From NCBI GenBank assembly GCA_021773815.1, contig JAJFJS010000026.1:68693-132692 (forward strand): 64,000 nucleotides of DNA, written 5' to 3'. The notes under the pieces are model-generated. The model saw nothing but the letters and a program-made list of their open reading frames with translations. It did not search any database and had not been told where the DNA came from. The translations under genes were made by a program, and so were the position numbers. Position 1 is the first letter of the stretch, and each line of letters opens with the position of its first letter. This DNA comes from Gammaproteobacteria bacterium. Lineage in GTDB: Bacteria; Pseudomonadota; Gammaproteobacteria; Steroidobacterales; GCA-2729495. Below, in pieces: positions 1 through 64,000 of the stretch.

Positions 1-173
1 GCAAAAATAAGTTCGAGCACCTCGACGACGAACTCCATCGGCGTGTAATCGTCATTCAACAACACGACCCGATACAGTGGTGGCTTCTTTGTCTTCGGGT
101 GCGCCTCTTCGACGGCGAGCCCATGATCCTGATCAGGCCGAATATCGAAATCCTTGTCGTTATCGTTACCCAT
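1..173 (-). CDS. clpS: ClpS adaptor protein, 5' part only (runs off window)
   Basis: The first 57 codons of a minus-strand gene are present and the rest lies left of the window. The translation starts [18 protein letters not shown] and continues into [20 protein letters not shown], which is the ClpS core signature. ClpS delivers N-end-rule substrates to the ClpAP protease in the cytoplasm, and clpA usually follows it. The acidic, flexible N-terminus before the PPLYRV motif is normal for the family. The ATG is preceded by a GAGG-type ribosome binding site (gaggcaATG). It is divergent from gspC. It is absent from the ORF track because it is cut by the window edge. The identification rests on the motif alone. 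Confidence 0.9.
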
Positions 174-558
174 TGCCTCGACGCAAGTACCAACACCATT
201 AATGTTCAATACCATACTACAACTGACTTCGTGCATTCAGCCGCCGGTCGCCGGTGCTGCAACCCGACATGACCGCCATAACCGACAGCGTAGCAACGAG
301 GTCCGCCGCGGTCCGTGCGCTCGCGCACACGATCGGCGGCACCATGGGCTGCCGCCGCCGATCGGGGCAGCGGGCCGGCTCGAATCGGGCCAAACTTACG
401 AACCCCGTCACAAAAATTTTCTAGATACATGCTTTTAAAAGGAATTTACCCTTAACCGGATGCCCCTAATTATGCTACTTTTCGGACCACGACGGCGCCC
501 TGCACCGCGCCGGGGGTCTACAATTGTCAGTTTCACGCCACACCGATAGAGTTCGTTA
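174..558. other. Divergent intergenic region between clpS and gspC
   Basis: About 385 bases lie between two divergent genes, so promoters for both should be here. An AT-rich patch around 410-475 contains a weak sigma-70-like pair (TTTACC, 17 bases, AATTAT) pointing towards gspC. A TACAAT hexamer nearer the gene has no convincing -35 partner. The short ORFs listed here (154-438 plus, 206-430 and 217-411 minus) overlap each other in several frames and resemble no family I know. No hairpin terminator or RNA gene was seen. Confidence 0.5.
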
Positions 559-1470
559 GTGAACATGCCCGATCTTATGTCGCGCTGGAGCCAGCAGACG
601 CCGGAGCAATTGCTGGCCAGGGCGAGTCAGCGCCTGCCGTTCTGGGTCTCGTTGACGTTCGTGATCCTGATTGGCTATTACCTCGCCCGGATCGTCTGGC
701 TGCTGTACCCGGCAGCCGATGATGCGGCCTGGTCGCCACCGCCGCCGGTGAACCGCCCGGCCACTCAGCCCGCCGCGGACGCGGCTTTCCGGACGATCGT
801 CGCCGCGCATCTGTTCGGCATGGCCAACGCCGACGCGGCGCCGGCCGTCGTCGAGGAGACCGACGATGCGCCCGATACGCGACTGAACCTGAAACTGCGC
901 GCGACCGTCAGCGCCTCCGACCAGTCCGTTGCCCATGCGATCATCGCCGACAACGCCGGCAAGGAAAACGTCTATTTCGTCCGTGATTCGATTCCGGGCG
1001 GCGCGACGCTGCACCGGGTGCACGCTGACCGCGTGATCCTGAACCGCGGCGGCGTACTCGAGGCATTGCGTCTGCCCCGCGAATTCGACGGCAGCACCGG
1101 ATCCGGCATTCGCCGCTCGGCGGCACCACCCGCCCGCGCGCCTGACATGCAGCAGCTGATCACCGAAAATGCGGCCAATTTCACCGAAATCATTCGTCCG
1201 CAGCCGTTCATGCCCAACGGTCAACTCAAGGGCTATCGCGTATTCCCGGGACGGAATCGCCAGCAGTTCATCGCCTTGGGCCTCAGACCTGGGGATTTGG
1301 TCACAGAGATCAACGGCATTGCACTGAATAATCCTGCCGAGGGCATGGAGATCTTCCGCACGCTGTCGGATTCCTCCCAGGTTGCTATCACGATCGAACG
1401 AAACGGGCAGCAACAGTCCCTGACCCTGGATGCGAGCAAGCTGGCCGAACTGGGCAACACGACACGATGA
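559..1470 (+). CDS. gspC: Type II secretion system protein GspC
   Basis: This is the inner-membrane clamp protein of the type II secretion system, which links the inner-membrane platform to the secretin GspD. A short cytoplasmic N-terminus is followed by one membrane segment (around residues 28-48, FWVSLTFVILIGYYLA), a proline-rich linker, the periplasmic HR domain (around 70-180) and a C-terminal PDZ domain (around 215-300, with GLRPGDLVTEINGI). The length of 303 residues is typical. Translation may begin at GTG 559 or at the ATG two codons later (565). It overlaps gspD by four bases (ATGA), so the two are probably translationally coupled. Confidence 0.9.
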   Translation: MNMPDLMSRWSQQTPEQLLARASQRLPFWVSLTFVILIGYYLARIVWLLYPAADDAAWSPPPPVNRPATQPAADAAFRTIVAAHLFGMANADAAPAVVEETDDAPDTRLNLKLRATVSASDQSVAHAIIADNAGKENVYFVRDSIPGGATLHRVHADRVILNRGGVLEALRLPREFDGSTGSGIRRSAAPPARAPDMQQLITENAANFTEIIRPQPFMPNGQLKGYRVFPGRNRQQFIALGLRPGDLVTEINGIALNNPAEGMEIFRTLSDSSQVAITIERNGQQQSLTLDASKLAELGNTTR

Positions 1471-3446
1471 GCACACGAGCATTCCTGGCGCGATTCCGAT
1501 TACGCGGCCGCGCCGCGCCGGCCGCGATCGCAGTGCTCGCCGTCGGGCTGTTGCTGGCATGGCAGGCCGGCGCTCAGGAAGCGACGATTACCCCGAACTA
1601 CAAGGATGCCGATATCCGCCAGGTCATCGAGGCCGTCGGCGAGGTCACGGGCAAAAACTTCGTCCTCGACCCGCGCGTCAAGGCCCAGGTGACGATGCTC
1701 TCCTCGTCGCCGATGACGCCCGAGGCATTCTACGAAACCTTTCTGTCAATCCTGCAGGTTTACGGCTTTGTCGCCGTCACCTCCGGCGACGTGATCAAGA
1801 TCCTGCCGGACGCCAACGCCCGCCAGATGCCCGATGAGGCCGGCGGCGGCACGCCCGATCTGCGCCGTGACGATATCGTCACACAGGTCATCGAGATTCG
1901 TAACGTCGCGGCCGCACAGCTCGTGCCGATCCTGCGTCCGCTGATTCCCCAGTACGGCCATCTCGCGGCTCACCCGGCCTCGAACATGCTGATCATCTCC
2001 GACCGCGCCGCCAACGTGGAGAGAATGATCCGCATCATTCGCCGCATCGATCAGGCCGGCGACGAGGATTTCGACGTCGTTCGTCTCGAACACGCATCGG
2101 CTGCGGAAATCGTCCGCGTGCTGACATCGCTGAACCAGGGCGCGCGGACCGAAGCCGGCACGGCGGCGCCGACCGTCGTCGCGGACGACCGGACCAACAG
2201 CGTTCTGATCGGCGGCGAGAAAGCCAGACGACTGCGCATTCGTGCGCTGATTACCCATCTCGACACGCCACTCGAAGACGGCGGCGATACGCGCGTGCGC
2301 TACCTGCGCTATGCCGATGCCGAGGAACTCGCGACCAAACTGCAGACGCAGTACCAGAAAACGGCGGCAGCGCCCGGCAACCCGAATGAAACCGGCGACA
2401 TCATGATCTGGGCGGATATTCCGACCAATGCGCTGGTCATCACGGCACCGCCGAAAACCATGCGTTCGATGGAACAGGTCATCGACAAACTCGATATCCG
2501 GCGACTGCAGGTGCTGCTCGAGACGATCATCGTCGAGGTGTCGGCCGAGAAAGCCGCCGATCTCGGCGTGACCTGGGCGGTCGGCGACGCCGACCTGGAG
2601 AACGCGATCGGCGTGACGCAGTTCGACGGGGTGACCGGCGTCACCGGACTGGGCGGCGCTATTCTGAACGACTCGACGAACGTCGCGCTGAACAACGGCA
2701 TCAGCCTGGGACTCGGTCGACTTTCCAATTCGGGGCTGAGCTTCGTCGCCATTATCGAGGCGCTCGAAGCCGATACGAATACGAACATCATGGGTACGCC
2801 GATCCTGACGACGCTCGATAACGAAGAGGCCGAGATTCGCGTCGGCCAGGAAGTCCCTTTCGTCACCGGCAGCTTTACGAATACCGGCACATCGGGCAGT
2901 TCGATCAACCCGTTCCAGACCGTCGAACGCGAGCAGGTCGGTCTGACACTGAAAATAACGCCGCAGATCAACGAAGGCAACGCGGTCCGACTGAACATCG
3001 AACAGGAACTCTCATCTGTATCGGAAAGCACGCAGGCCGTCGACCTGATCACCAACAATCGTAATATCAACACAGCGGTCATCGTCGAGGACGGCGGCAC
3101 GCTGGTTATCGGTGGACTGATCCGGGAAGACCAGCGAGAGAAGGAGCAGCGCGTGCCTTTGCTCGGCAGTATTCCGTTGCTCGGCGCCCTCTTCCGGTCG
3201 ACGAGTACGCAGACGGTCAAGGTCAACCTGATGTTCTTCATCCGGCCGACGATCCTGCGCGACAACGTGCAGACCGCCTTCGAAACCAACCAGAAGTACA
3301 ACTATATCCGCGACCTGCAGCAGGGCCAGGAGAACTCCGCGCAACTGCTGCCGGAACTGGCGCCGCGACGCACGGAACCCGAACCGGCAATTATTGACCT
3401 GCGCCTGCCCCCGGCAACGGAACCGGCGGATACCCCGGAAGACTGA
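1467..3446 (+). CDS. gspD: Type II secretion system secretin GspD
   Basis: This is the outer-membrane secretin that forms the exit channel for folded exoproteins. The N-terminus has a signal peptide (hydrophobic stretch AAIAVLAVGLLLAWQAGA). Next come the N0 domain (starting NYKDADIRQVIEAVGEVTG), the N1-N3 repeats (NMLIISDRAANVERM, TNSVLIGGEKARRLRIR and TNALVITAPPKTM), and the secretin core with its VGQEVPFVTGSF and VGLTLKITPQI signatures. After the core the tail continues with DLQQGQENSAQ and a proline-rich end, possibly a short S-domain-like region for a pilotin. The 659-residue length fits. gspE follows after three bases. Confidence 0.95.
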   Translation: MSTRAFLARFRLRGRAAPAAIAVLAVGLLLAWQAGAQEATITPNYKDADIRQVIEAVGEVTGKNFVLDPRVKAQVTMLSSSPMTPEAFYETFLSILQVYGFVAVTSGDVIKILPDANARQMPDEAGGGTPDLRRDDIVTQVIEIRNVAAAQLVPILRPLIPQYGHLAAHPASNMLIISDRAANVERMIRIIRRIDQAGDEDFDVVRLEHASAAEIVRVLTSLNQGARTEAGTAAPTVVADDRTNSVLIGGEKARRLRIRALITHLDTPLEDGGDTRVRYLRYADAEELATKLQTQYQKTAAAPGNPNETGDIMIWADIPTNALVITAPPKTMRSMEQVIDKLDIRRLQVLLETIIVEVSAEKAADLGVTWAVGDADLENAIGVTQFDGVTGVTGLGGAILNDSTNVALNNGISLGLGRLSNSGLSFVAIIEALEADTNTNIMGTPILTTLDNEEAEIRVGQEVPFVTGSFTNTGTSGSSINPFQTVEREQVGLTLKITPQINEGNAVRLNIEQELSSVSESTQAVDLITNNRNINTAVIVEDGGTLVIGGLIREDQREKEQRVPLLGSIPLLGALFRSTSTQTVKVNLMFFIRPTILRDNVQTAFETNQKYNYIRDLQQGQENSAQLLPELAPRRTEPEPAIIDLRLPPATEPADTPED

Positions 3447-3449
3447 TCG

Positions 3450-4991
3450 ATGGCGATCACGGCCCTGCCCCCGGAAGAACTGCCGCTCGATGAAACGCTG
3501 GCCGCCGACGCCGGCGAGACCCCGGAAGGCCATCGACTGCTGCCCTTCTCGTTCGCCAATCGTCACGGCCTGCTCGTCCACGGCTACGAGGACGGCCACG
3601 CGTTGACGCTCGCGCGTAACGATGCGACCCCGGCCAGCCTTTCGGAGACGCGCCGCTTCATCGACTGCCCGCTCCGTATTGAAGTCGTGACGCCCGCGCA
3701 GTTCGATGCCCGCATTACCGAGTTCTACGAACGGGAATCGAAATCGAAGATCACGATGGTCGACGGTCTCGGCGATGACGACCTGTTTCGCGCCGCCCAG
3801 GATCTGCCCGAGCCTTCCGACCTGCTGGAGAGCGATGACGATGCACCGATCATCCGGCTGATCAATGCAGTCCTGACCTCGGCAGTCAAAGACAACGCCT
3901 CGGATATTCACGTTGAGCCGTTCGAGAACCGGCTCGTCGTTCGGTTTCGCATCGACGGCATACTGCGCGAGGTGCTGCAGACACGCCGCGCGGTCGCGCC
4001 ACTGATCGTATCGCGCATCAAGGTCATGTCGAAACTGGATATCGCCGAGAAGCGCCTGCCGCAGGACGGGCGTATCTCATTGCGTATCGCCGGCCGCGCC
4101 GTCGATGTCCGCGTCTCGACGATGCCGTCGGGCCACGGCGAACGCGTCGTGCTCCGGCTGCTGGACAAGCACGCCGGGCGTCTCGACCTGGCGCAACTCG
4201 GCATGTCGTCCGATGCGCAACAGGCTGTCGATGCAATGATTCACCGGCCGCACGGCATCATCCTGGTCACGGGCCCGACGGGCTCGGGCAAGACGACAAC
4301 GCTGTATGCAGCGCTCGAGCGCATCAATGATCATTCGCGCAATATCATGACCGTCGAGGACCCGATCGAGTACTACATCGACGGTATCGGCCAGTCGCAG
4401 GTGAATACGAAAGTCGAGATGACGTTCGCGCGCGGACTCCGCGCAATCCTGCGGCAGGATCCGGACGTCGTGATGGTCGGCGAGATTCGCGACCTCGAGA
4501 CCGCCGAGATCGCGGTGCAGGCGAGCCTGACGGGACACCTCGTGCTGTCGACGCTGCACACGAACACGGCGGTCGGTGCGGTCACGCGGCTCCGGGATAT
4601 GGGCGTGGAACCCTTTCTGCTGTCCTCCAGCCTGATGGGCGTCGTGGCCCAGCGCTTGGTGCGGGTGCTCGATCCGGCAACCCGCCAGGCCCATGCAGCG
4701 CTGGAATTCGAATGCCGGGAAATCGGCGCCGACCCCACCGATCCGCCGACGCTGTACCGACCGCCCGAAGACGCTCCGCTCGACGAGGGCTTCAAGGGTC
4801 GCAGCGGTATCTACGAAGTCATCGCCATCGACGACGAGTTCCGCACGATGGTTCACGACGGCGCCAGCGAACACCTGCTCGAACAATACGCCCGTACCCG
4901 CAGTCCGAGCATCCGCGAGGACGGCATGCGCCAGGTCCTCAACGGCACGACGACGCTCGAGGAAGTACTGCGCGTAACCCGGGCGGACTGA
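3450..4991 (+). CDS. gspE: Type II secretion system ATPase GspE (without zinc tetracysteine motif)
   Basis: This is the cytoplasmic hexameric ATPase that powers pseudopilus assembly. The N1E/N2E region (residues 1-130) is followed by the RecA-like motor with Walker A GPTGSGKTTTLYAALE (about 270), Asp box MTVEDPIEYYIDGIGQSQV, Walker B DVVMVGEIRDLETAEIA and the His box TGHLVLSTLHTN. In most GspE proteins the next region carries a CxxC-CxxC zinc module. Here the corresponding segments read RVLDPATRQ and YRPPEDAPLDEGFKGR, so those cysteines are missing. The length (513) and all nucleotide-binding motifs are otherwise normal. It lies three bases after gspD, and gspF follows after 13 bases. Confidence 0.95.
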   Translation: MAITALPPEELPLDETLAADAGETPEGHRLLPFSFANRHGLLVHGYEDGHALTLARNDATPASLSETRRFIDCPLRIEVVTPAQFDARITEFYERESKSKITMVDGLGDDDLFRAAQDLPEPSDLLESDDDAPIIRLINAVLTSAVKDNASDIHVEPFENRLVVRFRIDGILREVLQTRRAVAPLIVSRIKVMSKLDIAEKRLPQDGRISLRIAGRAVDVRVSTMPSGHGERVVLRLLDKHAGRLDLAQLGMSSDAQQAVDAMIHRPHGIILVTGPTGSGKTTTLYAALERINDHSRNIMTVEDPIEYYIDGIGQSQVNTKVEMTFARGLRAILRQDPDVVMVGEIRDLETAEIAVQASLTGHLVLSTLHTNTAVGAVTRLRDMGVEPFLLSSSLMGVVAQRLVRVLDPATRQAHAALEFECREIGADPTDPPTLYRPPEDAPLDEGFKGRSGIYEVIAIDDEFRTMVHDGASEHLLEQYARTRSPSIREDGMRQVLNGTTTLEEVLRVTRAD

Positions 4992-5004
4992 CCGACACTG
5001 ACCG

Positions 5005-6219
5005 ATGGGCGCCTTTGAATACACGGCGATCGATCCGCACGGCAAGGAACGCAAGGGCGTCATCGAGGGCGACACGCCCCGCCGCGTCCGCCAGCAACTC
5101 CGCGACCGGCAACTGATCCCGCTTTCCGTCACGGAAATCGCCGAACGCGAATCGACCCGTCAACAGTCCTTCACGTTCAGGCACAGCATGAAACCCGCCG
5201 ACCTGGCGTTGATCACGCGCCAGATCGCCACGCTCGTACATTCATCAATGCCCATCGAGGAAGCGCTCACCGCGGTCGGAGAACAGTCCGACATTCCCAG
5301 GATCAAGAGCATCATCATGGGCGTGCGCGCGAAGGTCATGGAAGGCCATTCGCTGGCCGAGGGCCTGACCGATTTCCCCCGCGCATTTCCGCAGTTGTAT
5401 CGCGCCACGGTCGCGGCCGGCGAACAGTCGGGGCATCTGGACGCCGTGCTCGAACGACTCGCCGAGTACACCGAGGGCCGGCAGGAACTGCGCCAGAAGA
5501 TCCTGAATGCGATGATCTACCCGATCGTGCTGACGCTGCTGGCCCTGTCGATCGTCACGCTGATGCTCGTCTATGTCGTGCCGAAAGTTGTCGGCGTCTT
5601 TGCCAATACGGGTCAGGATCTGCCGGGCCTGACGACGGCGCTAATCGCGCTCAGCGACTTCCTGCGTGACTACGGCATCTTTGTCGGCATCGCCGTCGGT
5701 ATCGGCATCTGGTTCGCCTACCGACTGCTGAAAAAACCCGGCCCCCGCAGCGCCCGCGATCGCCTGCTGCTGCGCCTGCCCGTCATCGGCCGTCTCGTGC
5801 GCGGTATCAATACGGCCCGTTTCACGCGGACCCTGAGTATCCTGACGGGCAGCGGCGTACCGGTACTCGATTCGCTGCAGATTTCCGGTGCGGTCATCAC
5901 CAATTTACCGATGCACGATGCCGTGCAGGCGGCCGCCGCGCGCGTTCGCGAAGGCGCCGCCATCGGCAAATCGCTGGCCGAGAGCGGCCATTTCCCGCCG
6001 ATCTGCATTCACCTGATCTCCAGCGGTGAGGCCAGCGGCAAACTGGACGCGATGCTCGATCGCGCCGCTCAGAACCAGGAACGCGAGGTCGACGGATTGA
6101 TCGCAGCCCTGCTCGGCATCCTGGAACCCGCATTAATCGTGGGCATGGGTGTCGTTGTACTGATTATCGTGCTGGCGATCCTGCTGCCGATCTTCGAGTT
6201 GAACCAACTCGTTAAGTAA
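5005..6219 (+). CDS. gspF: Type II secretion inner-membrane platform protein GspF
   Basis: This is the polytopic platform protein that couples GspE to pseudopilin assembly. It starts with the family-typical MGAFEYTAIDPHGKERKGVIEGDTPRRVRQQL and has two repeated cytoplasmic helical domains (about 70-170 and 270-370). Membrane segments lie near 170-190 (IVLTLLALSIVTLMLVYVV), 220-240 and at the C-terminus (ALIVGMGVVVLIIVLAILLPIF). The length of 404 residues is standard. It is the last gsp gene here: the following genes are unrelated, so gspG-M must lie elsewhere if the system is complete. Confidence 0.95.
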   Translation: MGAFEYTAIDPHGKERKGVIEGDTPRRVRQQLRDRQLIPLSVTEIAERESTRQQSFTFRHSMKPADLALITRQIATLVHSSMPIEEALTAVGEQSDIPRIKSIIMGVRAKVMEGHSLAEGLTDFPRAFPQLYRATVAAGEQSGHLDAVLERLAEYTEGRQELRQKILNAMIYPIVLTLLALSIVTLMLVYVVPKVVGVFANTGQDLPGLTTALIALSDFLRDYGIFVGIAVGIGIWFAYRLLKKPGPRSARDRLLLRLPVIGRLVRGINTARFTRTLSILTGSGVPVLDSLQISGAVITNLPMHDAVQAAAARVREGAAIGKSLAESGHFPPICIHLISSGEASGKLDAMLDRAAQNQEREVDGLIAALLGILEPALIVGMGVVVLIIVLAILLPIFELNQLVK

Positions 6220-6356
6220 GCCTCGGCGGGCGAAAATGTGGCTCCCGTCACGATTTTTGAATTCCCCGATTGCCATCGAAAATAGATCGTCTTATAAGCC
6301 ATTACTGATGTTTCTTTAGACATAAGTTTTGGCTGCAAGCGACGAGGAATCTTTCG

Positions 6357-6656
6357 ATGATTGGAAACAATGAAGCGATCGATGATTTCGATGATAGCGA
6401 TGACTTCGATGATAATGATGACTTTGACAGCGGCGATGACAGCGAAGATGTCGAGCCGGGCAAAGGCAACGTAGGCGAGTTATCGGTAGAACTCAACATC
6501 GATGATCTGATCGCGGAACTCGAAGCGGAGAGCGGCACGTGCGCCCATAGTGGCAACGAAACGCCCCGCAAGCGGCTCGAGCGATTGCTGGAAGAACGGC
6601 GTATCGCGCGGGAACTCGACGACATCGACGAATTTGCGCTGGATATGCTGGACTGA
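6357..6656 (+). CDS. Small acidic protein, PA3496 family-like
   Basis: This is a 99-residue protein with an extremely acidic N-terminal half built from DDFDD-like units (DDFDDSDDFDDNDDFD) and a basic, helical C-terminus (RKRLERLLEERRIARELDDIDE). That C-terminus resembles the small proteins annotated as 'PA3496 family putative envelope integrity protein'. I recognise the similarity from the tail only, and the function is not established. A GAGGAA ribosome binding site lies about nine bases before the ATG. It stands alone, 137 bases after gspF on the same strand. No signal peptide or membrane segment is visible. Confidence 0.65.
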   Translation: MIGNNEAIDDFDDSDDFDDNDDFDSGDDSEDVEPGKGNVGELSVELNIDDLIAELEAESGTCAHSGNETPRKRLERLLEERRIARELDDIDEFALDMLD

Positions 6657-6778
6657 TCCATCCCCGGCTGCCGGATCAGCCGGTCTCGTGCGGCGACCGA
6701 ACGGCACCCGCACCACGGTGTCACCCATCCGCCCGGCTGATGGACCGCATCCGTGGCATCGACGCCGTGACCGGTGGC

Positions 6779-7009
6779 TCAGATATCCCGTCGCGATTTC
6801 CGGATATGTGCGATCGTCAACGCAACGATACCGGCCACACAGATCAGCCCCGCAACAAGGCTCGCAGTCGCATTACGCCTGATGACGTCGATATCGGCGC
6901 CGGGTTCCGCGGCGATACCGTTCCATTGAAAGAACAGCCAGAAACTGTAAACGCCCGTCACGACAAAAAGGCCGGTCAATACCCAGTACGTTTGAGTTCG
7001 CTTCAGCAC
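6779..7009 (-). CDS. Small two-helix membrane protein of unknown function
   Basis: This is a 76-residue protein with a GTG start preceded by a purine-rich ribosome binding site (gcaggagcagggtcc). Two hydrophobic segments are visible: YWVLTGLFVVTGVYSFWLFF (around 8-27) and SLVAGLICVAGIVALTIAHI (around 49-68). A short polar loop separates them and the tail is basic (RKSRRDI). It lies 157 bases downstream of dnaE2 on the same strand. A TATAGT hexamer in the gap could belong to a separate promoter. I do not recognise the family. The membrane pattern and ribosome binding site support a real gene, while the overlapping plus-strand ORFs look like shadows. Confidence 0.6.
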   Translation of the reverse strand: MLKRTQTYWVLTGLFVVTGVYSFWLFFQWNGIAAEPGADIDVIRRNATASLVAGLICVAGIVALTIAHIRKSRRDI

Positions 7010-7166
7010 GGACCCTGCTCCTGCTGCAGTTCACAGACTGAACCGATGCAGAACTATACCAAATCTGCGCGACCCGTCCTCACGATCTTTCGTTGCATGA
7101 CACGGTAATCGCTGCCTGCGGACAGAATCGACAGTGCGGCGACACGCGTATCCGCGGCCGGGAGGA

Positions 7167-10100
7167 TCAGCGAAAGCTGCGGCTGTGCACCGTCAGCCGA
7201 CCGAGCAAACGGCTGTGGTCAGTCAGCCGGTCTGCGATGACATGCAGGACCTCGCCCTGCCGCTGGATACGGCCGGTGACACCGAGTAGCCTGGACTCGA
7301 GCAGCGTTCGACGCTGGCGCAGGGCGACACGCTCCCAGACGATGAGATTGATATAACCGGTCTCGTCTTCGAGCGTGATGAAGAAGACGCCTTTTGCGCT
7401 GCCGGGTCGTTGCCGCGTGATGACGATCCCGGCCGCTTCGATCGGCGTCTCGCCGGGAGCCGTGGCAACCTCGGCCGCACTCAGGATATGCCGCTCACTG
7501 AAGTACTCGCGCAGCAGCGCCATCGGGTGCCGCCGCAACGTAAGCCCCGTGCTGTTGTAATCGGCCGCAACATCCTGACCCTCCGTCGGGCGCCGCAACA
7601 TCGGTGCGCCTTCCCGTATGCCGACTCCCTGCAACAGGGGCAGCGGCGGTTCAATCCCCGCGATATCCCAGGCTGCCCGGTGACGATGCCCGGACACGAA
7701 ACGCAGCGCATCGGCGGCCGCCAGCGCGCGGCAATCTCCGTTGCCGATTCCGGTCCGCGTGACGAGATCCGGCACGTCGACAAAAGCCGCTTCGTGCCGT
7801 GCCCGCACCAGGCTCTGCCCTGCCGCCGCAGTCAATCCCTTGACCATGCACAGGCCGAGACGCAACGCCGGCTCGCCGTCGGCCCGGCGTTCGAGCGTGC
7901 ATACCCAGTCACTGTGGATCACATCGACCGGACGCACCTCGATACCATGCCGGCGCACCATCTGTACGAGTTGCGCCGGCGCATAAAAACCCATCGGCTG
8001 GCTGTTCAGCAGTGCACAGGTAAATGCCGCCGGTTCGTGACACTTGAGCCATGCGGAAACATAGACGAGTAATGCAAAGCTCGCCGAATGCGACTCGGGG
8101 AACCCGTACTCGCCGAAGCCCTGGATCTGGTTAAAAATCTGCCGCGCAAACGGCTCGGGGTAACCGCGCTCCCGCATGCCCGAAATCAGCCGGTCCTCGA
8201 ACAGCGCGATACCGCCGCGGCGCTTCCAGGCTGCCATCCCCCGCCGCAGCCGGTCCGCCTCGCCGGGCGTGAACCCGGCCGCGACGACGGCGAGTTGCAT
8301 GACCAGTTCCTGAAAGATCGGCACGCCGAGCGTGCGTTCGAGCACCTGGCGCACCTCTTCGCTGGGATAGGTCACGGCCTCCTCGCCATCCCGGCGGCGC
8401 AGGTACGGATGCACCATGTCGCCCTGGATCGGCCCGGGACGAATGATCGCCACCTCGATGACGAGATCGTAGTAACAACGCGGACGCAACCGCGGCAGCA
8501 TCGACATCTGTGCGCGCGACTCGATCTGAAATACGCCCATCGTGTCGGCGGCCGAGATCATGTCGTAGACGACCGGGTCTTCGGCGGGCACGTCGGCAAT
8601 TGTCAGCCGGCGCGTCCCGCGAAAAGCTTCGATCAAATCAAAACTGCGCCGGATTGCCGACAACATGCCGAGCGCGAGGATATCGACCTTGAGCAGACCC
8701 AGGTCGTCGAGATCATCCTTGTCCCACTGGATCACCGTACGTCCGGCCATCGCCGCATTCTCGACCGGCACGAGTTCGGACAACGGCCCCTGCGATATCA
8801 CGAAACCACCAACATGCTGTGACAGGTGACGCGGGAATCCGATCAGTTCACCGACGAGCACCCGGAGCCGATGGATCGATGAGCTGCCCGGGTCGAAGCC
8901 GGCCTCGGCGATCCGTGCGGCATCGAGTTCGCCACCGTCCCACCATTGCATCGAGCGGGCGATGCGCTCGACCTGCAGTTCGGCCAGACCGAGCGCCTTG
9001 CCGACGTCACGAATCGCGCTGCGCGGACGGTAACTAATGACCGTCGCCGTCAACGCCGCGCGGTGCCGGCCGTACTTCCCGTAGATGTACTGAATGACCT
9101 CCTCGCGCCGGTCGTTCTCGAAGTCGACATCGATATCGGGCGGCTCATTACGCTCTTTGGAGATGAATCTCTCGACGAGCATGGCCATGCGCGCCGGATC
9201 GACCTCGGTAATACCGAGACAGAAGCACACGGCCGAGTTGGCCGCCGAACCGCGTCCCTGGCACAGGATCCCGCGCCGGCGAGCGAAGCGGACGATATCG
9301 TGCACGGTCAGGAAATACGGCTCGTAACCGAGTTCGGCAATCAGGGTAAGTTCGTGATCGATCGTTTGCCGCACGCGGGCCGCGACGCCATTCGGCCACC
9401 GGCGTTCGATCCCCCGTTCTGTCAGAACCCGCAGCCAGCTCGTCGGCGTATGGTCGGCGGGCACGAGTTCATGCGGGTATTCGTAGCGCAATTCATCGAG
9501 CGAGAAATCGATACGTCGCGCGATGTCGACCGATGCCCGCAACAAGGCCGCGGGATACAGGCCGGCGAGCACGGCCCGGTCACGCAGATGCCGTTCGCCG
9601 TTCGGGTACAGCGCATAACCACCCCGGTCCACGGTCGTCCCGAGCCTGATGGCCGTCAGCGTATCCTGTAACGCGCGCCGCCCCCGCACATGCATGTGCA
9701 CGTCACCGGCAGCAACCAGCGGCAACCTCGCTGCGGCGCCGATGCGACGCAATGTTGCCAGGCGCTGGCCGTCGTCGCCGGCCGACAATAACTCGACCGC
9801 GATCCAGGCCCGGGCGGGAAAGTGCGCCGTGAACCAGCCGGCATCGGCCGTCGCGGGTGCCGCACCGGGGATCCACAGCGCGAGACACGCTTCGAGACCC
9901 TGCGCACAGCGCTCGCGCGTCAGCCGATACTCACCCTTCGGGGCGGCGCGCCGCCCGTCCGTAATCAACCGGCAAAGCTGCCCGTAGCCACGCCGGTTCT
10001 GCGCCAGCAGGACCAACCGCAAGCCGTCAGCGAGCCGGAATTCGCTGCCGATGATCAATTGCAGGTCCAGTCCTTTTGTCGCCGTATGCGCGCGAACGAC

Positions 10101-10241
10101 GCCGGCAACGGAACACTCGTCGGTCAATGCGAGCGCCTCGTAGCCGAGCGCCGCGGCACGCGTGACGAGTTCTTCCGGATGCGATGCACCGTGCAGGAAC
10201 GTAAAATTACTCAGGCAGTGCAGTTCCGCATAGGCGCTCAT
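7167..10241 (-). CDS. dnaE2: Error-prone DNA polymerase DnaE2 (ImuC)
   Basis: This is the C-family polymerase that carries out SOS-induced mutagenic translesion synthesis with ImuA and ImuB. The N-terminal PHP domain begins YAELHCLSNFTFLHGASHPEE. The polymerase core contains GRGSAANSAVCFCLGITEVD and the catalytic acidic motif PPDIDVDFENDRREEV. A helix-hairpin-helix region and a C-terminal OB fold (GIVITRQRPGSAKGVFFITL) follow. The length of 1024 residues matches DnaE2 and is shorter than the roughly 1160 residues of replicative DnaE1. Its ATG overlaps the imuB stop by four bases (ATGA). As the last gene of the lexA-imuA-imuB-dnaE2 run it should be expressed from the LexA-controlled promoter. 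Confidence 0.95.
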   Translation of the reverse strand: MSAYAELHCLSNFTFLHGASHPEELVTRAAALGYEALALTDECSVAGVVRAHTATKGLDLQLIIGSEFRLADGLRLVLLAQNRRGYGQLCRLITDGRRAAPKGEYRLTRERCAQGLEACLALWIPGAAPATADAGWFTAHFPARAWIAVELLSAGDDGQRLATLRRIGAAARLPLVAAGDVHMHVRGRRALQDTLTAIRLGTTVDRGGYALYPNGERHLRDRAVLAGLYPAALLRASVDIARRIDFSLDELRYEYPHELVPADHTPTSWLRVLTERGIERRWPNGVAARVRQTIDHELTLIAELGYEPYFLTVHDIVRFARRRGILCQGRGSAANSAVCFCLGITEVDPARMAMLVERFISKERNEPPDIDVDFENDRREEVIQYIYGKYGRHRAALTATVISYRPRSAIRDVGKALGLAELQVERIARSMQWWDGGELDAARIAEAGFDPGSSSIHRLRVLVGELIGFPRHLSQHVGGFVISQGPLSELVPVENAAMAGRTVIQWDKDDLDDLGLLKVDILALGMLSAIRRSFDLIEAFRGTRRLTIADVPAEDPVVYDMISAADTMGVFQIESRAQMSMLPRLRPRCYYDLVIEVAIIRPGPIQGDMVHPYLRRRDGEEAVTYPSEEVRQVLERTLGVPIFQELVMQLAVVAAGFTPGEADRLRRGMAAWKRRGGIALFEDRLISGMRERGYPEPFARQIFNQIQGFGEYGFPESHSASFALLVYVSAWLKCHEPAAFTCALLNSQPMGFYAPAQLVQMVRRHGIEVRPVDVIHSDWVCTLERRADGEPALRLGLCMVKGLTAAAGQSLVRARHEAAFVDVPDLVTRTGIGNGDCRALAAADALRFVSGHRHRAAWDIAGIEPPLPLLQGVGIREGAPMLRRPTEGQDVAADYNSTGLTLRRHPMALLREYFSERHILSAAEVATAPGETPIEAAGIVITRQRPGSAKGVFFITLEDETGYINLIVWERVALRQRRTLLESRLLGVTGRIQRQGEVLHVIADRLTDHSRLLGRLTVHSRSFR

Positions 10242-11842
10242 CCAAACAGGCCGTGCAGGTACCAGCCTGCGGCACGGCGGTCCTCGAAGACCCAGAACCT
10301 CGCCCCGCGGCCGTTACGCGCCACGTAATAATCGCGGCGAATATCCCGGCCGTCCCACCAGCCACTCTCGATCCGTTCCGGACCGGCCTCGAACTCGAGC
10401 GCATCACGAAACACCGGCCGACCCGCTACGATCCGCAACGCCTGTGGCTCACGGAGCATCCATAACGGCCGACTCATGCCGGACTCGCCGCACCCGGTTG
10501 CGTCACGATGCCGGCGAACCAGCCGATCCGCCGGCCTGACGGGCCGCCATGCAGCTTCGGGGCGATGCTCGGGCACCGGGCAAATCCCGTGCACGGCTTC
10601 GTCGCCGAGGCGCACGCACAACTGTTCGAGTAAACCCAGTTCCTGCCGCCCCCGGTCCGGTCGCGTACCGAACAGGTCCGCCCCATCCGGCATGACGGCA
10701 TCCGTGGCATGCGCCTCGACAGTCAGGGCATGGACGGGAGCCGTGAACTCGTGGTGAAAAAACCGCAGCCGTATGAGTTCATGCCAATAACGCGCATCCG
10801 TGACCGGGCTCAGCAACCCGATACGCAGCAGACTCGCCGGGTGACCAAGGTGGAACAGGCGAATCCACAGCGTCTGTACCGCGACCTGGTGCGTGACGAG
10901 AAAGGCGTCGAGTTTGCACAGCAGCCGCCGGGTTGCCGCCACGAGCAACCCGGCATCCGCCGTTTCCGCCGGCAGATCCAGCGTCGCCGTAAAATGCCGT
11001 GCCGGCCGATACCATGCCCGTGGCTCGGGTTGCAGCCCGAGCGCCCGATCGAGTTCCTGCCGGCAGGCCGCCCCGACGCGGCGCGCAAAACCATCGCGCG
11101 GCAACCGCACACAGTCGCCGAACGTTTCGACCCCCATCTGTGCGAGCGTTCGCCGTACCCGTTCCGGCCAGCCGAAACACGCAATCGGCAGCGTAGCGAG
11201 CCGGCCGGCCAGGCTGCCGGCCGGCGGCGCATTGTTACCGGGATGGAGGTCATCGGCAGCAGGGTCAGCCGGGTCGGCGCGACCGGCTCGTGCCAACCAC
11301 AGCGCCGCAACGGGTGTCGGCGCCGAGCTGAGCGTCACCCGGTAATGCCGTCCGGCGAGGTCCGCGACGATCAGCCGGCGCAGGGCCGGCAAGCCGCCGA
11401 ACAGCATCAGGCTGGCCCGCACATCGAGCAGCAGGGCATTGCCGGCCACGATGCTGATCGCCGGCGTATAGCGCATCGCCCAGGTCGCCAGCCCCTCCAG
11501 TGCCCGACGCTCAAGCGCCGCATCACGCACTGCCATCGTCAGGTCGGGCGCCAGCGCCAGCGCGGCGCTGACCGACATCCCGAACCGCACGCCGCGGGCG
11601 AACGCGGGCTCATTACACTGCAGGATACGCGGCGCATGGCGGCTATCGGTGACCAATGCCCCGGCACAATCATTAGAAAATTTATGAACTTCTATCTCTA
11701 TTTTATTGAAATATAAGCATATCCATACACTTTCCAGAGCCCGGCCCGGAGTCGGCGCCGCGACTGGCCCATGCCCGGACACGTCTGTCCGGGCGCCGCC
11801 CGGCACGCACAGGACCAGGGACTGCTGTCGATGATCCGGCAC
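10238..11842 (-). CDS. imuB: ImuB, Y-family polymerase-like mutasome hub protein
   Basis: This is a catalytically inactive Y-family homologue that bridges ImuA, DnaE2 and the sliding clamp. The conserved N-terminus reads VWICLYFNKIEIEV. It is followed by palm and finger regions (ARGVRFGMSVSAALALAPDL), a little-finger region, and the C-terminal tail ending RFWVFEDRRAAGWYLHGLFG, typical of ImuB. The start is uncertain. The GTG at 11842 directly follows the imuA stop codon but adds about 38 residues ahead of the conserved region. Internal GTGs at 11806 and 11782 are alternatives. Codons 39-60 are strikingly AT-rich compared with the rest of the gene. Confidence 0.88.
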   Translation of the reverse strand: MPDHRQQSLVLCVPGGARTDVSGHGPVAAPTPGRALESVWICLYFNKIEIEVHKFSNDCAGALVTDSRHAPRILQCNEPAFARGVRFGMSVSAALALAPDLTMAVRDAALERRALEGLATWAMRYTPAISIVAGNALLLDVRASLMLFGGLPALRRLIVADLAGRHYRVTLSSAPTPVAALWLARAGRADPADPAADDLHPGNNAPPAGSLAGRLATLPIACFGWPERVRRTLAQMGVETFGDCVRLPRDGFARRVGAACRQELDRALGLQPEPRAWYRPARHFTATLDLPAETADAGLLVAATRRLLCKLDAFLVTHQVAVQTLWIRLFHLGHPASLLRIGLLSPVTDARYWHELIRLRFFHHEFTAPVHALTVEAHATDAVMPDGADLFGTRPDRGRQELGLLEQLCVRLGDEAVHGICPVPEHRPEAAWRPVRPADRLVRRHRDATGCGESGMSRPLWMLREPQALRIVAGRPVFRDALEFEAGPERIESGWWDGRDIRRDYYVARNGRGARFWVFEDRRAAGWYLHGLFG

Positions 11843-12466
11843 TTATCCGGCCCCGATATCCACGCTGACGGAACACGGACGGCCGCCGCGATACTTCAGG
11901 ATTCGCACCTGCAAATCGGACCGGCCACCCGGCCTGAGCATGACTCGCAATACGGCCGGCGATCGCTGCCTGCCGGACCGCGACGGGCGAAACAACACGA
12001 CCCAGCAATCACTGCGCTCGGCAGCCAGTTGCAACCGGCGCAAGGCACGCATATCGGCCGCCCCCGGCCACGCCAGCACGGCCGCACAGGCGCCCGAGTG
12101 CAACGCCTGCTCGACGGTCCACAGCACATCGTCGTGGCGGCGACAATGCACGACGAGTATCCGGGACGCATCGAACCCGTGGCGCATGAATGCCGGGGCA
12201 TAGGGTATATAGGGTGGCGCAACCAGCAGGATCCGCCGGTCGCCGTCGAGCGCCAGCAAGGCCGGCAGCAGCAGGCGAAACTCGCCGACCCCGTACGGTT
12301 CGACGAGCAGTTCGATCAACGCCCCGACCGGCCAGCCGCCGGCCAGCGCCCGGTCCAGGTCGGCAAAACCCGTCGGCAGAACCGGACGACGCTGCCGGAC
12401 ACCCCGGGCCGCCGCCCCAATTCCCGGGGTCTGTAACAATTTCCGGAGTTGATGCCTGCGGGGCAT
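11843..12466 (-). CDS. imuA: ImuA, RecA-like mutasome accessory protein
   Basis: This is a RecA/SulA-related protein of the ImuABC translesion mutasome. Visible features are RRPVLPTGFADLDRALAGGWP, the usual ImuA/RecA N-terminal signature, then a beta-rich core (RRILLVAPPYIPYAPAFMRHG, CAAVLAWPGAADMRALRRLQLAAE) and a C-terminus with GGRSDLQVRILKYRGG. I chose the ATG at 12466 (207 residues) because GGAG lies seven bases upstream. The ORF track's GTG at 12502 sits at the edge of a strong hairpin. The stop codon directly abuts the candidate imuB GTG. The gene is 104 bases downstream of lexA on the same strand. Confidence 0.85.
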   Translation of the reverse strand: MPRRHQLRKLLQTPGIGAAARGVRQRRPVLPTGFADLDRALAGGWPVGALIELLVEPYGVGEFRLLLPALLALDGDRRILLVAPPYIPYAPAFMRHGFDASRILVVHCRRHDDVLWTVEQALHSGACAAVLAWPGAADMRALRRLQLAAERSDCWVVLFRPSRSGRQRSPAVLRVMLRPGGRSDLQVRILKYRGGRPCSVSVDIGAG

Positions 12467-12502
12467 TCTTATGCTCCGTCGGTAGGTACACCGGTTGCGC
12501 AC

Positions 12503-12530
12503 GCCCCGCCGGGCAGAAGCCCGACGGGGC
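12503..12530 (-). other. GC-rich hairpin between lexA and imuA
   Basis: Two 12-base arms (GCCCCGCCGGGC and GCCCGACGGGGC) are complementary at 11 positions and enclose a four-base loop. On the minus strand this lies after the lexA stop and before imuA. No run of T follows, so it is not a classical terminator. It could lower read-through into imuA or stabilise the lexA 3' end. It sits just before the GTG that the ORF track offers as an imuA start. Confidence 0.5.
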
Positions 12531-12570
12531 GCACGGCCGGCCCCGACAAGTCGACTAATGAATGTTCAGG

Positions 12571-13188
12571 TCAGTGCAGGGGCATGCCGTTGCGCACGAG
12601 CCCGACGACCACGCCTTCGATCACCATGTTCACGCGTTTGAGATCGACCTCGATCGGCGCAAAGGCCTCGTTTTCCGGCAGCAGCCAGACGATGGGTCCC
12701 GTCTGTCGATAACGCTTGACCGTGACCTCATCTTCGAGGCGGGCGACGATAATCTGGCCATTGCGCACCTCGGGCGTCCGGTGCACAGCAACGAGATCGC
12801 CGTCGAGGATGCCGGCGTCCTTCATGCTCATGCCCTCGACGCGCAACAGAAAATGCGGCTTCGGCTCGAAAATCGACGTATCGATCCGGTAATGGCCCTC
12901 GATGTGCTCCTCGGCCAGTATCGGGTTGCCCGCGGCCACCCGGCCGACCAGCGGCAGGCCGAGTTGCTCGCGCAGAAAATCCTTGAGCTGTATGCCCCGC
13001 GAGGCGCCCGGAATCAGTTCGATGACGCCCTTGCGCTGCAGGGCCCGCAGATGCTCCTCAGCCGCATTGACAGAGCGGAACCCGAGTTCGCGGGCAATCT
13101 CGGCACGCGTTGGCGGCATGCCGGTTTCGTCGATGAATGTCTGTAAAAAAGAAAGAATCTCGGACTGGCGTGCCGTCAACTTTTCCAT
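12571..13188 (-). CDS. lexA: LexA SOS repressor
   Basis: This is the self-cleaving repressor of the SOS regulon. It has a winged helix-turn-helix N-terminus ([39 protein letters not shown]) and a C-terminal S24 peptidase domain. The cleavage site is AAG at residues 85-87 (VGRVAAGNP). The catalytic serine is Ser121 in [13 protein letters not shown] and the lysine is Lys158 in VTVKRY. The length of 205 residues fits. Two operators lie immediately upstream, implying autoregulation. It is the first gene of the lexA-imuA-imuB-dnaE2 cluster. The ATG at 13188 gives the canonical N-terminus. Confidence 0.97.
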
Positions 13189-13198
13189 GTCAAAAGAC

Positions 13199-13214
13199 CT
13201 GTATGTATGTACAG
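13199..13214 (-). promoter_or_regulatory. LexA box 1 upstream of lexA
   Basis: CTGTATGTATGTACAG matches the gammaproteobacterial SOS box pattern CTGT-N8-ACAG exactly, with an alternating TA/TG core. It begins 11 bases upstream of the lexA ATG, so a bound repressor would cover the initiation region. Confidence 0.92.
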
Positions 13215-13215
13215 G

Positions 13216-13231
13216 CTGTGACTATATACAG
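13216..13231 (-). promoter_or_regulatory. LexA box 2 upstream of lexA
   Basis: CTGTGACTATATACAG is a second full CTGT-N8-ACAG site, offset by 17 bases (under two helical turns) from box 1. Tandem boxes of this kind are known upstream of lexA in E. coli and support tight negative autoregulation of lexA and the downstream mutasome genes. Confidence 0.9.
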
Positions 13232-13445
13232 GTCGCCGAATCATGACAAGCCCGCCGGGCAAAACCCGGGCATCGCCCGCCCGGCGACGATCTCGGCCCG
13301 AATCGGCCCAATCAATAAACCCCCAATCAATAAAACACTTTGCGATTTAACAATGTTTCCTTCATCATCCGCACCCTAGGGCAGCCGAAACCTCTTTGGA
13401 GGTGCTACCTGATATTGTTGTTTTTCAGCAGAGGATGAAATAAGC

Positions 13446-13757
13446 ATGAAGATTCAGACTGCGATCAAGGCCAGTGCCGTCGCTCTCGCTATGTTACTTA
13501 CCACCGGCTGCGCGACCGAGCTGCAGAGTCAGGTCGATGCACTGAACGCCCGCGTCGACACACTGTCATCCGATGTCGCCAGCGCTCAGTCTGCGGCAGA
13601 CGCCGCCAGTGCCACCGCTTCTGAAGCCCGGCAGATGTCTTCCGGCGCACAGAGCACGGCCAACCAGGCGCTCAACGCAGCGAACCAGAGTCAGGCCTGC
13701 TGTGATGCGACCAACGAGAAAATCGACCGGATGTTCAAGAAAGGGATGTCCAAGTAA
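13446..13757 (+). CDS. Lpp-like outer-membrane lipoprotein (LPP family)
   Basis: This is a 103-residue lipoprotein. The signal peptide ends with the lipobox LTTGC, so the mature protein begins at a cysteine near residue 22. The mature part is a heptad-rich coiled coil (LQSQVDALNARVDTLSSDV) rich in Ala and Ser, like Lpp/OprI, and ends FKKGMSK with a C-terminal lysine, the residue that Lpp links to peptidoglycan. An additional Cys pair (QACCDATNEK) near the end is found in OprI-like proteins. An AGAGGA site precedes the ATG and a strong terminator follows, so this is a monocistronic, probably highly expressed gene. Confidence 0.85.
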   Translation: MKIQTAIKASAVALAMLLTTGCATELQSQVDALNARVDTLSSDVASAQSAADAASATASEARQMSSGAQSTANQALNAANQSQACCDATNEKIDRMFKKGMSK

Positions 13758-13781
13758 TCAACTGATTACTGAAGTCAACGA

Positions 13782-13816
13782 GCCGCGGGTCAGCAATGAC
13801 CCGCGGCTTTTTTTTG
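13782..13816 (+). terminator. Rho-independent terminator after the Lpp-like gene
   Basis: A perfect 12-base stem (AGCCGCGGGTCA paired with TGACCCGCGGCT) around a GCAA tetraloop is directly followed by a run of T. It lies 25 bases after the stop codon and is the clearest intrinsic terminator in the window. Confidence 0.95.
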
Positions 13817-13846
13817 TGCTAAAAATCACGGGCAATTGCATGGTGT

Positions 13847-14109
13847 CCGAAAATGGTGTCTGACCACTGCTGTCCCACAACCTTGCACATCCTGTCAGGC
13901 TGGCATGACGGAGCGGAACCTTTCCTAGACGGTGGCCCGCAGGGACGCGGGCCCCACGCCCACTTGGACGTGTTCACGGCGTGTCTCGGAATGGTGCCGC
14001 TCCGTCATGTCGGCCCGTTCCCGATCTTTACGCAGGATCGATTCCAGCTATGCTTCAGGTGAAACACCGGTGACTGGATGGGACAGCAGTGGTCTGGCAC
14101 CATTTTCGG
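13847..14109. repeat. 263-bp nested inverted-repeat element (MITE/REP-like, non-coding)
   Basis: The outer arms of 31 bases (13847-13877 and 14079-14109) are inverted copies identical at 29 positions and begin CCGAAAATGGTG. An inner pair of 23 bases (13898-13920 and 13993-14015) matches at 20 positions around CATGACGGAGCGG. The centre holds a further perfect 7-base stem (GGCCCGC/GCGGGCC, 13934-13953). The ORFs drawn across it match nothing I know. The TGGTGTCTGACCA-type end resembles the palindromes often scattered near REP-associated tyrosine transposases, which is an inference. No transposase gene and no target-site duplication were found. Confidence 0.75.
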
Positions 14110-14192
14110 CTGCCCTTTAATTCGACATGTCTCGACAAACTCACACCGCCGACGCAGACTGAATCCCTCTATGCGGTGCGCAGGTATGGATC

Positions 14193-15842
14193 ATGGGAAC
14201 GGACGGCAAGCCTGAATTTTCATTGTCGCGGCGCGGCCTGATCGGCACCGGTCTGGGCATTGCCGCATTGCGCGCGTCGCCGGCCTCGGCGGCAATCGAC
14301 GCGCAGAACACCCCTGCGCCCGCAAAAACGCGCGCACCATTCGATTCGATGCGCGCGTACATCGCCGCACTCGAAGACCACGGGATCGTCATGCATATCC
14401 CACGCGTCGATCAGGATGCTTATGAGGCCACGGCGCTGATGTATCGGATCCGTGAACAGCACGGCATGCGCGGAGCGCCGACGCTGATCTTCGATGCAGT
14501 CCGGATCGACGGCGAATGGATCAAGGGACCGCTGATCATCAACGAGAGCGGCCACCCGTACGGCGAATGCCTGATCTTCGGTCTTGCACCCGTCGATGAA
14601 GGCCCGATCCATAAAGAACCGTATGCGAGTTATCGTCGGGCGCGCGCGCATGTCATGAGCATGCTCGAAGCCAACGACGGCGAATATCCGACGATCGCAC
14701 CCGTCGAGGTGTCGCGCGATACCGCCGCCTGCAAGCAGGTCGTGCTGACCGGCGATGATATCGACCTGACGCGGTTTCCGTTCATTCGCTGCAATCCGGG
14801 CGATGCGGGCCGCTACATCAACACGGGCGTCGTCTATACACGCCACCCGAAGTACGGCGTCAACATCGGCACCTACCGGTGTCACCTGCGCGGCCCGCGC
14901 GAAATCGGCCTGAACACGGAGCCCGGCCAGACCGGGCACCGGCACCTGATGGCGGCACAACGACGCGGAGAAAAAACCGCGCACGTCTCGATCGCGCTGA
15001 CGCCGGATCCGTACGTCTGGCTCGTCAGCGGCAGCAAGATGGCCTATGGCGGCACGGGCATCGTCGACGAACTGTCGATCGCCGGCGGCCTGGCCGGTCG
15101 TCCGCTAGAGATCGTCAGCAGCGAAACCAACGACTTCATGGTCCCGGCACACGCCGAGATGATCATCGAAGGCGAGGTTCCGCTGGATGATCTGCGCCCC
15201 GAGGGCCCCTACGGCGAGATGGCCGGGCACCAGGGCAAACGCAAGGACGCGCAATTCTGGATGCGCGTGACCGCGGTCACCCATCGACGGAACCCGTGGA
15301 TAATGAACAACTTCACCGGTGCACAGGCCGGATCCCTGATGGCCCCGGCGCACGCGCGCACGTTTTTGCAACTGCGCAAAAAATTCCCGTCGATCGTGGA
15401 TTTTTATTCCGATACGCGCACCGTCGGCGTAACCGTGACGAGCATTCGCAAGTCACGCGCCGGAGAAGGTCTGGATATCGCCCGGGCGATTACCGAACAG
15501 AATTTTTTCGCCAAGGTCGTCATCGTCGTCGATGACGATGTCGACGTCACGGACCACGAACAGGTCCTCGCCGCGCTTGGCACGCGCTGGCAGCCCTGGC
15601 TCACGACGAAGCTATATGAATCGCTGCCGTCGCTGCCGATCGACCCGAGCACCGTGACCGCCGGGCGCGGCAGCAAAATCGCGATCGATGCGACACGCCA
15701 GTGGCCCGACGAAGGCGGTCCCGACGCGTTTCCGCCACTCAACGAAACACTGCTGGCCGAAGGCGCTCCGGAAGCGTTCGCGCGCGTCGACCGCCAGTGG
15801 GGCGAACGCATCCGCGCGTGGCGGGCCAAGCCGGTGCCATAG
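14193..15842 (+). CDS. UbiD-family decarboxylase with a twin-arginine signal peptide
   Basis: The UbiD family carries out prenylated-FMN-dependent reversible (de)carboxylation. The expected active-site elements are present: NIGTYR (Asn224, Arg229), EMIIEG (Glu322) and EGPYGE (Glu337, Glu342), matching the Glu-Arg-Glu triad and metal/prFMN ligands known from fungal Fdc1. Unusually, the protein starts with a Tat-like signal: SRRGLIGTGLGIAALRASPASAA, twin arginines at 13-14, a hydrophobic stretch and an AxA cleavage site near residue 33. This suggests export of a folded, cofactor-loaded enzyme. No ubiX lies nearby. With 549 residues it is slightly longer than typical UbiD. The substrate cannot be deduced, and a role in ubiquinone synthesis is unlikely if it is periplasmic. 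Confidence 0.85.
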   Translation: MGTDGKPEFSLSRRGLIGTGLGIAALRASPASAAIDAQNTPAPAKTRAPFDSMRAYIAALEDHGIVMHIPRVDQDAYEATALMYRIREQHGMRGAPTLIFDAVRIDGEWIKGPLIINESGHPYGECLIFGLAPVDEGPIHKEPYASYRRARAHVMSMLEANDGEYPTIAPVEVSRDTAACKQVVLTGDDIDLTRFPFIRCNPGDAGRYINTGVVYTRHPKYGVNIGTYRCHLRGPREIGLNTEPGQTGHRHLMAAQRRGEKTAHVSIALTPDPYVWLVSGSKMAYGGTGIVDELSIAGGLAGRPLEIVSSETNDFMVPAHAEMIIEGEVPLDDLRPEGPYGEMAGHQGKRKDAQFWMRVTAVTHRRNPWIMNNFTGAQAGSLMAPAHARTFLQLRKKFPSIVDFYSDTRTVGVTVTSIRKSRAGEGLDIARAITEQNFFAKVVIVVDDDVDVTDHEQVLAALGTRWQPWLTTKLYESLPSLPIDPSTVTAGRGSKIAIDATRQWPDEGGPDAFPPLNETLLAEGAPEAFARVDRQWGERIRAWRAKPVP

Positions 15843-15857
15843 ACCCGGGCGAACCGA

Positions 15858-16364
15858 TCAGCGGCGGTTCGGCTCGCCCTTCTCCGCGGCCCGCGCACGG
15901 TCCGTGGCGGACGAATCACCAGTCGTGGAATCTGCCTGGTCATCCTCTGTCGCCAGCTTATCTTTCAGATTGGAGCCGGGCGCGGTCAGGCCCTTGCGCG
16001 GTTTCTTCGCTGTCTCGTCGCTCGCCCGCGCCGCCGAACCGATGTCTTCGTGCTCGATGCCGGTCGTCGCCGGTTCGGGTTCCGGCGCGCCATCGCGCGC
16101 ACGACTGCGGCTTCTTGTTGCGCGCGACTTGTCGCGCCCAGGCGCGACATCCGGCCGGGCGGATTTGCCGATCGGGTCCGGTTGCACTGCGGGACGCTTG
16201 CCGGCGCCCTGCGGTGCCGATTCGGCGGCGGCATCCTGCGTATCGCCGCGAACGGGCATGTGGACCGTCTCGGCCGCATCGACCGCCGGGACAAAAATAA
16301 ATAACGCCGCTACGACCAGCGCCGCGCAAGCCGAGCCGAAGGCCGTGATGGTCATGTTGTTCAT
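15858..16364 (-). CDS. Secreted low-complexity protein of unknown function
   Basis: This is a 168-residue ORF on the minus strand with a strong ribosome binding site (GGGGGAG seven bases before the ATG) and a clear signal peptide (ITAFGSACAALVVAALFIFVPAVDA, cleavage around residue 30). The mature protein is hydrophilic and repetitive in Ala, Arg, Asp and Pro (KSRATRSRSRARDGAPEPEP) and probably disordered. A short N-terminal stretch, MPVRGDTQDAAAES, faintly resembles the KRGMSMETVES region of the small secreted protein at 38637. Two long plus-strand ORFs overlap it, but they lack any signal or family resemblance. It converges with the UbiD gene, 15 bases apart. Confidence 0.6.
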   Translation of the reverse strand: MNNMTITAFGSACAALVVAALFIFVPAVDAAETVHMPVRGDTQDAAAESAPQGAGKRPAVQPDPIGKSARPDVAPGRDKSRATRSRSRARDGAPEPEPATTGIEHEDIGSAARASDETAKKPRKGLTAPGSNLKDKLATEDDQADSTTGDSSATDRARAAEKGEPNRR

Positions 16365-16463
16365 GCGATGTCTCCCCCGCTCGCGCGGAGCCGATGAAAC
16401 CCGTGCAGAATCATAACACCGGCCCGGATCGGGCCCGCGGACAACCCTCGCTCGGGATGCCGT

Positions 16464-17615
16464 CTACCGCGGCGCGATGAGCGTGGCTGCCTCAATGGCT
16501 TCGATGGCTTCGATGGCCTCGATCATTTCGATTGCTTCAATGGCGTCTATATCGTCAATCTCCGCCGGATCTGTTTCAGTGACCGCGGCACGACCGATCC
16601 GGACCGGCACGCCCAGGCGTTCGCGCCAGGCCTGCTCGACGAGCGGCCAGTCGACGACGGCCGATCGGTCGCGCGTGGTCGCGATGTAGAGTTCGGTAAT
16701 GCGCGTCAGCGACCACTGATCGCCGTCGGCTTCGAAGGCATCGAGCGCCCCGGTCGCTTCGGCATCATCGGTTACATCGGCAGCAGCATCCGACGCATCG
16801 ACGATGATCTCGCCGTCCGCGGCCTCCTCGGCGCCACCGCCGTCCTCGAGCGGTGGATGCACCTCGAGAAACAGCTCATCGCCGGACCAGCCCAGCTTGA
16901 ATGGTTGATTGACGATACGCACCGGCGCATTGACGGGCACCTGCGGGAACAGCCATTCGATGTCTTCGGGAAACATGCGAATGCAACCGTGCGTGACGCG
17001 CATGCCGACGCCGGCCGGTCGATTTGTGCCGTGAATCAGGTACCCGGGAATACTCAGCCGCAACGCATGAGCGCCGAGCGGGTTGTCCGGACCCGGCGGC
17101 ACACGCGAAGCCAGCTTGCGGCCGTCGGCGGCCCATTCATCGCGAATCGACTGCGGCGGATACCAGCTCGGATTCGTGACTTTGGCGACGATCGCCGAAC
17201 GCCCGAGGGGCGTACCCCAGTCCATGCGCCCGATACTGATCGGAAACGTCCGGACACGGATTTGCCCGTCCGCCTCGAAAAAGAAATACATCCGGTATTC
17301 GGCGATGTTGATCACGATGCCCGATCGCGGTGCACTCGGCAGAATGAACCGTGTCGGCAAAAATACGTCCGTGCCCTCACCGGGCAACCAGACATCGACA
17401 CCCGGATTCGCGAGCCGGATTTCTTCGTACCCCAGCCCGTGTCGACGCGCGATATCGACGAGCGTGTCCTCGTACACCGATCGGGTGCGATCGGGGACGC
17501 CGATCAGATCATCGCCGGCAGCGAGGTCGTATTCCGCCGCGGCGACGCCTGGCACGGCTGACAGCAGCCAGACGCCGACAAACCAGGCATAAAACACAGA
17601 CGACAAACGAATCAA
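16464..17615 (-). CDS. L,D-transpeptidase (YkuD domain) with repetitive C-terminus
   Basis: This is a periplasmic peptidoglycan cross-linking or lipoprotein-anchoring enzyme of the ErfK/YbiS/YcfS type. I prefer the TTG start at 17615: it overlaps the upstream transporter's stop (TTGA) and has GGAG seven bases before it. It yields a clean signal peptide (FVGVWLLSAVPGVAA) and 383 residues. A LysM-like region (EDTLVDIARRHGLGYEEIRLANP) precedes the YkuD domain with IHGTNRPAGVGMRVTHGCIR, where the catalytic Cys is about residue 211. The approximately 150-residue acidic C-terminal extension ends in (AIE)n repeats from a 9-bp DNA repeat. It is the last gene of the plsX-fabH-transporter run. Confidence 0.88.
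   Translation of the reverse strand: MIRLSSVFYAWFVGVWLLSAVPGVAAAEYDLAAGDDLIGVPDRTRSVYEDTLVDIARRHGLGYEEIRLANPGVDVWLPGEGTDVFLPTRFILPSAPRSGIVINIAEYRMYFFFEADGQIRVRTFPISIGRMDWGTPLGRSAIVAKVTNPSWYPPQSIRDEWAADGRKLASRVPPGPDNPLGAHALRLSIPGYLIHGTNRPAGVGMRVTHGCIRMFPEDIEWLFPQVPVNAPVRIVNQPFKLGWSGDELFLEVHPPLEDGGGAEEAADGEIIVDASDAAADVTDDAEATGALDAFEADGDQWSLTRITELYIATTRDRSAVVDWPLVEQAWRERLGVPVRIGRAAVTETDPAEIDDIDAIEAIEMIEAIEAIEAIEAATLIAPR
16486..16557. repeat. 9-bp tandem repeat coding for (A-I-E)n
   Basis: Eight consecutive 9-base units related to ATGGCTTCG (plus strand) lie at the 3' end of the L,D-transpeptidase gene. Two units are identical and the others differ at one to several positions. The unit is a multiple of three, so copy-number changes would keep the frame and only alter the length of the EAIEAIEAIEA tail. 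Confidence 0.8.
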
Positions 17616-19123
17616 AACGCAACTCCAAGTGCCGGCATGATCACAGCCCACGCCATTAAGGGTATCAGAACGATGGCGATGAGATTAAGCCAGAACCCGG
17701 CCCGGCTCATCTGTGGAATCGATACGCGCCCGGAGCCGAACACGACGGCGTTCGGCGGTGTCGCAACAGGCAGCATGAACGCGCAACTCGCCGCGATACC
17801 GGCCGGAATAATCAGCAGCAACGGGTCGAAGCCGAGCCCGACCGCAACCGCATAGAGTATCGGCACCAGCGTTGCCGTCGTCGCCGTATTACTCGTCATC
17901 TCCGTCAGGAAGATCATCGCCGCGGACACGAGTATGACGATCAGCATCGTCGGCAGCGCCGACAGAACGGCCGCCTGACTGCCGAGAAACGCACTGAACC
18001 CGGACTGATCGAGGGTCGCGGCCAGGCTCAACCCCCCGCCGAACAGAATCAGCAGACCCCACGGCAATTTGACGGCCGTTGACCAGTCCATCAAAAATTC
18101 ACGTTCGGCCAGGCTGACCGGAGTCACGAACAGCGTCAATGCCGCGATGATCGCAATCCCCGAATCGGTCAGGCCCGCCAGCGGCACAACGTCGCCGATC
18201 GCAATCTGGCCCAGTAGCGGCCGCGTCACCCAGGTCGCGGCGGTCAGCAAAAAAATCGCCAGCGTCAGTTTCTCGGCCCGGCTCATCGGCCCGAGATCGG
18301 CGTGCATTCTTTCCAGCAGCGCCTCGACGCCGTCGATCGGGTGATTCGATACGCGAAAGACCACCCGGCTCAACAGCCACCACGCGACGGGCAGAAAAAC
18401 GATGACCAGCGGTACCGCAAACAGCATCCAGTGCGCAAAACTGATCTCGACGTCCATCTGCGTGCGAATGTATGAAACGACGAACACGTTGGGCGCAGTG
18501 CCGATAATCGTGCCGATCCCGCCGATCGTTGCCGCGTACGCGATCGCGAGCAACAGGCAGACGGGGAAATTACGTCGCGGCACGCCGCTGTCTGCGTCCT
18601 CACCGACGCCGTCCACCGAATCGTCGAGCAGCGTCGTGATACTCAATGCGACGGGCAGCAGCATGATCGTCGTCGCCGTATTCGTTACCCACATGCTGAC
18701 GAATGCCGCGATCGCCATGAAAGCGCCGATGATGCGCGTCGGCCGGGTACCGACCGCTTTCAACGCCGTCAACGCAAAACGCCGGTGCAGGCCACAGCGC
18801 TCCAGCGCCAACGCCAGCACAAAACCGCCGAGAAACAGGTAGATCACCTCGTGACCGTAGGCCGATGCTGTTTCGCCGATCGTCGCGGCGCCGGCCAGCG
18901 GGAAAACCGCCAGCGGAATCAGGGCCGTCGCATAGACCGAGATGGCCTCGGTAATCCACCAGACTGCCATCCAGACGGCCGTCGCAGCAGCCGATCGCGC
19001 CGCGCCGCTCAGGACTACCGCCTGTCCGTCACCGTCGATATAGTGCTCCGGCAACAGCATGAACACGACCGCCGCGGCCAGCGGCCCCAGCAACAGGCCG
19101 ATCATGCGCAACCGCGACGTCAT
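17612..19123 (-). CDS. DASS/SLC13-family sodium:anion (dicarboxylate/sulfate) symporter
   Basis: This is a 503-residue inner-membrane transporter with about eleven hydrophobic segments. The two family hairpin motifs are visible: WVTNTATTIMLLPVALSI in the N-terminal half and EMTSNTATTATLVPI in the C-terminal half, the Ser/Thr-Asn-Thr motifs that bind Na+ and substrate carboxylates in VcINDY-type proteins. The N-terminal WWITEAISVYATALIPLAVFP is also characteristic. It probably imports C4-dicarboxylates or related anions, though the sequence does not settle the substrate. It lies 19 bases downstream of fabH and overlaps the downstream L,D-transpeptidase start by TTGA. Confidence 0.88.
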   Translation of the reverse strand: MTSRLRMIGLLLGPLAAAVVFMLLPEHYIDGDGQAVVLSGAARSAAATAVWMAVWWITEAISVYATALIPLAVFPLAGAATIGETASAYGHEVIYLFLGGFVLALALERCGLHRRFALTALKAVGTRPTRIIGAFMAIAAFVSMWVTNTATTIMLLPVALSITTLLDDSVDGVGEDADSGVPRRNFPVCLLLAIAYAATIGGIGTIIGTAPNVFVVSYIRTQMDVEISFAHWMLFAVPLVIVFLPVAWWLLSRVVFRVSNHPIDGVEALLERMHADLGPMSRAEKLTLAIFLLTAATWVTRPLLGQIAIGDVVPLAGLTDSGIAIIAALTLFVTPVSLAEREFLMDWSTAVKLPWGLLILFGGGLSLAATLDQSGFSAFLGSQAAVLSALPTMLIVILVSAAMIFLTEMTSNTATTATLVPILYAVAVGLGFDPLLLIIPAGIAASCAFMLPVATPPNAVVFGSGRVSIPQMSRAGFWLNLIAIVLIPLMAWAVIMPALGVAF

Positions 19124-19142
19124 ATCGATACGACGGTCGCTG

Positions 19143-20117
19143 TCAGTAGCGAATCAACGCCGAACCCCACGTGAATCCGCCGCCGAAAGCCTCGAGTAAC
19201 AGCAGGTCTCCGCGCCGCACGCGCCCGTCGCGCACGGCAACATCGAGCGCCATCGGTACCGAGGCCGCCGACGTATTGCCGTGATCCTGCAGCGTCAGGA
19301 TGACCTTCTCCATCGACATGCCCAGTCGCTTGGCGGTCAGCTGAATGATGCGCAGATTGGCCTGGTGAGGTATCAGCCAGTCGATCGATCCGCGTTCGAG
19401 ATCATTGGCGGACATCGTCTCGTCGACGATGCCTTCGAGCGTCTTGACCGCAACCTTGAACACCTCATTGCCCTTCATGTGAATGAACGGCCCCTCGACA
19501 TCGTCCGGTTGCTGACGCCGCGACGTGCCGTACGGGTGGTACAGCAGATCCTTGTAATGACCATCGGCGCCGAGATGCGTCGAGATGATGCCGGCTTCCG
19601 TCGACGGTTCGAGCACGACCGCGCCGGCACCGTCGCCGAAGATCACGGCCGTAGACCGATCCGTCCAGTCGGTGATACGCGACAGCGTTTCGGCGCCGAT
19701 CACCAGCGCCCTTTTGGCCTGGCCGCCGGCAATAAACCGGTCCGCAATACTCAGTGCATAGATAAACCCGCTGCACGCCGCCTCGACGCTGAATGCCGCA
19801 AAGCCGCCGATACCGAGGCGTTCCTGTAGCAGGCAACCGACATTCGGAAATACGACATCCGGCGTCGTCGTGCCGACGACGAGAAAATCGATCTCGCTCG
19901 GCGCAACGCCCGCCGCCTCCATCGCCTGTCGGGCCGCGCCTTCGGCCAGATCCGCGGTGGTTTGATCGTCGGCGGCAATATGGCGACGCTCGATGCCGGT
20001 GCGCGCACGAATCCACTCGTCCGTCGTATCGACAATCTTCTCGAGTTCGCGGTTGGTCAGAATACGCTCGGGAAGGCAGCGTCCAGTGCCGCTGATGCGC
20101 GAAAAAATTTGCGTCAT
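19143..20117 (-). CDS. fabH: Beta-ketoacyl-ACP synthase III FabH
   Basis: FabH starts fatty acid synthesis by condensing acetyl-CoA with malonyl-ACP. The catalytic triad is visible: Cys in VEAACSGFIYALS (about residue 113), His in LIPHQANLRI (about 250) and Asn in GNTSAASVP (about 280). The length of 324 residues is standard. The gene follows plsX by 16 bases. In many relatives fabD, fabG and acpP come next, but here a DASS transporter follows, so the rest of the fab cluster is elsewhere. Confidence 0.95.
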   Translation of the reverse strand: MTQIFSRISGTGRCLPERILTNRELEKIVDTTDEWIRARTGIERRHIAADDQTTADLAEGAARQAMEAAGVAPSEIDFLVVGTTTPDVVFPNVGCLLQERLGIGGFAAFSVEAACSGFIYALSIADRFIAGGQAKRALVIGAETLSRITDWTDRSTAVIFGDGAGAVVLEPSTEAGIISTHLGADGHYKDLLYHPYGTSRRQQPDDVEGPFIHMKGNEVFKVAVKTLEGIVDETMSANDLERGSIDWLIPHQANLRIIQLTAKRLGMSMEKVILTLQDHGNTSAASVPMALDVAVRDGRVRRGDLLLLEAFGGGFTWGSALIRY

Positions 20118-20133
20118 GTGTGTACCGACCGGG

Positions 20134-21144
20134 TCAGTGACCCTGTTCCTCCATCAGTGAGCGAATCTGCTCCGGCACGTCGTTATCGACTTCGACCATG
20201 GCAACATGGATCGCCTGCTGAAATGCCAGCGCATCCGCGCCGCCGTGGCTCTTGACCACGATGCCGTTCAGTCCGACCAGACTGGCGCCATTGTACCGCC
20301 GCGGATCCACGCGCTTCGACAGGGATCGCAGCACCGGCCATGCAACAAGACCGGCCAGACGACCGTACAGACCGGACTTGAATTCCTCAATAAGGAAATG
20401 GCGCACGAGACGCGCCGTACCTTCCATGGTCTTGAGCGCGACATTGCCGCTGAATCCGTCGGTGACGACAACATCGGCCTTATGTTCGCTGAGTGCGTCG
20501 CCCTCGATAAAGCCGACATAGTTCAGTGCACTATTGGCCAACATGGCGGCCGCCTCCCGAACCGTGTCGTTGCCCTTGATCGCCTCGGCGCCAATATTCA
20601 ACAGCCCGATCCGCGGCCGGTCGATGCCCTCGATGTCTTCGGCCACGACCGATCCCATGATCCCGAACTGAAACAATTGTTCCGCGGTGCAACCGCTATT
20701 CGCGCCGAGATCGAGCATGTGCAGCCGCCCATGCCGGGTGGGGATCCCGGCCAGGATGGCGGGCCGATCGATACCGGGCACGGTCTTGAGCACGAACCGG
20801 CCGATTGCCATCAACGCGCCGGTATTGCCGGCGCTGACACAGGCGCCCGCTGCGCCTTCCTTGACGAGATTGATCGCGACGCGCATCGACGAATCTTTTT
20901 TCTTTCTCATCGCGTCGGCCGGATGCTCATCCATGGCGACGATCTCCCGTGCGTCGTGCACGCGAACGCGGTCACCGGAGATGCCGCGACCTGCCAGGTG
21001 AGGTTCGATGAGTTCCCGCTTGCCGACCAGAATCAGTTGCAGTTCGGCCCGCGACCGGAGCATAGCGAGCGCCGCGGGCACCGTCGTGTCGACGCCGTGA
21101 TCACCACTCATGGCATCGACGGCGATGGTTACCGGATTAGCCAC
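20134..21144 (-). CDS. plsX: Phosphate acyltransferase PlsX
   Basis: PlsX makes acyl-phosphate from acyl-ACP for the PlsY-dependent first step of phospholipid synthesis and acts as a peripheral membrane enzyme. The N-terminal TIAVDAMSGDHGVDTTVPAAL and internal AGNTGALMAIGRFVLKT and VVVTDGFSGNVALKTMEGTA are diagnostic. The 336-residue length is normal. The conserved order rpmF-plsX-fabH is kept, but the rpmF-plsX gap is unusually wide at 275 bases. That gap holds a 69-codon ORF I do not believe and no clear terminator. Confidence 0.95.
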   Translation of the reverse strand: MANPVTIAVDAMSGDHGVDTTVPAALAMLRSRAELQLILVGKRELIEPHLAGRGISGDRVRVHDAREIVAMDEHPADAMRKKKDSSMRVAINLVKEGAAGACVSAGNTGALMAIGRFVLKTVPGIDRPAILAGIPTRHGRLHMLDLGANSGCTAEQLFQFGIMGSVVAEDIEGIDRPRIGLLNIGAEAIKGNDTVREAAAMLANSALNYVGFIEGDALSEHKADVVVTDGFSGNVALKTMEGTARLVRHFLIEEFKSGLYGRLAGLVAWPVLRSLSKRVDPRRYNGASLVGLNGIVVKSHGGADALAFQQAIHVAMVEVDNDVPEQIRSLMEEQGH

Positions 21145-21419
21145 TAGCTTACCGGCAGGATGGAAGCCGGCGGATTACGCAGCCGATGCGCGCGAAAAAA
21201 CACCGGACCCGGGCCGGGTCGGCGGCAGAAACACGGCGTCAGCGAATACATTTGACCCATGTTCGTTACTAACTCCTGCCCGTTCAATCGCACATCGGTC
21301 CGCCGCTGGCCGGCCCCCTTGCTGATCAAACGAAGACTGCGGATCGCGGGCATACCCGCCTCGCTCGCGCCGGAAACCGGCTACTACGGCGGGCGACCGG
21401 CAACCGGTCCACGACCGGT

Positions 21420-21608
21420 TTAATCGAGGTCTTCTTCGGGGGCTTCGATGACCTTGCGGCCACGATAGAAGCCGTCAGCGCTGACGTGATGCCGCAAATG
21501 CGTCTCGCCGGTCGTCGGCTCGACCGACAACGCCGGCTTCTTCAGCCCGTCATGCGAACGCCGGTTGCCGCGACGCCTCGGCGTCACCCTGCTCTTTTGT
21601 ACTGCCAT
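21420..21608 (-). CDS. rpmF: 50S ribosomal protein L32
   Basis: This is a 62-residue ribosomal protein of the large subunit. [20 protein letters not shown] and the [16 protein letters not shown] segment are characteristic. It belongs to the cysteine-free L32 type, without zinc-ribbon cysteines. I start it at the ATG at 21608, which has AGGAG upstream, rather than at the longer ORF start. yceD lies 22 bases upstream, giving the conserved yceD-rpmF pair. Confidence 0.95.
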
Positions 21609-21630
21609 TTCCTTATCTCCTGACGGCGTC

Positions 21631-22185
21631 TCAATCATCGGCGTCGCGATCCTGTCCAACCAACAGGCCAGCCAGGTTCGCGAACGGTCGATGCATCAAC
21701 TCCGCATCCATTGGCGAATATGCATCAGGCGCCGTCTTCGACCGACAACCCGGCTCATCTGCATGAACCGGCGCCATCGGCAACGACGCCAAAATCTCAT
21801 CCTCGACGAGGTCCGCAAGGCTCAGCCCCTCGGCGCTCATCGTCACGCTGTCGAACGGGTCTGCAATCAACCCGCTCTGCGCATCATCCTCCAGCACCGT
21901 CAGTTGCGTCCTGACGCGCACCGGCCAATCGACGGCCTCCAGGCAACGCTGGCATTCCAGCTGCAACAGACCCGTCACCGTTATGCCGATAGTCGGAAAC
22001 CTCTCCGGACCGATCGCGAACCGGATCTCGACGGCAAGCGCCGCAGCCGAATCGGCCGCATCCCGATTCGGCACGACGCAGCTCGACAGACGGAGAAAGT
22101 CGGATACGGCAGCACGAAACTCCCGGCTGACCGCTTGGTTCGCCAGTTCGATCAGTCTGGCGGAATCGACGCGCTCGCTGAGCAT
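21631..22185 (-). CDS. yceD: YceD family protein (DUF177, 23S rRNA accumulation)
   Basis: This is a 184-residue cytoplasmic protein linked to 23S rRNA accumulation in E. coli and to plant chloroplast homologues. The signature [15 protein letters not shown] (a CxxC pair) and the downstream acidic [19 protein letters not shown] are typical of DUF177. It sits directly upstream of rpmF and is divergent from maf, exactly as in E. coli. The molecular activity is not established. Confidence 0.9.
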
Positions 22186-22243
22186 AATCGGTCAATTCTA
22201 GATACGGTGGCTGAGCGTGTCAAAATCTTGTACGTTACGCGCC

Positions 22244-22831
22244 ATGGTCGCTGCCCCCCCCGTCGTCCTCGCCTCGAGCTCCGCCTACCGTCGCGCCCTG
22301 CTCGCCCGGCTGTTACCCGCATTCGAGTGCCTGTCTCCGGACATCGACGAAAGCCCGCTGGCCGCCGAACTGCCTGTCGACACGGCCGTCCGTCTCGCGC
22401 TGACCAAGGCCCGCGCCTGCGCCATGCAGCGCCCCGACGCCGTCGTCATCGGCAGCGATCAGGCCCCGGCGCTCGGTGACGACATCCTGCACAAACCCGG
22501 CTCTCATGAACGCGCGATTCAGCAACTGCGCCGCTGCTCCGGGCGCGCCGTCGTCTTTCATACCGCCGTGGCTATTGTCGGACCCGGCGCCACGCCGGTC
22601 GATACCCATTGCGACGCAACGATCGTCCGCTTCCGCGCACTCGACGACGAAGACATCGAGCGTTACCTGACGCTCGACACGCCCTACGATTGCGCCGGAA
22701 GTTTCAAGGTCGAAGCCCGCGGCATCACGTTGTTCGAGTCGATCGAGTCACAGGATCCGACCGCGCTGCAGGGACTGCCGCTGATCTGGGTCGCAGCCCG
22801 GCTGCGCGCCCGGGGCATCGCGCCGGGTTGA
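22244..22831 (+). CDS. Maf-family nucleotide pyrophosphatase (YceF-like)
   Basis: This is a house-cleaning pyrophosphatase of the Maf/HAM1-like fold. ASSSAYRRALLARL at the N-terminus, the central VIGSDQAP, and the C-terminal YDCAGSFKVEARGITLFESI place it in the YceF branch, which hydrolyses 7-methyl-GTP in E. coli. I use the ATG at 22244, which gives the family N-terminus (MVAAPPVVLASSSAYR). Translation from 22217 would add nine atypical residues. It is divergent from yceD, and rluC converges on it from the right with a 12-base gap. Confidence 0.9.
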   Translation: MVAAPPVVLASSSAYRRALLARLLPAFECLSPDIDESPLAAELPVDTAVRLALTKARACAMQRPDAVVIGSDQAPALGDDILHKPGSHERAIQQLRRCSGRAVVFHTAVAIVGPGATPVDTHCDATIVRFRALDDEDIERYLTLDTPYDCAGSFKVEARGITLFESIESQDPTALQGLPLIWVAARLRARGIAPG

Positions 22832-22843
22832 GTCACGACCGGT

Positions 22844-23791
22844 TCAGGTCACCGGCACGAGCGCCGACAACACGCCCGCCAGCTTCTCGTCGAGGGGACT
22901 TTCGACACGAATGACCTGACCGTCCCGCGGGCTCGTGAACTCCAGCGACGCGGCGTGCAGGAACAGTCGATCGAGGGTCGTTGCCGCAACCACCGGATCG
23001 TCCTCCGGTCCATAGCGTCGGTCGCCGGCGACCGGGTGGCCGAGGTGCGCCGCGTGGACGCGGATCTGGTGCGTTCGACCCGTATCGAGTTCGACCGCCA
23101 TCAGCGCGGCACCGGCGAAGCGCTGGGCGGGACGAAAGACGGTACGCGACGGTTTGCCGTCCGCCGAGACGCAGACATGCCGCTCGCCGTTGCGCCGGTG
23201 CGTGGTCAGCAGCGGCGCGTCGACGACGCGCCGGCCGTCGTCCCAGTCACCGAGCAACAGAGCCGTATAACGTTTCTGCACCGCGCCGTCACGGAACAGC
23301 GCATGCAGGTGGCGCAGTGCCGGTCGCCGCTTCGCAATCAGCAGGCAACCGCTGGTGTCCCGATCGAGCCGATGCGCGAGCTCGAAATCGTCGTGACCCT
23401 GGCGCAGCGCCCGCAGCATTTCGATCGCGCCAAAACTGATACCGCTGCCGCCATGCACGGCCAGCCCGGCCGGCTTGTCGAGCACCAGCAGATCGCGGTC
23501 CTCGTAGCGTATGCAACGCTCGAGCCAGCGGCTGGATGCCCCGTCCGGCCGCGGCGCGGCCACGCCGGTGCGGACCGGCGGGATTCGCACCACGTCACCG
23601 GTCTGCAGGCGCCGATCCGGCCCGGCCCGGCCCTTGTTCACGCGGACCTCACCGGAGCGGATCATCCGGTAGACACGTGACCGCGGTACGCCCTTGAGCT
23701 GTGACAGCAGGAAATTGTCGAGGCGGCGATCGGCGTCGGCAGCGGTCACCGAGACCTGCCGAACCTGCGGCCCGGGGCCATTTTTTTCCAT
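22844..23791 (-). CDS. rluC: 23S rRNA pseudouridine synthase RluC
   Basis: RluC isomerises uridines 955, 2504 and 2580 of E. coli 23S rRNA. An N-terminal S4 domain (RRLDNFLLSQLKGVPRSRVY, IRSGEVRVNKGRAGPD) precedes the RsuA/RluA catalytic domain, in which HRLDRDTSGCLLIAKR carries the catalytic aspartate. GRTHQIRVHAAHLGHPVAGD is the second signature. I place the start at the ATG at 23791 (315 residues). The track's TTG at 23806 adds five residues. It is divergent from rne, a conserved arrangement in gammaproteobacteria. Confidence 0.93.
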   Translation of the reverse strand: MEKNGPGPQVRQVSVTAADADRRLDNFLLSQLKGVPRSRVYRMIRSGEVRVNKGRAGPDRRLQTGDVVRIPPVRTGVAAPRPDGASSRWLERCIRYEDRDLLVLDKPAGLAVHGGSGISFGAIEMLRALRQGHDDFELAHRLDRDTSGCLLIAKRRPALRHLHALFRDGAVQKRYTALLLGDWDDGRRVVDAPLLTTHRRNGERHVCVSADGKPSRTVFRPAQRFAGAALMAVELDTGRTHQIRVHAAHLGHPVAGDRRYGPEDDPVVAATTLDRLFLHAASLEFTSPRDGQVIRVESPLDEKLAGVLSALVPVT

Positions 23792-23822
23792 AATTTCAGG
23801 TGCCAACAGCGTTTTTCGTCAA

Positions 23823-23851
23823 TTGATGCTATGCCCGGACACTGTTATATT
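23823..23851 (+). promoter_or_regulatory. Candidate sigma-70 promoter for rne
   Basis: TTGATG and TATATT are separated by exactly 17 bases. Transcription would begin near 23858, beside a small stem (ACCGC/GCGGT), and leave a leader of about 345 nt before rne. Neither hexamer is perfect, but spacing and location are good. Confidence 0.6.
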
Positions 23852-24202
23852 ACCGCCGTTAGCGGTTTGTGCGCGTATTGCCACAAACAAGGAAGAATCG
23901 AATTTGGAGCGATCGCCGTCAATGTTGTGTCGCGATTGCCAGAATCAGGGCCTGCACCGCAGGTCATAAACCGGGCGACCTATACGGCGGATTGAGAGAT
24001 TGTCTTTCTCCGTCAGGCAAGGAATTCGGAAGGATCTGCTGCATGCAAATAGCTGGTCTTTTTAGATTGAGAACCAGTAACAGGCCTCTATGCCGCACGG
24101 CTTCGCCGCGCGGCCGGCCCGTTTGGGCACGTCGCCACTCGGCGCCGTCGCTCAGTCATTCCCTGCCGGGCGCCCCGCAACATATTGAGCATGTAGGGGC
24201 TT
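23852..24202 (+). other. Long 5' leader of rne
   Basis: About 350 bases without a convincing gene precede rne. In E. coli a 361-nt rne leader mediates feedback control, since RNase E cleaves its own mRNA there. Comparable length here suggests the same logic, but I cannot identify the hp2/hp3 structures by eye. Several stems are possible, for example around the GCCGCGCGGCCGGC run near 24105-24120. Small ORFs in this stretch (for example 23869-24285) have no family features. rluC's promoter must lie on the other strand near 23800. Confidence 0.5.
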
Positions 24203-26896
24203 ATGAACAGAATGTTAATCAATGCAACTCAGGAAGAGGAGTTGCGCGTGGCCATGGTCGATGGCCAGAGACTGATAGACCTTGATATCGAGGTACCTGC
24301 CAAGGCACAGAAAAAGGCCAATATTTATAAAGGCAAAATTACCCGCATAGAGCCCAGTCTCGATGCCGCCTTTATCAGTTACGGCGCCGACCGGCACGGA
24401 TTCCTGCCGCTCAAGGACATTTCGCGAGAGTATTTCGTCAAGGATCCCGACCAGGGGTCCCGGATCAATATTCGCGATGTGCTGCGCGAAGGTCAGGACA
24501 TCGTCGTGCAGGTCGAAAAAGAAGAACGCGGCACCAAGGGCGCCGCGCTGACGACGTTTATCAGCCTCGCCGGGCGCTTTATCGTCCTGATGCCCAATAA
24601 TCCACGCGGCGGCGGCGTTTCACGGCGCATCACGGGCGAAGACCGCGATGAAATTCGCGACGCCCTCCGCGACCTCGAACTCCCGGACGGCATGAGCGTC
24701 ATCATTCGCACCGCCGGGGTCGGCCGCTCGAAAGAGGAACTGACCTGGGATCTCGAGTACCTGATGGGCATCTGGGAATCCATCAAGGCCGCGGTCGTCC
24801 AGGTTCCCGGCCCGGCGCTGATCTTCCAGGACAGCAACGCGATCATCCGCGCCATTCGGGATCACCTGTCCTCAGATATCGGCGAGATCCTGATCGACGA
24901 TCCCGCTACATTCGAGGAAGCGCGCGATTTCATGGCACATGCGATGCCGCACAACCAGCGCAAGCTGAAACTGTACGACGATCCATCCCCGCTGTTTACC
25001 CGCTACCAGATCGAAAGCCAGATCGAATCGGCATTCGCACACACGGTACACCTGCCGTCGGGCGGCAGTATCGTCATCGACCCGACGGAAGCGCTGGTAT
25101 CGATCGATATCAACTCGGCACGGGCAACCAAGGGCAGCGATATCGAAGCCACGGCACTGGCGACAAACCTCGAGGCCGCGGACGAGATCGCCCGCCAGTT
25201 TCGCCTCCGGGATATCGGCGGCTTGATCGTCATCGACTTTATCGACATGGGTCCTTCCCGCAATCAGCGCGAGGTCGAAACTCGCTTGCGCGATGCGGTC
25301 CGCCCGGACCGCGCCCGCGTGCAGATCGGCCGGATATCGCGTTTCGGACTGCTCGAGATGTCGCGCCAGCGGTTGCGCCCTTCGCTCGGCGAATCGACAC
25401 ATCAGGTCTGTCCGCGCTGCAATGGCATCGGCAATATCCGCAGCGTCGAGTCACTCGCGCTGTCGATCCTGCGCCTCGTCGGCGAAGAAGCCCGCAAGGA
25501 CCAGACGGCCAACGTCGTCGCCCAATTGCCGATCAGCGTGGCGACCTACCTGCTAAACGAGAAGCGCGACTGGATCCGGCAAATCGAGGAGCGTGACAAG
25601 ATCCAGCTAATCCTGGTCGCGAATCCCGAATTTGAGACGCCGAATTACTCGATCCGGCGCGTCCGCGACGATCAGACCGTGCTGCCGGAAAACACCGGCG
25701 CCAGCTACAACCTGGTCAGCACGGAAGAAAGCGTCGAGGATCCCCTGCCCGCACTGGCGCCGAAGATCGAAGCGGAAATGCCGGCCGTGACCACGACCGG
25801 GCCGGCGACGCCGCCGCCCACTCCCGCGGCGCCGCCGCCGGAACCCTACGTGCAGCGCCCGGGCCTGTTCGTGCGGGCGTGGAATGCACTGTTCGGCACC
25901 GGCAGCAAACCGGAGACCGAGACGGAATCGAAACCGAAACCGAAACGTTCGACGTCCCGTGAACGCTCGGGCGAAAAGCGCCGCTCCGGCGGCCGCGATG
26001 GCCAGCAGCGCGAAGCGCGCGGCCGGCCAAGCGAAGACCGCGGCCGCAAGCGCCGTGATGAGCGGGGCCGTGGCGGCCAGGGTCGCCCCACACGGAACCG
26101 TGACACGCAGGGTAATGACGATCAGGATAGCCGCAACACGGGCCGGAAGACCCCGGCGCCGAAATCCGATCAGAACCCGGCCACCGAGAAATCGGAACAA
26201 TCCGCCAAGAGCCCCGCTTCAAGAAATCGGCGCCGACGGCGGCGTCGTTCGGGCAGCGGCAACAGCGGCAGCAAAGAGCAGAACGAAGGCTCCCAGACGC
26301 AGCAGAATCAGGACGGCGGCAGCAAAGCCGGCGGTCCGGATACCGTGTCCGCAGCGCCGCAGCGTACCCAGCCGAACCCGGAACACCGCGACGGCGCCGA
26401 CACCGGATCGCAATCGCCGCAGTCCGCGCCTCGTGCGCCCGAGACACAGGCGCCACGATCCCCGGATCAATCCGCTGCACGCCCGTCCGCCGAACCGGTC
26501 GGTGGCCACGTCGGTAACGATACCCAACCGGCTATCAAGGAACGTCCCGGACCGCAGAGACCGACCGCCGATCGGCCCGCGGCCACACCGCCGTCAGCTG
26601 CCGCACCGGTCATACCACCAGTGAACACCCCGCGCAGCGAACCGGCCGCCGCACCGCCCGACCGTGGCCGGCCGGCCACGGCCGCCGCATCGACGCCGAG
26701 CCCGGCACCGACACCGGCCGCCGCGGAGCGGAAACCTGCCCCGACTCCAGAGCAAAAGCCGGCCGGGCCCGCGACGGCACCGCCCGAAGGCAGCCGCAAG
26801 CTGCCCTGGGAGGGAGAAGCAGCGGCCAAGCCCGACACGAAGTTCACGGTCTGGTCGTCGACGGACAAGGATCCAGGCAACCGTCGCGACCACTAG
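24203..26896 (+). CDS. rne: Ribonuclease E
   Basis: This is the endonuclease that initiates mRNA decay and processes rRNA and tRNA, and scaffolds the degradosome at the membrane. [21 protein letters not shown] matches the E. coli start almost exactly. The S1 domain ([21 protein letters not shown]) is followed by the 5' sensor, the DNase I-like catalytic region with [15 protein letters not shown] and [11 protein letters not shown], and the zinc link CPRCNGIG (about residues 400-410). Residues 500-897 are disordered, first acidic and proline-rich, then Arg-rich ([16 protein letters not shown]) and finally Pro/Ala-rich, ending [21 protein letters not shown]. This tail would carry RNA- and partner-binding motifs. 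Confidence 0.96.
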
Positions 26897-26958
26897 CCCG
26901 GAAACCTGACCCGCATCCGGAGAGCCGGCGGGTGTTGCCGCCGCGCCGGCGCGATACC

Positions 26959-27041
26959 GGTGGCTCGCCACCGCGCGAGTCAAAAGCGAGCCGGGTTGAG
27001 CGAAGAATCGCCGGGATCGCGACCGGCGGCGGTCGCGATCC
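26959..27041. other. Two hairpins in the rne / tyrosine phosphatase convergent gap
   Basis: The 153-base gap between the convergent stops contains GGTGGC-TC-GCCACC (26959-26972) and a perfect 11-base stem GGATCGCGACC/GGTCGCGATCC with a six-base loop (27014-27041). The latter lies nine bases beyond the phosphatase stop codon. No T-run follows either stem on either strand, so they are possible bidirectional 3'-end structures, not standard terminators. Confidence 0.45.
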
Positions 27042-27049
27042 GCTACCAC

Positions 27050-27529
27050 TCAGTCGTTCGGGCGCGCGACCCGCTCGAGTTCCGCGAGCAGGCCGTCGGC
27101 GGCCTCCTCGATCAGATCCAGCACCCGCTCGAACCCGGTGGCGCCGCCGTAGTACGGGTCCGGCACATCCGCGCCCGGATTCGTTGGCGAGAAATCCATC
27201 AGCAGCCGGATCTTGCCATGGTCATCCGGGGCGGCCACTGCGTGCAGATCCGACAGGTTGTCCCGATCCATGGCGAGTATGTAGTCGAACTGCGTGAAAT
27301 CGGCTTCTGCGACACTGCGCGCCGCGAGCATCGATATATCGATACCGCGTCGCCGGGCAGCCGTGCAGGCCCGTCGATCCGGCGGCGCGCCGACATGGTA
27401 GCCGTGCGTGCCGGCCGAATCGATCTGCACGTCCAGGTGCGCCGCCCGCTCGGCAAGCACGCGGCGAAAAACGCCCTCCGCCATCGGCGAGCGACAGATG
27501 TTGCCCATACAAACAAACAGAATTTTCAT
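27050..27529 (-). CDS. Low-molecular-weight protein-tyrosine phosphatase
   Basis: This is a 159-residue cytoplasmic phosphatase. The P-loop CMGNICRS (C-x5-R) is at residues 7-14, and the general-acid loop DPYYGGATGFERVLDLIE is near 125-140. In capsule clusters such enzymes (Wzb type) act on tyrosine autokinases. Here the gene overlaps kdsB by four bases in an LPS-precursor operon and no kinase gene is nearby, so the substrate is open. A family with the same motif includes arsenate reductases, but the DPYYGG loop favours a phosphatase. Confidence 0.92.
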   Translation of the reverse strand: MKILFVCMGNICRSPMAEGVFRRVLAERAAHLDVQIDSAGTHGYHVGAPPDRRACTAARRRGIDISMLAARSVAEADFTQFDYILAMDRDNLSDLHAVAAPDDHGKIRLLMDFSPTNPGADVPDPYYGGATGFERVLDLIEEAADGLLAELERVARPND

Positions 27530-28284
27530 CTCGACCTGCCCTGCGCAATAAAACGTTCGGCCGCCGCGAGATCTCCCGGCGTATCGATATCCGGCCCCAG
27601 TGATTCATCCGTGACGCTCACGCGGATCTCCATGCCATGCCACAGTGCGCGCAATTGCTCGAGTTTCTCGGACTGCTCCAGCGCACATTCAGGCAGCCTG
27701 GCCAGGCGCAGCAGCGCGGAACAGCGGTACGCATAGATGCCGACATGTCGCCAGAATTTTTCCGGCGCTTCGGCGCCGTGCGCGACCGCCGGAATCGGCG
27801 CGCGGCTGAAGTACAGCGCACGACCGTCCCGGTCGAAAACCACCTTGACGATATTCGGATTGGCCGCATCGGCCCGGTCGACCAGCGCGGTGCACAGCGT
27901 CGCCAGCGACGCATCGACATGCTGCGCCAGCAGGATCGCCACAGCATCGATACTCGTGCCGGGAATCAGTGGCGCATCACCCTGCACATTGACGACGATG
28001 CCGTCCTGATCCCAGCCCAGCCGTTCGACGACCTCCGCCACCCGGTCCGTGCCCGAGCGGTGTTCAGCACGAGTCATGATCGCCTCGGCGCCGAAACCGG
28101 CCGCAACCTCGGCAATGCGCCGGTCATCCGTCGCGATCACGACCTGCTCGGCGCCGCTCGCACAGGCCCGGTCATACACGTGACGAATCATGGGCCTGCC
28201 GTCGAGTTCGGCCAGCGCCTTGCCGGGAAATCGCGTCGATGCATACCGCGCCGGAATGACGACCCTGAATCCGGCATTGGTCAT
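27526..28284 (-). CDS. kdsB: 3-deoxy-manno-octulosonate cytidylyltransferase KdsB
   Basis: KdsB activates KDO as CMP-KDO for lipopolysaccharide inner-core synthesis. VVIPARYASTRFPGKALAEL at the start is the nucleotide-binding signature, and the middle carries VVNVQGDAPLIPG and HVGIYAYRCSALLRLA, as in KdsB. The 252-residue length is standard. ATGA-type overlaps join it to lpxK upstream and to the phosphatase downstream. The small Trm112-like gene (ycaR) that often sits between lpxK and kdsB is absent. Confidence 0.95.
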   Translation of the reverse strand: MTNAGFRVVIPARYASTRFPGKALAELDGRPMIRHVYDRACASGAEQVVIATDDRRIAEVAAGFGAEAIMTRAEHRSGTDRVAEVVERLGWDQDGIVVNVQGDAPLIPGTSIDAVAILLAQHVDASLATLCTALVDRADAANPNIVKVVFDRDGRALYFSRAPIPAVAHGAEAPEKFWRHVGIYAYRCSALLRLARLPECALEQSEKLEQLRALWHGMEIRVSVTDESLGPDIDTPGDLAAAERFIAQGRSR

Positions 28285-29366
28285 CGGCGTATCTCCGCAA
28301 TCTGCTTTTCCACCATTGCCTCCGCATCGTGCGTCATGTGCAGTTCAACCGGCACGTACCAGGCGTCGACCGTGACCGGCGCCGGATATTTTACGGCATC
28401 TTTCTCGGTCATCAGGATCGGTTGCGCGCGCCGCGCCGACAGCACCTCGAGAGATACCACGCCATGATCCGATACCGGCACCGGATCCGCCTCGATGCCC
28501 CGCTCGGCCAGCATGGCGTAAAAACGGTCGGGATTGCCGATACCGGCGACCGCCCAGACGGTGCAACCGCGAAATGCCGCGAGTTCCCGTTCGGCCGCGT
28601 CCACCAGCGACCGGGCCCGTTCCGGCCGCAGTTCGAAGCCGCAGGCGGCGGGGCCGCCGAGCCCTGCATCCGAACCGCCATTGACGAACACGCGGTCGAC
28701 CTCGCGCAACCGCGCGGCGGGTTCGCGCAGCGGGCCGGCCGGCAGCAGCCGGCCGTTGCCGAGACCGCGCGCACCATCGACGACGGCGAACTCCAGATCA
28801 CGCCGCATCCGATAGTGCTGCAGGCCGTCGTCGGCAATGATGATATCGATATCAGCCGCGTGCAGCAGATGGGCGATGGCCATCACCCGGTCCGCGCCAA
28901 TGCAGACCGGCACGCCGGTTCGCCGCGCCAGCAACAACGGCTCGTCGCCGACCGCCTCAGCCGTATCATCGACCGCCACGAGTACCGGGTGCCCGCCGGC
29001 GCGTCGACCGTAGCCCCGACTGACGATGCCCGGCTTCCAGCCGGCCTGTGCCAGACGCTGCACGAGCCATGCCACCAGCGGCGTCTTGCCTGCGCCGCCA
29101 ACTGTGACGTTGCCCACGACGACGACCGGTACCGGGCTCGCAACGCTGGACAGCCAGCCGGCCCGGTACGCCAGGCGCCGCAGCGCGACCACGCCCCCGT
29201 ACAACCAGGCCAGCGGCACGAGTAGTACGGCGGCCACGGATTCGCCGTACCACAGCCGCTCGATGCGGCGCTCGAAGCGGCTCCTGATGCTAACCGGCCA
29301 CCTCGTCTTTGAATTGCAGGCGGTATAACTGCGCGTACTCTCCGCCACGTTCGAGCAGTTGCGCAT
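28281..29366 (-). CDS. lpxK: Tetraacyldisaccharide 4'-kinase LpxK (start unresolved)
   Basis: LpxK phosphorylates the lipid A disaccharide at the inner membrane. The P-loop-like VVVVGNVTVGGAGKTPLVAWLVQ, GIVSRGYGRR, the catalytic DDGLQHYRMRRD and LLPAGPLREP are all family motifs. By comparison with E. coli LpxK the protein should begin near RIERLWYGES, around 29265. No ATG, GTG or TTG exists in frame between the msbA stop and that region. The nearest upstream starts (GTG 29348, ATG 29366) lie inside msbA and add a 28-34 residue extension. The first downstream GTG (29237) removes conserved residues. I use ATG 29366 provisionally. Confidence 0.88.
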   Translation of the reverse strand: MRNCSNVAESTRSYTACNSKTRWPVSIRSRFERRIERLWYGESVAAVLLVPLAWLYGGVVALRRLAYRAGWLSSVASPVPVVVVGNVTVGGAGKTPLVAWLVQRLAQAGWKPGIVSRGYGRRAGGHPVLVAVDDTAEAVGDEPLLLARRTGVPVCIGADRVMAIAHLLHAADIDIIIADDGLQHYRMRRDLEFAVVDGARGLGNGRLLPAGPLREPAARLREVDRVFVNGGSDAGLGGPAACGFELRPERARSLVDAAERELAAFRGCTVWAVAGIGNPDRFYAMLAERGIEADPVPVSDHGVVSLEVLSARRAQPILMTEKDAVKYPAPVTVDAWYVPVELHMTHDAEAMVEKQIAEIRR

Positions 29367-31059
29367 GCGAACCGCTCTCGATGATCGCGCCATCAGCCAT
29401 GACGATGATCCGGTCGGCGCTTTCGATGGTCGACAGCCGATGGGCGATGACGAAGGTTGTGCGGTTCAGCATCAATTCCGCCAGCGCCTGCTGGATGTGC
29501 CGCTCCGATGCCGTGTCCAGCGCCGACGTCGCCTCGTCCAGGATCAGGATCGGCGCGTTCTTGAGCAGCGCACGCGCGATCGCGATCCGCTGTCGCTGGC
29601 CGCCGGACAGCAGTACGCCGCGATCGCCGACCTGGGTATCGAGTCCTTCGGGCATCTGGCGCGTGAATTCATCAACGTGCGCGGCATGCGCGGCGCGTTC
29701 GATCTCTTCGCGCGTCGCCTCCCCGAGGCCGCCGTAGGCGATGTTGTTGGCGATCGTGTCGTTGAACAGCACGACTTCCTGACTCACGAGGCTGATCTGG
29801 TCACGCAGATTGGCTAGCCGATACTCCGTAATCGGTCGCCCGTCGATCAGTACGACGCCCGTATCCGGGTCGTAGAAACGCGGCAACAGACTGACCAGCG
29901 TCGACTTGCCGCTGCCCGATCGCCCGACGATCGCCACCACCTGGCCGGCCGGAACGTCGAGCGAGATATGCTGCAGCACCTTGCCTTTCTTGGCGCTGTA
30001 GGTGAAACACACGTCGCGAAACTCCACCCGTCCTGCAGCGCGATCGACCGTCACGGTGCCGGTGTCGGGTTCCGCGTCCGAATCCAGCAGTTCGAAGATA
30101 CTCTGCCCGGCGGCGATGCCGCGCTGGATCGATACGTTGATATTGGTAATCTGACGAATTGGCCGCAGTAAAAAAACCATCGCCGTGATGAAACCGACCA
30201 GGTCCTCGGTCGGCGGGCGGATATCCTCGAACATGACAAAATAGATAACGCCGGCGACACCGAGCGCGATTACGAGATTGGTCAGCGCATCGCCGCCGGC
30301 GCGTGATGCGATCAGCCGCATGTTCAGCCGCATGTTCTTGGTGTTGACCGCATCGAACCGTTCATTCTCGTAACGTTGTCCGGAAAATATCTTGACGATG
30401 CGATGACTCTGCAACGCCTCCTCGGCAATGCGCGCGACATCGCCGACCGACGTCTGGATACGGGCGCTGTGGCGCCGGAACAGCTTGCTGAGAACGGAAA
30501 TCACCAGCGCCATTAGCGGCCCGGTAATCAGCAATACCCCCGTCAGCGGCAGGCTCAGATACAGCATGTAGGCCAGCAGGCAAACGATCGTCAGCGTATC
30601 GCGAATCAGCACGGTGACGACATTCGATGTCGCCTCGGCCACCTGCTCCACGTTGAAGGTCAGTCGCGACAGCATTTCCCCGGCCGAGACCGAGTCGAAA
30701 AAACTCGTCGGCAGCACGAGGAATCGGCCGAAGGCCTGACCGCGCAGCACCATGATGACGTTGCGCCCGATCCAGCCGAGGGCATAGGCCGAAAAGAAAG
30801 CAACGAGACCGCGCACCAGAAACAAACCGACGATCGCAGCCGGCAGCATGCGGCGCAGGGCCAGTTCTTCGTCACTGAGGCCGACGGGGTCGAGGTACTG
30901 GATCAGGTTCTTCATCAGGAACGCGAAACCGGTATCGGTGACGGCGTATACCGCCATCGCGATCGCGGCGATGACAAACACCCGCCAGTGCGGCGTGCAC
31001 AGGCGCAGCAGCCGCCGGTAGACGGCCGCGGGCTCAGGAGTTGCTGCAGGCATCGACAC
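29290..31059 (-). CDS. msbA: Lipid A export ATP-binding/permease protein MsbA
   Basis: MsbA is a homodimeric ABC exporter that flips core-lipid A across the inner membrane. Six membrane segments occupy about residues 20-310 (for example MLPAAIVGLFLVRGLVAFFSAYALG). The nucleotide-binding domain has Walker A VAIVGRSGSGKSTLVSLLP, signature LSGGQRQRIAIARALL, Walker B PILILDEATSALD and the H-loop FVIAHRLSTIESAD. The length of 589 residues is normal. It lies eight bases after exbD and before lpxK, the conserved exbB-exbD-msbA-lpxK-kdsB order. Confidence 0.96.
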   Translation of the reverse strand: MSMPAATPEPAAVYRRLLRLCTPHWRVFVIAAIAMAVYAVTDTGFAFLMKNLIQYLDPVGLSDEELALRRMLPAAIVGLFLVRGLVAFFSAYALGWIGRNVIMVLRGQAFGRFLVLPTSFFDSVSAGEMLSRLTFNVEQVAEATSNVVTVLIRDTLTIVCLLAYMLYLSLPLTGVLLITGPLMALVISVLSKLFRRHSARIQTSVGDVARIAEEALQSHRIVKIFSGQRYENERFDAVNTKNMRLNMRLIASRAGGDALTNLVIALGVAGVIYFVMFEDIRPPTEDLVGFITAMVFLLRPIRQITNINVSIQRGIAAGQSIFELLDSDAEPDTGTVTVDRAAGRVEFRDVCFTYSAKKGKVLQHISLDVPAGQVVAIVGRSGSGKSTLVSLLPRFYDPDTGVVLIDGRPITEYRLANLRDQISLVSQEVVLFNDTIANNIAYGGLGEATREEIERAAHAAHVDEFTRQMPEGLDTQVGDRGVLLSGGQRQRIAIARALLKNAPILILDEATSALDTASERHIQQALAELMLNRTTFVIAHRLSTIESADRIIVMADGAIIESGSHAQLLERGGEYAQLYRLQFKDEVAG

Positions 31060-31067
31060 CCGGCGGA

Positions 31068-31496
31068 CTACTTGCCCGCACTCGTGGCCGCAACGGTCGA
31101 GATGCTGATATTGACGAAACCGAGCTTGCCCAGCGTGTCCATTGCCGTGACGACCGATTGATGACTCGTATCGGCATCCGCCGTTATCGTGACACTGTCG
31201 GCTTCGCCGTCGGGCACGACTTTGACGATGGCCGCCCGCAGCGTCTCGGCGCGGTTATCGACCAGGGCACGACCGTTGACGAAATAGCGGCCCGTGGCCG
31301 ATACCGTGATCTCCAGGGCCGGAACCTCGGCCGGCCTGTCGCCCGCGTCGGCCACCTCGGGCAGGCGAATCGTCAGTTCCGCTTCACGCACGAAACTCGT
31401 CGTGACCATGAAGAACACGAGCAACAACAAGACCACGTCGATCAACGAAGTCAGGTTGATTTCCGGCTCAGGCCGACTTCCGGGCCGGAGTTTCAT
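31068..31496 (-). CDS. exbD: ExbD/TolR-family biopolymer transport protein
   Basis: This is a 142-residue inner-membrane protein of proton-driven motor complexes. A short cytoplasmic N-terminus (MKLRPGSRPEPEINLTSLIDVV) leads into one membrane helix with the essential Asp (LIDVVLLLLVFFMVTTSF), then a periplasmic domain. I start it at ATG 31496, which has GGGAG six bases upstream. The longer ORF start lies inside exbB. It overlaps exbB by 29 bases. In this operon context the pair probably energises an unknown envelope process, since no tonB is adjacent. Confidence 0.92.
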   Translation of the reverse strand: MKLRPGSRPEPEINLTSLIDVVLLLLVFFMVTTSFVREAELTIRLPEVADAGDRPAEVPALEITVSATGRYFVNGRALVDNRAETLRAAIVKVVPDGEADSVTITADADTSHQSVVTAMDTLGKLGFVNISISTVAATSAGK

Positions 31497-32124
31497 CACG
31501 GTCTCCCAATGTATCCATGTACTGCTTGCGCAGCAGCGCCTCGACCATCGTGATCGCTTCCTTTTCCATACGCACGGCCAGCGCATCGACCCTGCCGCGC
31601 AGGTACCGATAGCCGATCAGTGACGGGATCGCGACGGTCAGCCCGGCCGCCGTTGTGATCAGGGCCTCGGAGATACCGCCGGCCAGCACGGTCGGATCGC
31701 CGACGCCGTGGGTCGTAATCGCCGCAAAAACCTTGACCATACCGATGACGGTACCGAGCAGTCCGAGCAGCGGCGAAATAGCCGCGATCGTGCCGAGCGA
31801 ATTGAGGAACCGCTCCAGGTCATGAACCACCTGGCGTCCGGCATCCTCGATACTCTCCTTGATGATGTCGCGTTCCCGGTGCCGGTTGACCAGGCCGGCC
31901 GCGAGGATCTCACCGAGCGGCGACCCCTGGTGCAGTGTCTGGATATGGGCATGATTGAGTTGATTCTTGCTGACCCACTCCCAGACCTGGCGGGTCAGGT
32001 TCTTGGGCAGCACGCGCCGCGGCTGCAGCGTCCAGAGTCGCTCGATGATGATCGCCGCGGAGATAACCGAGCAGATAATGATGGGCAGCATCAACCACCC
32101 ACCGGACTTGACAATCTCCAGCAT
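31468..32124 (-). CDS. exbB: ExbB/MotA/TolQ-family proton channel protein
   Basis: This is a 218-residue protein with three membrane segments: SGGWLMLPIIICSVISAAIIIERLW (about 7-31), the FLNSLGTIAAISPLLGLLGTVIGMV region (about 115-140) and ALITTAAGLTVAIPSLIGY (about 165-185). The latter two contain the TolQ/ExbB family core. The start at ATG 32124 gives the family N-terminus MLEIVKSGGWLMLPI. The track's start at 32202 runs back towards comEC. It forms a channel with ExbD encoded immediately downstream. Confidence 0.92.
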   Translation of the reverse strand: MLEIVKSGGWLMLPIIICSVISAAIIIERLWTLQPRRVLPKNLTRQVWEWVSKNQLNHAHIQTLHQGSPLGEILAAGLVNRHRERDIIKESIEDAGRQVVHDLERFLNSLGTIAAISPLLGLLGTVIGMVKVFAAITTHGVGDPTVLAGGISEALITTAAGLTVAIPSLIGYRYLRGRVDALAVRMEKEAITMVEALLRKQYMDTLGDRDETPARKSA

Positions 32125-32174
32125 CCGCAACCGCTTCCCGCGTCTCAATGGGCGCACTATAACCGCGCGACCGC

Positions 32175-34538
32175 CTAATTTGTAGGGGCACCCGACCGGC
32201 ACCCTGACGCCGTGACGGCCTCATTCCATGCGCGGGACCGATCCGGCCGATAGCGCTGCACGAGACGCAGTCGTCCGCCGTCACGCACCTCAAAGACAAG
32301 CGCACCGAGATCCCCGGTCGTCAGCACGCAGGCGCCCGTATCGCCCCAGCGCCGGCGGACCGCCTCGGCCGGAAATCCCCAGCGATTCCGGTACCCGGCC
32401 GCGAAGACGACGTACGCGGGACGCGTCGCCGCGACGAACGGCGGCGTCGAAGAACTCCGGCTGCCGTGATGAGGCGCGATCACGAGATCGACGGCCGACA
32501 GCACGCCCCGCGTGACGAGGTGTTGTTCAGCGCGCCGCTCGATATCGCCGGGCAACAGCACCGCGGCCGACGGCGAGCGCAGCAACAGCACGCAGGAGGC
32601 GTCATTCTCGCTCCACGGCCCCCCCGGCGCCGGCGTATCCGGATGCAATATGCGCAACGTGATCGCGCCGACCTGCCAGACTTGTCCGGCCCGACAGCGC
32701 TGGAATCGCGCCGCCGACCCGTCGAGCGGCGCCGACGCCAGCAGGTTGGTCCGCGGCCAGGCCGCGAGTACGCTCGCGGCGCCGCCGGCATGATCGGCAT
32801 CGGCATGCGAGACAATCATTCGCTCGAGTCGCCCGACGCCGAAATGCCGCAGCACCGGCAGCACGACATTGCGCCCTGCATCGGCACCGCTCCGATAGCG
32901 CGGACCGGCATCGAACAAGACCGCATGCGCGGGCGTCTGCAGCAACACCGCGAGCCCCTGACCGACGTCCATGACGACAACCCGCAGATCCGGCGCCGGC
33001 GCGGGTCGTGCGAAAAACGCGGTAACGGCCAGCAGCACCGCCGTCATGCCGAACCGCACGGGCAATGGACGCGGCCACAATACGATGACGATACCCGCGA
33101 TACCGAATCCGATCGCCGGTCCGTGCAGCGCAGGCACTGAGACGGCTATCCCCGGCCAGCCGTTCAGCCAGTACAGACACTCGGCAACCCGGGCGAGCAG
33201 CCATTCGGCCAGTCCGATCGCCGGCGCCGCAACGGATGGTGCCAGCAGCAAGGCGATGACGCCGACGAGCAGCGTCGGCACGAGCAACATCCCGAACAAC
33301 GGCACCATCACCAGGTTCGCCAGCGGTGCGATCAACGACACCTCGCCGAAGAACAGCCCGGTCAGCGGCAGCAACCCGATGCTCAGGCAGCCCTGCGCCC
33401 ACAGCAGCCCGCGCAGTTGCCGCCGCAGCCGCGCCGCCCGGGTCTGTCGCAGGTCCGGGTCATAGCGACGACCCAGACCGGCAAGCAACAGCACGAGCAC
33501 CGCACCGAACGACAGCCAGAATCCGGGCGCCAGGATCGCGAACGGTTCGATCCACAGCACGACGTACAGTGCGAGCGCCAGCGCGACGCGCGGCGGTATC
33601 GGACGGCGCACGCCGGTCATCGCGAGCACGCCGCAGGTCATGACCATCGCGCGCAACGTCGGCACCGAGAAACCGGCCAGCGCACTGTAGCCGACCGCCG
33701 CCGCAAACGCGGCGGCGCGCGCCCAGACCAGCGGTCGGCAGCGAATACCGAACCGCAGCAGCACACGACCACCGACACGCACCCCGAAAAAAGCAAGACC
33801 GGCCACGAGCCCGATATGCAGACCGGAGATCGCCATCAGGTGCGCCGTGCCGGTCCGGCGCAGCGCGGTCCAGGTCTGGTCATCGAGCGCCTGCCGGACA
33901 CCGACCGTCAGGGCGAGCGCAAAGCCAATGGCCCGCGCATCCGTCATCGCCGACCGCACGGCATCCGCGAGCCGCTGGCGAACCCCGGCCAGCCGGCAAC
34001 GCGCGGCAGTCGGCGCCAATCGCCGGTTGCCCGCCGATGCGCGCACGTAGCCGACGGCACCGATGGCGCGCCGGAACGCCCAGCGCTCGAAATCGAACGC
34101 GCCCGGGTTCAGCAACCCGCGTGGCCGGCGCAAGCGAACCGTCAGTTGCCAGCGTTCACCCGCGCGCACCGGCGATTCGGCGTCATACCAGCTGACATAG
34201 ACACGCTGTGGCACGCCGGCATCCCGCCCGGCAGTATCGACCGACCAGACGAACCGCTGCAGACCGGGCACGCCGCCCGGCAGATCGCAGACGACGCCCG
34301 TTACCCGCAGGTCATGGCCTTCCAGTTCGGGCGCCAGGCGGTCCTCCAGGGTCCATGCCCCGCCCAGCAGCGTCCAGCCAACCGGCAGCAGGGCAAAAAT
34401 CGCACGCGGACCGCACCACGTGCCGGCCAGCAGGACGACAATCGACAGCGCCTCCGGGCAGATCGCCATGAAATCCGTCGGCGCGACGAAACAAACGAAA
34501 AAAACAGCCGCCAAAGCAACGATTGCACCCGAAACCAT
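32175..34538 (-). CDS. comEC: ComEC/Rec2 DNA-uptake channel protein
   Basis: This is a large inner-membrane protein through which single-stranded DNA enters during transformation. It has an N-terminal membrane/OB region (DUF4131, about 1-190), the Competence domain (about 190-480, with ALRRTGTAHLMAISGLHIGLVAGL) and a C-terminal metallo-beta-lactamase-like domain (VVMDVGQGLAVLLQ, SHADADHAGGAASVLAAWP, APHHGSRSSST). I use ATG 34538 (787 residues) because the longer ORF reaches the divergent DUF2062 gene. The start has only a weak ribosome binding site. All zinc-ligand positions of the HxDxDH motif appear intact. Confidence 0.92.
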   Translation of the reverse strand: MVSGAIVALAAVFFVCFVAPTDFMAICPEALSIVVLLAGTWCGPRAIFALLPVGWTLLGGAWTLEDRLAPELEGHDLRVTGVVCDLPGGVPGLQRFVWSVDTAGRDAGVPQRVYVSWYDAESPVRAGERWQLTVRLRRPRGLLNPGAFDFERWAFRRAIGAVGYVRASAGNRRLAPTAARCRLAGVRQRLADAVRSAMTDARAIGFALALTVGVRQALDDQTWTALRRTGTAHLMAISGLHIGLVAGLAFFGVRVGGRVLLRFGIRCRPLVWARAAAFAAAVGYSALAGFSVPTLRAMVMTCGVLAMTGVRRPIPPRVALALALYVVLWIEPFAILAPGFWLSFGAVLVLLLAGLGRRYDPDLRQTRAARLRRQLRGLLWAQGCLSIGLLPLTGLFFGEVSLIAPLANLVMVPLFGMLLVPTLLVGVIALLLAPSVAAPAIGLAEWLLARVAECLYWLNGWPGIAVSVPALHGPAIGFGIAGIVIVLWPRPLPVRFGMTAVLLAVTAFFARPAPAPDLRVVVMDVGQGLAVLLQTPAHAVLFDAGPRYRSGADAGRNVVLPVLRHFGVGRLERMIVSHADADHAGGAASVLAAWPRTNLLASAPLDGSAARFQRCRAGQVWQVGAITLRILHPDTPAPGGPWSENDASCVLLLRSPSAAVLLPGDIERRAEQHLVTRGVLSAVDLVIAPHHGSRSSSTPPFVAATRPAYVVFAAGYRNRWGFPAEAVRRRWGDTGACVLTTGDLGALVFEVRDGGRLRLVQRYRPDRSRAWNEAVTASGCRSGAPTN

Positions 34539-34642
34539 ATTTCGCTTTGCCGTGGAAACTGGATAATCAAGCCCAGACCTTTTCGACGGGACCGATCGGC
34601 CCGGCTGATCAGTGACAATGAAACAGCGATCCATGGTAGGTG

Positions 34643-35158
34643 ATGCCCAGACGATTTTTCAGACGCGTTTCCCACGGTTATCTCCGCAAAGAGCGACCGT
34701 GGTTTCTGCGGCCGTTCGCTGCCCTGCTGGCGCACCCGACCTTCCTGTCGGTCAGTCGCCGCAGCATCGCGGGCGCCGTCTGGGTAGGGCTGTTCATCGC
34801 CCTGATGCCGTTGCCGGGCCAGACCTTCATCGCCCTGCTGGCCGCCCTCTTGCTGCGCGTCAACGTGCCGGTCGCGGCGGCCGCGACCTGGGCCACGAAC
34901 CCGGTGACGATGGGGCCGGTGTTTTACTGGGAGTACAGCCTGGGCCGGCTGATACTGGACATGCCACACCGACCCTTTCATATCGATCTGTCATGGGAAT
35001 GGGTCACGAGCGGGTTTCTCGCGATCTGGAAACCGTTGCTGCTGGGTTGTTTTATCTCGGCGACGATTGTCGCGTCAGTGAGTTTTGTTGCGATCAGCGT
35101 AATCTGGCGCCTGATCGTCGCGGCACGCTATCGGCGCCGGCATATCAGTACCCGCTGA
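34643..35158 (+). CDS. DUF2062 membrane protein
   Basis: This is a 171-residue protein with membrane helices around IAGAVWVGLFIALMPLPGQTFIALLAALLL and PLLLGCFISATIVASVSFVAISVIWRLIV. The N-terminus is Arg-rich. The segment VNVPVAAAATWATNPVTMGPVFYWEYSLG is the DUF2062 hallmark. Function unknown; relatives sit near glycosyltransferases or comEC. I take the second of the adjacent GTG-ATG codons as start. It is the only plus-strand gene between maf/rne and the small gene at 38.6 kb, and it converges with lolD 22 bases away. Confidence 0.88.
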   Translation: MPRRFFRRVSHGYLRKERPWFLRPFAALLAHPTFLSVSRRSIAGAVWVGLFIALMPLPGQTFIALLAALLLRVNVPVAAAATWATNPVTMGPVFYWEYSLGRLILDMPHRPFHIDLSWEWVTSGFLAIWKPLLLGCFISATIVASVSFVAISVIWRLIVAARYRRRHISTR

Positions 35159-35180
35159 CCGACCGACCGGCTGGCGCAAA

Positions 35181-35990
35181 TCAGGAGCTGCCGGCCGCGC
35201 CAATCGACGACGGCGCCGGCACCGGTGCGGCGACGTCATGCAACGCGCCGTCGCGAAGCTCGAGCACGCGGGACATGCGGCCGGCGATTTCCGCCGAATG
35301 CGTGACGATCACGAGGCTCGTGCCCGTTTCTGCATTCAGTTCCAGCATCAGGTCGAGCGTCTGCAGTCCCGATCGGTGATCGAGATTGCCGGTCGGTTCA
35401 TCGGCGAGGACGACGGCCGGATTCGTCACGAGCGCCCGCGCAACCGCCACTCGCTGACGCTCGCCGCCGGACAGTTCCCCGGGACGATGGTGCAATCGTT
35501 CGCCCAGCCCCACCCGGCGCAGCAGGTGTTCGGCAGTCGCGTTGATTTGCGTAACCGTGCCGCGTCGGAGCAGCAGCGGCATCGCGACATTCTCCAGCGC
35601 CGAGAACTCCGGCAGCAGGTGATGAAACTGGTACACGTAGCCGAGCGAGCGATTCCGCAGCCGCCCGCGCTCGCTGCTGTTCAGGCGCGCGAGTTCCTGC
35701 CCGAAGATCAGGACCTGCCCGGCCGACGGCCGGTCCAGTCCGCCGAGCAACTGCAACAGCGTTGTCTTGCCGGCGCCCGATTCACCGATGATCGCCAGCG
35801 TCTCGCCGCGTTCGACGACAAGTTCGACGTCTTTCAGGACCTGCAGATCACGGCCGCCCTCGTCGAACCGCTTGCCGAGCCCCACGCAGCGCAGCGGCAC
35901 GCCGGCCGATGCGTCGCCGTCAGTTGTTGTCGCCGCCGTCATGCGCACGTCGCCCGATTGTTTTGCATCCGTCTTGTTCCCGTCAATCAT
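35181..35990 (-). CDS. lolD: Lipoprotein-releasing ABC transporter ATPase LolD
   Basis: This ATPase powers release of outer-membrane lipoproteins from the inner membrane to LolA. Walker [24 protein letters not shown], the Q-loop [21 protein letters not shown] (the [14 protein letters not shown] segment is typical of LolD), signature [15 protein letters not shown] and Walker [13 protein letters not shown] are all present. A roughly 35-residue hydrophilic N-terminal extension precedes the ABC core (269 residues against about 230 usually), so the true start may be internal. It overlaps the upstream permease gene by eight bases. Confidence 0.95.
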
Positions 35991-37230
35991 GTCGTAACGC
36001 TTCGGCCGGCTCGGTCACGGCGCCGCGCCATGCCGGGTAGACCGTCGATAAAAAGGCCAACAGGACCGCGATTCCGGCAACCTGCACGACGTCACCGAGC
36101 CGGACCTGGCTCGGAAAGTCGCTGATGAAATAGATATCCGGCGCGAGGAACCTGAAACCGATCAGCCGCTCCACGCCGGCCACGATCCAGTCGAGATTCG
36201 TCGCGATGCCGACGCCGAACAGCACGCCGAACGCGGTGCCAACGAGACCGATCAATGCGCCCTGCGTCATGAAGATGCCGAGCACACCGGCCGGCGAAGC
36301 GCCGAGCGTACGCAGGATCGCGATCTCGGAGCGCTTTTCCCGCACCACCATGACCAGCGTCGATACGATATTAAAGGCCGCCACCGCGACAACCAACAGC
36401 AGGATCACAAAAACGATCGATTTCGTCAGCTGTATGGAGCGAAAGAAATTCGCATGTTGCCGCGTCCAGTCCGTGATAAACACATCGCGGCCGAGTGACT
36501 CGGCTATCGTCCTCACGACCGAGGGCGCGCGCAGCGGATCCGCGACGCTGATGCGCACGCCCGATACCGCATCGCCGAGCCGAAACAATCGTGCCGCATC
36601 ATCGACGTTGATATACGCCAGACCGCGGTCATATTCATACATGCCGGCTGAAAAAATTCCACCGACCTCGAAGCGCCGCATCCGCGGCACCATTCCGGCC
36701 GGCGTCGCCGTCCCCTGGGAAATCATCAGGATCAACCGGTCGCCGATGCCGGCGCCGAGCAGTTCGGCCAACTCGCGGCCGATAACGATGCGGTAGGCGC
36801 CCGATTCCAGCGAGCGAAGATCGCCCTGCTCCATGAGCTCACCGATGCCCGACGTTCGCAATTCGGCATCCGGATCGATACCGCGCAGTTCGACGCCCTT
36901 GATTTCCGCATCACCGATAAGCATGCCCTGCCCGCCGACGAAACGCGCGACGGAGACCGTCGCCGGATCGGCCATCACGATATCCTGCACGAGTCGCCAT
37001 TCTTCCAGCCGGCCGTCGATGCCGGTGATCGCGGCATGCGAAACGATCTGCAAAATCCGCGTACGCACTTCGTGTTCGAAACCATTCATCACCGACAGCA
37101 CAATAATCAGCACGGCGACGGCGACGCCGATACCCGTGACCGAAATCAATGAGATGAACGAGATGAATCGATTCTTGTTGCGCGATCTCAGGTAACGCAA
37201 CGCGACGGCCAGTTCGAGCGGCTTCAGCAT
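35983..37230 (-). CDS. lolE: Lipoprotein-releasing ABC transporter permease (LolC/LolE family), second copy
   Basis: This is a 415-residue permease with one N-terminal membrane segment ([31 protein letters not shown]), a large periplasmic domain (about 60-260) and three C-terminal segments. [13 protein letters not shown] and [17 protein letters not shown], the cytoplasmic coupling loop, are family signatures. It is 12 bases downstream of the first permease gene and is followed by lolD. The LolC/LolE assignment between the two paralogues is by position only, as I cannot tell by eye which one carries the LolA-binding hook. Confidence 0.88.
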
Positions 37231-37242
37231 CGAGTCGGCCTC

Positions 37243-38493
37243 TTATTCATAGCGCAGCACCTCGGCGGGCGCGACGCCGGCGGCGCGCAGCGCCGGATAG
37301 ACGGTCGCCAGCGCCGTCATGACGAGTGCGGTGACCGCAATCCAGAGCACGTCGGCGGCCTGCAAGTCCGCCGGCAGCGACGTCAGGTAGTACACATCGG
37401 CCGGCATGAACTGAAAGCCGAACAATTTTTCGAGGCGCGGTGCCAATTGATCGATATTGGTCGCCATGACGACGCCGAGCGCGACGCCCGCGGTCACGCC
37501 GACCCAGCCGACGACAATGCCCTGGAAAGCGAAGACCTGCACGATCGTGCGGCGCGAAAAGCCCAGCGTACGCAGGATGGCGATGCCCGAACGCTTGTCC
37601 GTCACGACCATGACCAGCGTTGCGACGATATTGAATACGGCCACGGCGACAATCAGCGACAGCAATAGCGTCATCATGATCTTCTCAATACGAACGGCCC
37701 GGAAATAGGTAGCGTTGTCCTGCGTCCAGTCGCGCACGCCGACCTCGATTCCGCTGCGGAGTGTCCAGTCTCCTGCCCATGACCTGACGGCGGACGGTGC
37801 CGAAAAAACATCCTGCATCTTGACCCGCAAACCGACCGACGGCGTCGCGATGCCGGCCATCACGCGAGCGTCATCGAGATGCACGATCGCGCGAATGCCG
37901 TCATGATCGCGGAGACCCAGTTCGAAGATGCCGACGACCGTGAAGCGCCGTAAGCGCGTATCGAGGCCGACGCCAGCCACCTTGCGCGGCGCCATGACGG
38001 TCAGCGCATCACCGGGGCGCACTCCCAGCTTGAGCGCCAACGCCCGGCCCAGGATGATGCCGTTGCCGCCGGAGCGGAGATCAGCCAGCGCCCCGACCCG
38101 CATGTGGCCGCCGACTTCCGAGAGGCGTTCTTCGAGCGCCGGCTCGACGCCGGTCAGCAGCGCCCCGGACAGGTCCTGACCACCCGACAGCATCACCTCG
38201 AGCTCGACGAACGGCGCCGTGGCCTCGATGCCCGGCAGTTCGGCGATATCCCGGCGCAGGTCCTGCCACGGCAATGCTTCGTTCACGGGCGTGATCGACG
38301 CGTGACCGGCCAGGCTCAGCAGTCGCGAGCGCAGTTCGTTTTCGAACCCGTTCATGACCGACAGCACGACGATCAGCGCCGCCACGCCCAGCGCGACGCC
38401 GGTAACCGATGCGATGCTGACGAAGGACACGAAGCCGTTGCTGCGCTGGGTCCGCAGGTAGCGCAGGCCGATGAAAATGGCGACCGGTCGCAT
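37243..38493 (-). CDS. lolC: Lipoprotein-releasing ABC transporter permease (LolC/LolE family), first copy
   Basis: This is a 416-residue permease starting at ATG 38493 (MRPVAIFIGLRYLRTQRSNGF), the family N-terminus. The longer ORF start adds 67 residues with no membrane or family character. It shows NGFENELRSRLLSLAGHASIT, a periplasmic domain, [23 protein letters not shown] and FMPADVYYLTSLPADLQ, all typical. It heads a lolC-lolE-lolD run, with both permeases before the ATPase, unlike the C-D-E order of E. coli. Confidence 0.9.
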   Translation of the reverse strand: MRPVAIFIGLRYLRTQRSNGFVSFVSIASVTGVALGVAALIVVLSVMNGFENELRSRLLSLAGHASITPVNEALPWQDLRRDIAELPGIEATAPFVELEVMLSGGQDLSGALLTGVEPALEERLSEVGGHMRVGALADLRSGGNGIILGRALALKLGVRPGDALTVMAPRKVAGVGLDTRLRRFTVVGIFELGLRDHDGIRAIVHLDDARVMAGIATPSVGLRVKMQDVFSAPSAVRSWAGDWTLRSGIEVGVRDWTQDNATYFRAVRIEKIMMTLLLSLIVAVAVFNIVATLVMVVTDKRSGIAILRTLGFSRRTIVQVFAFQGIVVGWVGVTAGVALGVVMATNIDQLAPRLEKLFGFQFMPADVYYLTSLPADLQAADVLWIAVTALVMTALATVYPALRAAGVAPAEVLRYE

Positions 38494-38636
38494 CAACACA
38501 GCGCCGACCGGGCGCCGCAGCGCCCGGACATAGCGAGCGGGTACACCATTTGCATGGGCATGTCCATAGACCGTGACGTTTCTCTGCAAACCCGGGCAGG
38601 GTAAAATCGACGTCAAGTATACCTTGGGAGATGAAC

Positions 38637-38921
38637 ATGATTCGGCACAAATGTCTGGCGCTGGCCGCTGTTGCGGCGCTGTACACCATGGCACCCGTTC
38701 ATGCGGATTCCCTGATCATCGGCAATATCGATCCGTCCGGCGCTGCGCTGTCCGCGAGACCGAAGCGCGGCATGAGCATGGAAACCGTCGAGTCGAAATG
38801 GGGCGAGCCCGAAGCCAAACGCGGCTCCGTCGGTGATCCGCCGATTGCCCGCTGGGAATACGCAAACTTCGTCGTGTATTTCGAATACAGCAACGTCATT
38901 CACGCCGTCAAAAAACCCTGA
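38637..38921 (+). CDS. Small secreted protein of unknown function
   Basis: This is a 94-residue protein with a signal peptide (CLALAAVAALYTMAPVHA, cleavage near residue 23) and a compact mature domain with PKRGMSMETVESKWGEPEAK and PIARWEYANFVVYFEYSNVIHAV. I recognise this as a recurrent small family in gammaproteobacteria, reminiscent of SmpA/OmlA-like folds, without known function. The second ATG (38637) is preferred, since GGGAG lies six bases upstream of it and directly abuts the first ATG. It is divergent from lolC, and TAAAAT about 25 bases upstream could be a -10 element. Confidence 0.8.
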   Translation: MIRHKCLALAAVAALYTMAPVHADSLIIGNIDPSGAALSARPKRGMSMETVESKWGEPEAKRGSVGDPPIARWEYANFVVYFEYSNVIHAVKKP

Positions 38922-39024
38922 CCGAACCGCCGCGCGCTGAATCGGGCGGCCGGGCCTTTCATCCGGCGCGACGGATGGGCTATCCTCGCGCCCTTCTTAT
39001 CCGTCCCTGGCCGTATTCCCCGCT

Positions 39025-42000
39025 ATGCCCTCGCCCGTGCTCGTCAACGAGAGACTACCGCTTCCGCAACATCCCGGTGAGCGGGTGCGATGGGGCAAGG
39101 CCTACGGTTGCGCCAAGTCGCTGGCCATCGCCGAACTGGCCGCTGCCGCCAAGCGCACCGTGCTGGTGCTCGCGGCCGGCATAACCGAAGCGGAAGCGCT
39201 GGCCCACGAGATTGGATTCTTCCGCGGCGGCAAGGATCCCGAACTGTTTCCGGATCTCGAGGTACTCCCGTATGACAGTTTCAGCCCGCATCAGGACCTG
39301 ATTGCGCGTCGGCTGAACGCCCTGAACCGCCTGCATCGCGAGCCCGGCATGCTGCTGGTCACCGCCGCCCCGGCCCTGCTGCCGTGCCTGCCGCCGACGC
39401 CGTACCTGGCCGGCCGCAGCATCACGCTGCAGGTCGGTCAGGCGCTGAGTCAGCAGCGTTTCCGCGAACAACTCGAGGACACCGGCTACCAGCGCGTCGC
39501 GCAGGTGGCCGAGCACGGTGACTACGCAGTGCGCGGTTCGCTCGTGGATTTTTTCCCGAGCGGGCACGGCACGCCGATCCGCGTCGATTTTTTCGACGAG
39601 CGGATCGAGACCCTGCGCGAATTCGATCCCGACTCACAGATCTCGGTGGCCCGAATCGATGCGCTGGATACGTTACCCGCACGCGAAATTCCGCTCGACG
39701 AGGCGTCGATCCGGGAGTTCCGGCGCCGCTATCGGCAGCGCTTCGAGGGCAATCCCGCGCGTTCGTCGATCTACCGTGAGGTAACGGAGCGGCGTCTGCC
39801 CGGCGGCATCGAAAACTACCTGCCGCTGTTCTTCGATGAGACCGCGTGTTTCTGGGACTACTTGCCGGCGGACGCGCTGATCATTACCAGCGGCAACATC
39901 GACACGGCCCTCGCTGCCGCGTGGACGCAAGTCTGCGAGCGCCACGCGCAGACGCATGACGACCCGGAACGGCCCGTGCTGGCGCCGGACGAGTTATTTG
40001 TCGGGCCCGAGCGCCACGCCGAACGCCTGGCCGGCTACCCGCTGCTGCAACTCGACACTCACGAGATACCGGCCGACGACGATGCGCTGCCGTTCGCCAA
40101 TCTCGATATCACCGCACCGCCGGGCATGTTGATCAACCACCGCGACAAAGAGCCCACGCGCGGGCTGCGCCGGTTCCTCGCCGGGCACGACGGGCGCATC
40201 CTGTTCGGCGCCGAATCGGCCGGCCGGCGAGAACTGTTGACGGAGACGTTGCGCGAGCAACGGGCCGCCGCCGGCACCATCGCGTCGTGGTCCGAATTTG
40301 TCGGGTCAGCGGCGCGTTCGGCCGTAACGGTCGCCCCGCTCGACAAGGGCGCGGTGCTGACCGGATCAGGTATCACGATCCTGTCGGAACAGGAATTGTT
40401 CGGACTGAAGCCGAAACGGCGCCGGCGACACCGACGCGTCCAGACACCCGAAGCGTTGATCAGCGACCTGACGAGCCTGCTGCCCGGCGCGCCCGTCGTC
40501 CACGCCGAGCACGGCGTCGGTCGCTACGTCGGCCTGACGACCCTGACAATCGACGACCTGCAGACCGAGTTCGTCACGCTCGAATACGCCGGCGGCGATC
40601 GTCTGCATGTACCGGTCGCGTCGCTGCACCTGATCTCGCGATATACCGGTGCCGGCCCGGAGCACGCGCCGTTGCACCGGCTCGGCTCTGATCAATGGGC
40701 CCGGGCACGTAACAAGGCGGCGGAAAAGATTCGCGACGTCGCAGCCGAGTTGCTCGAACTGTATGCCCGGCGGGCCGCCCGCGCCGGACATCGCTATCAC
40801 ATCGATCCGGGCGACTGCGAGCGTTTCGCCGCCGGCTTCCCGTTCACCGTTACCGATGACCAGGGCCGCGCCATCGACGAGGTCACGGCGGACCTGGCCT
40901 CGTCGAATCCGATGGATCGCCTCGTCTGCGGCGACGTCGGTTTCGGCAAGACCGAGGTTGCGCTGCGCGCGGCATTCATCGCCGTATCCAACGGGCGCCA
41001 GGTCGCCGTGCTCGTGCCGACGACGCTGCTCGCGCAGCAGCACTACCAGACCTTCGCCGACCGGTTCGCGGACTGGCCGGTCAACATCGAGGTCCTGTCA
41101 CGATTCAGAAACCAGTCCGCGAGCGACGAGGTCATCGACGGCCTCGCCTCCGGGCAAGTCGACATCGTGATCGGCACGCATCGATTGCTGTCGACACAAA
41201 TAGAGTTCAAAAATCTCGGCGTCGTCATCGTCGACGAGGAGCATCGCTTCGGCGTCCGCCACAAGGAACGCCTCAAGGCGCTGCGCACCGAGGTCGATAT
41301 CCTGACGCTAACGGCCACGCCCATCCCGCGCACCCTGAATATGGCGCTCGGCAACCTGCGGGAACTTTCTCTGATCACGACACCGCCCGAGACGCGCTTG
41401 TCGATCAAGACGTTCGTGACGCAATGGAACGAGCGCATCATTCGCGAAGCCTGCCTGCGCGAACTCAAACGCGGCGGCCAGGTGTTTTTCGTGCATAACC
41501 GGATCGAGGACATCGAGAAGATCGCGCGATCGATCGCCGATCTCGTGCCCGAGAGCGAAGTGGAGTTCGCCCACGGACGAATGCGGGAGCGCGATCTCGA
41601 GCGCATCATGGGCGATTTCTACCATCGGCGATTTCATATTCTCGTCTGCACCGCGATTGTCGAAAGCGGGCTCGACGTGCCGTCCGCCAACACGATCATC
41701 ATCAATCGCGCCGACCGGTTCGGGCTCGCGCAATTACACCAGTTGCGCGGCCGCGTCGGGCGCTCGCACCATCAGGCGTTTGCCTATCTGCTCGCCCCGC
41801 CGCGACACACATTGACGGCCGATGCGCAGAAGCGGCTCGATGCCATCGAATCGCTCGAAGACCTTGGCGCGGGGTTCGTGCTGGCGACCCACGACCTCGA
41901 GATCCGCGGCGCCGGGGAACTGCTCGGCGAAGGTCAGAGCGGACAGATTCAGGAGATCGGCTTTTCGCTCTACAACGAGATGCTGTCCCGCACCGTCGAG

Positions 42001-42492
42001 GCACTGCGCAACGGCCTCGAACCGGATCTCGATATCGACACGAGTTCAGGCGCCGACATCAACCTGCACGTGCCGGCCCTGTTGCCCGACGATTACCTGC
42101 CGGACGTGCACCTGCGACTCGTCCACTACAAGCGTATCGCCAGCGCGCGGGACCGCACCGAACTCGACCGGCTGCAGGTGGAACTGATCGACCGCTTCGG
42201 TCTGCTGCCGACAGCAACCAAAAACCTGTTTCGTATCACCGCCATCCGGCTACGCGCCAGTCCGCTCGGTATCCGGCGACTGGAACTCGGCACATTGGGC
42301 GGACTCATCGAATTCACGAAGGCGACAACTGTCGATCCCGCGGCGCTCGTCCGCTTGCTGCAAAACGAACCCGGGCGATTCAAACTGGATCGGCGCCAGC
42401 GGCTCCGGATCACCGAGGATCTCGACGACACCGAACGGCGCTTCGGATTTGCCGCGGAGCTCGTGGATATGCTTTCATCCGTGCCTGACTGA
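39025..42492 (+). CDS. mfd: Transcription-repair coupling factor Mfd
   Basis: Mfd removes stalled RNA polymerase from DNA lesions and recruits UvrA. The N-terminal UvrB-like domains (1-350) begin with GERVRWGKAYGCAKSLAIAEL. The RNA-polymerase-interacting domain (about 480-560) contains VHAEHGVGRYVGLTTL. The motor follows with Walker A GDVGFGKTEVALRAAF (about 635), VDEEHRFGVRHKERLKAL, the TATPIPRTLNMAL motif, and the RecG-like C-terminus (HQLRGRVGRSHHQAFAYLL). The length of 1155 residues is standard. Confidence 0.97.
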   Translation: MPSPVLVNERLPLPQHPGERVRWGKAYGCAKSLAIAELAAAAKRTVLVLAAGITEAEALAHEIGFFRGGKDPELFPDLEVLPYDSFSPHQDLIARRLNALNRLHREPGMLLVTAAPALLPCLPPTPYLAGRSITLQVGQALSQQRFREQLEDTGYQRVAQVAEHGDYAVRGSLVDFFPSGHGTPIRVDFFDERIETLREFDPDSQISVARIDALDTLPAREIPLDEASIREFRRRYRQRFEGNPARSSIYREVTERRLPGGIENYLPLFFDETACFWDYLPADALIITSGNIDTALAAAWTQVCERHAQTHDDPERPVLAPDELFVGPERHAERLAGYPLLQLDTHEIPADDDALPFANLDITAPPGMLINHRDKEPTRGLRRFLAGHDGRILFGAESAGRRELLTETLREQRAAAGTIASWSEFVGSAARSAVTVAPLDKGAVLTGSGITILSEQELFGLKPKRRRRHRRVQTPEALISDLTSLLPGAPVVHAEHGVGRYVGLTTLTIDDLQTEFVTLEYAGGDRLHVPVASLHLISRYTGAGPEHAPLHRLGSDQWARARNKAAEKIRDVAAELLELYARRAARAGHRYHIDPGDCERFAAGFPFTVTDDQGRAIDEVTADLASSNPMDRLVCGDVGFGKTEVALRAAFIAVSNGRQVAVLVPTTLLAQQHYQTFADRFADWPVNIEVLSRFRNQSASDEVIDGLASGQVDIVIGTHRLLSTQIEFKNLGVVIVDEEHRFGVRHKERLKALRTEVDILTLTATPIPRTLNMALGNLRELSLITTPPETRLSIKTFVTQWNERIIREACLRELKRGGQVFFVHNRIEDIEKIARSIADLVPESEVEFAHGRMRERDLERIMGDFYHRRFHILVCTAIVESGLDVPSANTIIINRADRFGLAQLHQLRGRVGRSHHQAFAYLLAPPRHTLTADAQKRLDAIESLEDLGAGFVLATHDLEIRGAGELLGEGQSGQIQEIGFSLYNEMLSRTVEALRNGLEPDLDIDTSSGADINLHVPALLPDDYLPDVHLRLVHYKRIASARDRTELDRLQVELIDRFGLLPTATKNLFRITAIRLRASPLGIRRLELGTLGGLIEFTKATTVDPAALVRLLQNEPGRFKLDRRQRLRITEDLDDTERRFGFAAELVDMLSSVPD

Positions 42493-42513
42493 AACGCGCC
42501 CGGAATCCCGCCC

Positions 42514-43290
42514 ATGCACCGATGGCCGAACTGCATCGCCCGACTGACCGGATGCCTGCTGCTCGCCGGCGGCGCCTGCGCGTTTGCCGCCACCGACGCA
42601 CCGGCGCCGGTCGAACGGTATGCGGTCGAATTAATCGTCTTTCGCCACCTGGATCAGAACCGCAACACGGCGGAGATACCGGCCGCATCATCGTTGTTTC
42701 GTGCCTCGCCGCTGAACCTGACGCTCGAAGATCTGCCGCTGGCACCGCGGGCCGCACCCGTGCCGATCGAGCCGGCTGCCCCGATACCGCCGGCGCGCCG
42801 CGCTCCGCTCGGTTTTCACTTGCTGTCACTGGATCCCGTCTACCCCGATTTTGTGCCGCTGCGCGCGGACGCGCAGACACTGACGCCGGTCTATGCGCGC
42901 CTGCAACGCATTGACGCGTATGAGCCGCTCGCACACGTCGGCTGGGTACAGCCCGCGCACGGCACGGCCGAGGCCCGACCCTACCGGTTCGATGCGGGCG
43001 CCGGCCCGCATCCGGGGCTCGGCGGCAGCGTGACGCTGTACAAGGAACGCTTCGTGCACTTGGAGATCGACCTGACGCTGGCAGTCACCGCGCCGCGGGC
43101 CGTCGCCACGCAACCATTTTCGGCCCAGCCACTGCCTGGCCCGACCGCCGCAGACGTTCCCGATGCCTACAAGCTGACCGAATCCCGGCGCATCCGCGGC
43201 ACCACCGCGCATTACTTCGATCACCCGCGCTTCGGGGTCATCGCCATCGTCAGGGAAATCGTCCGGCCGGCGGCAACGGTTGCCCGGTAA
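42514..43290 (+). CDS. CsiV-family peptidoglycan-binding protein
   Basis: This is a 258-residue periplasmic protein. A signal peptide (LTGCLLLAGGACAFA) precedes VERYAVELIVFRHLDQN, the CsiV family start, and the C-terminal YKLTESRRIRGTTAHYFDHPRFGVIAIV is also characteristic. In Vibrio cholerae CsiV activates the lytic transglycosylase-linked LpoA/PBP1A response to certain D-amino acids. The gene follows mfd by 21 bases, the usual location in gammaproteobacteria. The middle of the protein is proline-rich (PLAPRAAPVPIEPAAP). Confidence 0.82.
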   Translation: MHRWPNCIARLTGCLLLAGGACAFAATDAPAPVERYAVELIVFRHLDQNRNTAEIPAASSLFRASPLNLTLEDLPLAPRAAPVPIEPAAPIPPARRAPLGFHLLSLDPVYPDFVPLRADAQTLTPVYARLQRIDAYEPLAHVGWVQPAHGTAEARPYRFDAGAGPHPGLGGSVTLYKERFVHLEIDLTLAVTAPRAVATQPFSAQPLPGPTAADVPDAYKLTESRRIRGTTAHYFDHPRFGVIAIVREIVRPAATVAR

Positions 43291-43331
43291 CGAAACGGGG
43301 CGTCCACACGTCCCGTCCATGCCGCCGCGGC

Positions 43332-44288
43332 TCAGGAAATCGATTGCGCGTCGCTGACGCGGTCCGACGCCACGGCGCCGGTGGCCTCGGCATCGCCGCC
43401 GAGCCGGCTCACCGCCTCATCGACCAGCATCACCGACGCACGTGTCCAGGCGGGCACTTCCGAGACGGCCGCATACGAAACGGTCACGAAACGCGCAGTC
43501 GTCGAGCGCGGATGATGAATGGCCAGGTTACGCACCTTCGCCGCGATACGTCGGGCCAACGCGTCGGCCTGCTCGGGCTCGGCATCGCCGATCAGCACGG
43601 CAAACCGGTCACCGGCGAGGCGCGCACTGAAATCACCGGCCCGCCGCAACGATCCGCCGAGCGCATGGCCGATTTTGCGCAGCAATGAGTCCGTCGCATG
43701 GCGGCCATACGTATCCCGATAGGCGTCGAGGCAATCCACGGCGAAGACGATCACGGCGATCGGGCGCTGGACGCGGCGGGCGATCGCCCAGTCACGCTCC
43801 AGCACCTCCCGGAAGACGCTGGCGCTGGCCAGCCCGGTTACCGGGTCGACGCGTTGCAGGCTCTTGAGCTGACGCCGGGCGTCGACCAGTTCGTCACGCA
43901 ACCGGGCCGTCGCCTGCGACTGCCCGCCGCGGTCCGTTTGAGCCTCGTCGATGACACTGAGCAGCCAAAGGCCCGGGCGGCCGGCGCGGTCAACCAGCGG
44001 CGACCAACGGACATCGAGCCACACGCTGATGCCGTCGCGCGTGCGCCATTTCTGGCGCTCCGCCGCACCGGTAGCGGGCAACGCATCGGCATCCGGCAGC
44101 GCGCCCTCGACGAGCAACTCCTGGAACGATTCTCCGACCAGCTCGGCGGCGGTGCGCCCCAGCAGGATCTCAACGGCGGAGTTCAGATAGACGACCGGCC
44201 AACCGTCCTTGTGCGCATCGATGACGACCGCCGGAGCCGGCGTCGCATCCAGCGCCTGGATCATCATATTTTTTGTGAACTTAATCAT
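43332..44288 (-). CDS. PAS-GGDEF protein with degenerate catalytic motif
   Basis: This is a 318-residue protein with an N-terminal PAS domain (about 12-115, VVYLNSAVEILLGRTAAELVGESF), a coiled linker (RDELVDARRQLKSLQRVDPVTGL) and a GGDEF domain (about 145-300). The signature reads AGDRF (225-229) in place of GGDEF, so the metal-binding Glu is Arg. The DxDxFKxxND segment reads AVDCLDAYRD. Synthesis of c-di-GMP is therefore unlikely. The inhibitory I-site RxxD is intact (R216-AGD219, exactly five residues before the signature), so it may bind c-di-GMP. No EAL domain is present. The start codon lies within an AT-rich inverted repeat. Confidence 0.88.
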   Translation of the reverse strand: MIKFTKNMMIQALDATPAPAVVIDAHKDGWPVVYLNSAVEILLGRTAAELVGESFQELLVEGALPDADALPATGAAERQKWRTRDGISVWLDVRWSPLVDRAGRPGLWLLSVIDEAQTDRGGQSQATARLRDELVDARRQLKSLQRVDPVTGLASASVFREVLERDWAIARRVQRPIAVIVFAVDCLDAYRDTYGRHATDSLLRKIGHALGGSLRRAGDFSARLAGDRFAVLIGDAEPEQADALARRIAAKVRNLAIHHPRSTTARFVTVSYAAVSEVPAWTRASVMLVDEAVSRLGGDAEATGAVASDRVSDAQSIS

Positions 44289-44310
44289 CTATTTACAGAT
44301 AATTAATCAT
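44281..44310 (-). promoter_or_regulatory. AT-rich inverted repeat overlapping the PAS-GGDEF start
   Basis: In mRNA sense UUAAUUAUCU and AGAUGAUUAA pair over ten bases (one G-U) around a GUAAAU loop, and the second arm contains the AUG of the GGDEF gene. The same stretch opens with a five-codon ORF (ATG ATT AAT TAT CTG TAA) that ends four bases before the gene's ATG. It could be an operator or a translational control hairpin. The rest of the 159-base gap to mtiP is AT-rich and otherwise featureless. Confidence 0.45.
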
Positions 44311-44447
44311 GTTGATTCGACATAATAAACCGAGGTCCGGCAGAGTGTACCAGTGCAGTCAATATAAAGAGATGCGGCAAGCCCGTCTGTGATGCGATTC
44401 ACTCGGGACCGGTTCAAATGCGATGCCAACCGGTGTCGTGCAGGTCT

Positions 44448-45185
44448 TCAGAGCGCGCGTAGCAGTCGCCCGACCTGCTCCATGCCGCCGTCAAGCGCGC
44501 GCTGCACCTGCGCGTGGATGCTGTCGCCGGGATCGCCGCGCCCCGCGGCCCGGTTCACGACGACCGCACAGCACGCATAAGGCAGACCGAGCTCCCGGGC
44601 GAGCGCCGCCTCGGGCATCGCCGTCATACCGACGATAGTGCAGCCGTCCCGGTCCAGCCGATCGATTTCGGCTGCCGTCTCCAGCCGCGGCCCCTGCGTC
44701 ACGCCGTAGGTGCCGTTCGGCATCGGATTGAGGTCGAGGTCACGGGCACAGTCGACCAGCCGTGCGCGAACCCCGGCATCGAACGGCGCCGTAAACTCGA
44801 TATGCTGCGGGCGCGCATCCAGGCCAGCGGAAAACGTGTGCGCTCGGCCCCAGGTGTAATCGATCAATTGGTCGGGCACGCAGAGCCGCCCGGGCGTCGC
44901 GTCCGCCGTGATGCCGCCGACCGCATTGATCGCGATGACAAAATCCGGTCGTTGCGCCTGCAGCGCCCAGACATTGGCCCGATAATTGACGGCGTGCGGC
45001 GGTATCGACCCGTCGACGCCGTGGCGCGCCAGGTAGCAGAACGTCGAGCGGGCGCCATCCGGTTCACAAACCTCAATCGGACCGGACGTCGGGCCGAACG
45101 GCGTCTCACACGGCGACCCTGCAGACTGCGCGGCTGCAAACAATGCGCCCGCACCCGTGCCGCCGATAATCGCTATCGTCTTCAC
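44448..45185 (-). CDS. S-methyl-5'-thioinosine phosphorylase (MTAP/PNP family)
   Basis: This is a 245-residue purine nucleoside phosphorylase family enzyme. AIIGGTGAGALF is the phosphate-binding start, and INAVGGITADATPGRLCVPDQLIDYTWGRAHTF matches the Pseudomonas MTI phosphorylase (PA3004 type) rather than true MTA phosphorylase, which has a different base-pocket motif. The enzyme would split methylthioinosine, a deaminated by-product of polyamine synthesis, into hypoxanthine and methylthioribose-1-phosphate. It overlaps hpt by four bases, which fits, since hypoxanthine is the substrate of Hpt. GMTAMPEAALARELGLPYA is the conserved nucleoside-binding segment. Confidence 0.85.
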   Translation of the reverse strand: MKTIAIIGGTGAGALFAAAQSAGSPCETPFGPTSGPIEVCEPDGARSTFCYLARHGVDGSIPPHAVNYRANVWALQAQRPDFVIAINAVGGITADATPGRLCVPDQLIDYTWGRAHTFSAGLDARPQHIEFTAPFDAGVRARLVDCARDLDLNPMPNGTYGVTQGPRLETAAEIDRLDRDGCTIVGMTAMPEAALARELGLPYACCAVVVNRAAGRGDPGDSIHAQVQRALDGGMEQVGRLLRAL

Positions 45186-45727
45186 GGCGCACCGGTTAGC
45201 GCGTAGATATCCGGCAGATGGCGCCAGCGATCTCGAAAATCCATGCCGCAGCCGAACACGTAGCGGTCATCGACTTCCAGACCCACGTGATCCGGCCGTA
45301 CCGACGTCGCGGTCCGAGCGTGTCGCTTGCGCACAAGTACCGAACTGATGACCCGGCGCGCGCCGAGTGCCAGGCACTCGCGCCGCACATATTCGAGCGT
45401 CACGCCCTCGTCAAAAATATCGTCGATCAGCAGCACGCTGCGCGCGGCGAGGTCCGCGCCGGGCGGTTGCAACCAACGCAGTTCACCGCCGCGTTCACCG
45501 CCCCGATAGCGGCTGACCTGGCAATAATCCATGATGAAGTCCCCGTGCAGCATGCCCGCCACGCGTGCCATCGGCACCAGACCGCCAAGCAGGATGCCGA
45601 GCAGGACGCAATCTTCGCCATCGACGACCGGTTGCAGCGCCGCGGCGATCCGCGCACAGGCCTGCCCGACCTCGTCCGCCGTCGCGACGACGACGGCCGG
45701 CGGAAAGCTGTCCGGTGCCTCAGCCAT
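45182..45727 (-). CDS. hpt: Hypoxanthine(-guanine) phosphoribosyltransferase
   Basis: This is a 181-residue salvage enzyme converting hypoxanthine (and possibly guanine) with PRPP to IMP/GMP. The PRPP motif is VLLIDDIFDEGVTLEYVRR, and LLGILLGGLVPMARVAGML, MDYCQVSRYRGG and VGLEVDDRYVFGCGMDFRDRWRHLPDIY are typical. I start at ATG 45727, which overlaps the nagZ stop by eight bases. The upstream 61 codons of the track ORF are shadow sequence of nagZ. Purine specificity is inferred from the family. Confidence 0.9.
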   Translation of the reverse strand: MAEAPDSFPPAVVVATADEVGQACARIAAALQPVVDGEDCVLLGILLGGLVPMARVAGMLHGDFIMDYCQVSRYRGGERGGELRWLQPPGADLAARSVLLIDDIFDEGVTLEYVRRECLALGARRVISSVLVRKRHARTATSVRPDHVGLEVDDRYVFGCGMDFRDRWRHLPDIYALTGAP

Positions 45728-46766
45728 CGAGCGAAAAGGGCGGTGGTTTCGACACGTCTGCGACGCAGGCCAGCGCCGCTTCCCATTCGGGCGTCTGCCG
45801 CAGCGGCAGCCCCCGCCAGGGCTGTGGATGCGGCCGCATCGACACGAGCCGGGCCTGGCTCGCCGGATTCCCCAGCGGCCCGGCGGCGGCCAGCGTGCGA
45901 CCCACAGCATCGGGGTCGTTACAGATCAGCGCCATATCGGCGCCGGCGTCGAGTGCCGTGTTAACCCGCTGAGGTATATCGCCGACCGCGTCGAGCGCCG
46001 ACATGCTGAGGTCATCGGAAAAGATCACGCCGGAAAAACCGAGCCGGCGGCGCAGTTCGGTTTGCTGCCAGTACGGCGACAGACTCGCGATACGCCGATC
46101 GATCGCCGGGTAGCGTACGTGGGCGACCATGATGCCGTGCAATCCGTTCGCGATCAGTCGACCGTAGGGCAGCAAGTCCGGTGTCAAAGCAGCAAAATCA
46201 CGGTGGTCTTCAGGCAGTTCGACATGCGAATCCGCGATGACCGCGCCGTGTCCCGGGAAGTGCTTGGCCACCGACTGCATGCCGGCGGCGCGCATGCCCT
46301 GCATATACGCGGTGGCCAGCGAAGCGACGGTTTCGGCATCCCGATGGAATGCCCGGTCGCCGATGATTTCACTGAGGCCGTGATTCAGGTCGACGACCGG
46401 CGCAAAACTGATGTCGATGCCGACATCGAGCAGTTCGGCCGCCATGACCCACCCGCACGCATGCGCAAGCCGCCGCGCGACATTGCGATCCAGGTCGTAT
46501 TGCCGGCCGAGCAACCGCAATGGCGGCAACGCACTGAAGCCCTCGCGAAATCGCTGCACCCGCCCCCCTTCCTGATCCACCGCGATCAGCAGCCCGGGCG
46601 TACGCGCGGCGTGAATCGCGCGCGTCAGATCCTTGAGTTGTTCGAGCGAGGCAAAATTCCGGCTGAACAGGATGACGCCGCCGACGCGCGGATCCCGCAA
46701 TGTCTGCGTCTCCGCGGCCGTCAGCCGCAGACCCTCGACATCAATCATCAGCGGTCCGAGCGTCAT
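45720..46766 (-). CDS. nagZ: Beta-N-acetylhexosaminidase NagZ
   Basis: This is a cytoplasmic glycoside hydrolase family 3 enzyme that removes GlcNAc from anhydro-muropeptides in cell-wall recycling. AVDQEGGRVQRFREGFSALP, VAKHFPGHGAVIADSHVELP (the flexible His-Asp loop) and VIFSDDLSMSALD, bearing the catalytic Asp, are all present. The ATG at 46766 gives MTLGPLMIDVEGLRL, matching E. coli NagZ, and has GGGAG upstream. The track's start at 46796 adds ten atypical residues. It is first in the nagZ-hpt-mtiP run. Confidence 0.95.
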   Translation of the reverse strand: MTLGPLMIDVEGLRLTAAETQTLRDPRVGGVILFSRNFASLEQLKDLTRAIHAARTPGLLIAVDQEGGRVQRFREGFSALPPLRLLGRQYDLDRNVARRLAHACGWVMAAELLDVGIDISFAPVVDLNHGLSEIIGDRAFHRDAETVASLATAYMQGMRAAGMQSVAKHFPGHGAVIADSHVELPEDHRDFAALTPDLLPYGRLIANGLHGIMVAHVRYPAIDRRIASLSPYWQQTELRRRLGFSGVIFSDDLSMSALDAVGDIPQRVNTALDAGADMALICNDPDAVGRTLAAAGPLGNPASQARLVSMRPHPQPWRGLPLRQTPEWEAALACVADVSKPPPFSLDG

Positions 46767-46806
46767 CTCACACTCCCTCAATCGGACAACCGTCACGCGG
46801 GATCGC

Positions 46807-47292
46807 TTACGGCGTCAGTTCGACCAGCATCCCCGGCGCAACCATATCGAACAACTCGATGACGTCCGTATTGCGCATCCGGACGCAGCCGTGGGAAAAC
46901 GGCACGCCCATGGGTTCGATATCCGGCGTACCGTGAATGTATATGTACCGGCGCATCGTATCCACCGGACCGAGCCGGTTGCGGCCGCGTTCGCAACCGC
47001 TCAGCCACAGGATCCGGCTCAGGATCCAGTCGCGGTCGGGCCAGATGCGGGCCAGTTCCGGTGACCAGACCTCACCGGTCCACCGGCGGGCCACGAAACA
47101 GGCACCCGTCGGCCGACCGTGGCCAAGCAGCGCCCGGATGACATGGCGACCGCGCGGCGTCGCGCAACTATCCGCGGCCTCGCCCGGTCCGTACCTCGAT
47201 GTCGACACGCTGAATGCGCGCACCGGCCGCCCGGCATCGACGACCGCGAGCCGCTGTCGGCGCAGGTCCACCTGCAGATGGCGATCGCGCAT
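46807..47292 (-). CDS. Short L,D-transpeptidase-like (YkuD) protein without signal peptide
   Basis: This is a 161-residue protein consisting almost only of a YkuD domain: VDLRRQRLAVVDAGRPVRAFSVSTSRYG at the start, then TPRGRHVIRA, RDWILSRILWLSGCERGRNRLG, and the catalytic IYIHGTPDIEPMGVPFSHGCVR. No export signal is visible at the chosen ATG (47292, six bases after the rlmD stop). The track's longer ORF runs back into rlmD in another frame. Members of this short subfamily commonly lack a signal peptide, so location and substrate are uncertain. It lies between rlmD and nagZ. Confidence 0.85.
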   Translation of the reverse strand: MRDRHLQVDLRRQRLAVVDAGRPVRAFSVSTSRYGPGEAADSCATPRGRHVIRALLGHGRPTGACFVARRWTGEVWSPELARIWPDRDWILSRILWLSGCERGRNRLGPVDTMRRYIYIHGTPDIEPMGVPFSHGCVRMRNTDVIELFDMVAPGMLVELTP

Positions 47293-47297
47293 CCCGC

Positions 47298-48611
47298 TCA
47301 GCGCTCGAACAGCGCCATCGTCTCCACATGGCTGGTCTGCGGAAACATATCCATGACGCCGGCAGCCGCCAACCGGTAGCCGCCGTCGTCGACCAGTCGC
47401 CGCGCATCCCGCGCCAGCGTACCCGGATGACAGGACACATACAGTACGCGCGCGGCGCCGATCTCGATCAGCGGGTCGATCAGCTCGGCGGCGCCGGTCC
47501 GCGGCGGATCCAGCAGCACGAGGTTCACGCGTCGATCGGCAACGAGGTTTGCCGGCGGCGCCGTGAGGTCGGCCTGTCGAAAGACCACGTTGTCGATGCC
47601 GCAGTCGGCCGCGTTGCGACGCGCTCGCGCAACCATGTCCGCGGCCAGCTCGATGCCCAGCACGCTGCCGGCGACGCGCGACAGCGGCAGCGAGAAATTG
47701 CCTAGCCCGCAAAACAGGTCAAGAACGTGGGAGTCGGCATCCGGTGCAAGCAGTTCGATGGCCTGGGCGATCATGCGTCGATTGACGTCGGCATGCACCT
47801 GCAGGAAGTCCGTCGGCGTGAATGAGATCGTGACATCAGCCTCGGGCAACTCGTAACACAACGGTTCCGGCCATTCATGTCCCGGCAGCGGCACGATCGA
47901 CTCCGGACCGCCGGTCTGCAGGTAAATGCGGATATCGTGCTTTTGCGCCCAGGCCGACAGCGTCGCGATATCGGTATCGGTCGGCGGATCCAGAACCCGG
48001 AAGATCATCGCGACCGCGCGATCCCCGACGGCGCATTCGATTTGCGGCACGCGGTCACGCACCGACAGGTTGCCGATCAGCGCAGACAGCGCTTCGAGTC
48101 GCGTACCGATGGCCGGATGCAGGGTTTCGCAGCGCGCCATGTCGGCGACATACGGCTTGTTGCGCTCGCGAAAACCGACCAGTACCCGATCCTTCTTGAA
48201 GACATGCTTGACGGCCAGGCGCGCCTTGCGCCGATAGCCCCACGCCGCACCGTCGATCGGCGGCAGAACGCGTTCCGGCGTCAGCGTGCCGATCCGCTGC
48301 AGATGGTCGAGCAGGACGCCCTGCTTCATGCGCAGTTGTTCTGCGGGCGCCAGGTGCTGCAGCGAACAACCGCCGCACACGCCGAAGACCGCACAGCGCG
48401 GTTCGACGCGCTCGGGCGCCGGTCGCAGCACCTCCAGCAACTCCGCCTCATCGAAGTTGCTCTTTCGCCGCCGGCGCCGAAACACGACGGTCTCGCCGCT
48501 CAATGCCCCGTCGACGAAGACCTTTTTCCCGGGCGCATCGGCAACGCCGCGCCCGTCCATCAGGGTGTCGACGATCTGCGCCGTCTCGGGTTCGGCGGGC
48601 GTCCGGCTCAT
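47298..48611 (-). CDS. rlmD: 23S rRNA (uracil(1939)-C5)-methyltransferase RlmD
   Basis: This is an SAM-dependent RNA methyltransferase of 437 residues. It has an N-terminal TRAM domain (about 10-65), a 4Fe-4S cluster site (CAVFGVCGGC plus a later Cys in ARCETLHP), the SAM motif VLDLFCGLGNFSLPL and the catalytic VLLDPPRTGAAELI with YVSCHPGTLARD. The cluster cysteines separate it from TrmA. The start overlaps the downstream end of the exonuclease gene by four bases (ATGA). Confidence 0.94.
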   Translation of the reverse strand: MSRTPAEPETAQIVDTLMDGRGVADAPGKKVFVDGALSGETVVFRRRRRKSNFDEAELLEVLRPAPERVEPRCAVFGVCGGCSLQHLAPAEQLRMKQGVLLDHLQRIGTLTPERVLPPIDGAAWGYRRKARLAVKHVFKKDRVLVGFRERNKPYVADMARCETLHPAIGTRLEALSALIGNLSVRDRVPQIECAVGDRAVAMIFRVLDPPTDTDIATLSAWAQKHDIRIYLQTGGPESIVPLPGHEWPEPLCYELPEADVTISFTPTDFLQVHADVNRRMIAQAIELLAPDADSHVLDLFCGLGNFSLPLSRVAGSVLGIELAADMVARARRNAADCGIDNVVFRQADLTAPPANLVADRRVNLVLLDPPRTGAAELIDPLIEIGAARVLYVSCHPGTLARDARRLVDDGGYRLAAAGVMDMFPQTSHVETMALFER

Positions 48612-49399
48612 GCCGGCTCGCCGGTGGCGCCGTCAGTCCATGCGGCCAGGAAAGCCTCGAGGTGCGGCTGCCCGGAGGCGGCCAGCAGGTCGCGCACCCG
48701 GTCGAGCTCGATAGCGAGCCCCGCGTCGTCGAGCTGCCCGCGCATATGCTGAAAGCGCAGAAACACCAGGTAGGTATTGAGAACATCGGTTTCGCAGTAA
48801 TGACGAATGGCCTCGATGCCGCCCTCCTGGAAAACGGTCCAGACCTGGTCGCCGCCCATGCCCATCTTGCCGGGATAACCGAGCATCACGGCAATCGCAT
48901 CGAGGCCGGCGCGCGCGCGCGGCTGGAAACCCGACAGCACGTCCATGACATCGATATGCCGCCAGTGAAAACGGCTCAGGTAGTTGTTGTAGCGAAAGGA
49001 CCGATCCTCATCACCGGTTTCCCAGTACCGCGGCGCCGGCACGCCGTGCAACAGGGCCCGGTAGTGCAGCACCGGCAAGTCGAAGCCGCCGCCGTTCCAG
49101 GACACGAGTTCAGGCCCGTACTGCTCGACGCCGTCATAGAACCGCCGGATCAGATCGCCCTCATCGCTGTCGACATCACCCAGGCTCCAGACCCGCAGAC
49201 GACCGCCCGCGTTCAGCACGACCGAGATCGCGACAACTCGATGCTGGTACAGCGGCAGGAACTCGGACCCCGATTCCTGGAGGCGACGAAAACTCATCGC
49301 CCGGGCGACATCCGCATCGTCGAGATCGACCAGCGAATACAATCGCCGGCCGAGGTCGACGTCGGGCACGGTCTCGATATCAAAAACCATCGTATTCAT
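48608..49399 (-). CDS. Predicted 3'-5' exonuclease, PolB-like (DEDD fold)
   Basis: This is a 263-residue protein of the PolB-like predicted exonuclease family. The exonuclease motifs are visible: Exo I VFDIETVP, Exo II SWNGGGFDLPVLHYRAL and Exo III HYCETDVLNTYLVFLR. No polymerase domain follows. The nucleic-acid substrate is unknown. It overlaps acpS (upstream) and rlmD (downstream) by four bases each, so it is embedded in a tight operon. Confidence 0.85.
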   Translation of the reverse strand: MNTMVFDIETVPDVDLGRRLYSLVDLDDADVARAMSFRRLQESGSEFLPLYQHRVVAISVVLNAGGRLRVWSLGDVDSDEGDLIRRFYDGVEQYGPELVSWNGGGFDLPVLHYRALLHGVPAPRYWETGDEDRSFRYNNYLSRFHWRHIDVMDVLSGFQPRARAGLDAIAVMLGYPGKMGMGGDQVWTVFQEGGIEAIRHYCETDVLNTYLVFLRFQHMRGQLDDAGLAIELDRVRDLLAASGQPHLEAFLAAWTDGATGEPA

Positions 49400-49779
49400 G
49401 ACGCGCTCATCAGAATGGCCACCGCCACGACGAGTCCGGCTTCGTCGCTGAGCGTCAGGTGCCCGCCCGCTATGCCGAGTTCATCGCATTTTTGCCGGCC
49501 CCGTGAGGAAAAAATCATCTCGGGTCGACCGAGCCGATTATGGATCACACCCGAATCCCTGATCCACATTCCGTGCGCGAAACCGGTGCCCATCGCCTTG
49601 ACGATCGCCTCCTTGGCTGCAAACCGCATTGCGAGGAACCGTTCCGGCCGCGCATGACGACGAAAGTGCTCGAGTTCCTCGGGCATCAGGATCCGCTTCG
49701 CAAAGCGCTCGCCGAAACGGCCGTAGGCCGCCGTGACGCGGTCCGCACGCAGAATATCGATGCCGATCCCGTGAATCAT
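49396..49779 (-). CDS. acpS: Holo-[acyl-carrier-protein] synthase AcpS
   Basis: AcpS attaches 4'-phosphopantetheine to acyl carrier protein. The 127-residue protein shows the conserved [15 protein letters not shown] (Mg-binding Asp) and [15 protein letters not shown] (Glu). It overlaps pdxJ by four bases, the usual pdxJ-acpS arrangement of gammaproteobacteria. Confidence 0.95.
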
Positions 49780-50519
49780 CCGCGCCGGGCCGCCTGCATC
49801 GCGCGTTTCATCGCCGCGACCGCGGGTCCGAGCCCGTCGAAGACCGCCTGGGCGATCAGCGCATGACCGATATTCAGCTCCATGATCTGCGGAATCGCCG
49901 CAATCGCTGCCACGTTGCCGGCATTAAGGCCATGACCGGCGTGAATTCGCAGCCCGAGTTCGGCGCCGAATTCCGCGGCGGAGACAATCCGGGCCAGCTC
50001 GGCCTCCCGCTCCCGGTCATCGGTCGCGTCGGCAAATCGACCCGTGTGCAGTTCGACGACCGGTGCGCCAGCCGCCCGGCTCGCTTCCAGTTGCCGGGGG
50101 TCCGGGTCGATAAACAACGAAACACGAATGCCGCTGTCGGCAAGCGACGCGCAGGCATCGGCAATCCGCGCCTGCTGCCCGGCAATCTCCAGGCCGCCCT
50201 CGGTCGTCAGTTCCTCACGCCGCTCGGGAACGAGGCAGCAATCCGTCGGCGCGATTCCGGCGGCAAACCGCAACATCTCATCCGTAACGGCCATTTCCAG
50301 ATTCATGTGGGTCGTCAGCGCCCGCGCCAGGCGCTCGACGTCATGATCCTGAATATGGCGGCGGTCCTCGCGCAGGTGCACGGTAATCGAATCGGCGCCC
50401 GACCGCTCGGCCAGCAGCGCGGCCCGAACCGGATCCGGGTATTCCGTGCCGCGCGCCTGGCGCAGCGTCGCCACATGATCAACATTGACGCCGAGCAGGA
50501 TGTCGGTCGCACCGTTCAT
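49776..50519 (-). CDS. pdxJ: Pyridoxine 5'-phosphate synthase PdxJ
   Basis: PdxJ catalyses ring closure of pyridoxine 5'-phosphate from 3-hydroxy-1-aminoacetone phosphate and deoxyxylulose 5-phosphate. The 247-residue TIM-barrel has [18 protein letters not shown] at the start, [32 protein letters not shown] and [13 protein letters not shown] use ATG 50519, which forms an ATGA overlap with recO. The track ORF's 27 extra residues are recO shadow. Confidence 0.95.
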
Positions 50520-51262
50520 GCACCGATACCGTCGATGACGCCGTCGCTGAGCATGGCGGCGAGTACCTGACGCGTCTTCAGCGAGCGGCCGCCAAGGCAC
50601 CAGTTGAGCTTCTCGCGCAACAGGCGCTTGGCGCCGAGCAGTCGCTCGGGCCGGTCGAAGTCGCCGCGGCCGATCGCCAGCAGATCCGCCCCGCTGAGTA
50701 CGAGGCCGTCACCCGCACCGACGACGGCGGGCACCGGCCCGCGATCAGCCACATAGGCATACATCCGCTCGGGCTGCAGCGGCTGTGCATCGACGGCATC
50801 CCGATCGGTCACCAGGCCGTAGCCGATTTCCGCCAGCAACACGAGTTCGAAACGCCGCAAAACCGGTTCGAGTTCCTTGCCCTCGCTGAGCGCGGCCAGT
50901 GCGGCGCCGTAATGTGCGAACAGGTCGGGATGGGGATCGCCCCGGTGCAACAGGTTAATCAGCAGCTCATTCATGTACCAGCCGGCCATCAGGCGCATCC
51001 CCGTGAGCACGAGCGGCCGCGCCGTGGCTTCAGCCGCACCGAGCGTCTGCAGCGTCCCGCGCCCCGCCCAGCTCATGCGCATGGGCTGGAAGGATCGCAG
51101 CGTCTGCTTCCACCGCGAGCGGGGCCGGCGGGAGCCGCGGGCGACGAGCCCGATCCGGCCATGATGCTGACCGAGCACCTCGATAATCTGGCTCGACTCA
51201 CGGTACGGCATGGCGTGCAGCAGGAACGCCGCCTCGAACTCGACTCGCTCGATCGAATTCAT
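50516..51262 (-). CDS. recO: DNA repair protein RecO
   Basis: RecO acts with RecR to load RecA onto SSB-coated gaps. The 248-residue protein has the N-terminal OB fold ([39 protein letters not shown]) and a helical C-terminal half ([15 protein letters not shown]). The cysteines that form a zinc site in some RecO proteins are absent. It overlaps era and pdxJ by four bases each. Confidence 0.93.
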
Positions 51263-52161
51263 CCCGACTCCTCGAAGCCGAGTTGCCGCAGCGCCCGGGC
51301 GTTATCGCTCCAGTTCTCCTTGACGTTGACGCGCGTCGTCAGGAAGAACCGCTCGGCAAAGATCTCCTCGAGATCTGCGCGTGCGCGCGTGCCGACTGCC
51401 TTGATGCGCTCACCGCCCTGACCAACGACGATGCCCTGGTGCGACTCCCGATCCACCCAGATGACGGCATCGACACGGATTATGTCGGGTGCCCGCTCGA
51501 GCGCGAGAATTTCAACCGCCAGACCGTAGGGCACCTCCTGGTGCAACAACTGCAGGAGTTTTTCACGCAGTATCTCGGCGATACGAAATTCCATACTGCG
51601 GTCGGTCCGCGCATCCGGCGGAAACAGTTGCGGACCCGCCGGCATCGACTGACGGATGACATCGAGGAGTCGCTCGAGGTTCGTACCGCGACGCGCGGAC
51701 ACCGGGATGACTTCGACGAACGAGCCGCGCCCGGCGTAATTCTCCAGAACCGGCAGCAGGTCTGCGCGACGTTTGAGCAGGTCGAGCTTATTGACGACCA
51801 GGTATGCCGGTATGTCGGCTTCTCGCAACCGTTGCAGCGCATGTTCGTCGCCGCGCGTCCAGCCGCTCGCCTCGACGACGAACAGCGCGAGATCGGCGCC
51901 GACCATCGACGCAGCGGCCGAACGGTTCATCGTACGATTGATCAACCGTGCCGACCCGGCATGCAATCCGGGCGTGTCTACAAACACGATCTGCACGTCC
52001 GGCTCCGTCAGTATGCCGAGAATGCTGTGGCGCGTGGTTTGCGGCTTGGACGTGACGATACTGATCTTTTCGCCCACCAATGCGTTGACGAGCGTCGACT
52101 TGCCGGTATTGGGCCGGCCGATGACCGCCACGAATCCGGCGCGATGTTCGGTGTCAGTCAC
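51259..52161 (-). CDS. era: GTPase Era
   Basis: Era is a 30S ribosome assembly GTPase. The G domain has G1 VIGRPNTGKSTLVNALVG, G3 FVDTPGLH and G4 VVNKLDLL, and the C-terminal KH domain contains GIVVGQGGERIKAVGTRARADLEE. I place the start at GTG 52161 (300 residues), overlapping the rnc stop by eight bases. The track's upstream extension is Arg-rich rnc shadow. It is in the conserved rnc-era-recO order. Confidence 0.95.
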   Translation of the reverse strand: MTDTEHRAGFVAVIGRPNTGKSTLVNALVGEKISIVTSKPQTTRHSILGILTEPDVQIVFVDTPGLHAGSARLINRTMNRSAAASMVGADLALFVVEASGWTRGDEHALQRLREADIPAYLVVNKLDLLKRRADLLPVLENYAGRGSFVEVIPVSARRGTNLERLLDVIRQSMPAGPQLFPPDARTDRSMEFRIAEILREKLLQLLHQEVPYGLAVEILALERAPDIIRVDAVIWVDRESHQGIVVGQGGERIKAVGTRARADLEEIFAERFFLTTRVNVKENWSDNARALRQLGFEESG

Positions 52162-52831
52162 GGTCGAGTTGATCGAGCAAAAGCGCGGCCGCGGCCTGCT
52201 CGGCGCGTCGCCGGCTCGACCCCGTCGCCTGCGTTTCCAGTTCCGGATCGCGAATGCGACAGGCGACCTGGAAGGTCTGCGCATGCGCCGCGCCGGTCAC
52301 GCCCAGCAGATCGTAATCGGGCGGCGGCAACTGGCGGGCCTGCAGGTACTCCTGCAATCGCGTCTTCGCATCCTTGAGTTCGTCCTCGGCCGGCAGCGTC
52401 GCCAACCGATCCCGAAACAGGTCGAGAATGACACGATTAGCCGCTTCGAAGCCGCCGTCGAGCAGGATGGCGCCGAGCACAGCCTCCAGCGTGTTGGCCA
52501 ACACCGAATCGCGCTGCCGTCCGCCGGAACGCAATTCGCCACCGCCGAGGATGATGTGCGGCGCCAGACCAGCCCGACCCGCCGTTTCGACGAGGGACTC
52601 CTTGCGAACCAGTTCCGCCCGATAACGACTCAACCCGCCCTCGCGTACGGACGATTTGGCGTCGTACAGCGCGAGGCTGATCGTCAGATCCAGAACAGCA
52701 TCACCAAGAAACTCGAGGCGTTCATTGTTGTCAGCGGAGGCGCTGCAGTGAGTCAGCGCCTGTGTCAGCAGATCGGAATCGGAAAATTGGTAATTCAGAG
52801 CTGTTGCAGACCAATTTCCGGCATCATTCAC
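52154..52831 (-). CDS. rnc: Ribonuclease III
   Basis: This double-strand-specific endonuclease processes rRNA precursors. The catalytic signature is NNERLEFLGDAVLDLTISLALY (residues about 35-56), with the later Glu in TLEAVLGAILLDGGFEAA. The C-terminal dsRNA-binding domain (about 155-222) ends SRRRAEQAAAALLLDQLDRD. The length of 225 residues fits. It overlaps the DUF4845 gene upstream by four bases and era downstream by eight. Confidence 0.96.
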   Translation of the reverse strand: MNDAGNWSATALNYQFSDSDLLTQALTHCSASADNNERLEFLGDAVLDLTISLALYDAKSSVREGGLSRYRAELVRKESLVETAGRAGLAPHIILGGGELRSGGRQRDSVLANTLEAVLGAILLDGGFEAANRVILDLFRDRLATLPAEDELKDAKTRLQEYLQARQLPPPDYDLLGVTGAAHAQTFQVACRIRDPELETQATGSSRRRAEQAAAALLLDQLDRD

Positions 52832-53193
52832 CGCTTGATCTCGACCTGTTCATCAAATGCGGCGACAAGATACAGGTTTGCCAGGTAAGGCGCGCGGCGC
52901 TCGTACTTGGCATGCACGGTAAATCCGGCATTTGTCTTCGCGATTTCAAATTCCCGCGCCTGAACCCCGGTGACCATCTCGATATCCAGACGCTTGGTAA
53001 TCGCGTTGCGAATCTCGACGATAGATGCGCCGTTGCCGTCGAGGTCATTCTTGACGTCTTCCAGAATACTGACGACTTTCATCTGCTCCATATAGAAAGG
53101 CATGACCTTGAGGACGGCAAACGCGAAAACGCCGACAAACGCCACGACGACGATGAAAGCGATCGCGGTAATACCCTGCTGTCTGGCTCTCAT
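52828..53193 (-). CDS. DUF4845 single-helix membrane protein
   Basis: This is a 121-residue protein with one N-terminal membrane helix (GITAIAFIVVVAFVGVFAFAVLKVMPFYME) after a short basic start, resembling a type IV pilin N-terminus, and a small soluble domain (VTGVQAREFEIAKTNAGFTVHAKYERR). This family is consistently encoded between lepB and rnc in gammaproteobacteria and its function is unknown. It overlaps rnc by four bases. Confidence 0.88.
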   Translation of the reverse strand: MRARQQGITAIAFIVVVAFVGVFAFAVLKVMPFYMEQMKVVSILEDVKNDLDGNGASIVEIRNAITKRLDIEMVTGVQAREFEIAKTNAGFTVHAKYERRAPYLANLYLVAAFDEQVEIKR

Positions 53194-53234
53194 GATTCAA
53201 GCTCCGTATTTCAATAGGCCGGCAATCCGGCGGA

Positions 53235-54017
53235 TCAGTTGATTTCTCGGCCGATTCGGTTCCATTTCGGCATCTCGGGAAAACTCCAGTTCATCCAGAT
53301 ACGCACCGCCTTACCGACGATATTCGCATCCGGAACGATCCCGACCCCCGGGTATCTGCTGTCCCTGCTGTTATCGCGGTTGTCGCCCATCATGAAATAG
53401 TGGTCCGCGGGCACGACATACGTCCCTTCCATGCCGGGCCGGCCGGGCATCAGCAATATTTCATGTTCGGTTTCGTCAAGGGTCTCATTGTACAACAACG
53501 CGCCCCGCTGACCTTCGCCACGGTATTTACCCGCCGACTCGCTGGCGACGATTTTACCGTTGATGAACAGGCGTCGGTTGCGGTAGGTCACGGTATCGCC
53601 CGGCAGTCCGACGAGTCGCTTGATGTAATTCGTCGATGGATCGGAGGGCAGCCGAAAAACGATGACATCGCCGCGTTGCGGATCATCGATCTCCCAGACT
53701 TCCGTATTCAACACCGGCAATCGCAGGCCGTAGATATACTTGTTGACGAAAATGAAATCGCCCACCAGCAGCGTCGGCACCATCGAACTGGACGGAATCC
53801 GAAACGGCTCGAACAGGAACGAACGGACAACCAGGACGACCAGCAGGACCGGGAAGAATGACCGCGCATATTCGACGATCACCGGCTCCTTGATCGGCGC
53901 CCCCGTCGATGACGCGGCCGCATCGCGGCCCCGTCCCCACCACCACGCATCCAGCGCCCAGACGACGCCACACAGCGTGGTCGCCACGACCAGAATCAGG
54001 GAAAAATCTATTGGCAT
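53235..54017 (-). CDS. lepB: Signal peptidase I
   Basis: LepB cleaves Sec and Tat signal peptides at the periplasmic face. The 260-residue protein has two N-terminal membrane segments (FSLILVVATTLCGVVWALDAWW and PVLLVVLVVRSFLF). The catalytic Ser is in RIPSSSMVPTLLVGDFIFVNKY and the Lys in DPSTNYIKRLVGLPGDTV. The C-terminal box YFMMGDNRDNSRDSRYPGVG is complete. It follows lepA by 51 bases. Confidence 0.95.
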   Translation of the reverse strand: MPIDFSLILVVATTLCGVVWALDAWWWGRGRDAAASSTGAPIKEPVIVEYARSFFPVLLVVLVVRSFLFEPFRIPSSSMVPTLLVGDFIFVNKYIYGLRLPVLNTEVWEIDDPQRGDVIVFRLPSDPSTNYIKRLVGLPGDTVTYRNRRLFINGKIVASESAGKYRGEGQRGALLYNETLDETEHEILLMPGRPGMEGTYVVPADHYFMMGDNRDNSRDSRYPGVGIVPDANIVGKAVRIWMNWSFPEMPKWNRIGREIN

Positions 54018-54068
54018 CGGTATTCCTGTTTAGTGGTTACTCGAGCCGCGCAGGCGCCCGGATCCCCG

Positions 54069-55862
54069 TCAGTCGCTGCCGACCTTCAGGACCGCCAGAA
54101 ACGCTTCCTGCGGGATTTCGACGCTGCCCAACTGCTTCATCCTCTTCTTACCAGCCTTCTGCTTCTCGAGCAATTTTCTCTTGCGCGTGACATCGCCGCC
54201 GTACAGCTTTGCCGTGACATCCTTGCGGTAAGCCTTGATATCGGCGCGCGCCACGATATCGCCGCCGATGGCGGCCTGAATCGGGATCGAAAACATCTGC
54301 CGGGGAATGAGTTCTTTGAGTTTCTCCACGAGATCGCGTCCACGGCGCCGTGCCGAATCCCGGTGCACAATCAACGACAGCGCATCGACCCGTTCCTTGT
54401 TGATCAGCACATCCAGCTTGACGAGATCACCAACGACAAACCGTGAGAAACGGTAGTCGAACGATGCATGCCCGCGGCTGACCGACTTCAGCCGGTCGAA
54501 GAAATCCAGCACGACCTCAGCCATCGGCAGTTCATATTCGAGCGCGACCTGAGAACCCAGGTATTCCATACGTTTCTGCACACCGCGTTTGGCCACGCAG
54601 AGCTGGATCACCGGCCCGAGATATCCCGGGGGCACGAGCAGACTCGCATGAATATAGGGCTCGCGAATCTCGTTGACCTCGCCGGCCGACGGCAGCAGAA
54701 ACGGATTATCAATCTGCCGCACTTCGCCCGAATGCATCTCGACCTCGAAGGCAACGGTCGGCGCAGTCGTAATAATCATGATTCCGTACTCGCGCTCGAT
54801 TCTTTCCTGCACGATCTCCATATGCAGCATGCCGAGAAAGCCGCAGCGAAATCCGAAGCCGAGAGCCGCCGATGATTCCGGCTCGAAATGCAGCGCTGCA
54901 TCGTTCAGGCGCAGCTTTTGCAGGGCATCGCGAAAGAGTTCGAACTGGTCCGACTGCACCGGGAACATGCCCGCGAACACGCGTGGATTGATCGGGCGGA
55001 AGCCCTTGAGCGCCTGCGCTGCCGGCGCCTCGGCCAGCGTGATCGTGTCGCCGACCGGGGCGCCGTCAATCACCTTGATGCCGGCGACGAGATAACCGAC
55101 ATCACCTGTCTCGAGCGCGGGACGACTCGTCATCTTCGGCGTAAACACGCCGACATCGCTAACGACAAAGTTATCGCCCGTCGACATGACCGTAACCTTG
55201 CTCCGCGCGGGCAACCGGCCGTTGACGATGCGGATCAATGAAACGACCCCCACGTAATTATCGAACCAGGAATCGATAATCAACGCCTGCAGCGGGCCTT
55301 CCTCACATCCCGCCGGCGGTGGTATACGCGCGACGAGTACCTCCAGCAATTCCTCCATGCCCTGCCCGGTCTTCGCACTGACCAGCGCGCAGTCCGTGGT
55401 ATCCAGGCCGATGATTTCCTCGATATCCCTGCGCACGCGTTCGGGGTCGGCAGACGGCAGGTCGATCTTGTTGATAACCGGTACGATTTCCAGACCCTGT
55501 TCGACCGCCGTATAACAATTGGCGATACTCTGCGCCTCGACGCTCTGGGCGGCATCGACGACGAGCAGCGCGCCCTCGCAGGCCGCCAGCGAGCGCGATA
55601 CCTCATAGGAAAAGTCGACATGACCCGGCGTATCGATAAAATTTAGCTGATACGTCTGGCCATCGCGCGCCACATAGTTCAGCGATACGGTCTGCGCCTT
55701 GATCGTAATGCCACGCTCGCGTTCGATGTCCATTGAATCGAGAACCTGGGCCGACATCTCGCGGTGTTCGAGCCCGCCGCACATTTCGATCAACAGATCG
55801 GCCAGCGTCGATTTGCCGTGATCGATATGGGCGATGATCGAGAAATTGCGAATATTGCGCAT
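54069..55862 (-). CDS. lepA: Elongation factor 4 (LepA)
   Basis: LepA is a ribosome-associated GTPase that influences initiation and 30S assembly. [24 protein letters not shown] gives G1, and [16 protein letters not shown] and [13 protein letters not shown] give G3 and G4. The unique C-terminal domain ([44 protein letters not shown]) is complete. I start at ATG 55862 (597 residues). The longer ORF runs through a GGGGTC palindrome region and is not conserved. Confidence 0.97.
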
Positions 55863-55878
55863 GAAAAAGACCCGCATA

Positions 55879-55952
55879 TGGGGCCTGACCCCGCAACGAC
55901 GCTGTGGAAATAAATTACGGTTGAACGTTCGACCGAACGGGGTCCGATCCCC
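55879..55952. repeat. Pair of GGGGTC-type palindromes upstream of lepA
   Basis: GGGGCCTGACCCC (55880-55892) and GGGGTCCGATCCCC (55939-55952) are two imperfect palindromes about 47 bases apart in opposite orientation, in the 119-base gap between lepA and the glutaredoxin-like gene. The interval is AT-richer than the surroundings. They resemble the outer end of the 263-bp element at 13.8 kb in layout only, and may be REP-type sequences. Confidence 0.45.
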
Positions 55953-55981
55953 TGTTTGCACTGCTCGGGCTGACGTGCCGG

Positions 55982-56227
55982 TCAGCCTGCGGCGATCCTG
56001 TTCAGCACGGCCTGACGGTCGAGATTGTACTGGCAAATGTCCTCCCCGTCACAAAGCACGACGGGTACCCGTTCGCCATACGCCGCGCGCCATTCGGCAC
56101 GATCGTCAACGTCACGCACGGTGATCCGGGCACGCCCGCGGATTAGCGGCTCGAGTTCCCCGAGCAACACCTCGCACAGGTGGCAGCCCCGGCGGCTGTA
56201 GACGATGAATTCGACCCCCGGCGTCAC
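55982..56227 (-). CDS. Glutaredoxin-like protein (DUF836)
   Basis: This is an 81-residue thioredoxin-fold protein. [20 protein letters not shown] holds a CHLC redox motif near residue 15, and [22 protein letters not shown] contains the cis-Pro segment (VPV). It sits between rseC and lepA. The target is unknown; proximity to rseC and lepB suggests an envelope or redox link, but this is inference. Confidence 0.85.
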
Positions 56228-56245
56228 GCTGGCGTCACCATGGCA

Positions 56246-56701
56246 TCACGATAAACGCGTGATCTGCATGCCGAGCCAGGACGGCGACCGGCGCCGGGTC
56301 ACGGCCTGCAGCAGCCCGCCGGCCGCCACGCCGCCGACCAGGGCACCGAACAGCGCCCCGGCATCGCCGCTTTGCGGCGCCCAGATCGTGGCCACCACGG
56401 CGCCGCCGGCCACGCCGAGCAGCGGCAGTGCAAAAGTCCACCACACAAGTTGCAGGAAACGCCCGCCGTGAATCCCGACGCGGACACGATCGCCGGGCGC
56501 GACCCGCGGCTGCTGGCCGCCCCGCTCGACGGACAGCCGTTCGCTGCGGCGCCCGCCGACGAAACCGGCCACTGGCGCCAGTCCGCAACCGCCGCCGCCG
56601 GCACAGGCCGAGCAGCCGGACAGCGTGGCAAATTCAATATGCACACCCGCGTCGTCGCAGGCGACGACCGTGCCGTCCCGGGAAACGAACCGTTGGTCCA
56701 C
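56246..56701 (-). CDS. rseC: RseC/MucC-family membrane protein
   Basis: This is a 151-residue inner-membrane protein with a cysteine-rich N-terminus (LSGCSACAGGGGCGLAPVAGF, CxxC followed by Cys) and two membrane helices (LVWWTFALPLLGVAGGAVVATIW and ALFGALVGGVAAGGLLQAV). The family modulates sigma-E (RseC/MucC) and, in E. coli, maintains SoxR in reduced form. It follows rseB by 11 bases, in the canonical rpoE-rseA-rseB-rseC order. Confidence 0.9.
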   Translation of the reverse strand: MDQRFVSRDGTVVACDDAGVHIEFATLSGCSACAGGGGCGLAPVAGFVGGRRSERLSVERGGQQPRVAPGDRVRVGIHGGRFLQLVWWTFALPLLGVAGGAVVATIWAPQSGDAGALFGALVGGVAAGGLLQAVTRRRSPSWLGMQITRLS

Positions 56702-56712
56702 GGCGTCAGTCG

Positions 56713-57714
56713 TCAGCGTCGCGCGACGGACATCGCGACCATTCGCACGGTCCCGGGCGGAACCCCGCCCATGGCCGTGATCAGGTAACCGTCGACGATC
56801 GTCGACATCGCATGGGTCGCGCCGATATGCGATTCACCCTCGATGTCGGCGGCATCTGCAACGTCGGCCTCGATGAATACCGAAATCGTCGCCAGGCCAT
56901 CCGAAAACACCAGCTGCTCCATCGGGGCGGCGCCATCGGTCTGCATCGACTCCGCATGGGCCAGTTCGAATCCCGGCGGCAACAATCCGACGCGCCAGTT
57001 CGGCGAAGCCGGGCTTTGTGTGGCCGCCGTCGCGGCGCCGGTAACGGTGGCGCTGCGCTGCCACTCGAACGCCTCGGTAGCGATCGTCGGCTCGACCGCC
57101 TGTGCGGGGATCGATTCGGAAAACCGGATCTCGGTAAACATCCCCTGTTCGAGCCCCTGACCGGCGGCATCAACGAGCTCAAATTTCAGCGGCAAGGCCG
57201 TGCGACGATCCAGCCACAGCCGGTAACCGAATCGATGTTCGTCGACGGGCCGGATAGCGAGCATGATCGTGTCCTGCTCGGCAACCCGGTCCGATCCGAG
57301 CAATGCAGTTTCGTACAGTGCCGAATCGATCCCCGAAAAACTCGGAAAATTCGCGATATGCGCGGCAATCGCCGATGACGCAGCGCCGTGTTCCACCATG
57401 ACCTTTTTCTGGTCCGGCAGAATGCACATGACCTCGTCGGCGTTGCGGATGATCTGCCGTCCGCCCGATGTCCTGGCTGTGATCCGCTCGGTGACCCGCC
57501 CGTCATCGACGCGATGGACGATCTGCACGGTATCCATCTTGCCCCCGCACATGTGCACGAGCGTGCCCTGGTAATTGATCAGGCTGTCCGCACGCACCAT
57601 CCGCTCGAGCCAGTCGTCTGCCGATTGCGCCGCAGCGCCGAGGACCCACGACAGCGACACGAGTGCAACGAAGGACCGGAGGCACAACCCGATACCCCGC
57701 CGCGCGTCAGTCAT
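56713..57714 (-). CDS. rseB: Sigma-E regulatory protein RseB/MucB
   Basis: This periplasmic protein protects the anti-sigma factor RseA and senses mislocalised LPS or lipoproteins. From ATG 57714 the protein has 333 residues with a signal peptide (CLRSFVALVSLSWVLGAAAQS). SADDWLERMVRADSLINYQGTLVHMCGGKM and the second domain WRVGLLPPGFELAHAESMQ fit the family. The track's extra 26 codons are rseA shadow. It overlaps rseA by eight bases. Confidence 0.92.
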   Translation of the reverse strand: MTDARRGIGLCLRSFVALVSLSWVLGAAAQSADDWLERMVRADSLINYQGTLVHMCGGKMDTVQIVHRVDDGRVTERITARTSGGRQIIRNADEVMCILPDQKKVMVEHGAASSAIAAHIANFPSFSGIDSALYETALLGSDRVAEQDTIMLAIRPVDEHRFGYRLWLDRRTALPLKFELVDAAGQGLEQGMFTEIRFSESIPAQAVEPTIATEAFEWQRSATVTGAATAATQSPASPNWRVGLLPPGFELAHAESMQTDGAAPMEQLVFSDGLATISVFIEADVADAADIEGESHIGATHAMSTIVDGYLITAMGGVPPGTVRMVAMSVARR

Positions 57715-58246
57715 GTTGCGTCCATACGGCCGGGACCGCCGACGCCATCGCGAAATGGGAATCGACGAGTTGACGCGAAGCGGTGTTGGCATAGCGTGAA
57801 TGCGAGACCAGGTAACGCGTCATGCGCGCCGAGCCGGCAGTTGCATGATCGTCGTGAGTGGCCGCCGTGGCACGTGCCGATGCGTTTCGGTCGATGAGCC
57901 GCGTCGCGCCGGTGATATCGGCAAGGTTAAAGATGACGACCAGCGCGATTCCGGCGGCGATGCCCGCACCGACCAGCCCCGGTCCGGCCGACAGCGATTC
58001 CGGCGAACCCGCAGCGGATTGCGGCGCAACCTCGGCAGCCAGCGCCGCCGACACACGCTTGCTGATCGCCAGGCCGGACGATCCGGCGCCAGGATCCCGC
58101 AGCATCTCGCCAATCAGGCCATAGCGGGCCAGCGTCTCGCGGCTCCCGGGCTCCCGTCCGAGCCGGCGCAGCAACAACGATTCCTGCTCGGCGGGTAATT
58201 CTCCGTCCAGCAATGCAGACAACTGTTCATCAATAAACCGGGTCAT
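57707..58246 (-). CDS. rseA: Anti-sigma-E factor RseA/MucA
   Basis: This is a single-pass anti-sigma factor of 179 residues. The cytoplasmic sigma-binding domain begins FIDEQLSALLDGELPAEQESLLLRRL and includes ETLARYGLIGEMLRD. The membrane segment is GLVGAGIAAGIALVVIFNLAD (about 95-115), and the periplasmic part ends near VPAVWTQHD. The start at 58246 overlaps the rpoE stop (ATGA), so the ratio of sigma to anti-sigma is probably coupled. The site-1 protease gene is not in this window. Confidence 0.92.
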   Translation of the reverse strand: MTRFIDEQLSALLDGELPAEQESLLLRRLGREPGSRETLARYGLIGEMLRDPGAGSSGLAISKRVSAALAAEVAPQSAAGSPESLSAGPGLVGAGIAAGIALVVIFNLADITGATRLIDRNASARATAATHDDHATAGSARMTRYLVSHSRYANTASRQLVDSHFAMASAVPAVWTQHD

Positions 58247-58851
58247 TTTCTCGATACCCCCGGGCCTTGATCCTCTCCGTCGACCAGCCCCCGGATGGCT
58301 GTGTCGATGGCGTCCCGGGCACGGAATATCCGTGAACGGACCGTACCGATCGGACAATTCATCGCCGTAGCGATCTCGTCATAACTCATGCCTTCGATCT
58401 CGCGCAACACGATCGCCACCCGCAGTTCCTCGGGCAGCGCATCAATCGACGCCTGCAGCGCGTCACGCAGTTCTTCGCGCTGCGCAATGCGATCCGGCGA
58501 ATCCGTCTCATGCAAATGCACGTTCGTCGCGTAGCCACCCGATTCCTGGAGATCCAGGTCATACTCCATCGGCCGGCGCTTCATCGCCACGATGTGATTC
58601 TTCGCCGTATTGATCGCAATCCTGTAAAGCCACGTATAGAACGCGCTGTCACCGCGGAATTTCGGCATGGCCCGGTACGCTTTAATAAACGCTTCCTGCG
58701 TCACATCCAGCGCCTCCGACGGGTCGCGGACGTACCGCATGACCAGCTTGATAATCCGGTGCTGGTACTTGAGCACCAGCACGTCGAAAGCCTGCCTGTC
58801 GCCACCCCGAACGCGCTCAACGAGCCGCTGGTCGTCGGACTTATCGGACAT
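58243..58851 (-). CDS. rpoE: RNA polymerase sigma factor RpoE (AlgU/sigma-24)
   Basis: This is an ECF sigma factor for envelope stress. Sigma-2 has FDVLVLKYQHRIIKLVMRYV, DVTQEAFIKAYRAMPKFRGDSAFYTWLYRIAINTAKNH. Sigma-4 has LPEELRVAIVLREIEGMSYDEIATAMNCPIGTVRSRIFRARDAI. I take ATG 58851 (202 residues), which gives an N-terminus like E. coli RpoE. The ATG at 58863 adds four residues. It heads the rpoE-rseA-rseB-rseC run and has a sigma-E-like promoter upstream. Confidence 0.96.
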   Translation of the reverse strand: MSDKSDDQRLVERVRGGDRQAFDVLVLKYQHRIIKLVMRYVRDPSEALDVTQEAFIKAYRAMPKFRGDSAFYTWLYRIAINTAKNHIVAMKRRPMEYDLDLQESGGYATNVHLHETDSPDRIAQREELRDALQASIDALPEELRVAIVLREIEGMSYDEIATAMNCPIGTVRSRIFRARDAIDTAIRGLVDGEDQGPGVSRK

Positions 58852-58895
58852 GCCGTCGACCATGCGCCAAGTGCAGCACGGGTATCCGTCTAGGG

Positions 58896-58923
58896 CATAG
58901 ACTGGCTCGAACCGTGAAAGTTC
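58896..58923 (-). promoter_or_regulatory. Candidate sigma-E-dependent promoter of rpoE
   Basis: On the minus strand GAACTT is followed after 16 bases by TCTATG. The -35 is an exact match to the sigma-E/AlgU consensus; the -10 (consensus TCTGA/TCAAA) fits in its first three bases. The predicted 5' leader is about 35-40 nt. Autoregulation of rpoE from such a promoter is known in E. coli and Pseudomonas. Confidence 0.7.
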
Positions 58924-59008
58924 GCCGGCTTATGCCAAATTGCGGATCCGGGTCACAGAAATCGATCACGACGCCTCCATGGGCGGAATGCCGGGTTGCA
59001 CCGGCATT

Positions 59009-59329
59009 TTACGCGAATGCAGCAGGAACGCGCAGCGGCCATCGCAGCCGCGCGAGCAGTCGCCGGCCGACCGTGTCGGTCTGGAGCCGGACGCTCGTCC
59101 ACGCGACGAGGCGGCGCTGGTCGGCAGCCCGCAATTGCAGCCCGATGCACGCGCCGTCGGCGACGGTCCAACTGCCGGTCAGTTGCGCCGGATGATCGCG
59201 GCCGTCGGCGGTGGTCACGCACCAGCCGCCATCCGGCCCGGCAACGGCCCGGACCACGCGCCGGCCAGGCGGCTGGCCGAGTCTCAGTAGCCGCGGCAAG
59301 CTAAAGATCCGCAGATCGAGGATTTGCAT
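59009..59329 (-). CDS. YgfX-like protein lacking the usual membrane segments
   Basis: This is a 106-residue ORF directly downstream of and overlapping sdhE (29 bases), the position of ygfX/cptA in gammaproteobacteria. The part VVRAVAGPDGGWCVTTADGR, HPAQLTGSWTVADGACIGLQLR and LLARLRWPLRVPA resembles the C-terminal soluble half of YgfX. The two N-terminal membrane helices expected for YgfX are absent in this frame, and I see no better start upstream. It may be a reduced version or a decaying copy. It ends 158 bases before the rpoE start. Confidence 0.5.
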   Translation of the reverse strand: MQILDLRIFSLPRLLRLGQPPGRRVVRAVAGPDGGWCVTTADGRDHPAQLTGSWTVADGACIGLQLRAADQRRLVAWTSVRLQTDTVGRRLLARLRWPLRVPAAFA

Positions 59330-59594
59330 GAAGCCGTTTGAGGACATGACGCAAATCGGCATCGTCGGCAATCACACGGCCGGTCAGCAAGTCGAGAATA
59401 TCGGGATCCTGCAGGGATAAGAGCGTATCAAACGCCGCTCGTTCCGCATCCGGTGCCCCGTCGAAATCCTGCGCCAGGTAGCGCAGCAACACGACATCGA
59501 GTTCCCGCATACCCCGCCGGCAGCGCCATTCGCGCTGGCCTGAATGCAACACCCGGTCAACCGCCCATGGTTGCGCGCCGCCGGGCGACAACAT
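59301..59594 (-). CDS. sdhE: FAD assembly factor SdhE
   Basis: This small protein helps covalent flavinylation of SdhA. The family core is REWRCRRGMRELDVVLLRYL, with the conserved RGM(R/L)E motif, followed by FDTLLSLQDPDILDLLTGR. The track's start gives 97 residues. An internal GTG at 59552 (83 residues) fits the usual length better, so the start is uncertain. It lies 22 bases after sdhB, fitting its role. Confidence 0.88.
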   Translation of the reverse strand: MLSPGGAQPWAVDRVLHSGQREWRCRRGMRELDVVLLRYLAQDFDGAPDAERAAFDTLLSLQDPDILDLLTGRVIADDADLRHVLKRLHANPRSADL

Positions 59595-59616
59595 CGGTGT
59601 CAGACCCGACCGCCAT

Positions 59617-60399
59617 CTACATCCGGCGCGCCGTAAGCATCTGCTTGATTTCGCCGATGGCTTTGGCCGGGTTCAAATCCTTGGGGCACGCATACGTGCA
59701 GTTCATGATCGTATGGCAGCGATACAGGCGGAACGGATCCTCGAGATCATCGAGCCGCTCGCCCGTTGCTTCATCGCGCGAGTCGACGAGCCAGCGGTAT
59801 GCGGCGAGCAACACGGCCGGGCCGAGATATCGATCGCTGTTCCACCAGTAACTCGGGCAACTCGTCGAGCAACAGGCGCACAGAATGCACGCCGAAGGGG
59901 AATTGATCAGTTCCTGCTCTTCTTTCGACTGCAGCCGTTCGCTGTCCGGCGGCGCCGGCGAACGCGTTTGCAGCCACGGCTTGATCGACGCGTATTGCGC
60001 ATAGAAGTGAGTCAGGTCCGGCACGAGATCCTTGACGACGGACATGTGCGGCAGCGGGTAGACGCTGACATCGCCCTTGACGTCATCGATCGCGAGCGTA
60101 CACGCGAGCGTATTGGCGCCGTCAATATTCATCGCACACGACCCGCAGATGCCCTCGCGACACGAGCGGCGGAAGGTCAGCGTCGGATCGACCTCGTTCT
60201 TTATTTTGATCAACGCATCGAGAATCATCGGCCCGCAATCGTCGACATCGATGTTATAGCTGTCCAGACGCGGGTTCTCGCCGGTGTCCGGGTCGTAACG
60301 ATAAACGTCGAACCTGCGCACGTTTTTCGCGTCCGCGGGCGCAGCATGGGTCTCGCCCTTTCCGACCCGGGAATTAGGCGGCAGAATGAATTGGGCCAT
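59617..60399 (-). CDS. sdhB: Succinate dehydrogenase iron-sulfur subunit
   Basis: This is the electron-transfer subunit of complex II. The 2Fe-2S ligands are in [22 protein letters not shown], the 4Fe-4S and 3Fe-4S ligands in [17 protein letters not shown] and [17 protein letters not shown]. The 260-residue length matches, and [15 protein letters not shown] ends the protein as usual. It follows sdhA by 33 bases. Confidence 0.97.
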
Positions 60400-60432
60400 G
60401 GATCAGCCTCGTCCTAAAGATTCCAGAATAAT

Positions 60433-62220
60433 TTAGTAAACCCGCGCCTTGGGCGGCACGGTTTCCACCTCGTCGGTTAAGGTCTCAAGGTGCACCGGAC
60501 GATACTCGAACCGGACCCCGCCCTGTGCGTCCACCCACGACAGGGTATGTTTCATCCAGTTCACGTCATCGCGGTCCGGATAGTCTTCGCGAGCCTGGGC
60601 ACCGCGGCTCTCCTTGCGATTCGCGGCCGAGTGAATGGCCGCCGTCGCCTGCAACAGCAGGTTGTCGAGCTCGAGGGTTTCGATCAGGTCCGTATTCCAG
60701 ATCAGACCACGGTCATGAACCTTGACATCCTTAAATGATTCAAGGGTTTTTGAAAGTTTATTAATCCCTTCCTTTAATACCGATTCAGTCCTGTAGACAG
60801 GCGCATGGCTTTGCATGGTCCGCTGCATCTCGAGCCTGATCTGAGCAGTGGATCGTGACCCGTTCGCATGACGCAAGCGATCGAGGCGCTCAATCGCCGT
60901 AGCACCCGCGTCGGCAGCCAGCGGCCTTTGGCGCCCGCTGGTATCAATCTCCTGCGCGCATCGCTGCGCGGCCGCGCGGCCGAAAACGACAAGATCGAGC
61001 AATGAATTCGAGCCGAGGCGATTCGCACCGTGTACGGATACACAGGCGGCCTCGCCCACTGCCATCAATCCCGGCACCACCCGATCGCTGCCGTCGGCGT
61101 CCAGCGTCAACACTTCGCCGTGCCGGTTCGCAGGGATCCCACCCATATTGTAGTGAGCGGTCGGCAATACCGGGATCGGTTCTTTCGTGACATCGACACC
61201 CGCAAAAATGCGCGACGACTCGGCAATACCGGGCAACCGTTCCTCGATGACTTCCGGACCGAGGTGTTCCAGATGCAGGTGGAGATGATCCGCGTGCGCA
61301 CCGACGCCCCGACCTTCACGAATCTCGACGGTCATCGCCCGACTGACGACATCTCTTGACGCCAGGTCCTTCGCATTCGGCGCATAGCGCTCCATGAAGC
61401 GCTCGCCGTCGCTATTGGTCAGGTAGCCGCCCTCGCCGCGCGCCCCCTCGGTAATCAGGCAACCCGCGCCATAGATTCCGGTCGGGTGAAACTGGATAAA
61501 CTCCATATCCTGCAGCGGCAGCCCCGCACGCAAGACCATGCCGTTGCCATCCCCGGTGCAGGTATGCGCCGACGTACACGAGAAATAGACCCTGCCGTAG
61601 CCGCCCGTCGCGAGAATCACGCGGCGAGCCCGGAAGCGATGGATGGTACCTTCCGCCAGGTCCATCGCGACGACACCGCGGCATTCGCCGTCTTCCATGA
61701 TCAGGTCAATGGCGAAATATTCGATGAAAAATGTCGCATCGTGCTTCAACGATTGCTGATACAGCGTATGCAACATCGCGTGCCCGGTACGATCGGCGGC
61801 CGCACAGGTGCGTTGCGCCGTCCCCTCGCCGAACCGCGTCGTCATGCCGCCGAACGGCCGCTGATAGATCTTGCCTTCCTCGGTCCGCGAGAACGGCACA
61901 CCGTAGTGCTCCAGTTCGATGATCGCGTCGGGCGCTTCCTTGCACATGTATTCGATCGCGTCCTGATCGCCGAGCCAGTCGGACCCCTTGACGGTGTCGT
62001 ACATGTGCCAGCGCCAGTCGTCCTCACCCATATTGCCGAGCGCGGCGCTGATGCCGCCCTGCGCGGCCACCGTGTGGCTGCGGGTCGGAAAGACCTTCGT
62101 GATGCACGCCGTGCTCAACCCCGCCTCGGCGAGGCCAAATGTCGCCCGCAAACCGGCCCCACCCGCACCGACGACGACGACATCATAGGTGTGATCGATA
62201 AAAGCGTAATCACCGGTCAT
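60433..62220 (-). CDS. sdhA: Succinate dehydrogenase flavoprotein subunit
   Basis: SdhA oxidises succinate to fumarate with covalently bound [24 protein letters not shown] is the Rossmann motif, and [20 protein letters not shown] contains the FAD-linking His. The active-site Arg and His regions ([36 protein letters not shown]) are intact. The 595-residue length is standard. It overlaps sdhD by four bases (ATGA). Confidence 0.97.
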
Positions 62221-62600
62221 CGACCCACTCCCAGAGCTGTCACGACGACGGCGTAGATGCCGGCCACCGCCAGAATGATATGCACGAACTTGACGGTGAT
62301 CAGCGCTGTATGCCCGAGTGCGCCATGAACGTAGTCCTCGACGATGACCTGCAGGCCGAGCATCGAGTGATAGACCAGCGCAATGACCAGCAGAATCAAC
62401 AGCACCGCGTTCAGCGGCTCGGCGACCCAGTTGGCGATCGCGTTGTGGTCACCGTGCTGGAGCGGAACGAGCGCAAAGACAAACCACAAGCCCAGCGGTA
62501 TCAGGGCGATGGCGGTCAGGCGCTGCGCCAGCCAGTGCTCGGTGCCGGCCCTGGCCGAACCGTGACCGAGCGCCTTGCCCAACGGGGTTTCGAGACTCAT
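62217..62600 (-). CDS. sdhD: Succinate dehydrogenase membrane anchor SdhD
   Basis: This is a 127-residue anchor with three membrane segments, including [49 protein letters not shown] and [20 protein letters not shown]. The [16 protein letters not shown] segment holds the conserved heme-ligand His region. It pairs with SdhC 12 bases upstream to bind heme and quinone. Confidence 0.92.
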
Positions 62601-62612
62601 GAATTATCCTCT

Positions 62613-62996
62613 TCAGCCAGCCAGGACCAGTGTCCACAGCATGGCGGTCAAAATGAGCGCAATGGCAACGACCAGCATGCCGCTGCGGCGTGCTGCCTGC
62701 TGGTCGAATCCCTTGCCGATGTCCCAGCACAGGTGACGAACGCCGTTACACAGGTGATAGAAAAAACAAAATGACCAGCCGAACAAGGCAAGATTGCCGA
62801 TGACACTGCCGTAGAGACTGCCGACGGCGGAATAGGCGTCATAGCCGGCCGCGATGGAAACGAGCCAGCCGACGAGTGCGAATGCCCCGACGGACAGGGC
62901 GAAACCGGTCATACGATGGATGATCGACAGGCCGTTGCTGATATACCAGCCATATACGCTCAGATGCGGCGACATCGGTCGGTCACGACGATCCAT
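62613..62996 (-). CDS. sdhC: Succinate dehydrogenase cytochrome b556 subunit SdhC
   Basis: This is a 127-residue membrane anchor. RPMSPHLSVYGWYISNGLSIIHRMTGFAL is the family start and FYHLCNGVRHLCWDIG contains the conserved heme His. Three hydrophobic segments are visible. The ATG has GAGGAAG upstream (seven bases). It heads sdhC-D-A-B-E, and the promoter should lie in the 200 bases before it. Confidence 0.94.
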   Translation of the reverse strand: MDRRDRPMSPHLSVYGWYISNGLSIIHRMTGFALSVGAFALVGWLVSIAAGYDAYSAVGSLYGSVIGNLALFGWSFCFFYHLCNGVRHLCWDIGKGFDQQAARRSGMLVVAIALILTAMLWTLVLAG

Positions 62997-63196
62997 GAGC
63001 TACTTCCTCACCATTCCTTGTCCGTATCGAATACCCGACCAAGCTCATCTGCTGTGCCGGAGACGGACGCGCCGGCACGGGCGTTGATGACTTGATGGCT
63101 TTAAAGGCCGCGACCGCCGGTCCGTTGCACATCTTTCGACGCCACGATCCTGCGGCGAAAACCGGACGCGCCGACTCCAATCCTTACGACAGGTTG

Positions 63197-63403
63197 CTAG
63201 AAATCAATGCAGCGTCCCTTGCGTTCCCAGTCGCCGTAACGGGTCGGGTCAGGACCTGCCGGGCCTCCCAGCTCCCGCGGCCGGACATCCTTCACGGAAC
63301 AAGCGCCCGGGTCGCCGTCGGGTTCGGCCGGTTGAACGGCGGCATCCGTCACGGAAATTCCGGGCGCTGCGGGCTGTTTCGAGGTCGAACCGGGTACTGG
63401 CAT
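63197..63403 (-). CDS. Small SdhAF4-like (DUF1674) protein
   Basis: The last part of a 68-codon ORF, PRELGGPAGPDPTRYGDWERKGRCIDF, matches the DUF1674/SDHAF4 signature (GGP.GPEPTRYGDWE.KG...DF). The family is an assembly factor protecting flavinylated SdhA. The N-terminal 40 residues are low complexity. I use ATG 63403, whose ribosome binding site is weak, so the start is not secure. The ORF track only shows it as the tail of a 262-codon shadow ORF. It lies 200 bases upstream of sdhC on the same strand, which agrees with the family role. Confidence 0.78.
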   Translation of the reverse strand: MPVPGSTSKQPAAPGISVTDAAVQPAEPDGDPGACSVKDVRPRELGGPAGPDPTRYGDWERKGRCIDF

Positions 63404-63458
63404 GCGCGGTAGTGTGCCAGAATGAATACATCTTTTCAGCACGCCAGGAAGGCCTCCG

Positions 63459-64000
63459 TTGACCACAGCAGACCCATCGGTCGAGACATCGACCGTCCGC
63501 CTCAAACGATTCGGAGTGCTCGTCATTGAAGGTCCGGACCGTGCCGAATTCCTGCAGGGCCAGTTGACGCAGGACGTCGGCGTACTCGAAAGCGCCGGAA
63601 CCGCCCATACCGGCTGGGCTTCGGCCAAGGGCCGCCTGCTTGCCTGTGGCCAGATGATGGTTGTCGGTGACGCGATCTGGTGGCCTTTGCCGACCAATAT
63701 CATTGACCCGGTGGCGCGTCGCCTCGACATGTTCAAACTGCGGGCAAATGTCAAGATCGGGAAATCCGCAGTACCGGTGGCAGGACTGTTCGGCATCGCC
63801 GGACGGGACGCGATCACCGTCGCCGATATCTCCGTGCCGCTCACCAACCGACCGGTAAATCTACCCGACGGCAGTTGCGTTACCCGCGTCGCCGGCGATC
63901 CCGACCGCGCCTGGCTGATGGGTCCGGCCGCCGAATCCGCCGGCGTCGATTCGGACGGCGATGACGACTGGACGGCAGCATCCATCCGCGCCGGCCTGCC
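63459..64000 (+). CDS. ygfZ: YgfZ/GcvT-like tRNA-modifying protein, 5' part (runs off window)
   Basis: A plus-strand reading frame without a stop to the window end starts at TTG 63459, with AGGAAGG six bases upstream. It reads VRLKRFGVLVIEGPDRAEFLQGQLTQDVG and TGWASAKGRLLACGQMMVV, the folate-binding GcvT-like start of YgfZ, which supports Fe-S cluster enzymes such as MiaB. The diagnostic KGCYTGQE motif would lie past the edge. It is divergent from the sdh genes, the usual location near sdhE. It is missing from the ORF track because it has no stop codon inside the window. Confidence 0.88.
   Translation, partial: MTTADPSVETSTVRLKRFGVLVIEGPDRAEFLQGQLTQDVGVLESAGTAHTGWASAKGRLLACGQMMVVGDAIWWPLPTNIIDPVARRLDMFKLRANVKIGKSAVPVAGLFGIAGRDAITVADISVPLTNRPVNLPDGSCVTRVAGDPDRAWLMGPAAESAGVDSDGDDDWTAASIRAGL

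Follow-up and report, generated by a model that had tools for sequence, protein, structure and literature searches.

A predicted Tat-exported UbiD-family (de)carboxylase and its relatives in an uncultured gammaproteobacterial lineage

A gene in the 64,000-nucleotide stretch of gammaproteobacterial DNA analysed here (the window) quite probably encodes a UbiD-type (de)carboxylase that is exported via the Tat pathway; its periplasmic substrate would be an acid of the aromatic, heteroaromatic or alpha,beta-unsaturated type. That the decarboxylase is exported with its cofactor already loaded is the best reading of three observations taken together, namely a conserved and selected Tat signal, the grouping of its bearers in the tree, and the presence of UbiX and TatC genes. 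To our knowledge, characterised prenylated FMN (prFMN) decarboxylases are all cytoplasmic. No description of an exported UbiD was found in the open-access literature, where absence is not proof; the one paper in which UbiD and export co-occurred many times deals with phthaloyl-CoA decarboxylases and exported esterases. The sequences support a view of the Tat-bearing UbiDs as a variant of a known enzyme family, predicted to be exported rather than cytosolic, and an export tag conserved across a whole branch indicates that prFMN-type chemistry probably extends beyond the inner membrane. In the window, the gene and its product comprise the following features.

14193..15842, + strand: UbiD-family decarboxylase precursor, 549 aa (ORF from ATG to TAG, Pfam, profile match, AlphaFold, Foldseek)
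14193..14294, + strand: predicted Tat signal peptide, residues 1-34 (sequence, conservation, codon selection, pLDDT <50)
14229-14234, + strand: R13 R14 of the signal, whose sub-regions are n-region 1-14, h-region 15-26 and c-region 27-34 (sequence)
14295..14336, + strand: variable linker from signal to enzyme body, residues 35-48 (relaxed codon selection, starts of cytosolic homologues)
14706..15320, + strand: UbiD Rift-related domain PF01977, residues 172-376 (Pfam, 185 bits)
14862..14879, + strand: NIGTYR motif with N224 and R229, the latter equivalent to Fdc1 R173 (clade alignment, 84/84; PMC5818171)
15168..15218, + strand: E326 (EMIIEG) with E337 and E342 (EGPYGE), the last two equivalent to Fdc1 E277/E282 (clade alignment; PMC5818171)
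15342..15692, + strand: UbiD C-terminal domain PF20696 (UbiD_C), residues 384-500 (Pfam, 73.9 bits)

A conserved twin-arginine signal

Residues 1-34 of the window protein (MGTDGKPEFSLSRRGLIGTGLGIAALRASPASAA) contain a SRRGLI motif, a 12-residue uncharged core, an arginine in the c-region and the residues ASA followed by A, with AxA cleavage predicted near residue 33/34. The Tat call was based on motif, hydrophobicity, lipobox, conservation and codon selection, and the protein has the sequence features of a Tat substrate (S/T-R-R-x-phi-phi close to the N-terminus, then a moderately hydrophobic core free of charged residues, and AxA or a lipobox). A Tat signal with an AxA site had been proposed by a sequence-only reading of this DNA, and the textbook features of residues 1-34 together with selection on the RR and h-region bear this out.

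Relatives were gathered from genomes of the same family, from named genome contigs and from genomes of the order. In a 109-row tree, the Tat UbiDs form one branch of 85 rows (SH-aLRT 99) with L110 as the sole non-Tat row. The neighbours of this branch are groups from the same subfamily that carry no Tat signal, while E. coli UbiD and the remaining two UbiD types encoded by the window genome fall outside. The sequence-only reading had raised the question whether Tat-bearing members form a clade, and they do so with one secondary loss, while the base of the branch is unresolved in a mixture-model tree of 49 rows, where two changes suffice (a single gain, plus the loss in L110). The ATG of L110 lies just past the stop of the upstream gene, so the loss of its signal is real and a frame-shifted signal was ruled out. 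L167, counted as a Tat member by an automatic rule, was relabelled non-Tat because its RR precedes the first Met.

The RR and a hydrophobic core are found in 84/85 full-length clade members, and this count in the tree-defined clade is the meaningful one since the Tat label itself is defined by RR. Conservation of the RR across orthologues, which the earlier reading had named as supporting evidence, is thus observed. Within the clade, X-1 of the Tat motif holds S, D, T, N or G, with L, F, V, M, I or A at X+3 and L, I, M or V at X+4. The RR is encoded by 20 different codon pairs; judged by this variety and by the 84/85 conservation, the N-terminal RR signal is not a product of chance. In 23 clade members a lipobox follows the RR core (e.g. 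LAGC, VTGC, TAGC, TTGC), making them predicted Tat lipoproteins. Codon selection was compared in 11 close pairs, where the ratio of non-synonymous to synonymous differences was 0.37 (25/67) for the RR and h-region and 0.32 (415/1277) for the enzyme body as opposed to 1.35 (73/54) for the linker. Hence the signal segment is translated and constrained in the same way as the enzyme, unlike the linker.

The Tat branch is part of a UbiD subfamily that has diversified within one uncultured gammaproteobacterial family, giving several paralogues in each genome. Named relatives are metagenome-assembled genomes, nearly all of them gammaproteobacteria and several labelled Chromatiales, Nevskiales or Steroidobacteraceae. 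Among the sampled genomes, no close relatives (E up to 1e-130 for the class and 1e-120 for the phylum) were found outside the window's own family, and those of the class or phylum gave no strong matches outside the order. Plasmid-borne relatives were looked for and none were found. A more distant subfamily member (L135:333-1922) has a Sec-type lipoprotein-like signal without RR (MKRKAQRNYLILLTALFFLFSYSLSC) which, if real, would mean UbiD export by another route. Further, a non-Tat member of the same subfamily is kept in small genomes (1.3-1.6 Mb) of the same order (G052, G065, G076, G087, G096, G113, G118 and G127), suggesting that it is useful even in a streamlined genome.

Fold, active site and cofactor supply

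By domain content and predicted structure, the window protein is a member of the UbiD family. Both Pfam domains score above their curated cut-offs (PF01977: 185 vs 23.3 bits, PF20696: 73.9 vs 24.2 bits). The AlphaFold model of the 549-residue protein has a pLDDT of 89.7, with residues 1-13 and 15-34 below 50, and a Foldseek search with it ranked E. coli UbiD first (3-octaprenyl-4-hydroxybenzoate decarboxylase, PDB 5m1d; E 2.7e-40, TM 0.84 by target length, 28% identity), indicating the UbiD three-dimensional fold. E. coli UbiD shares the domains and the Arg/Glu network of the window protein but carries no signal peptide and has Asp in place of E342. The top sequence-profile match among solved structures was VdcC, the vanillic acid decarboxylase of Sedimentibacter hydroxybenzoicus (PDB 7ae4; 215.6 bits, residues 54-513), whose chain has no signal, beginning directly at the enzyme body, and which, according to the PDB title, partners a small VdcD subunit. 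In the sequence profile, solved UbiD structures align only from query residue 47-54 on, and since VdcC 5-454 aligns with query 54-513, the window protein extends the UbiD fold by ~48 residues at its N-terminus. Ferulic acid decarboxylase Fdc1 of Aspergillus niger (PDB 4za4) has the same fold and the R173/E277/E282 network; it is only ~20% identical to the window protein and carries no signal for export. Sister UbiDs from the same order that are non-Tat (e.g. G000:C54:4172-5671; L155, L164, L169) share the motifs and, for most, ~41-46% body identity, but start at the enzyme body without an RR signal.

R229, E337 and E342 were matched to Fdc1 R173, E277 and E282 by motif spacing and alignment; this network is needed in Fdc1 (PMC5818171). 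The Glu-Arg-Glu/Asp network is intact in the window protein. Within the clade, R229 and E342 are conserved in 84/84 sequences, E326 in 83/84 and E337 in 78/84, with Asn replacing E337 in 6/84. The full UbiD active-site set claimed by the earlier reading (NIGTYR, EMIIEG, EGPYGE) is present and conserved across the clade. The residue row matching the E. coli His is changed in the clade alignment.

Six UbiD genes were found in the window genome, three of them Tat (C68, C71, C149) and three non-Tat, namely C54 of the same subfamily and C147 and C33 of two other types, which both pass the TIGR00148 cut-off. The genome encodes TatC (231 bits), as expected for a Tat translocase, and a single UbiX, on C33. 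In the family, full-length UbiX is present in 30/36 genomes with the subfamily vs 1/4 without it (40 genomes; hypergeometric p ~0.03, calculated by hand), and five of the six UbiX-less genomes with the subfamily are at most 88% complete. This co-occurrence gives mild support, as ubiquinone synthesis would call for UbiX as well.

The Tat pathway transports proteins that are already folded and loaded with their cofactors, which is consistent with prFMN loading in the cytoplasm followed by export. The enzyme would fold in the cytoplasm, bind prFMN made by the cell's single UbiX, and be sent as a folded holo-enzyme through TatABC by its twin-arginine signal. The signal would be cut at the AxA site, with lipidation at Cys taking place instead in about a quarter of relatives, and the mature enzyme would meet its acid substrate in the periplasm. 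The analysis shows a predicted fold, intact catalytic residues, a conserved and selected Tat signal, clustering in the tree and the presence of UbiX and TatC genes, while prFMN loading, actual export, reaction direction and substrate of the window protein are inferred. To mature oxidatively, prFMN requires an oxidant (PMC10865409), and this step could occur before or after export.

An alternative that we consider unlikely is a Tat-exported protein that has kept the UbiD fold but is no longer a prFMN decarboxylase, working instead with unmodified FMN or some other ligand in a different kind of periplasmic chemistry or binding. The window protein lies under the NCBIfam TIGR00148 cut-off (212.5 vs 244.85) and under every other curated UbiD-type cut-off, those of all equivalogs included, for instance PRK10922 (UbiD of ubiquinone synthesis; 152.8 vs 788) and NF041204 (VdcC-type hydroxyarylic acid decarboxylase; 200.1 vs 650), and its chemistry could thus have drifted. 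The radiation of many paralogues in one lineage points the same way, as do altered residues both beside the catalytic Arg and in the row of the E. coli His, whereas invariant R229 and E342, nearly invariant E337 and E326, and the co-occurrence of UbiX all argue for a retained prFMN (de)carboxylase.

Gene neighbourhood and possible substrates

The window UbiD gene is surrounded by lexA, a small alanine-zipper lipoprotein gene, an L,D-transpeptidase gene and a DASS symporter gene, and no partner gene is common to its orthologues.

17612-19123, - strand: DASS-type anion symporter gene (Na_sulph_symp, 246 bits), 1.8 kb downstream of the oppositely oriented UbiD gene

The sequence-only reading had stated that neither UbiX nor a transporter is adjacent. 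This holds for UbiX, which lies distant from the window gene, while the transporter part was loosely stated in view of the symporter. No tie was found between the symporter and the UbiD gene, and it was rejected as a functional partner. Directly upstream, lexA is followed by imuA-, imuB- and dnaE2-like genes (7167-13221, - strand; LexA assigned by domains, the others by eye), which we take to be the usual mutagenesis cassette.

Across the clade, the density of TonB receptors falls with increasing distance from the UbiD genes (2.1, 1.1, 0.6 and 0 per 100 kb), with 9 matches within 4 kb vs 2 beyond (p ~0.02, calculated by hand; single query protein), a suggestive association with the Tat UbiDs. 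For DUF1838 genes, which are likewise concentrated inside 4 kb, the densities were 2.1, 0.4, 0 and 0.4 per 100 kb, and DUF1838 neighbours in L070, L103, L119 and L133 carry Tat-like signals. Clade UbiDs often have TonB receptors or a DUF1838 protein with a Tat signal as neighbours, though the association is weak. A step in the periplasm that follows TonB import would fit this pattern, which is based on small numbers. Rieske oxygenases were discarded as frequent neighbours because they are about equally dense at all distances (1.8, 2.7, 2.0 and 2.3 per 100 kb), and SDR genes for the same reason. The window genome holds at least seven genes of DUF1838, a family of unknown function (e.g. on C36, C132, C146, C81, C83, C40 and C68; L181-L187).

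It is also conceivable, but in our estimation quite improbable, that the exported enzyme is mainly a carboxylase or modifies quinone-like or phenolic molecules bound to the envelope rather than imported nutrients. UbiD reactions are reversible (PMC10865409), the predicted lipoprotein forms would sit on the membrane surface, and the window gene lies among housekeeping genes without a catabolic partner. Against this, paralogues adjoin TonB receptors and DUF1838 genes, and a cytosolic paralogue clustered with CoA-transferase and dehalogenase-like genes looks catabolic.

Returning to an exported enzyme for imported acids, we see an even chance that, in a single uncultured aquatic gammaproteobacterial lineage, a radiation of exported UbiDs, partly free in the periplasm and partly lipid-anchored, takes (de)carboxylation by prenylated flavin beyond the inner membrane, with paralogues specialised for different TonB-imported acids. 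If so, the cofactor would be loaded before Tat transport, prFMN enzymes would function in an oxidising compartment, and some bacteria would decarboxylate acids ahead of cytoplasmic uptake. Tat and non-Tat paralogues in one genome would further provide natural internal controls for finding substrates in a large enzyme group without assigned function.

Translation start and upstream region

The annotated ATG has an AGG 8 bases upstream. The alternative start, an in-frame ATG at M52, has no Shine-Dalgarno sequence, and a start there would remove conserved residues; it was excluded on this ground and by the purifying selection on the signal. A true start downstream of residue 35, which in the sequence-only reading would have left a cytoplasmic enzyme, was accordingly not found. 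An ordinary cytosolic UbiD with an unused RR stretch, either translated from further downstream or never leaving the cytosol, is highly improbable: homologues in the cytosol do start near residue 50, where M52 sits, as does signal-less L110, but purifying selection acts on the codons of the RR and h-region, 23 homologues have a lipobox after the RR, and M52 both lacks a Shine-Dalgarno sequence and cuts into conserved residues.

A search of Rfam gave no meaningful match. Two further features lie upstream of the gene.

13780..13809, + strand: terminator-like hairpin of the upstream lipoprotein gene
13849..14107, no strand assigned: MITE-like palindromic repeat between this terminator and the UbiD start, outside the enzyme and filling most of the upstream region

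The repeat is a ~260-bp imperfect palindrome (folding z -9.4) with outer arms at 13834-13877 / 14079-14122 and inner arms at 13898-13930 / 13983-14015. The same repeat occurs at ~28 other sites in the window genome with 84-96% identity, many of them at contig ends, and therefore looks like a recently active MITE that breaks the assembly.
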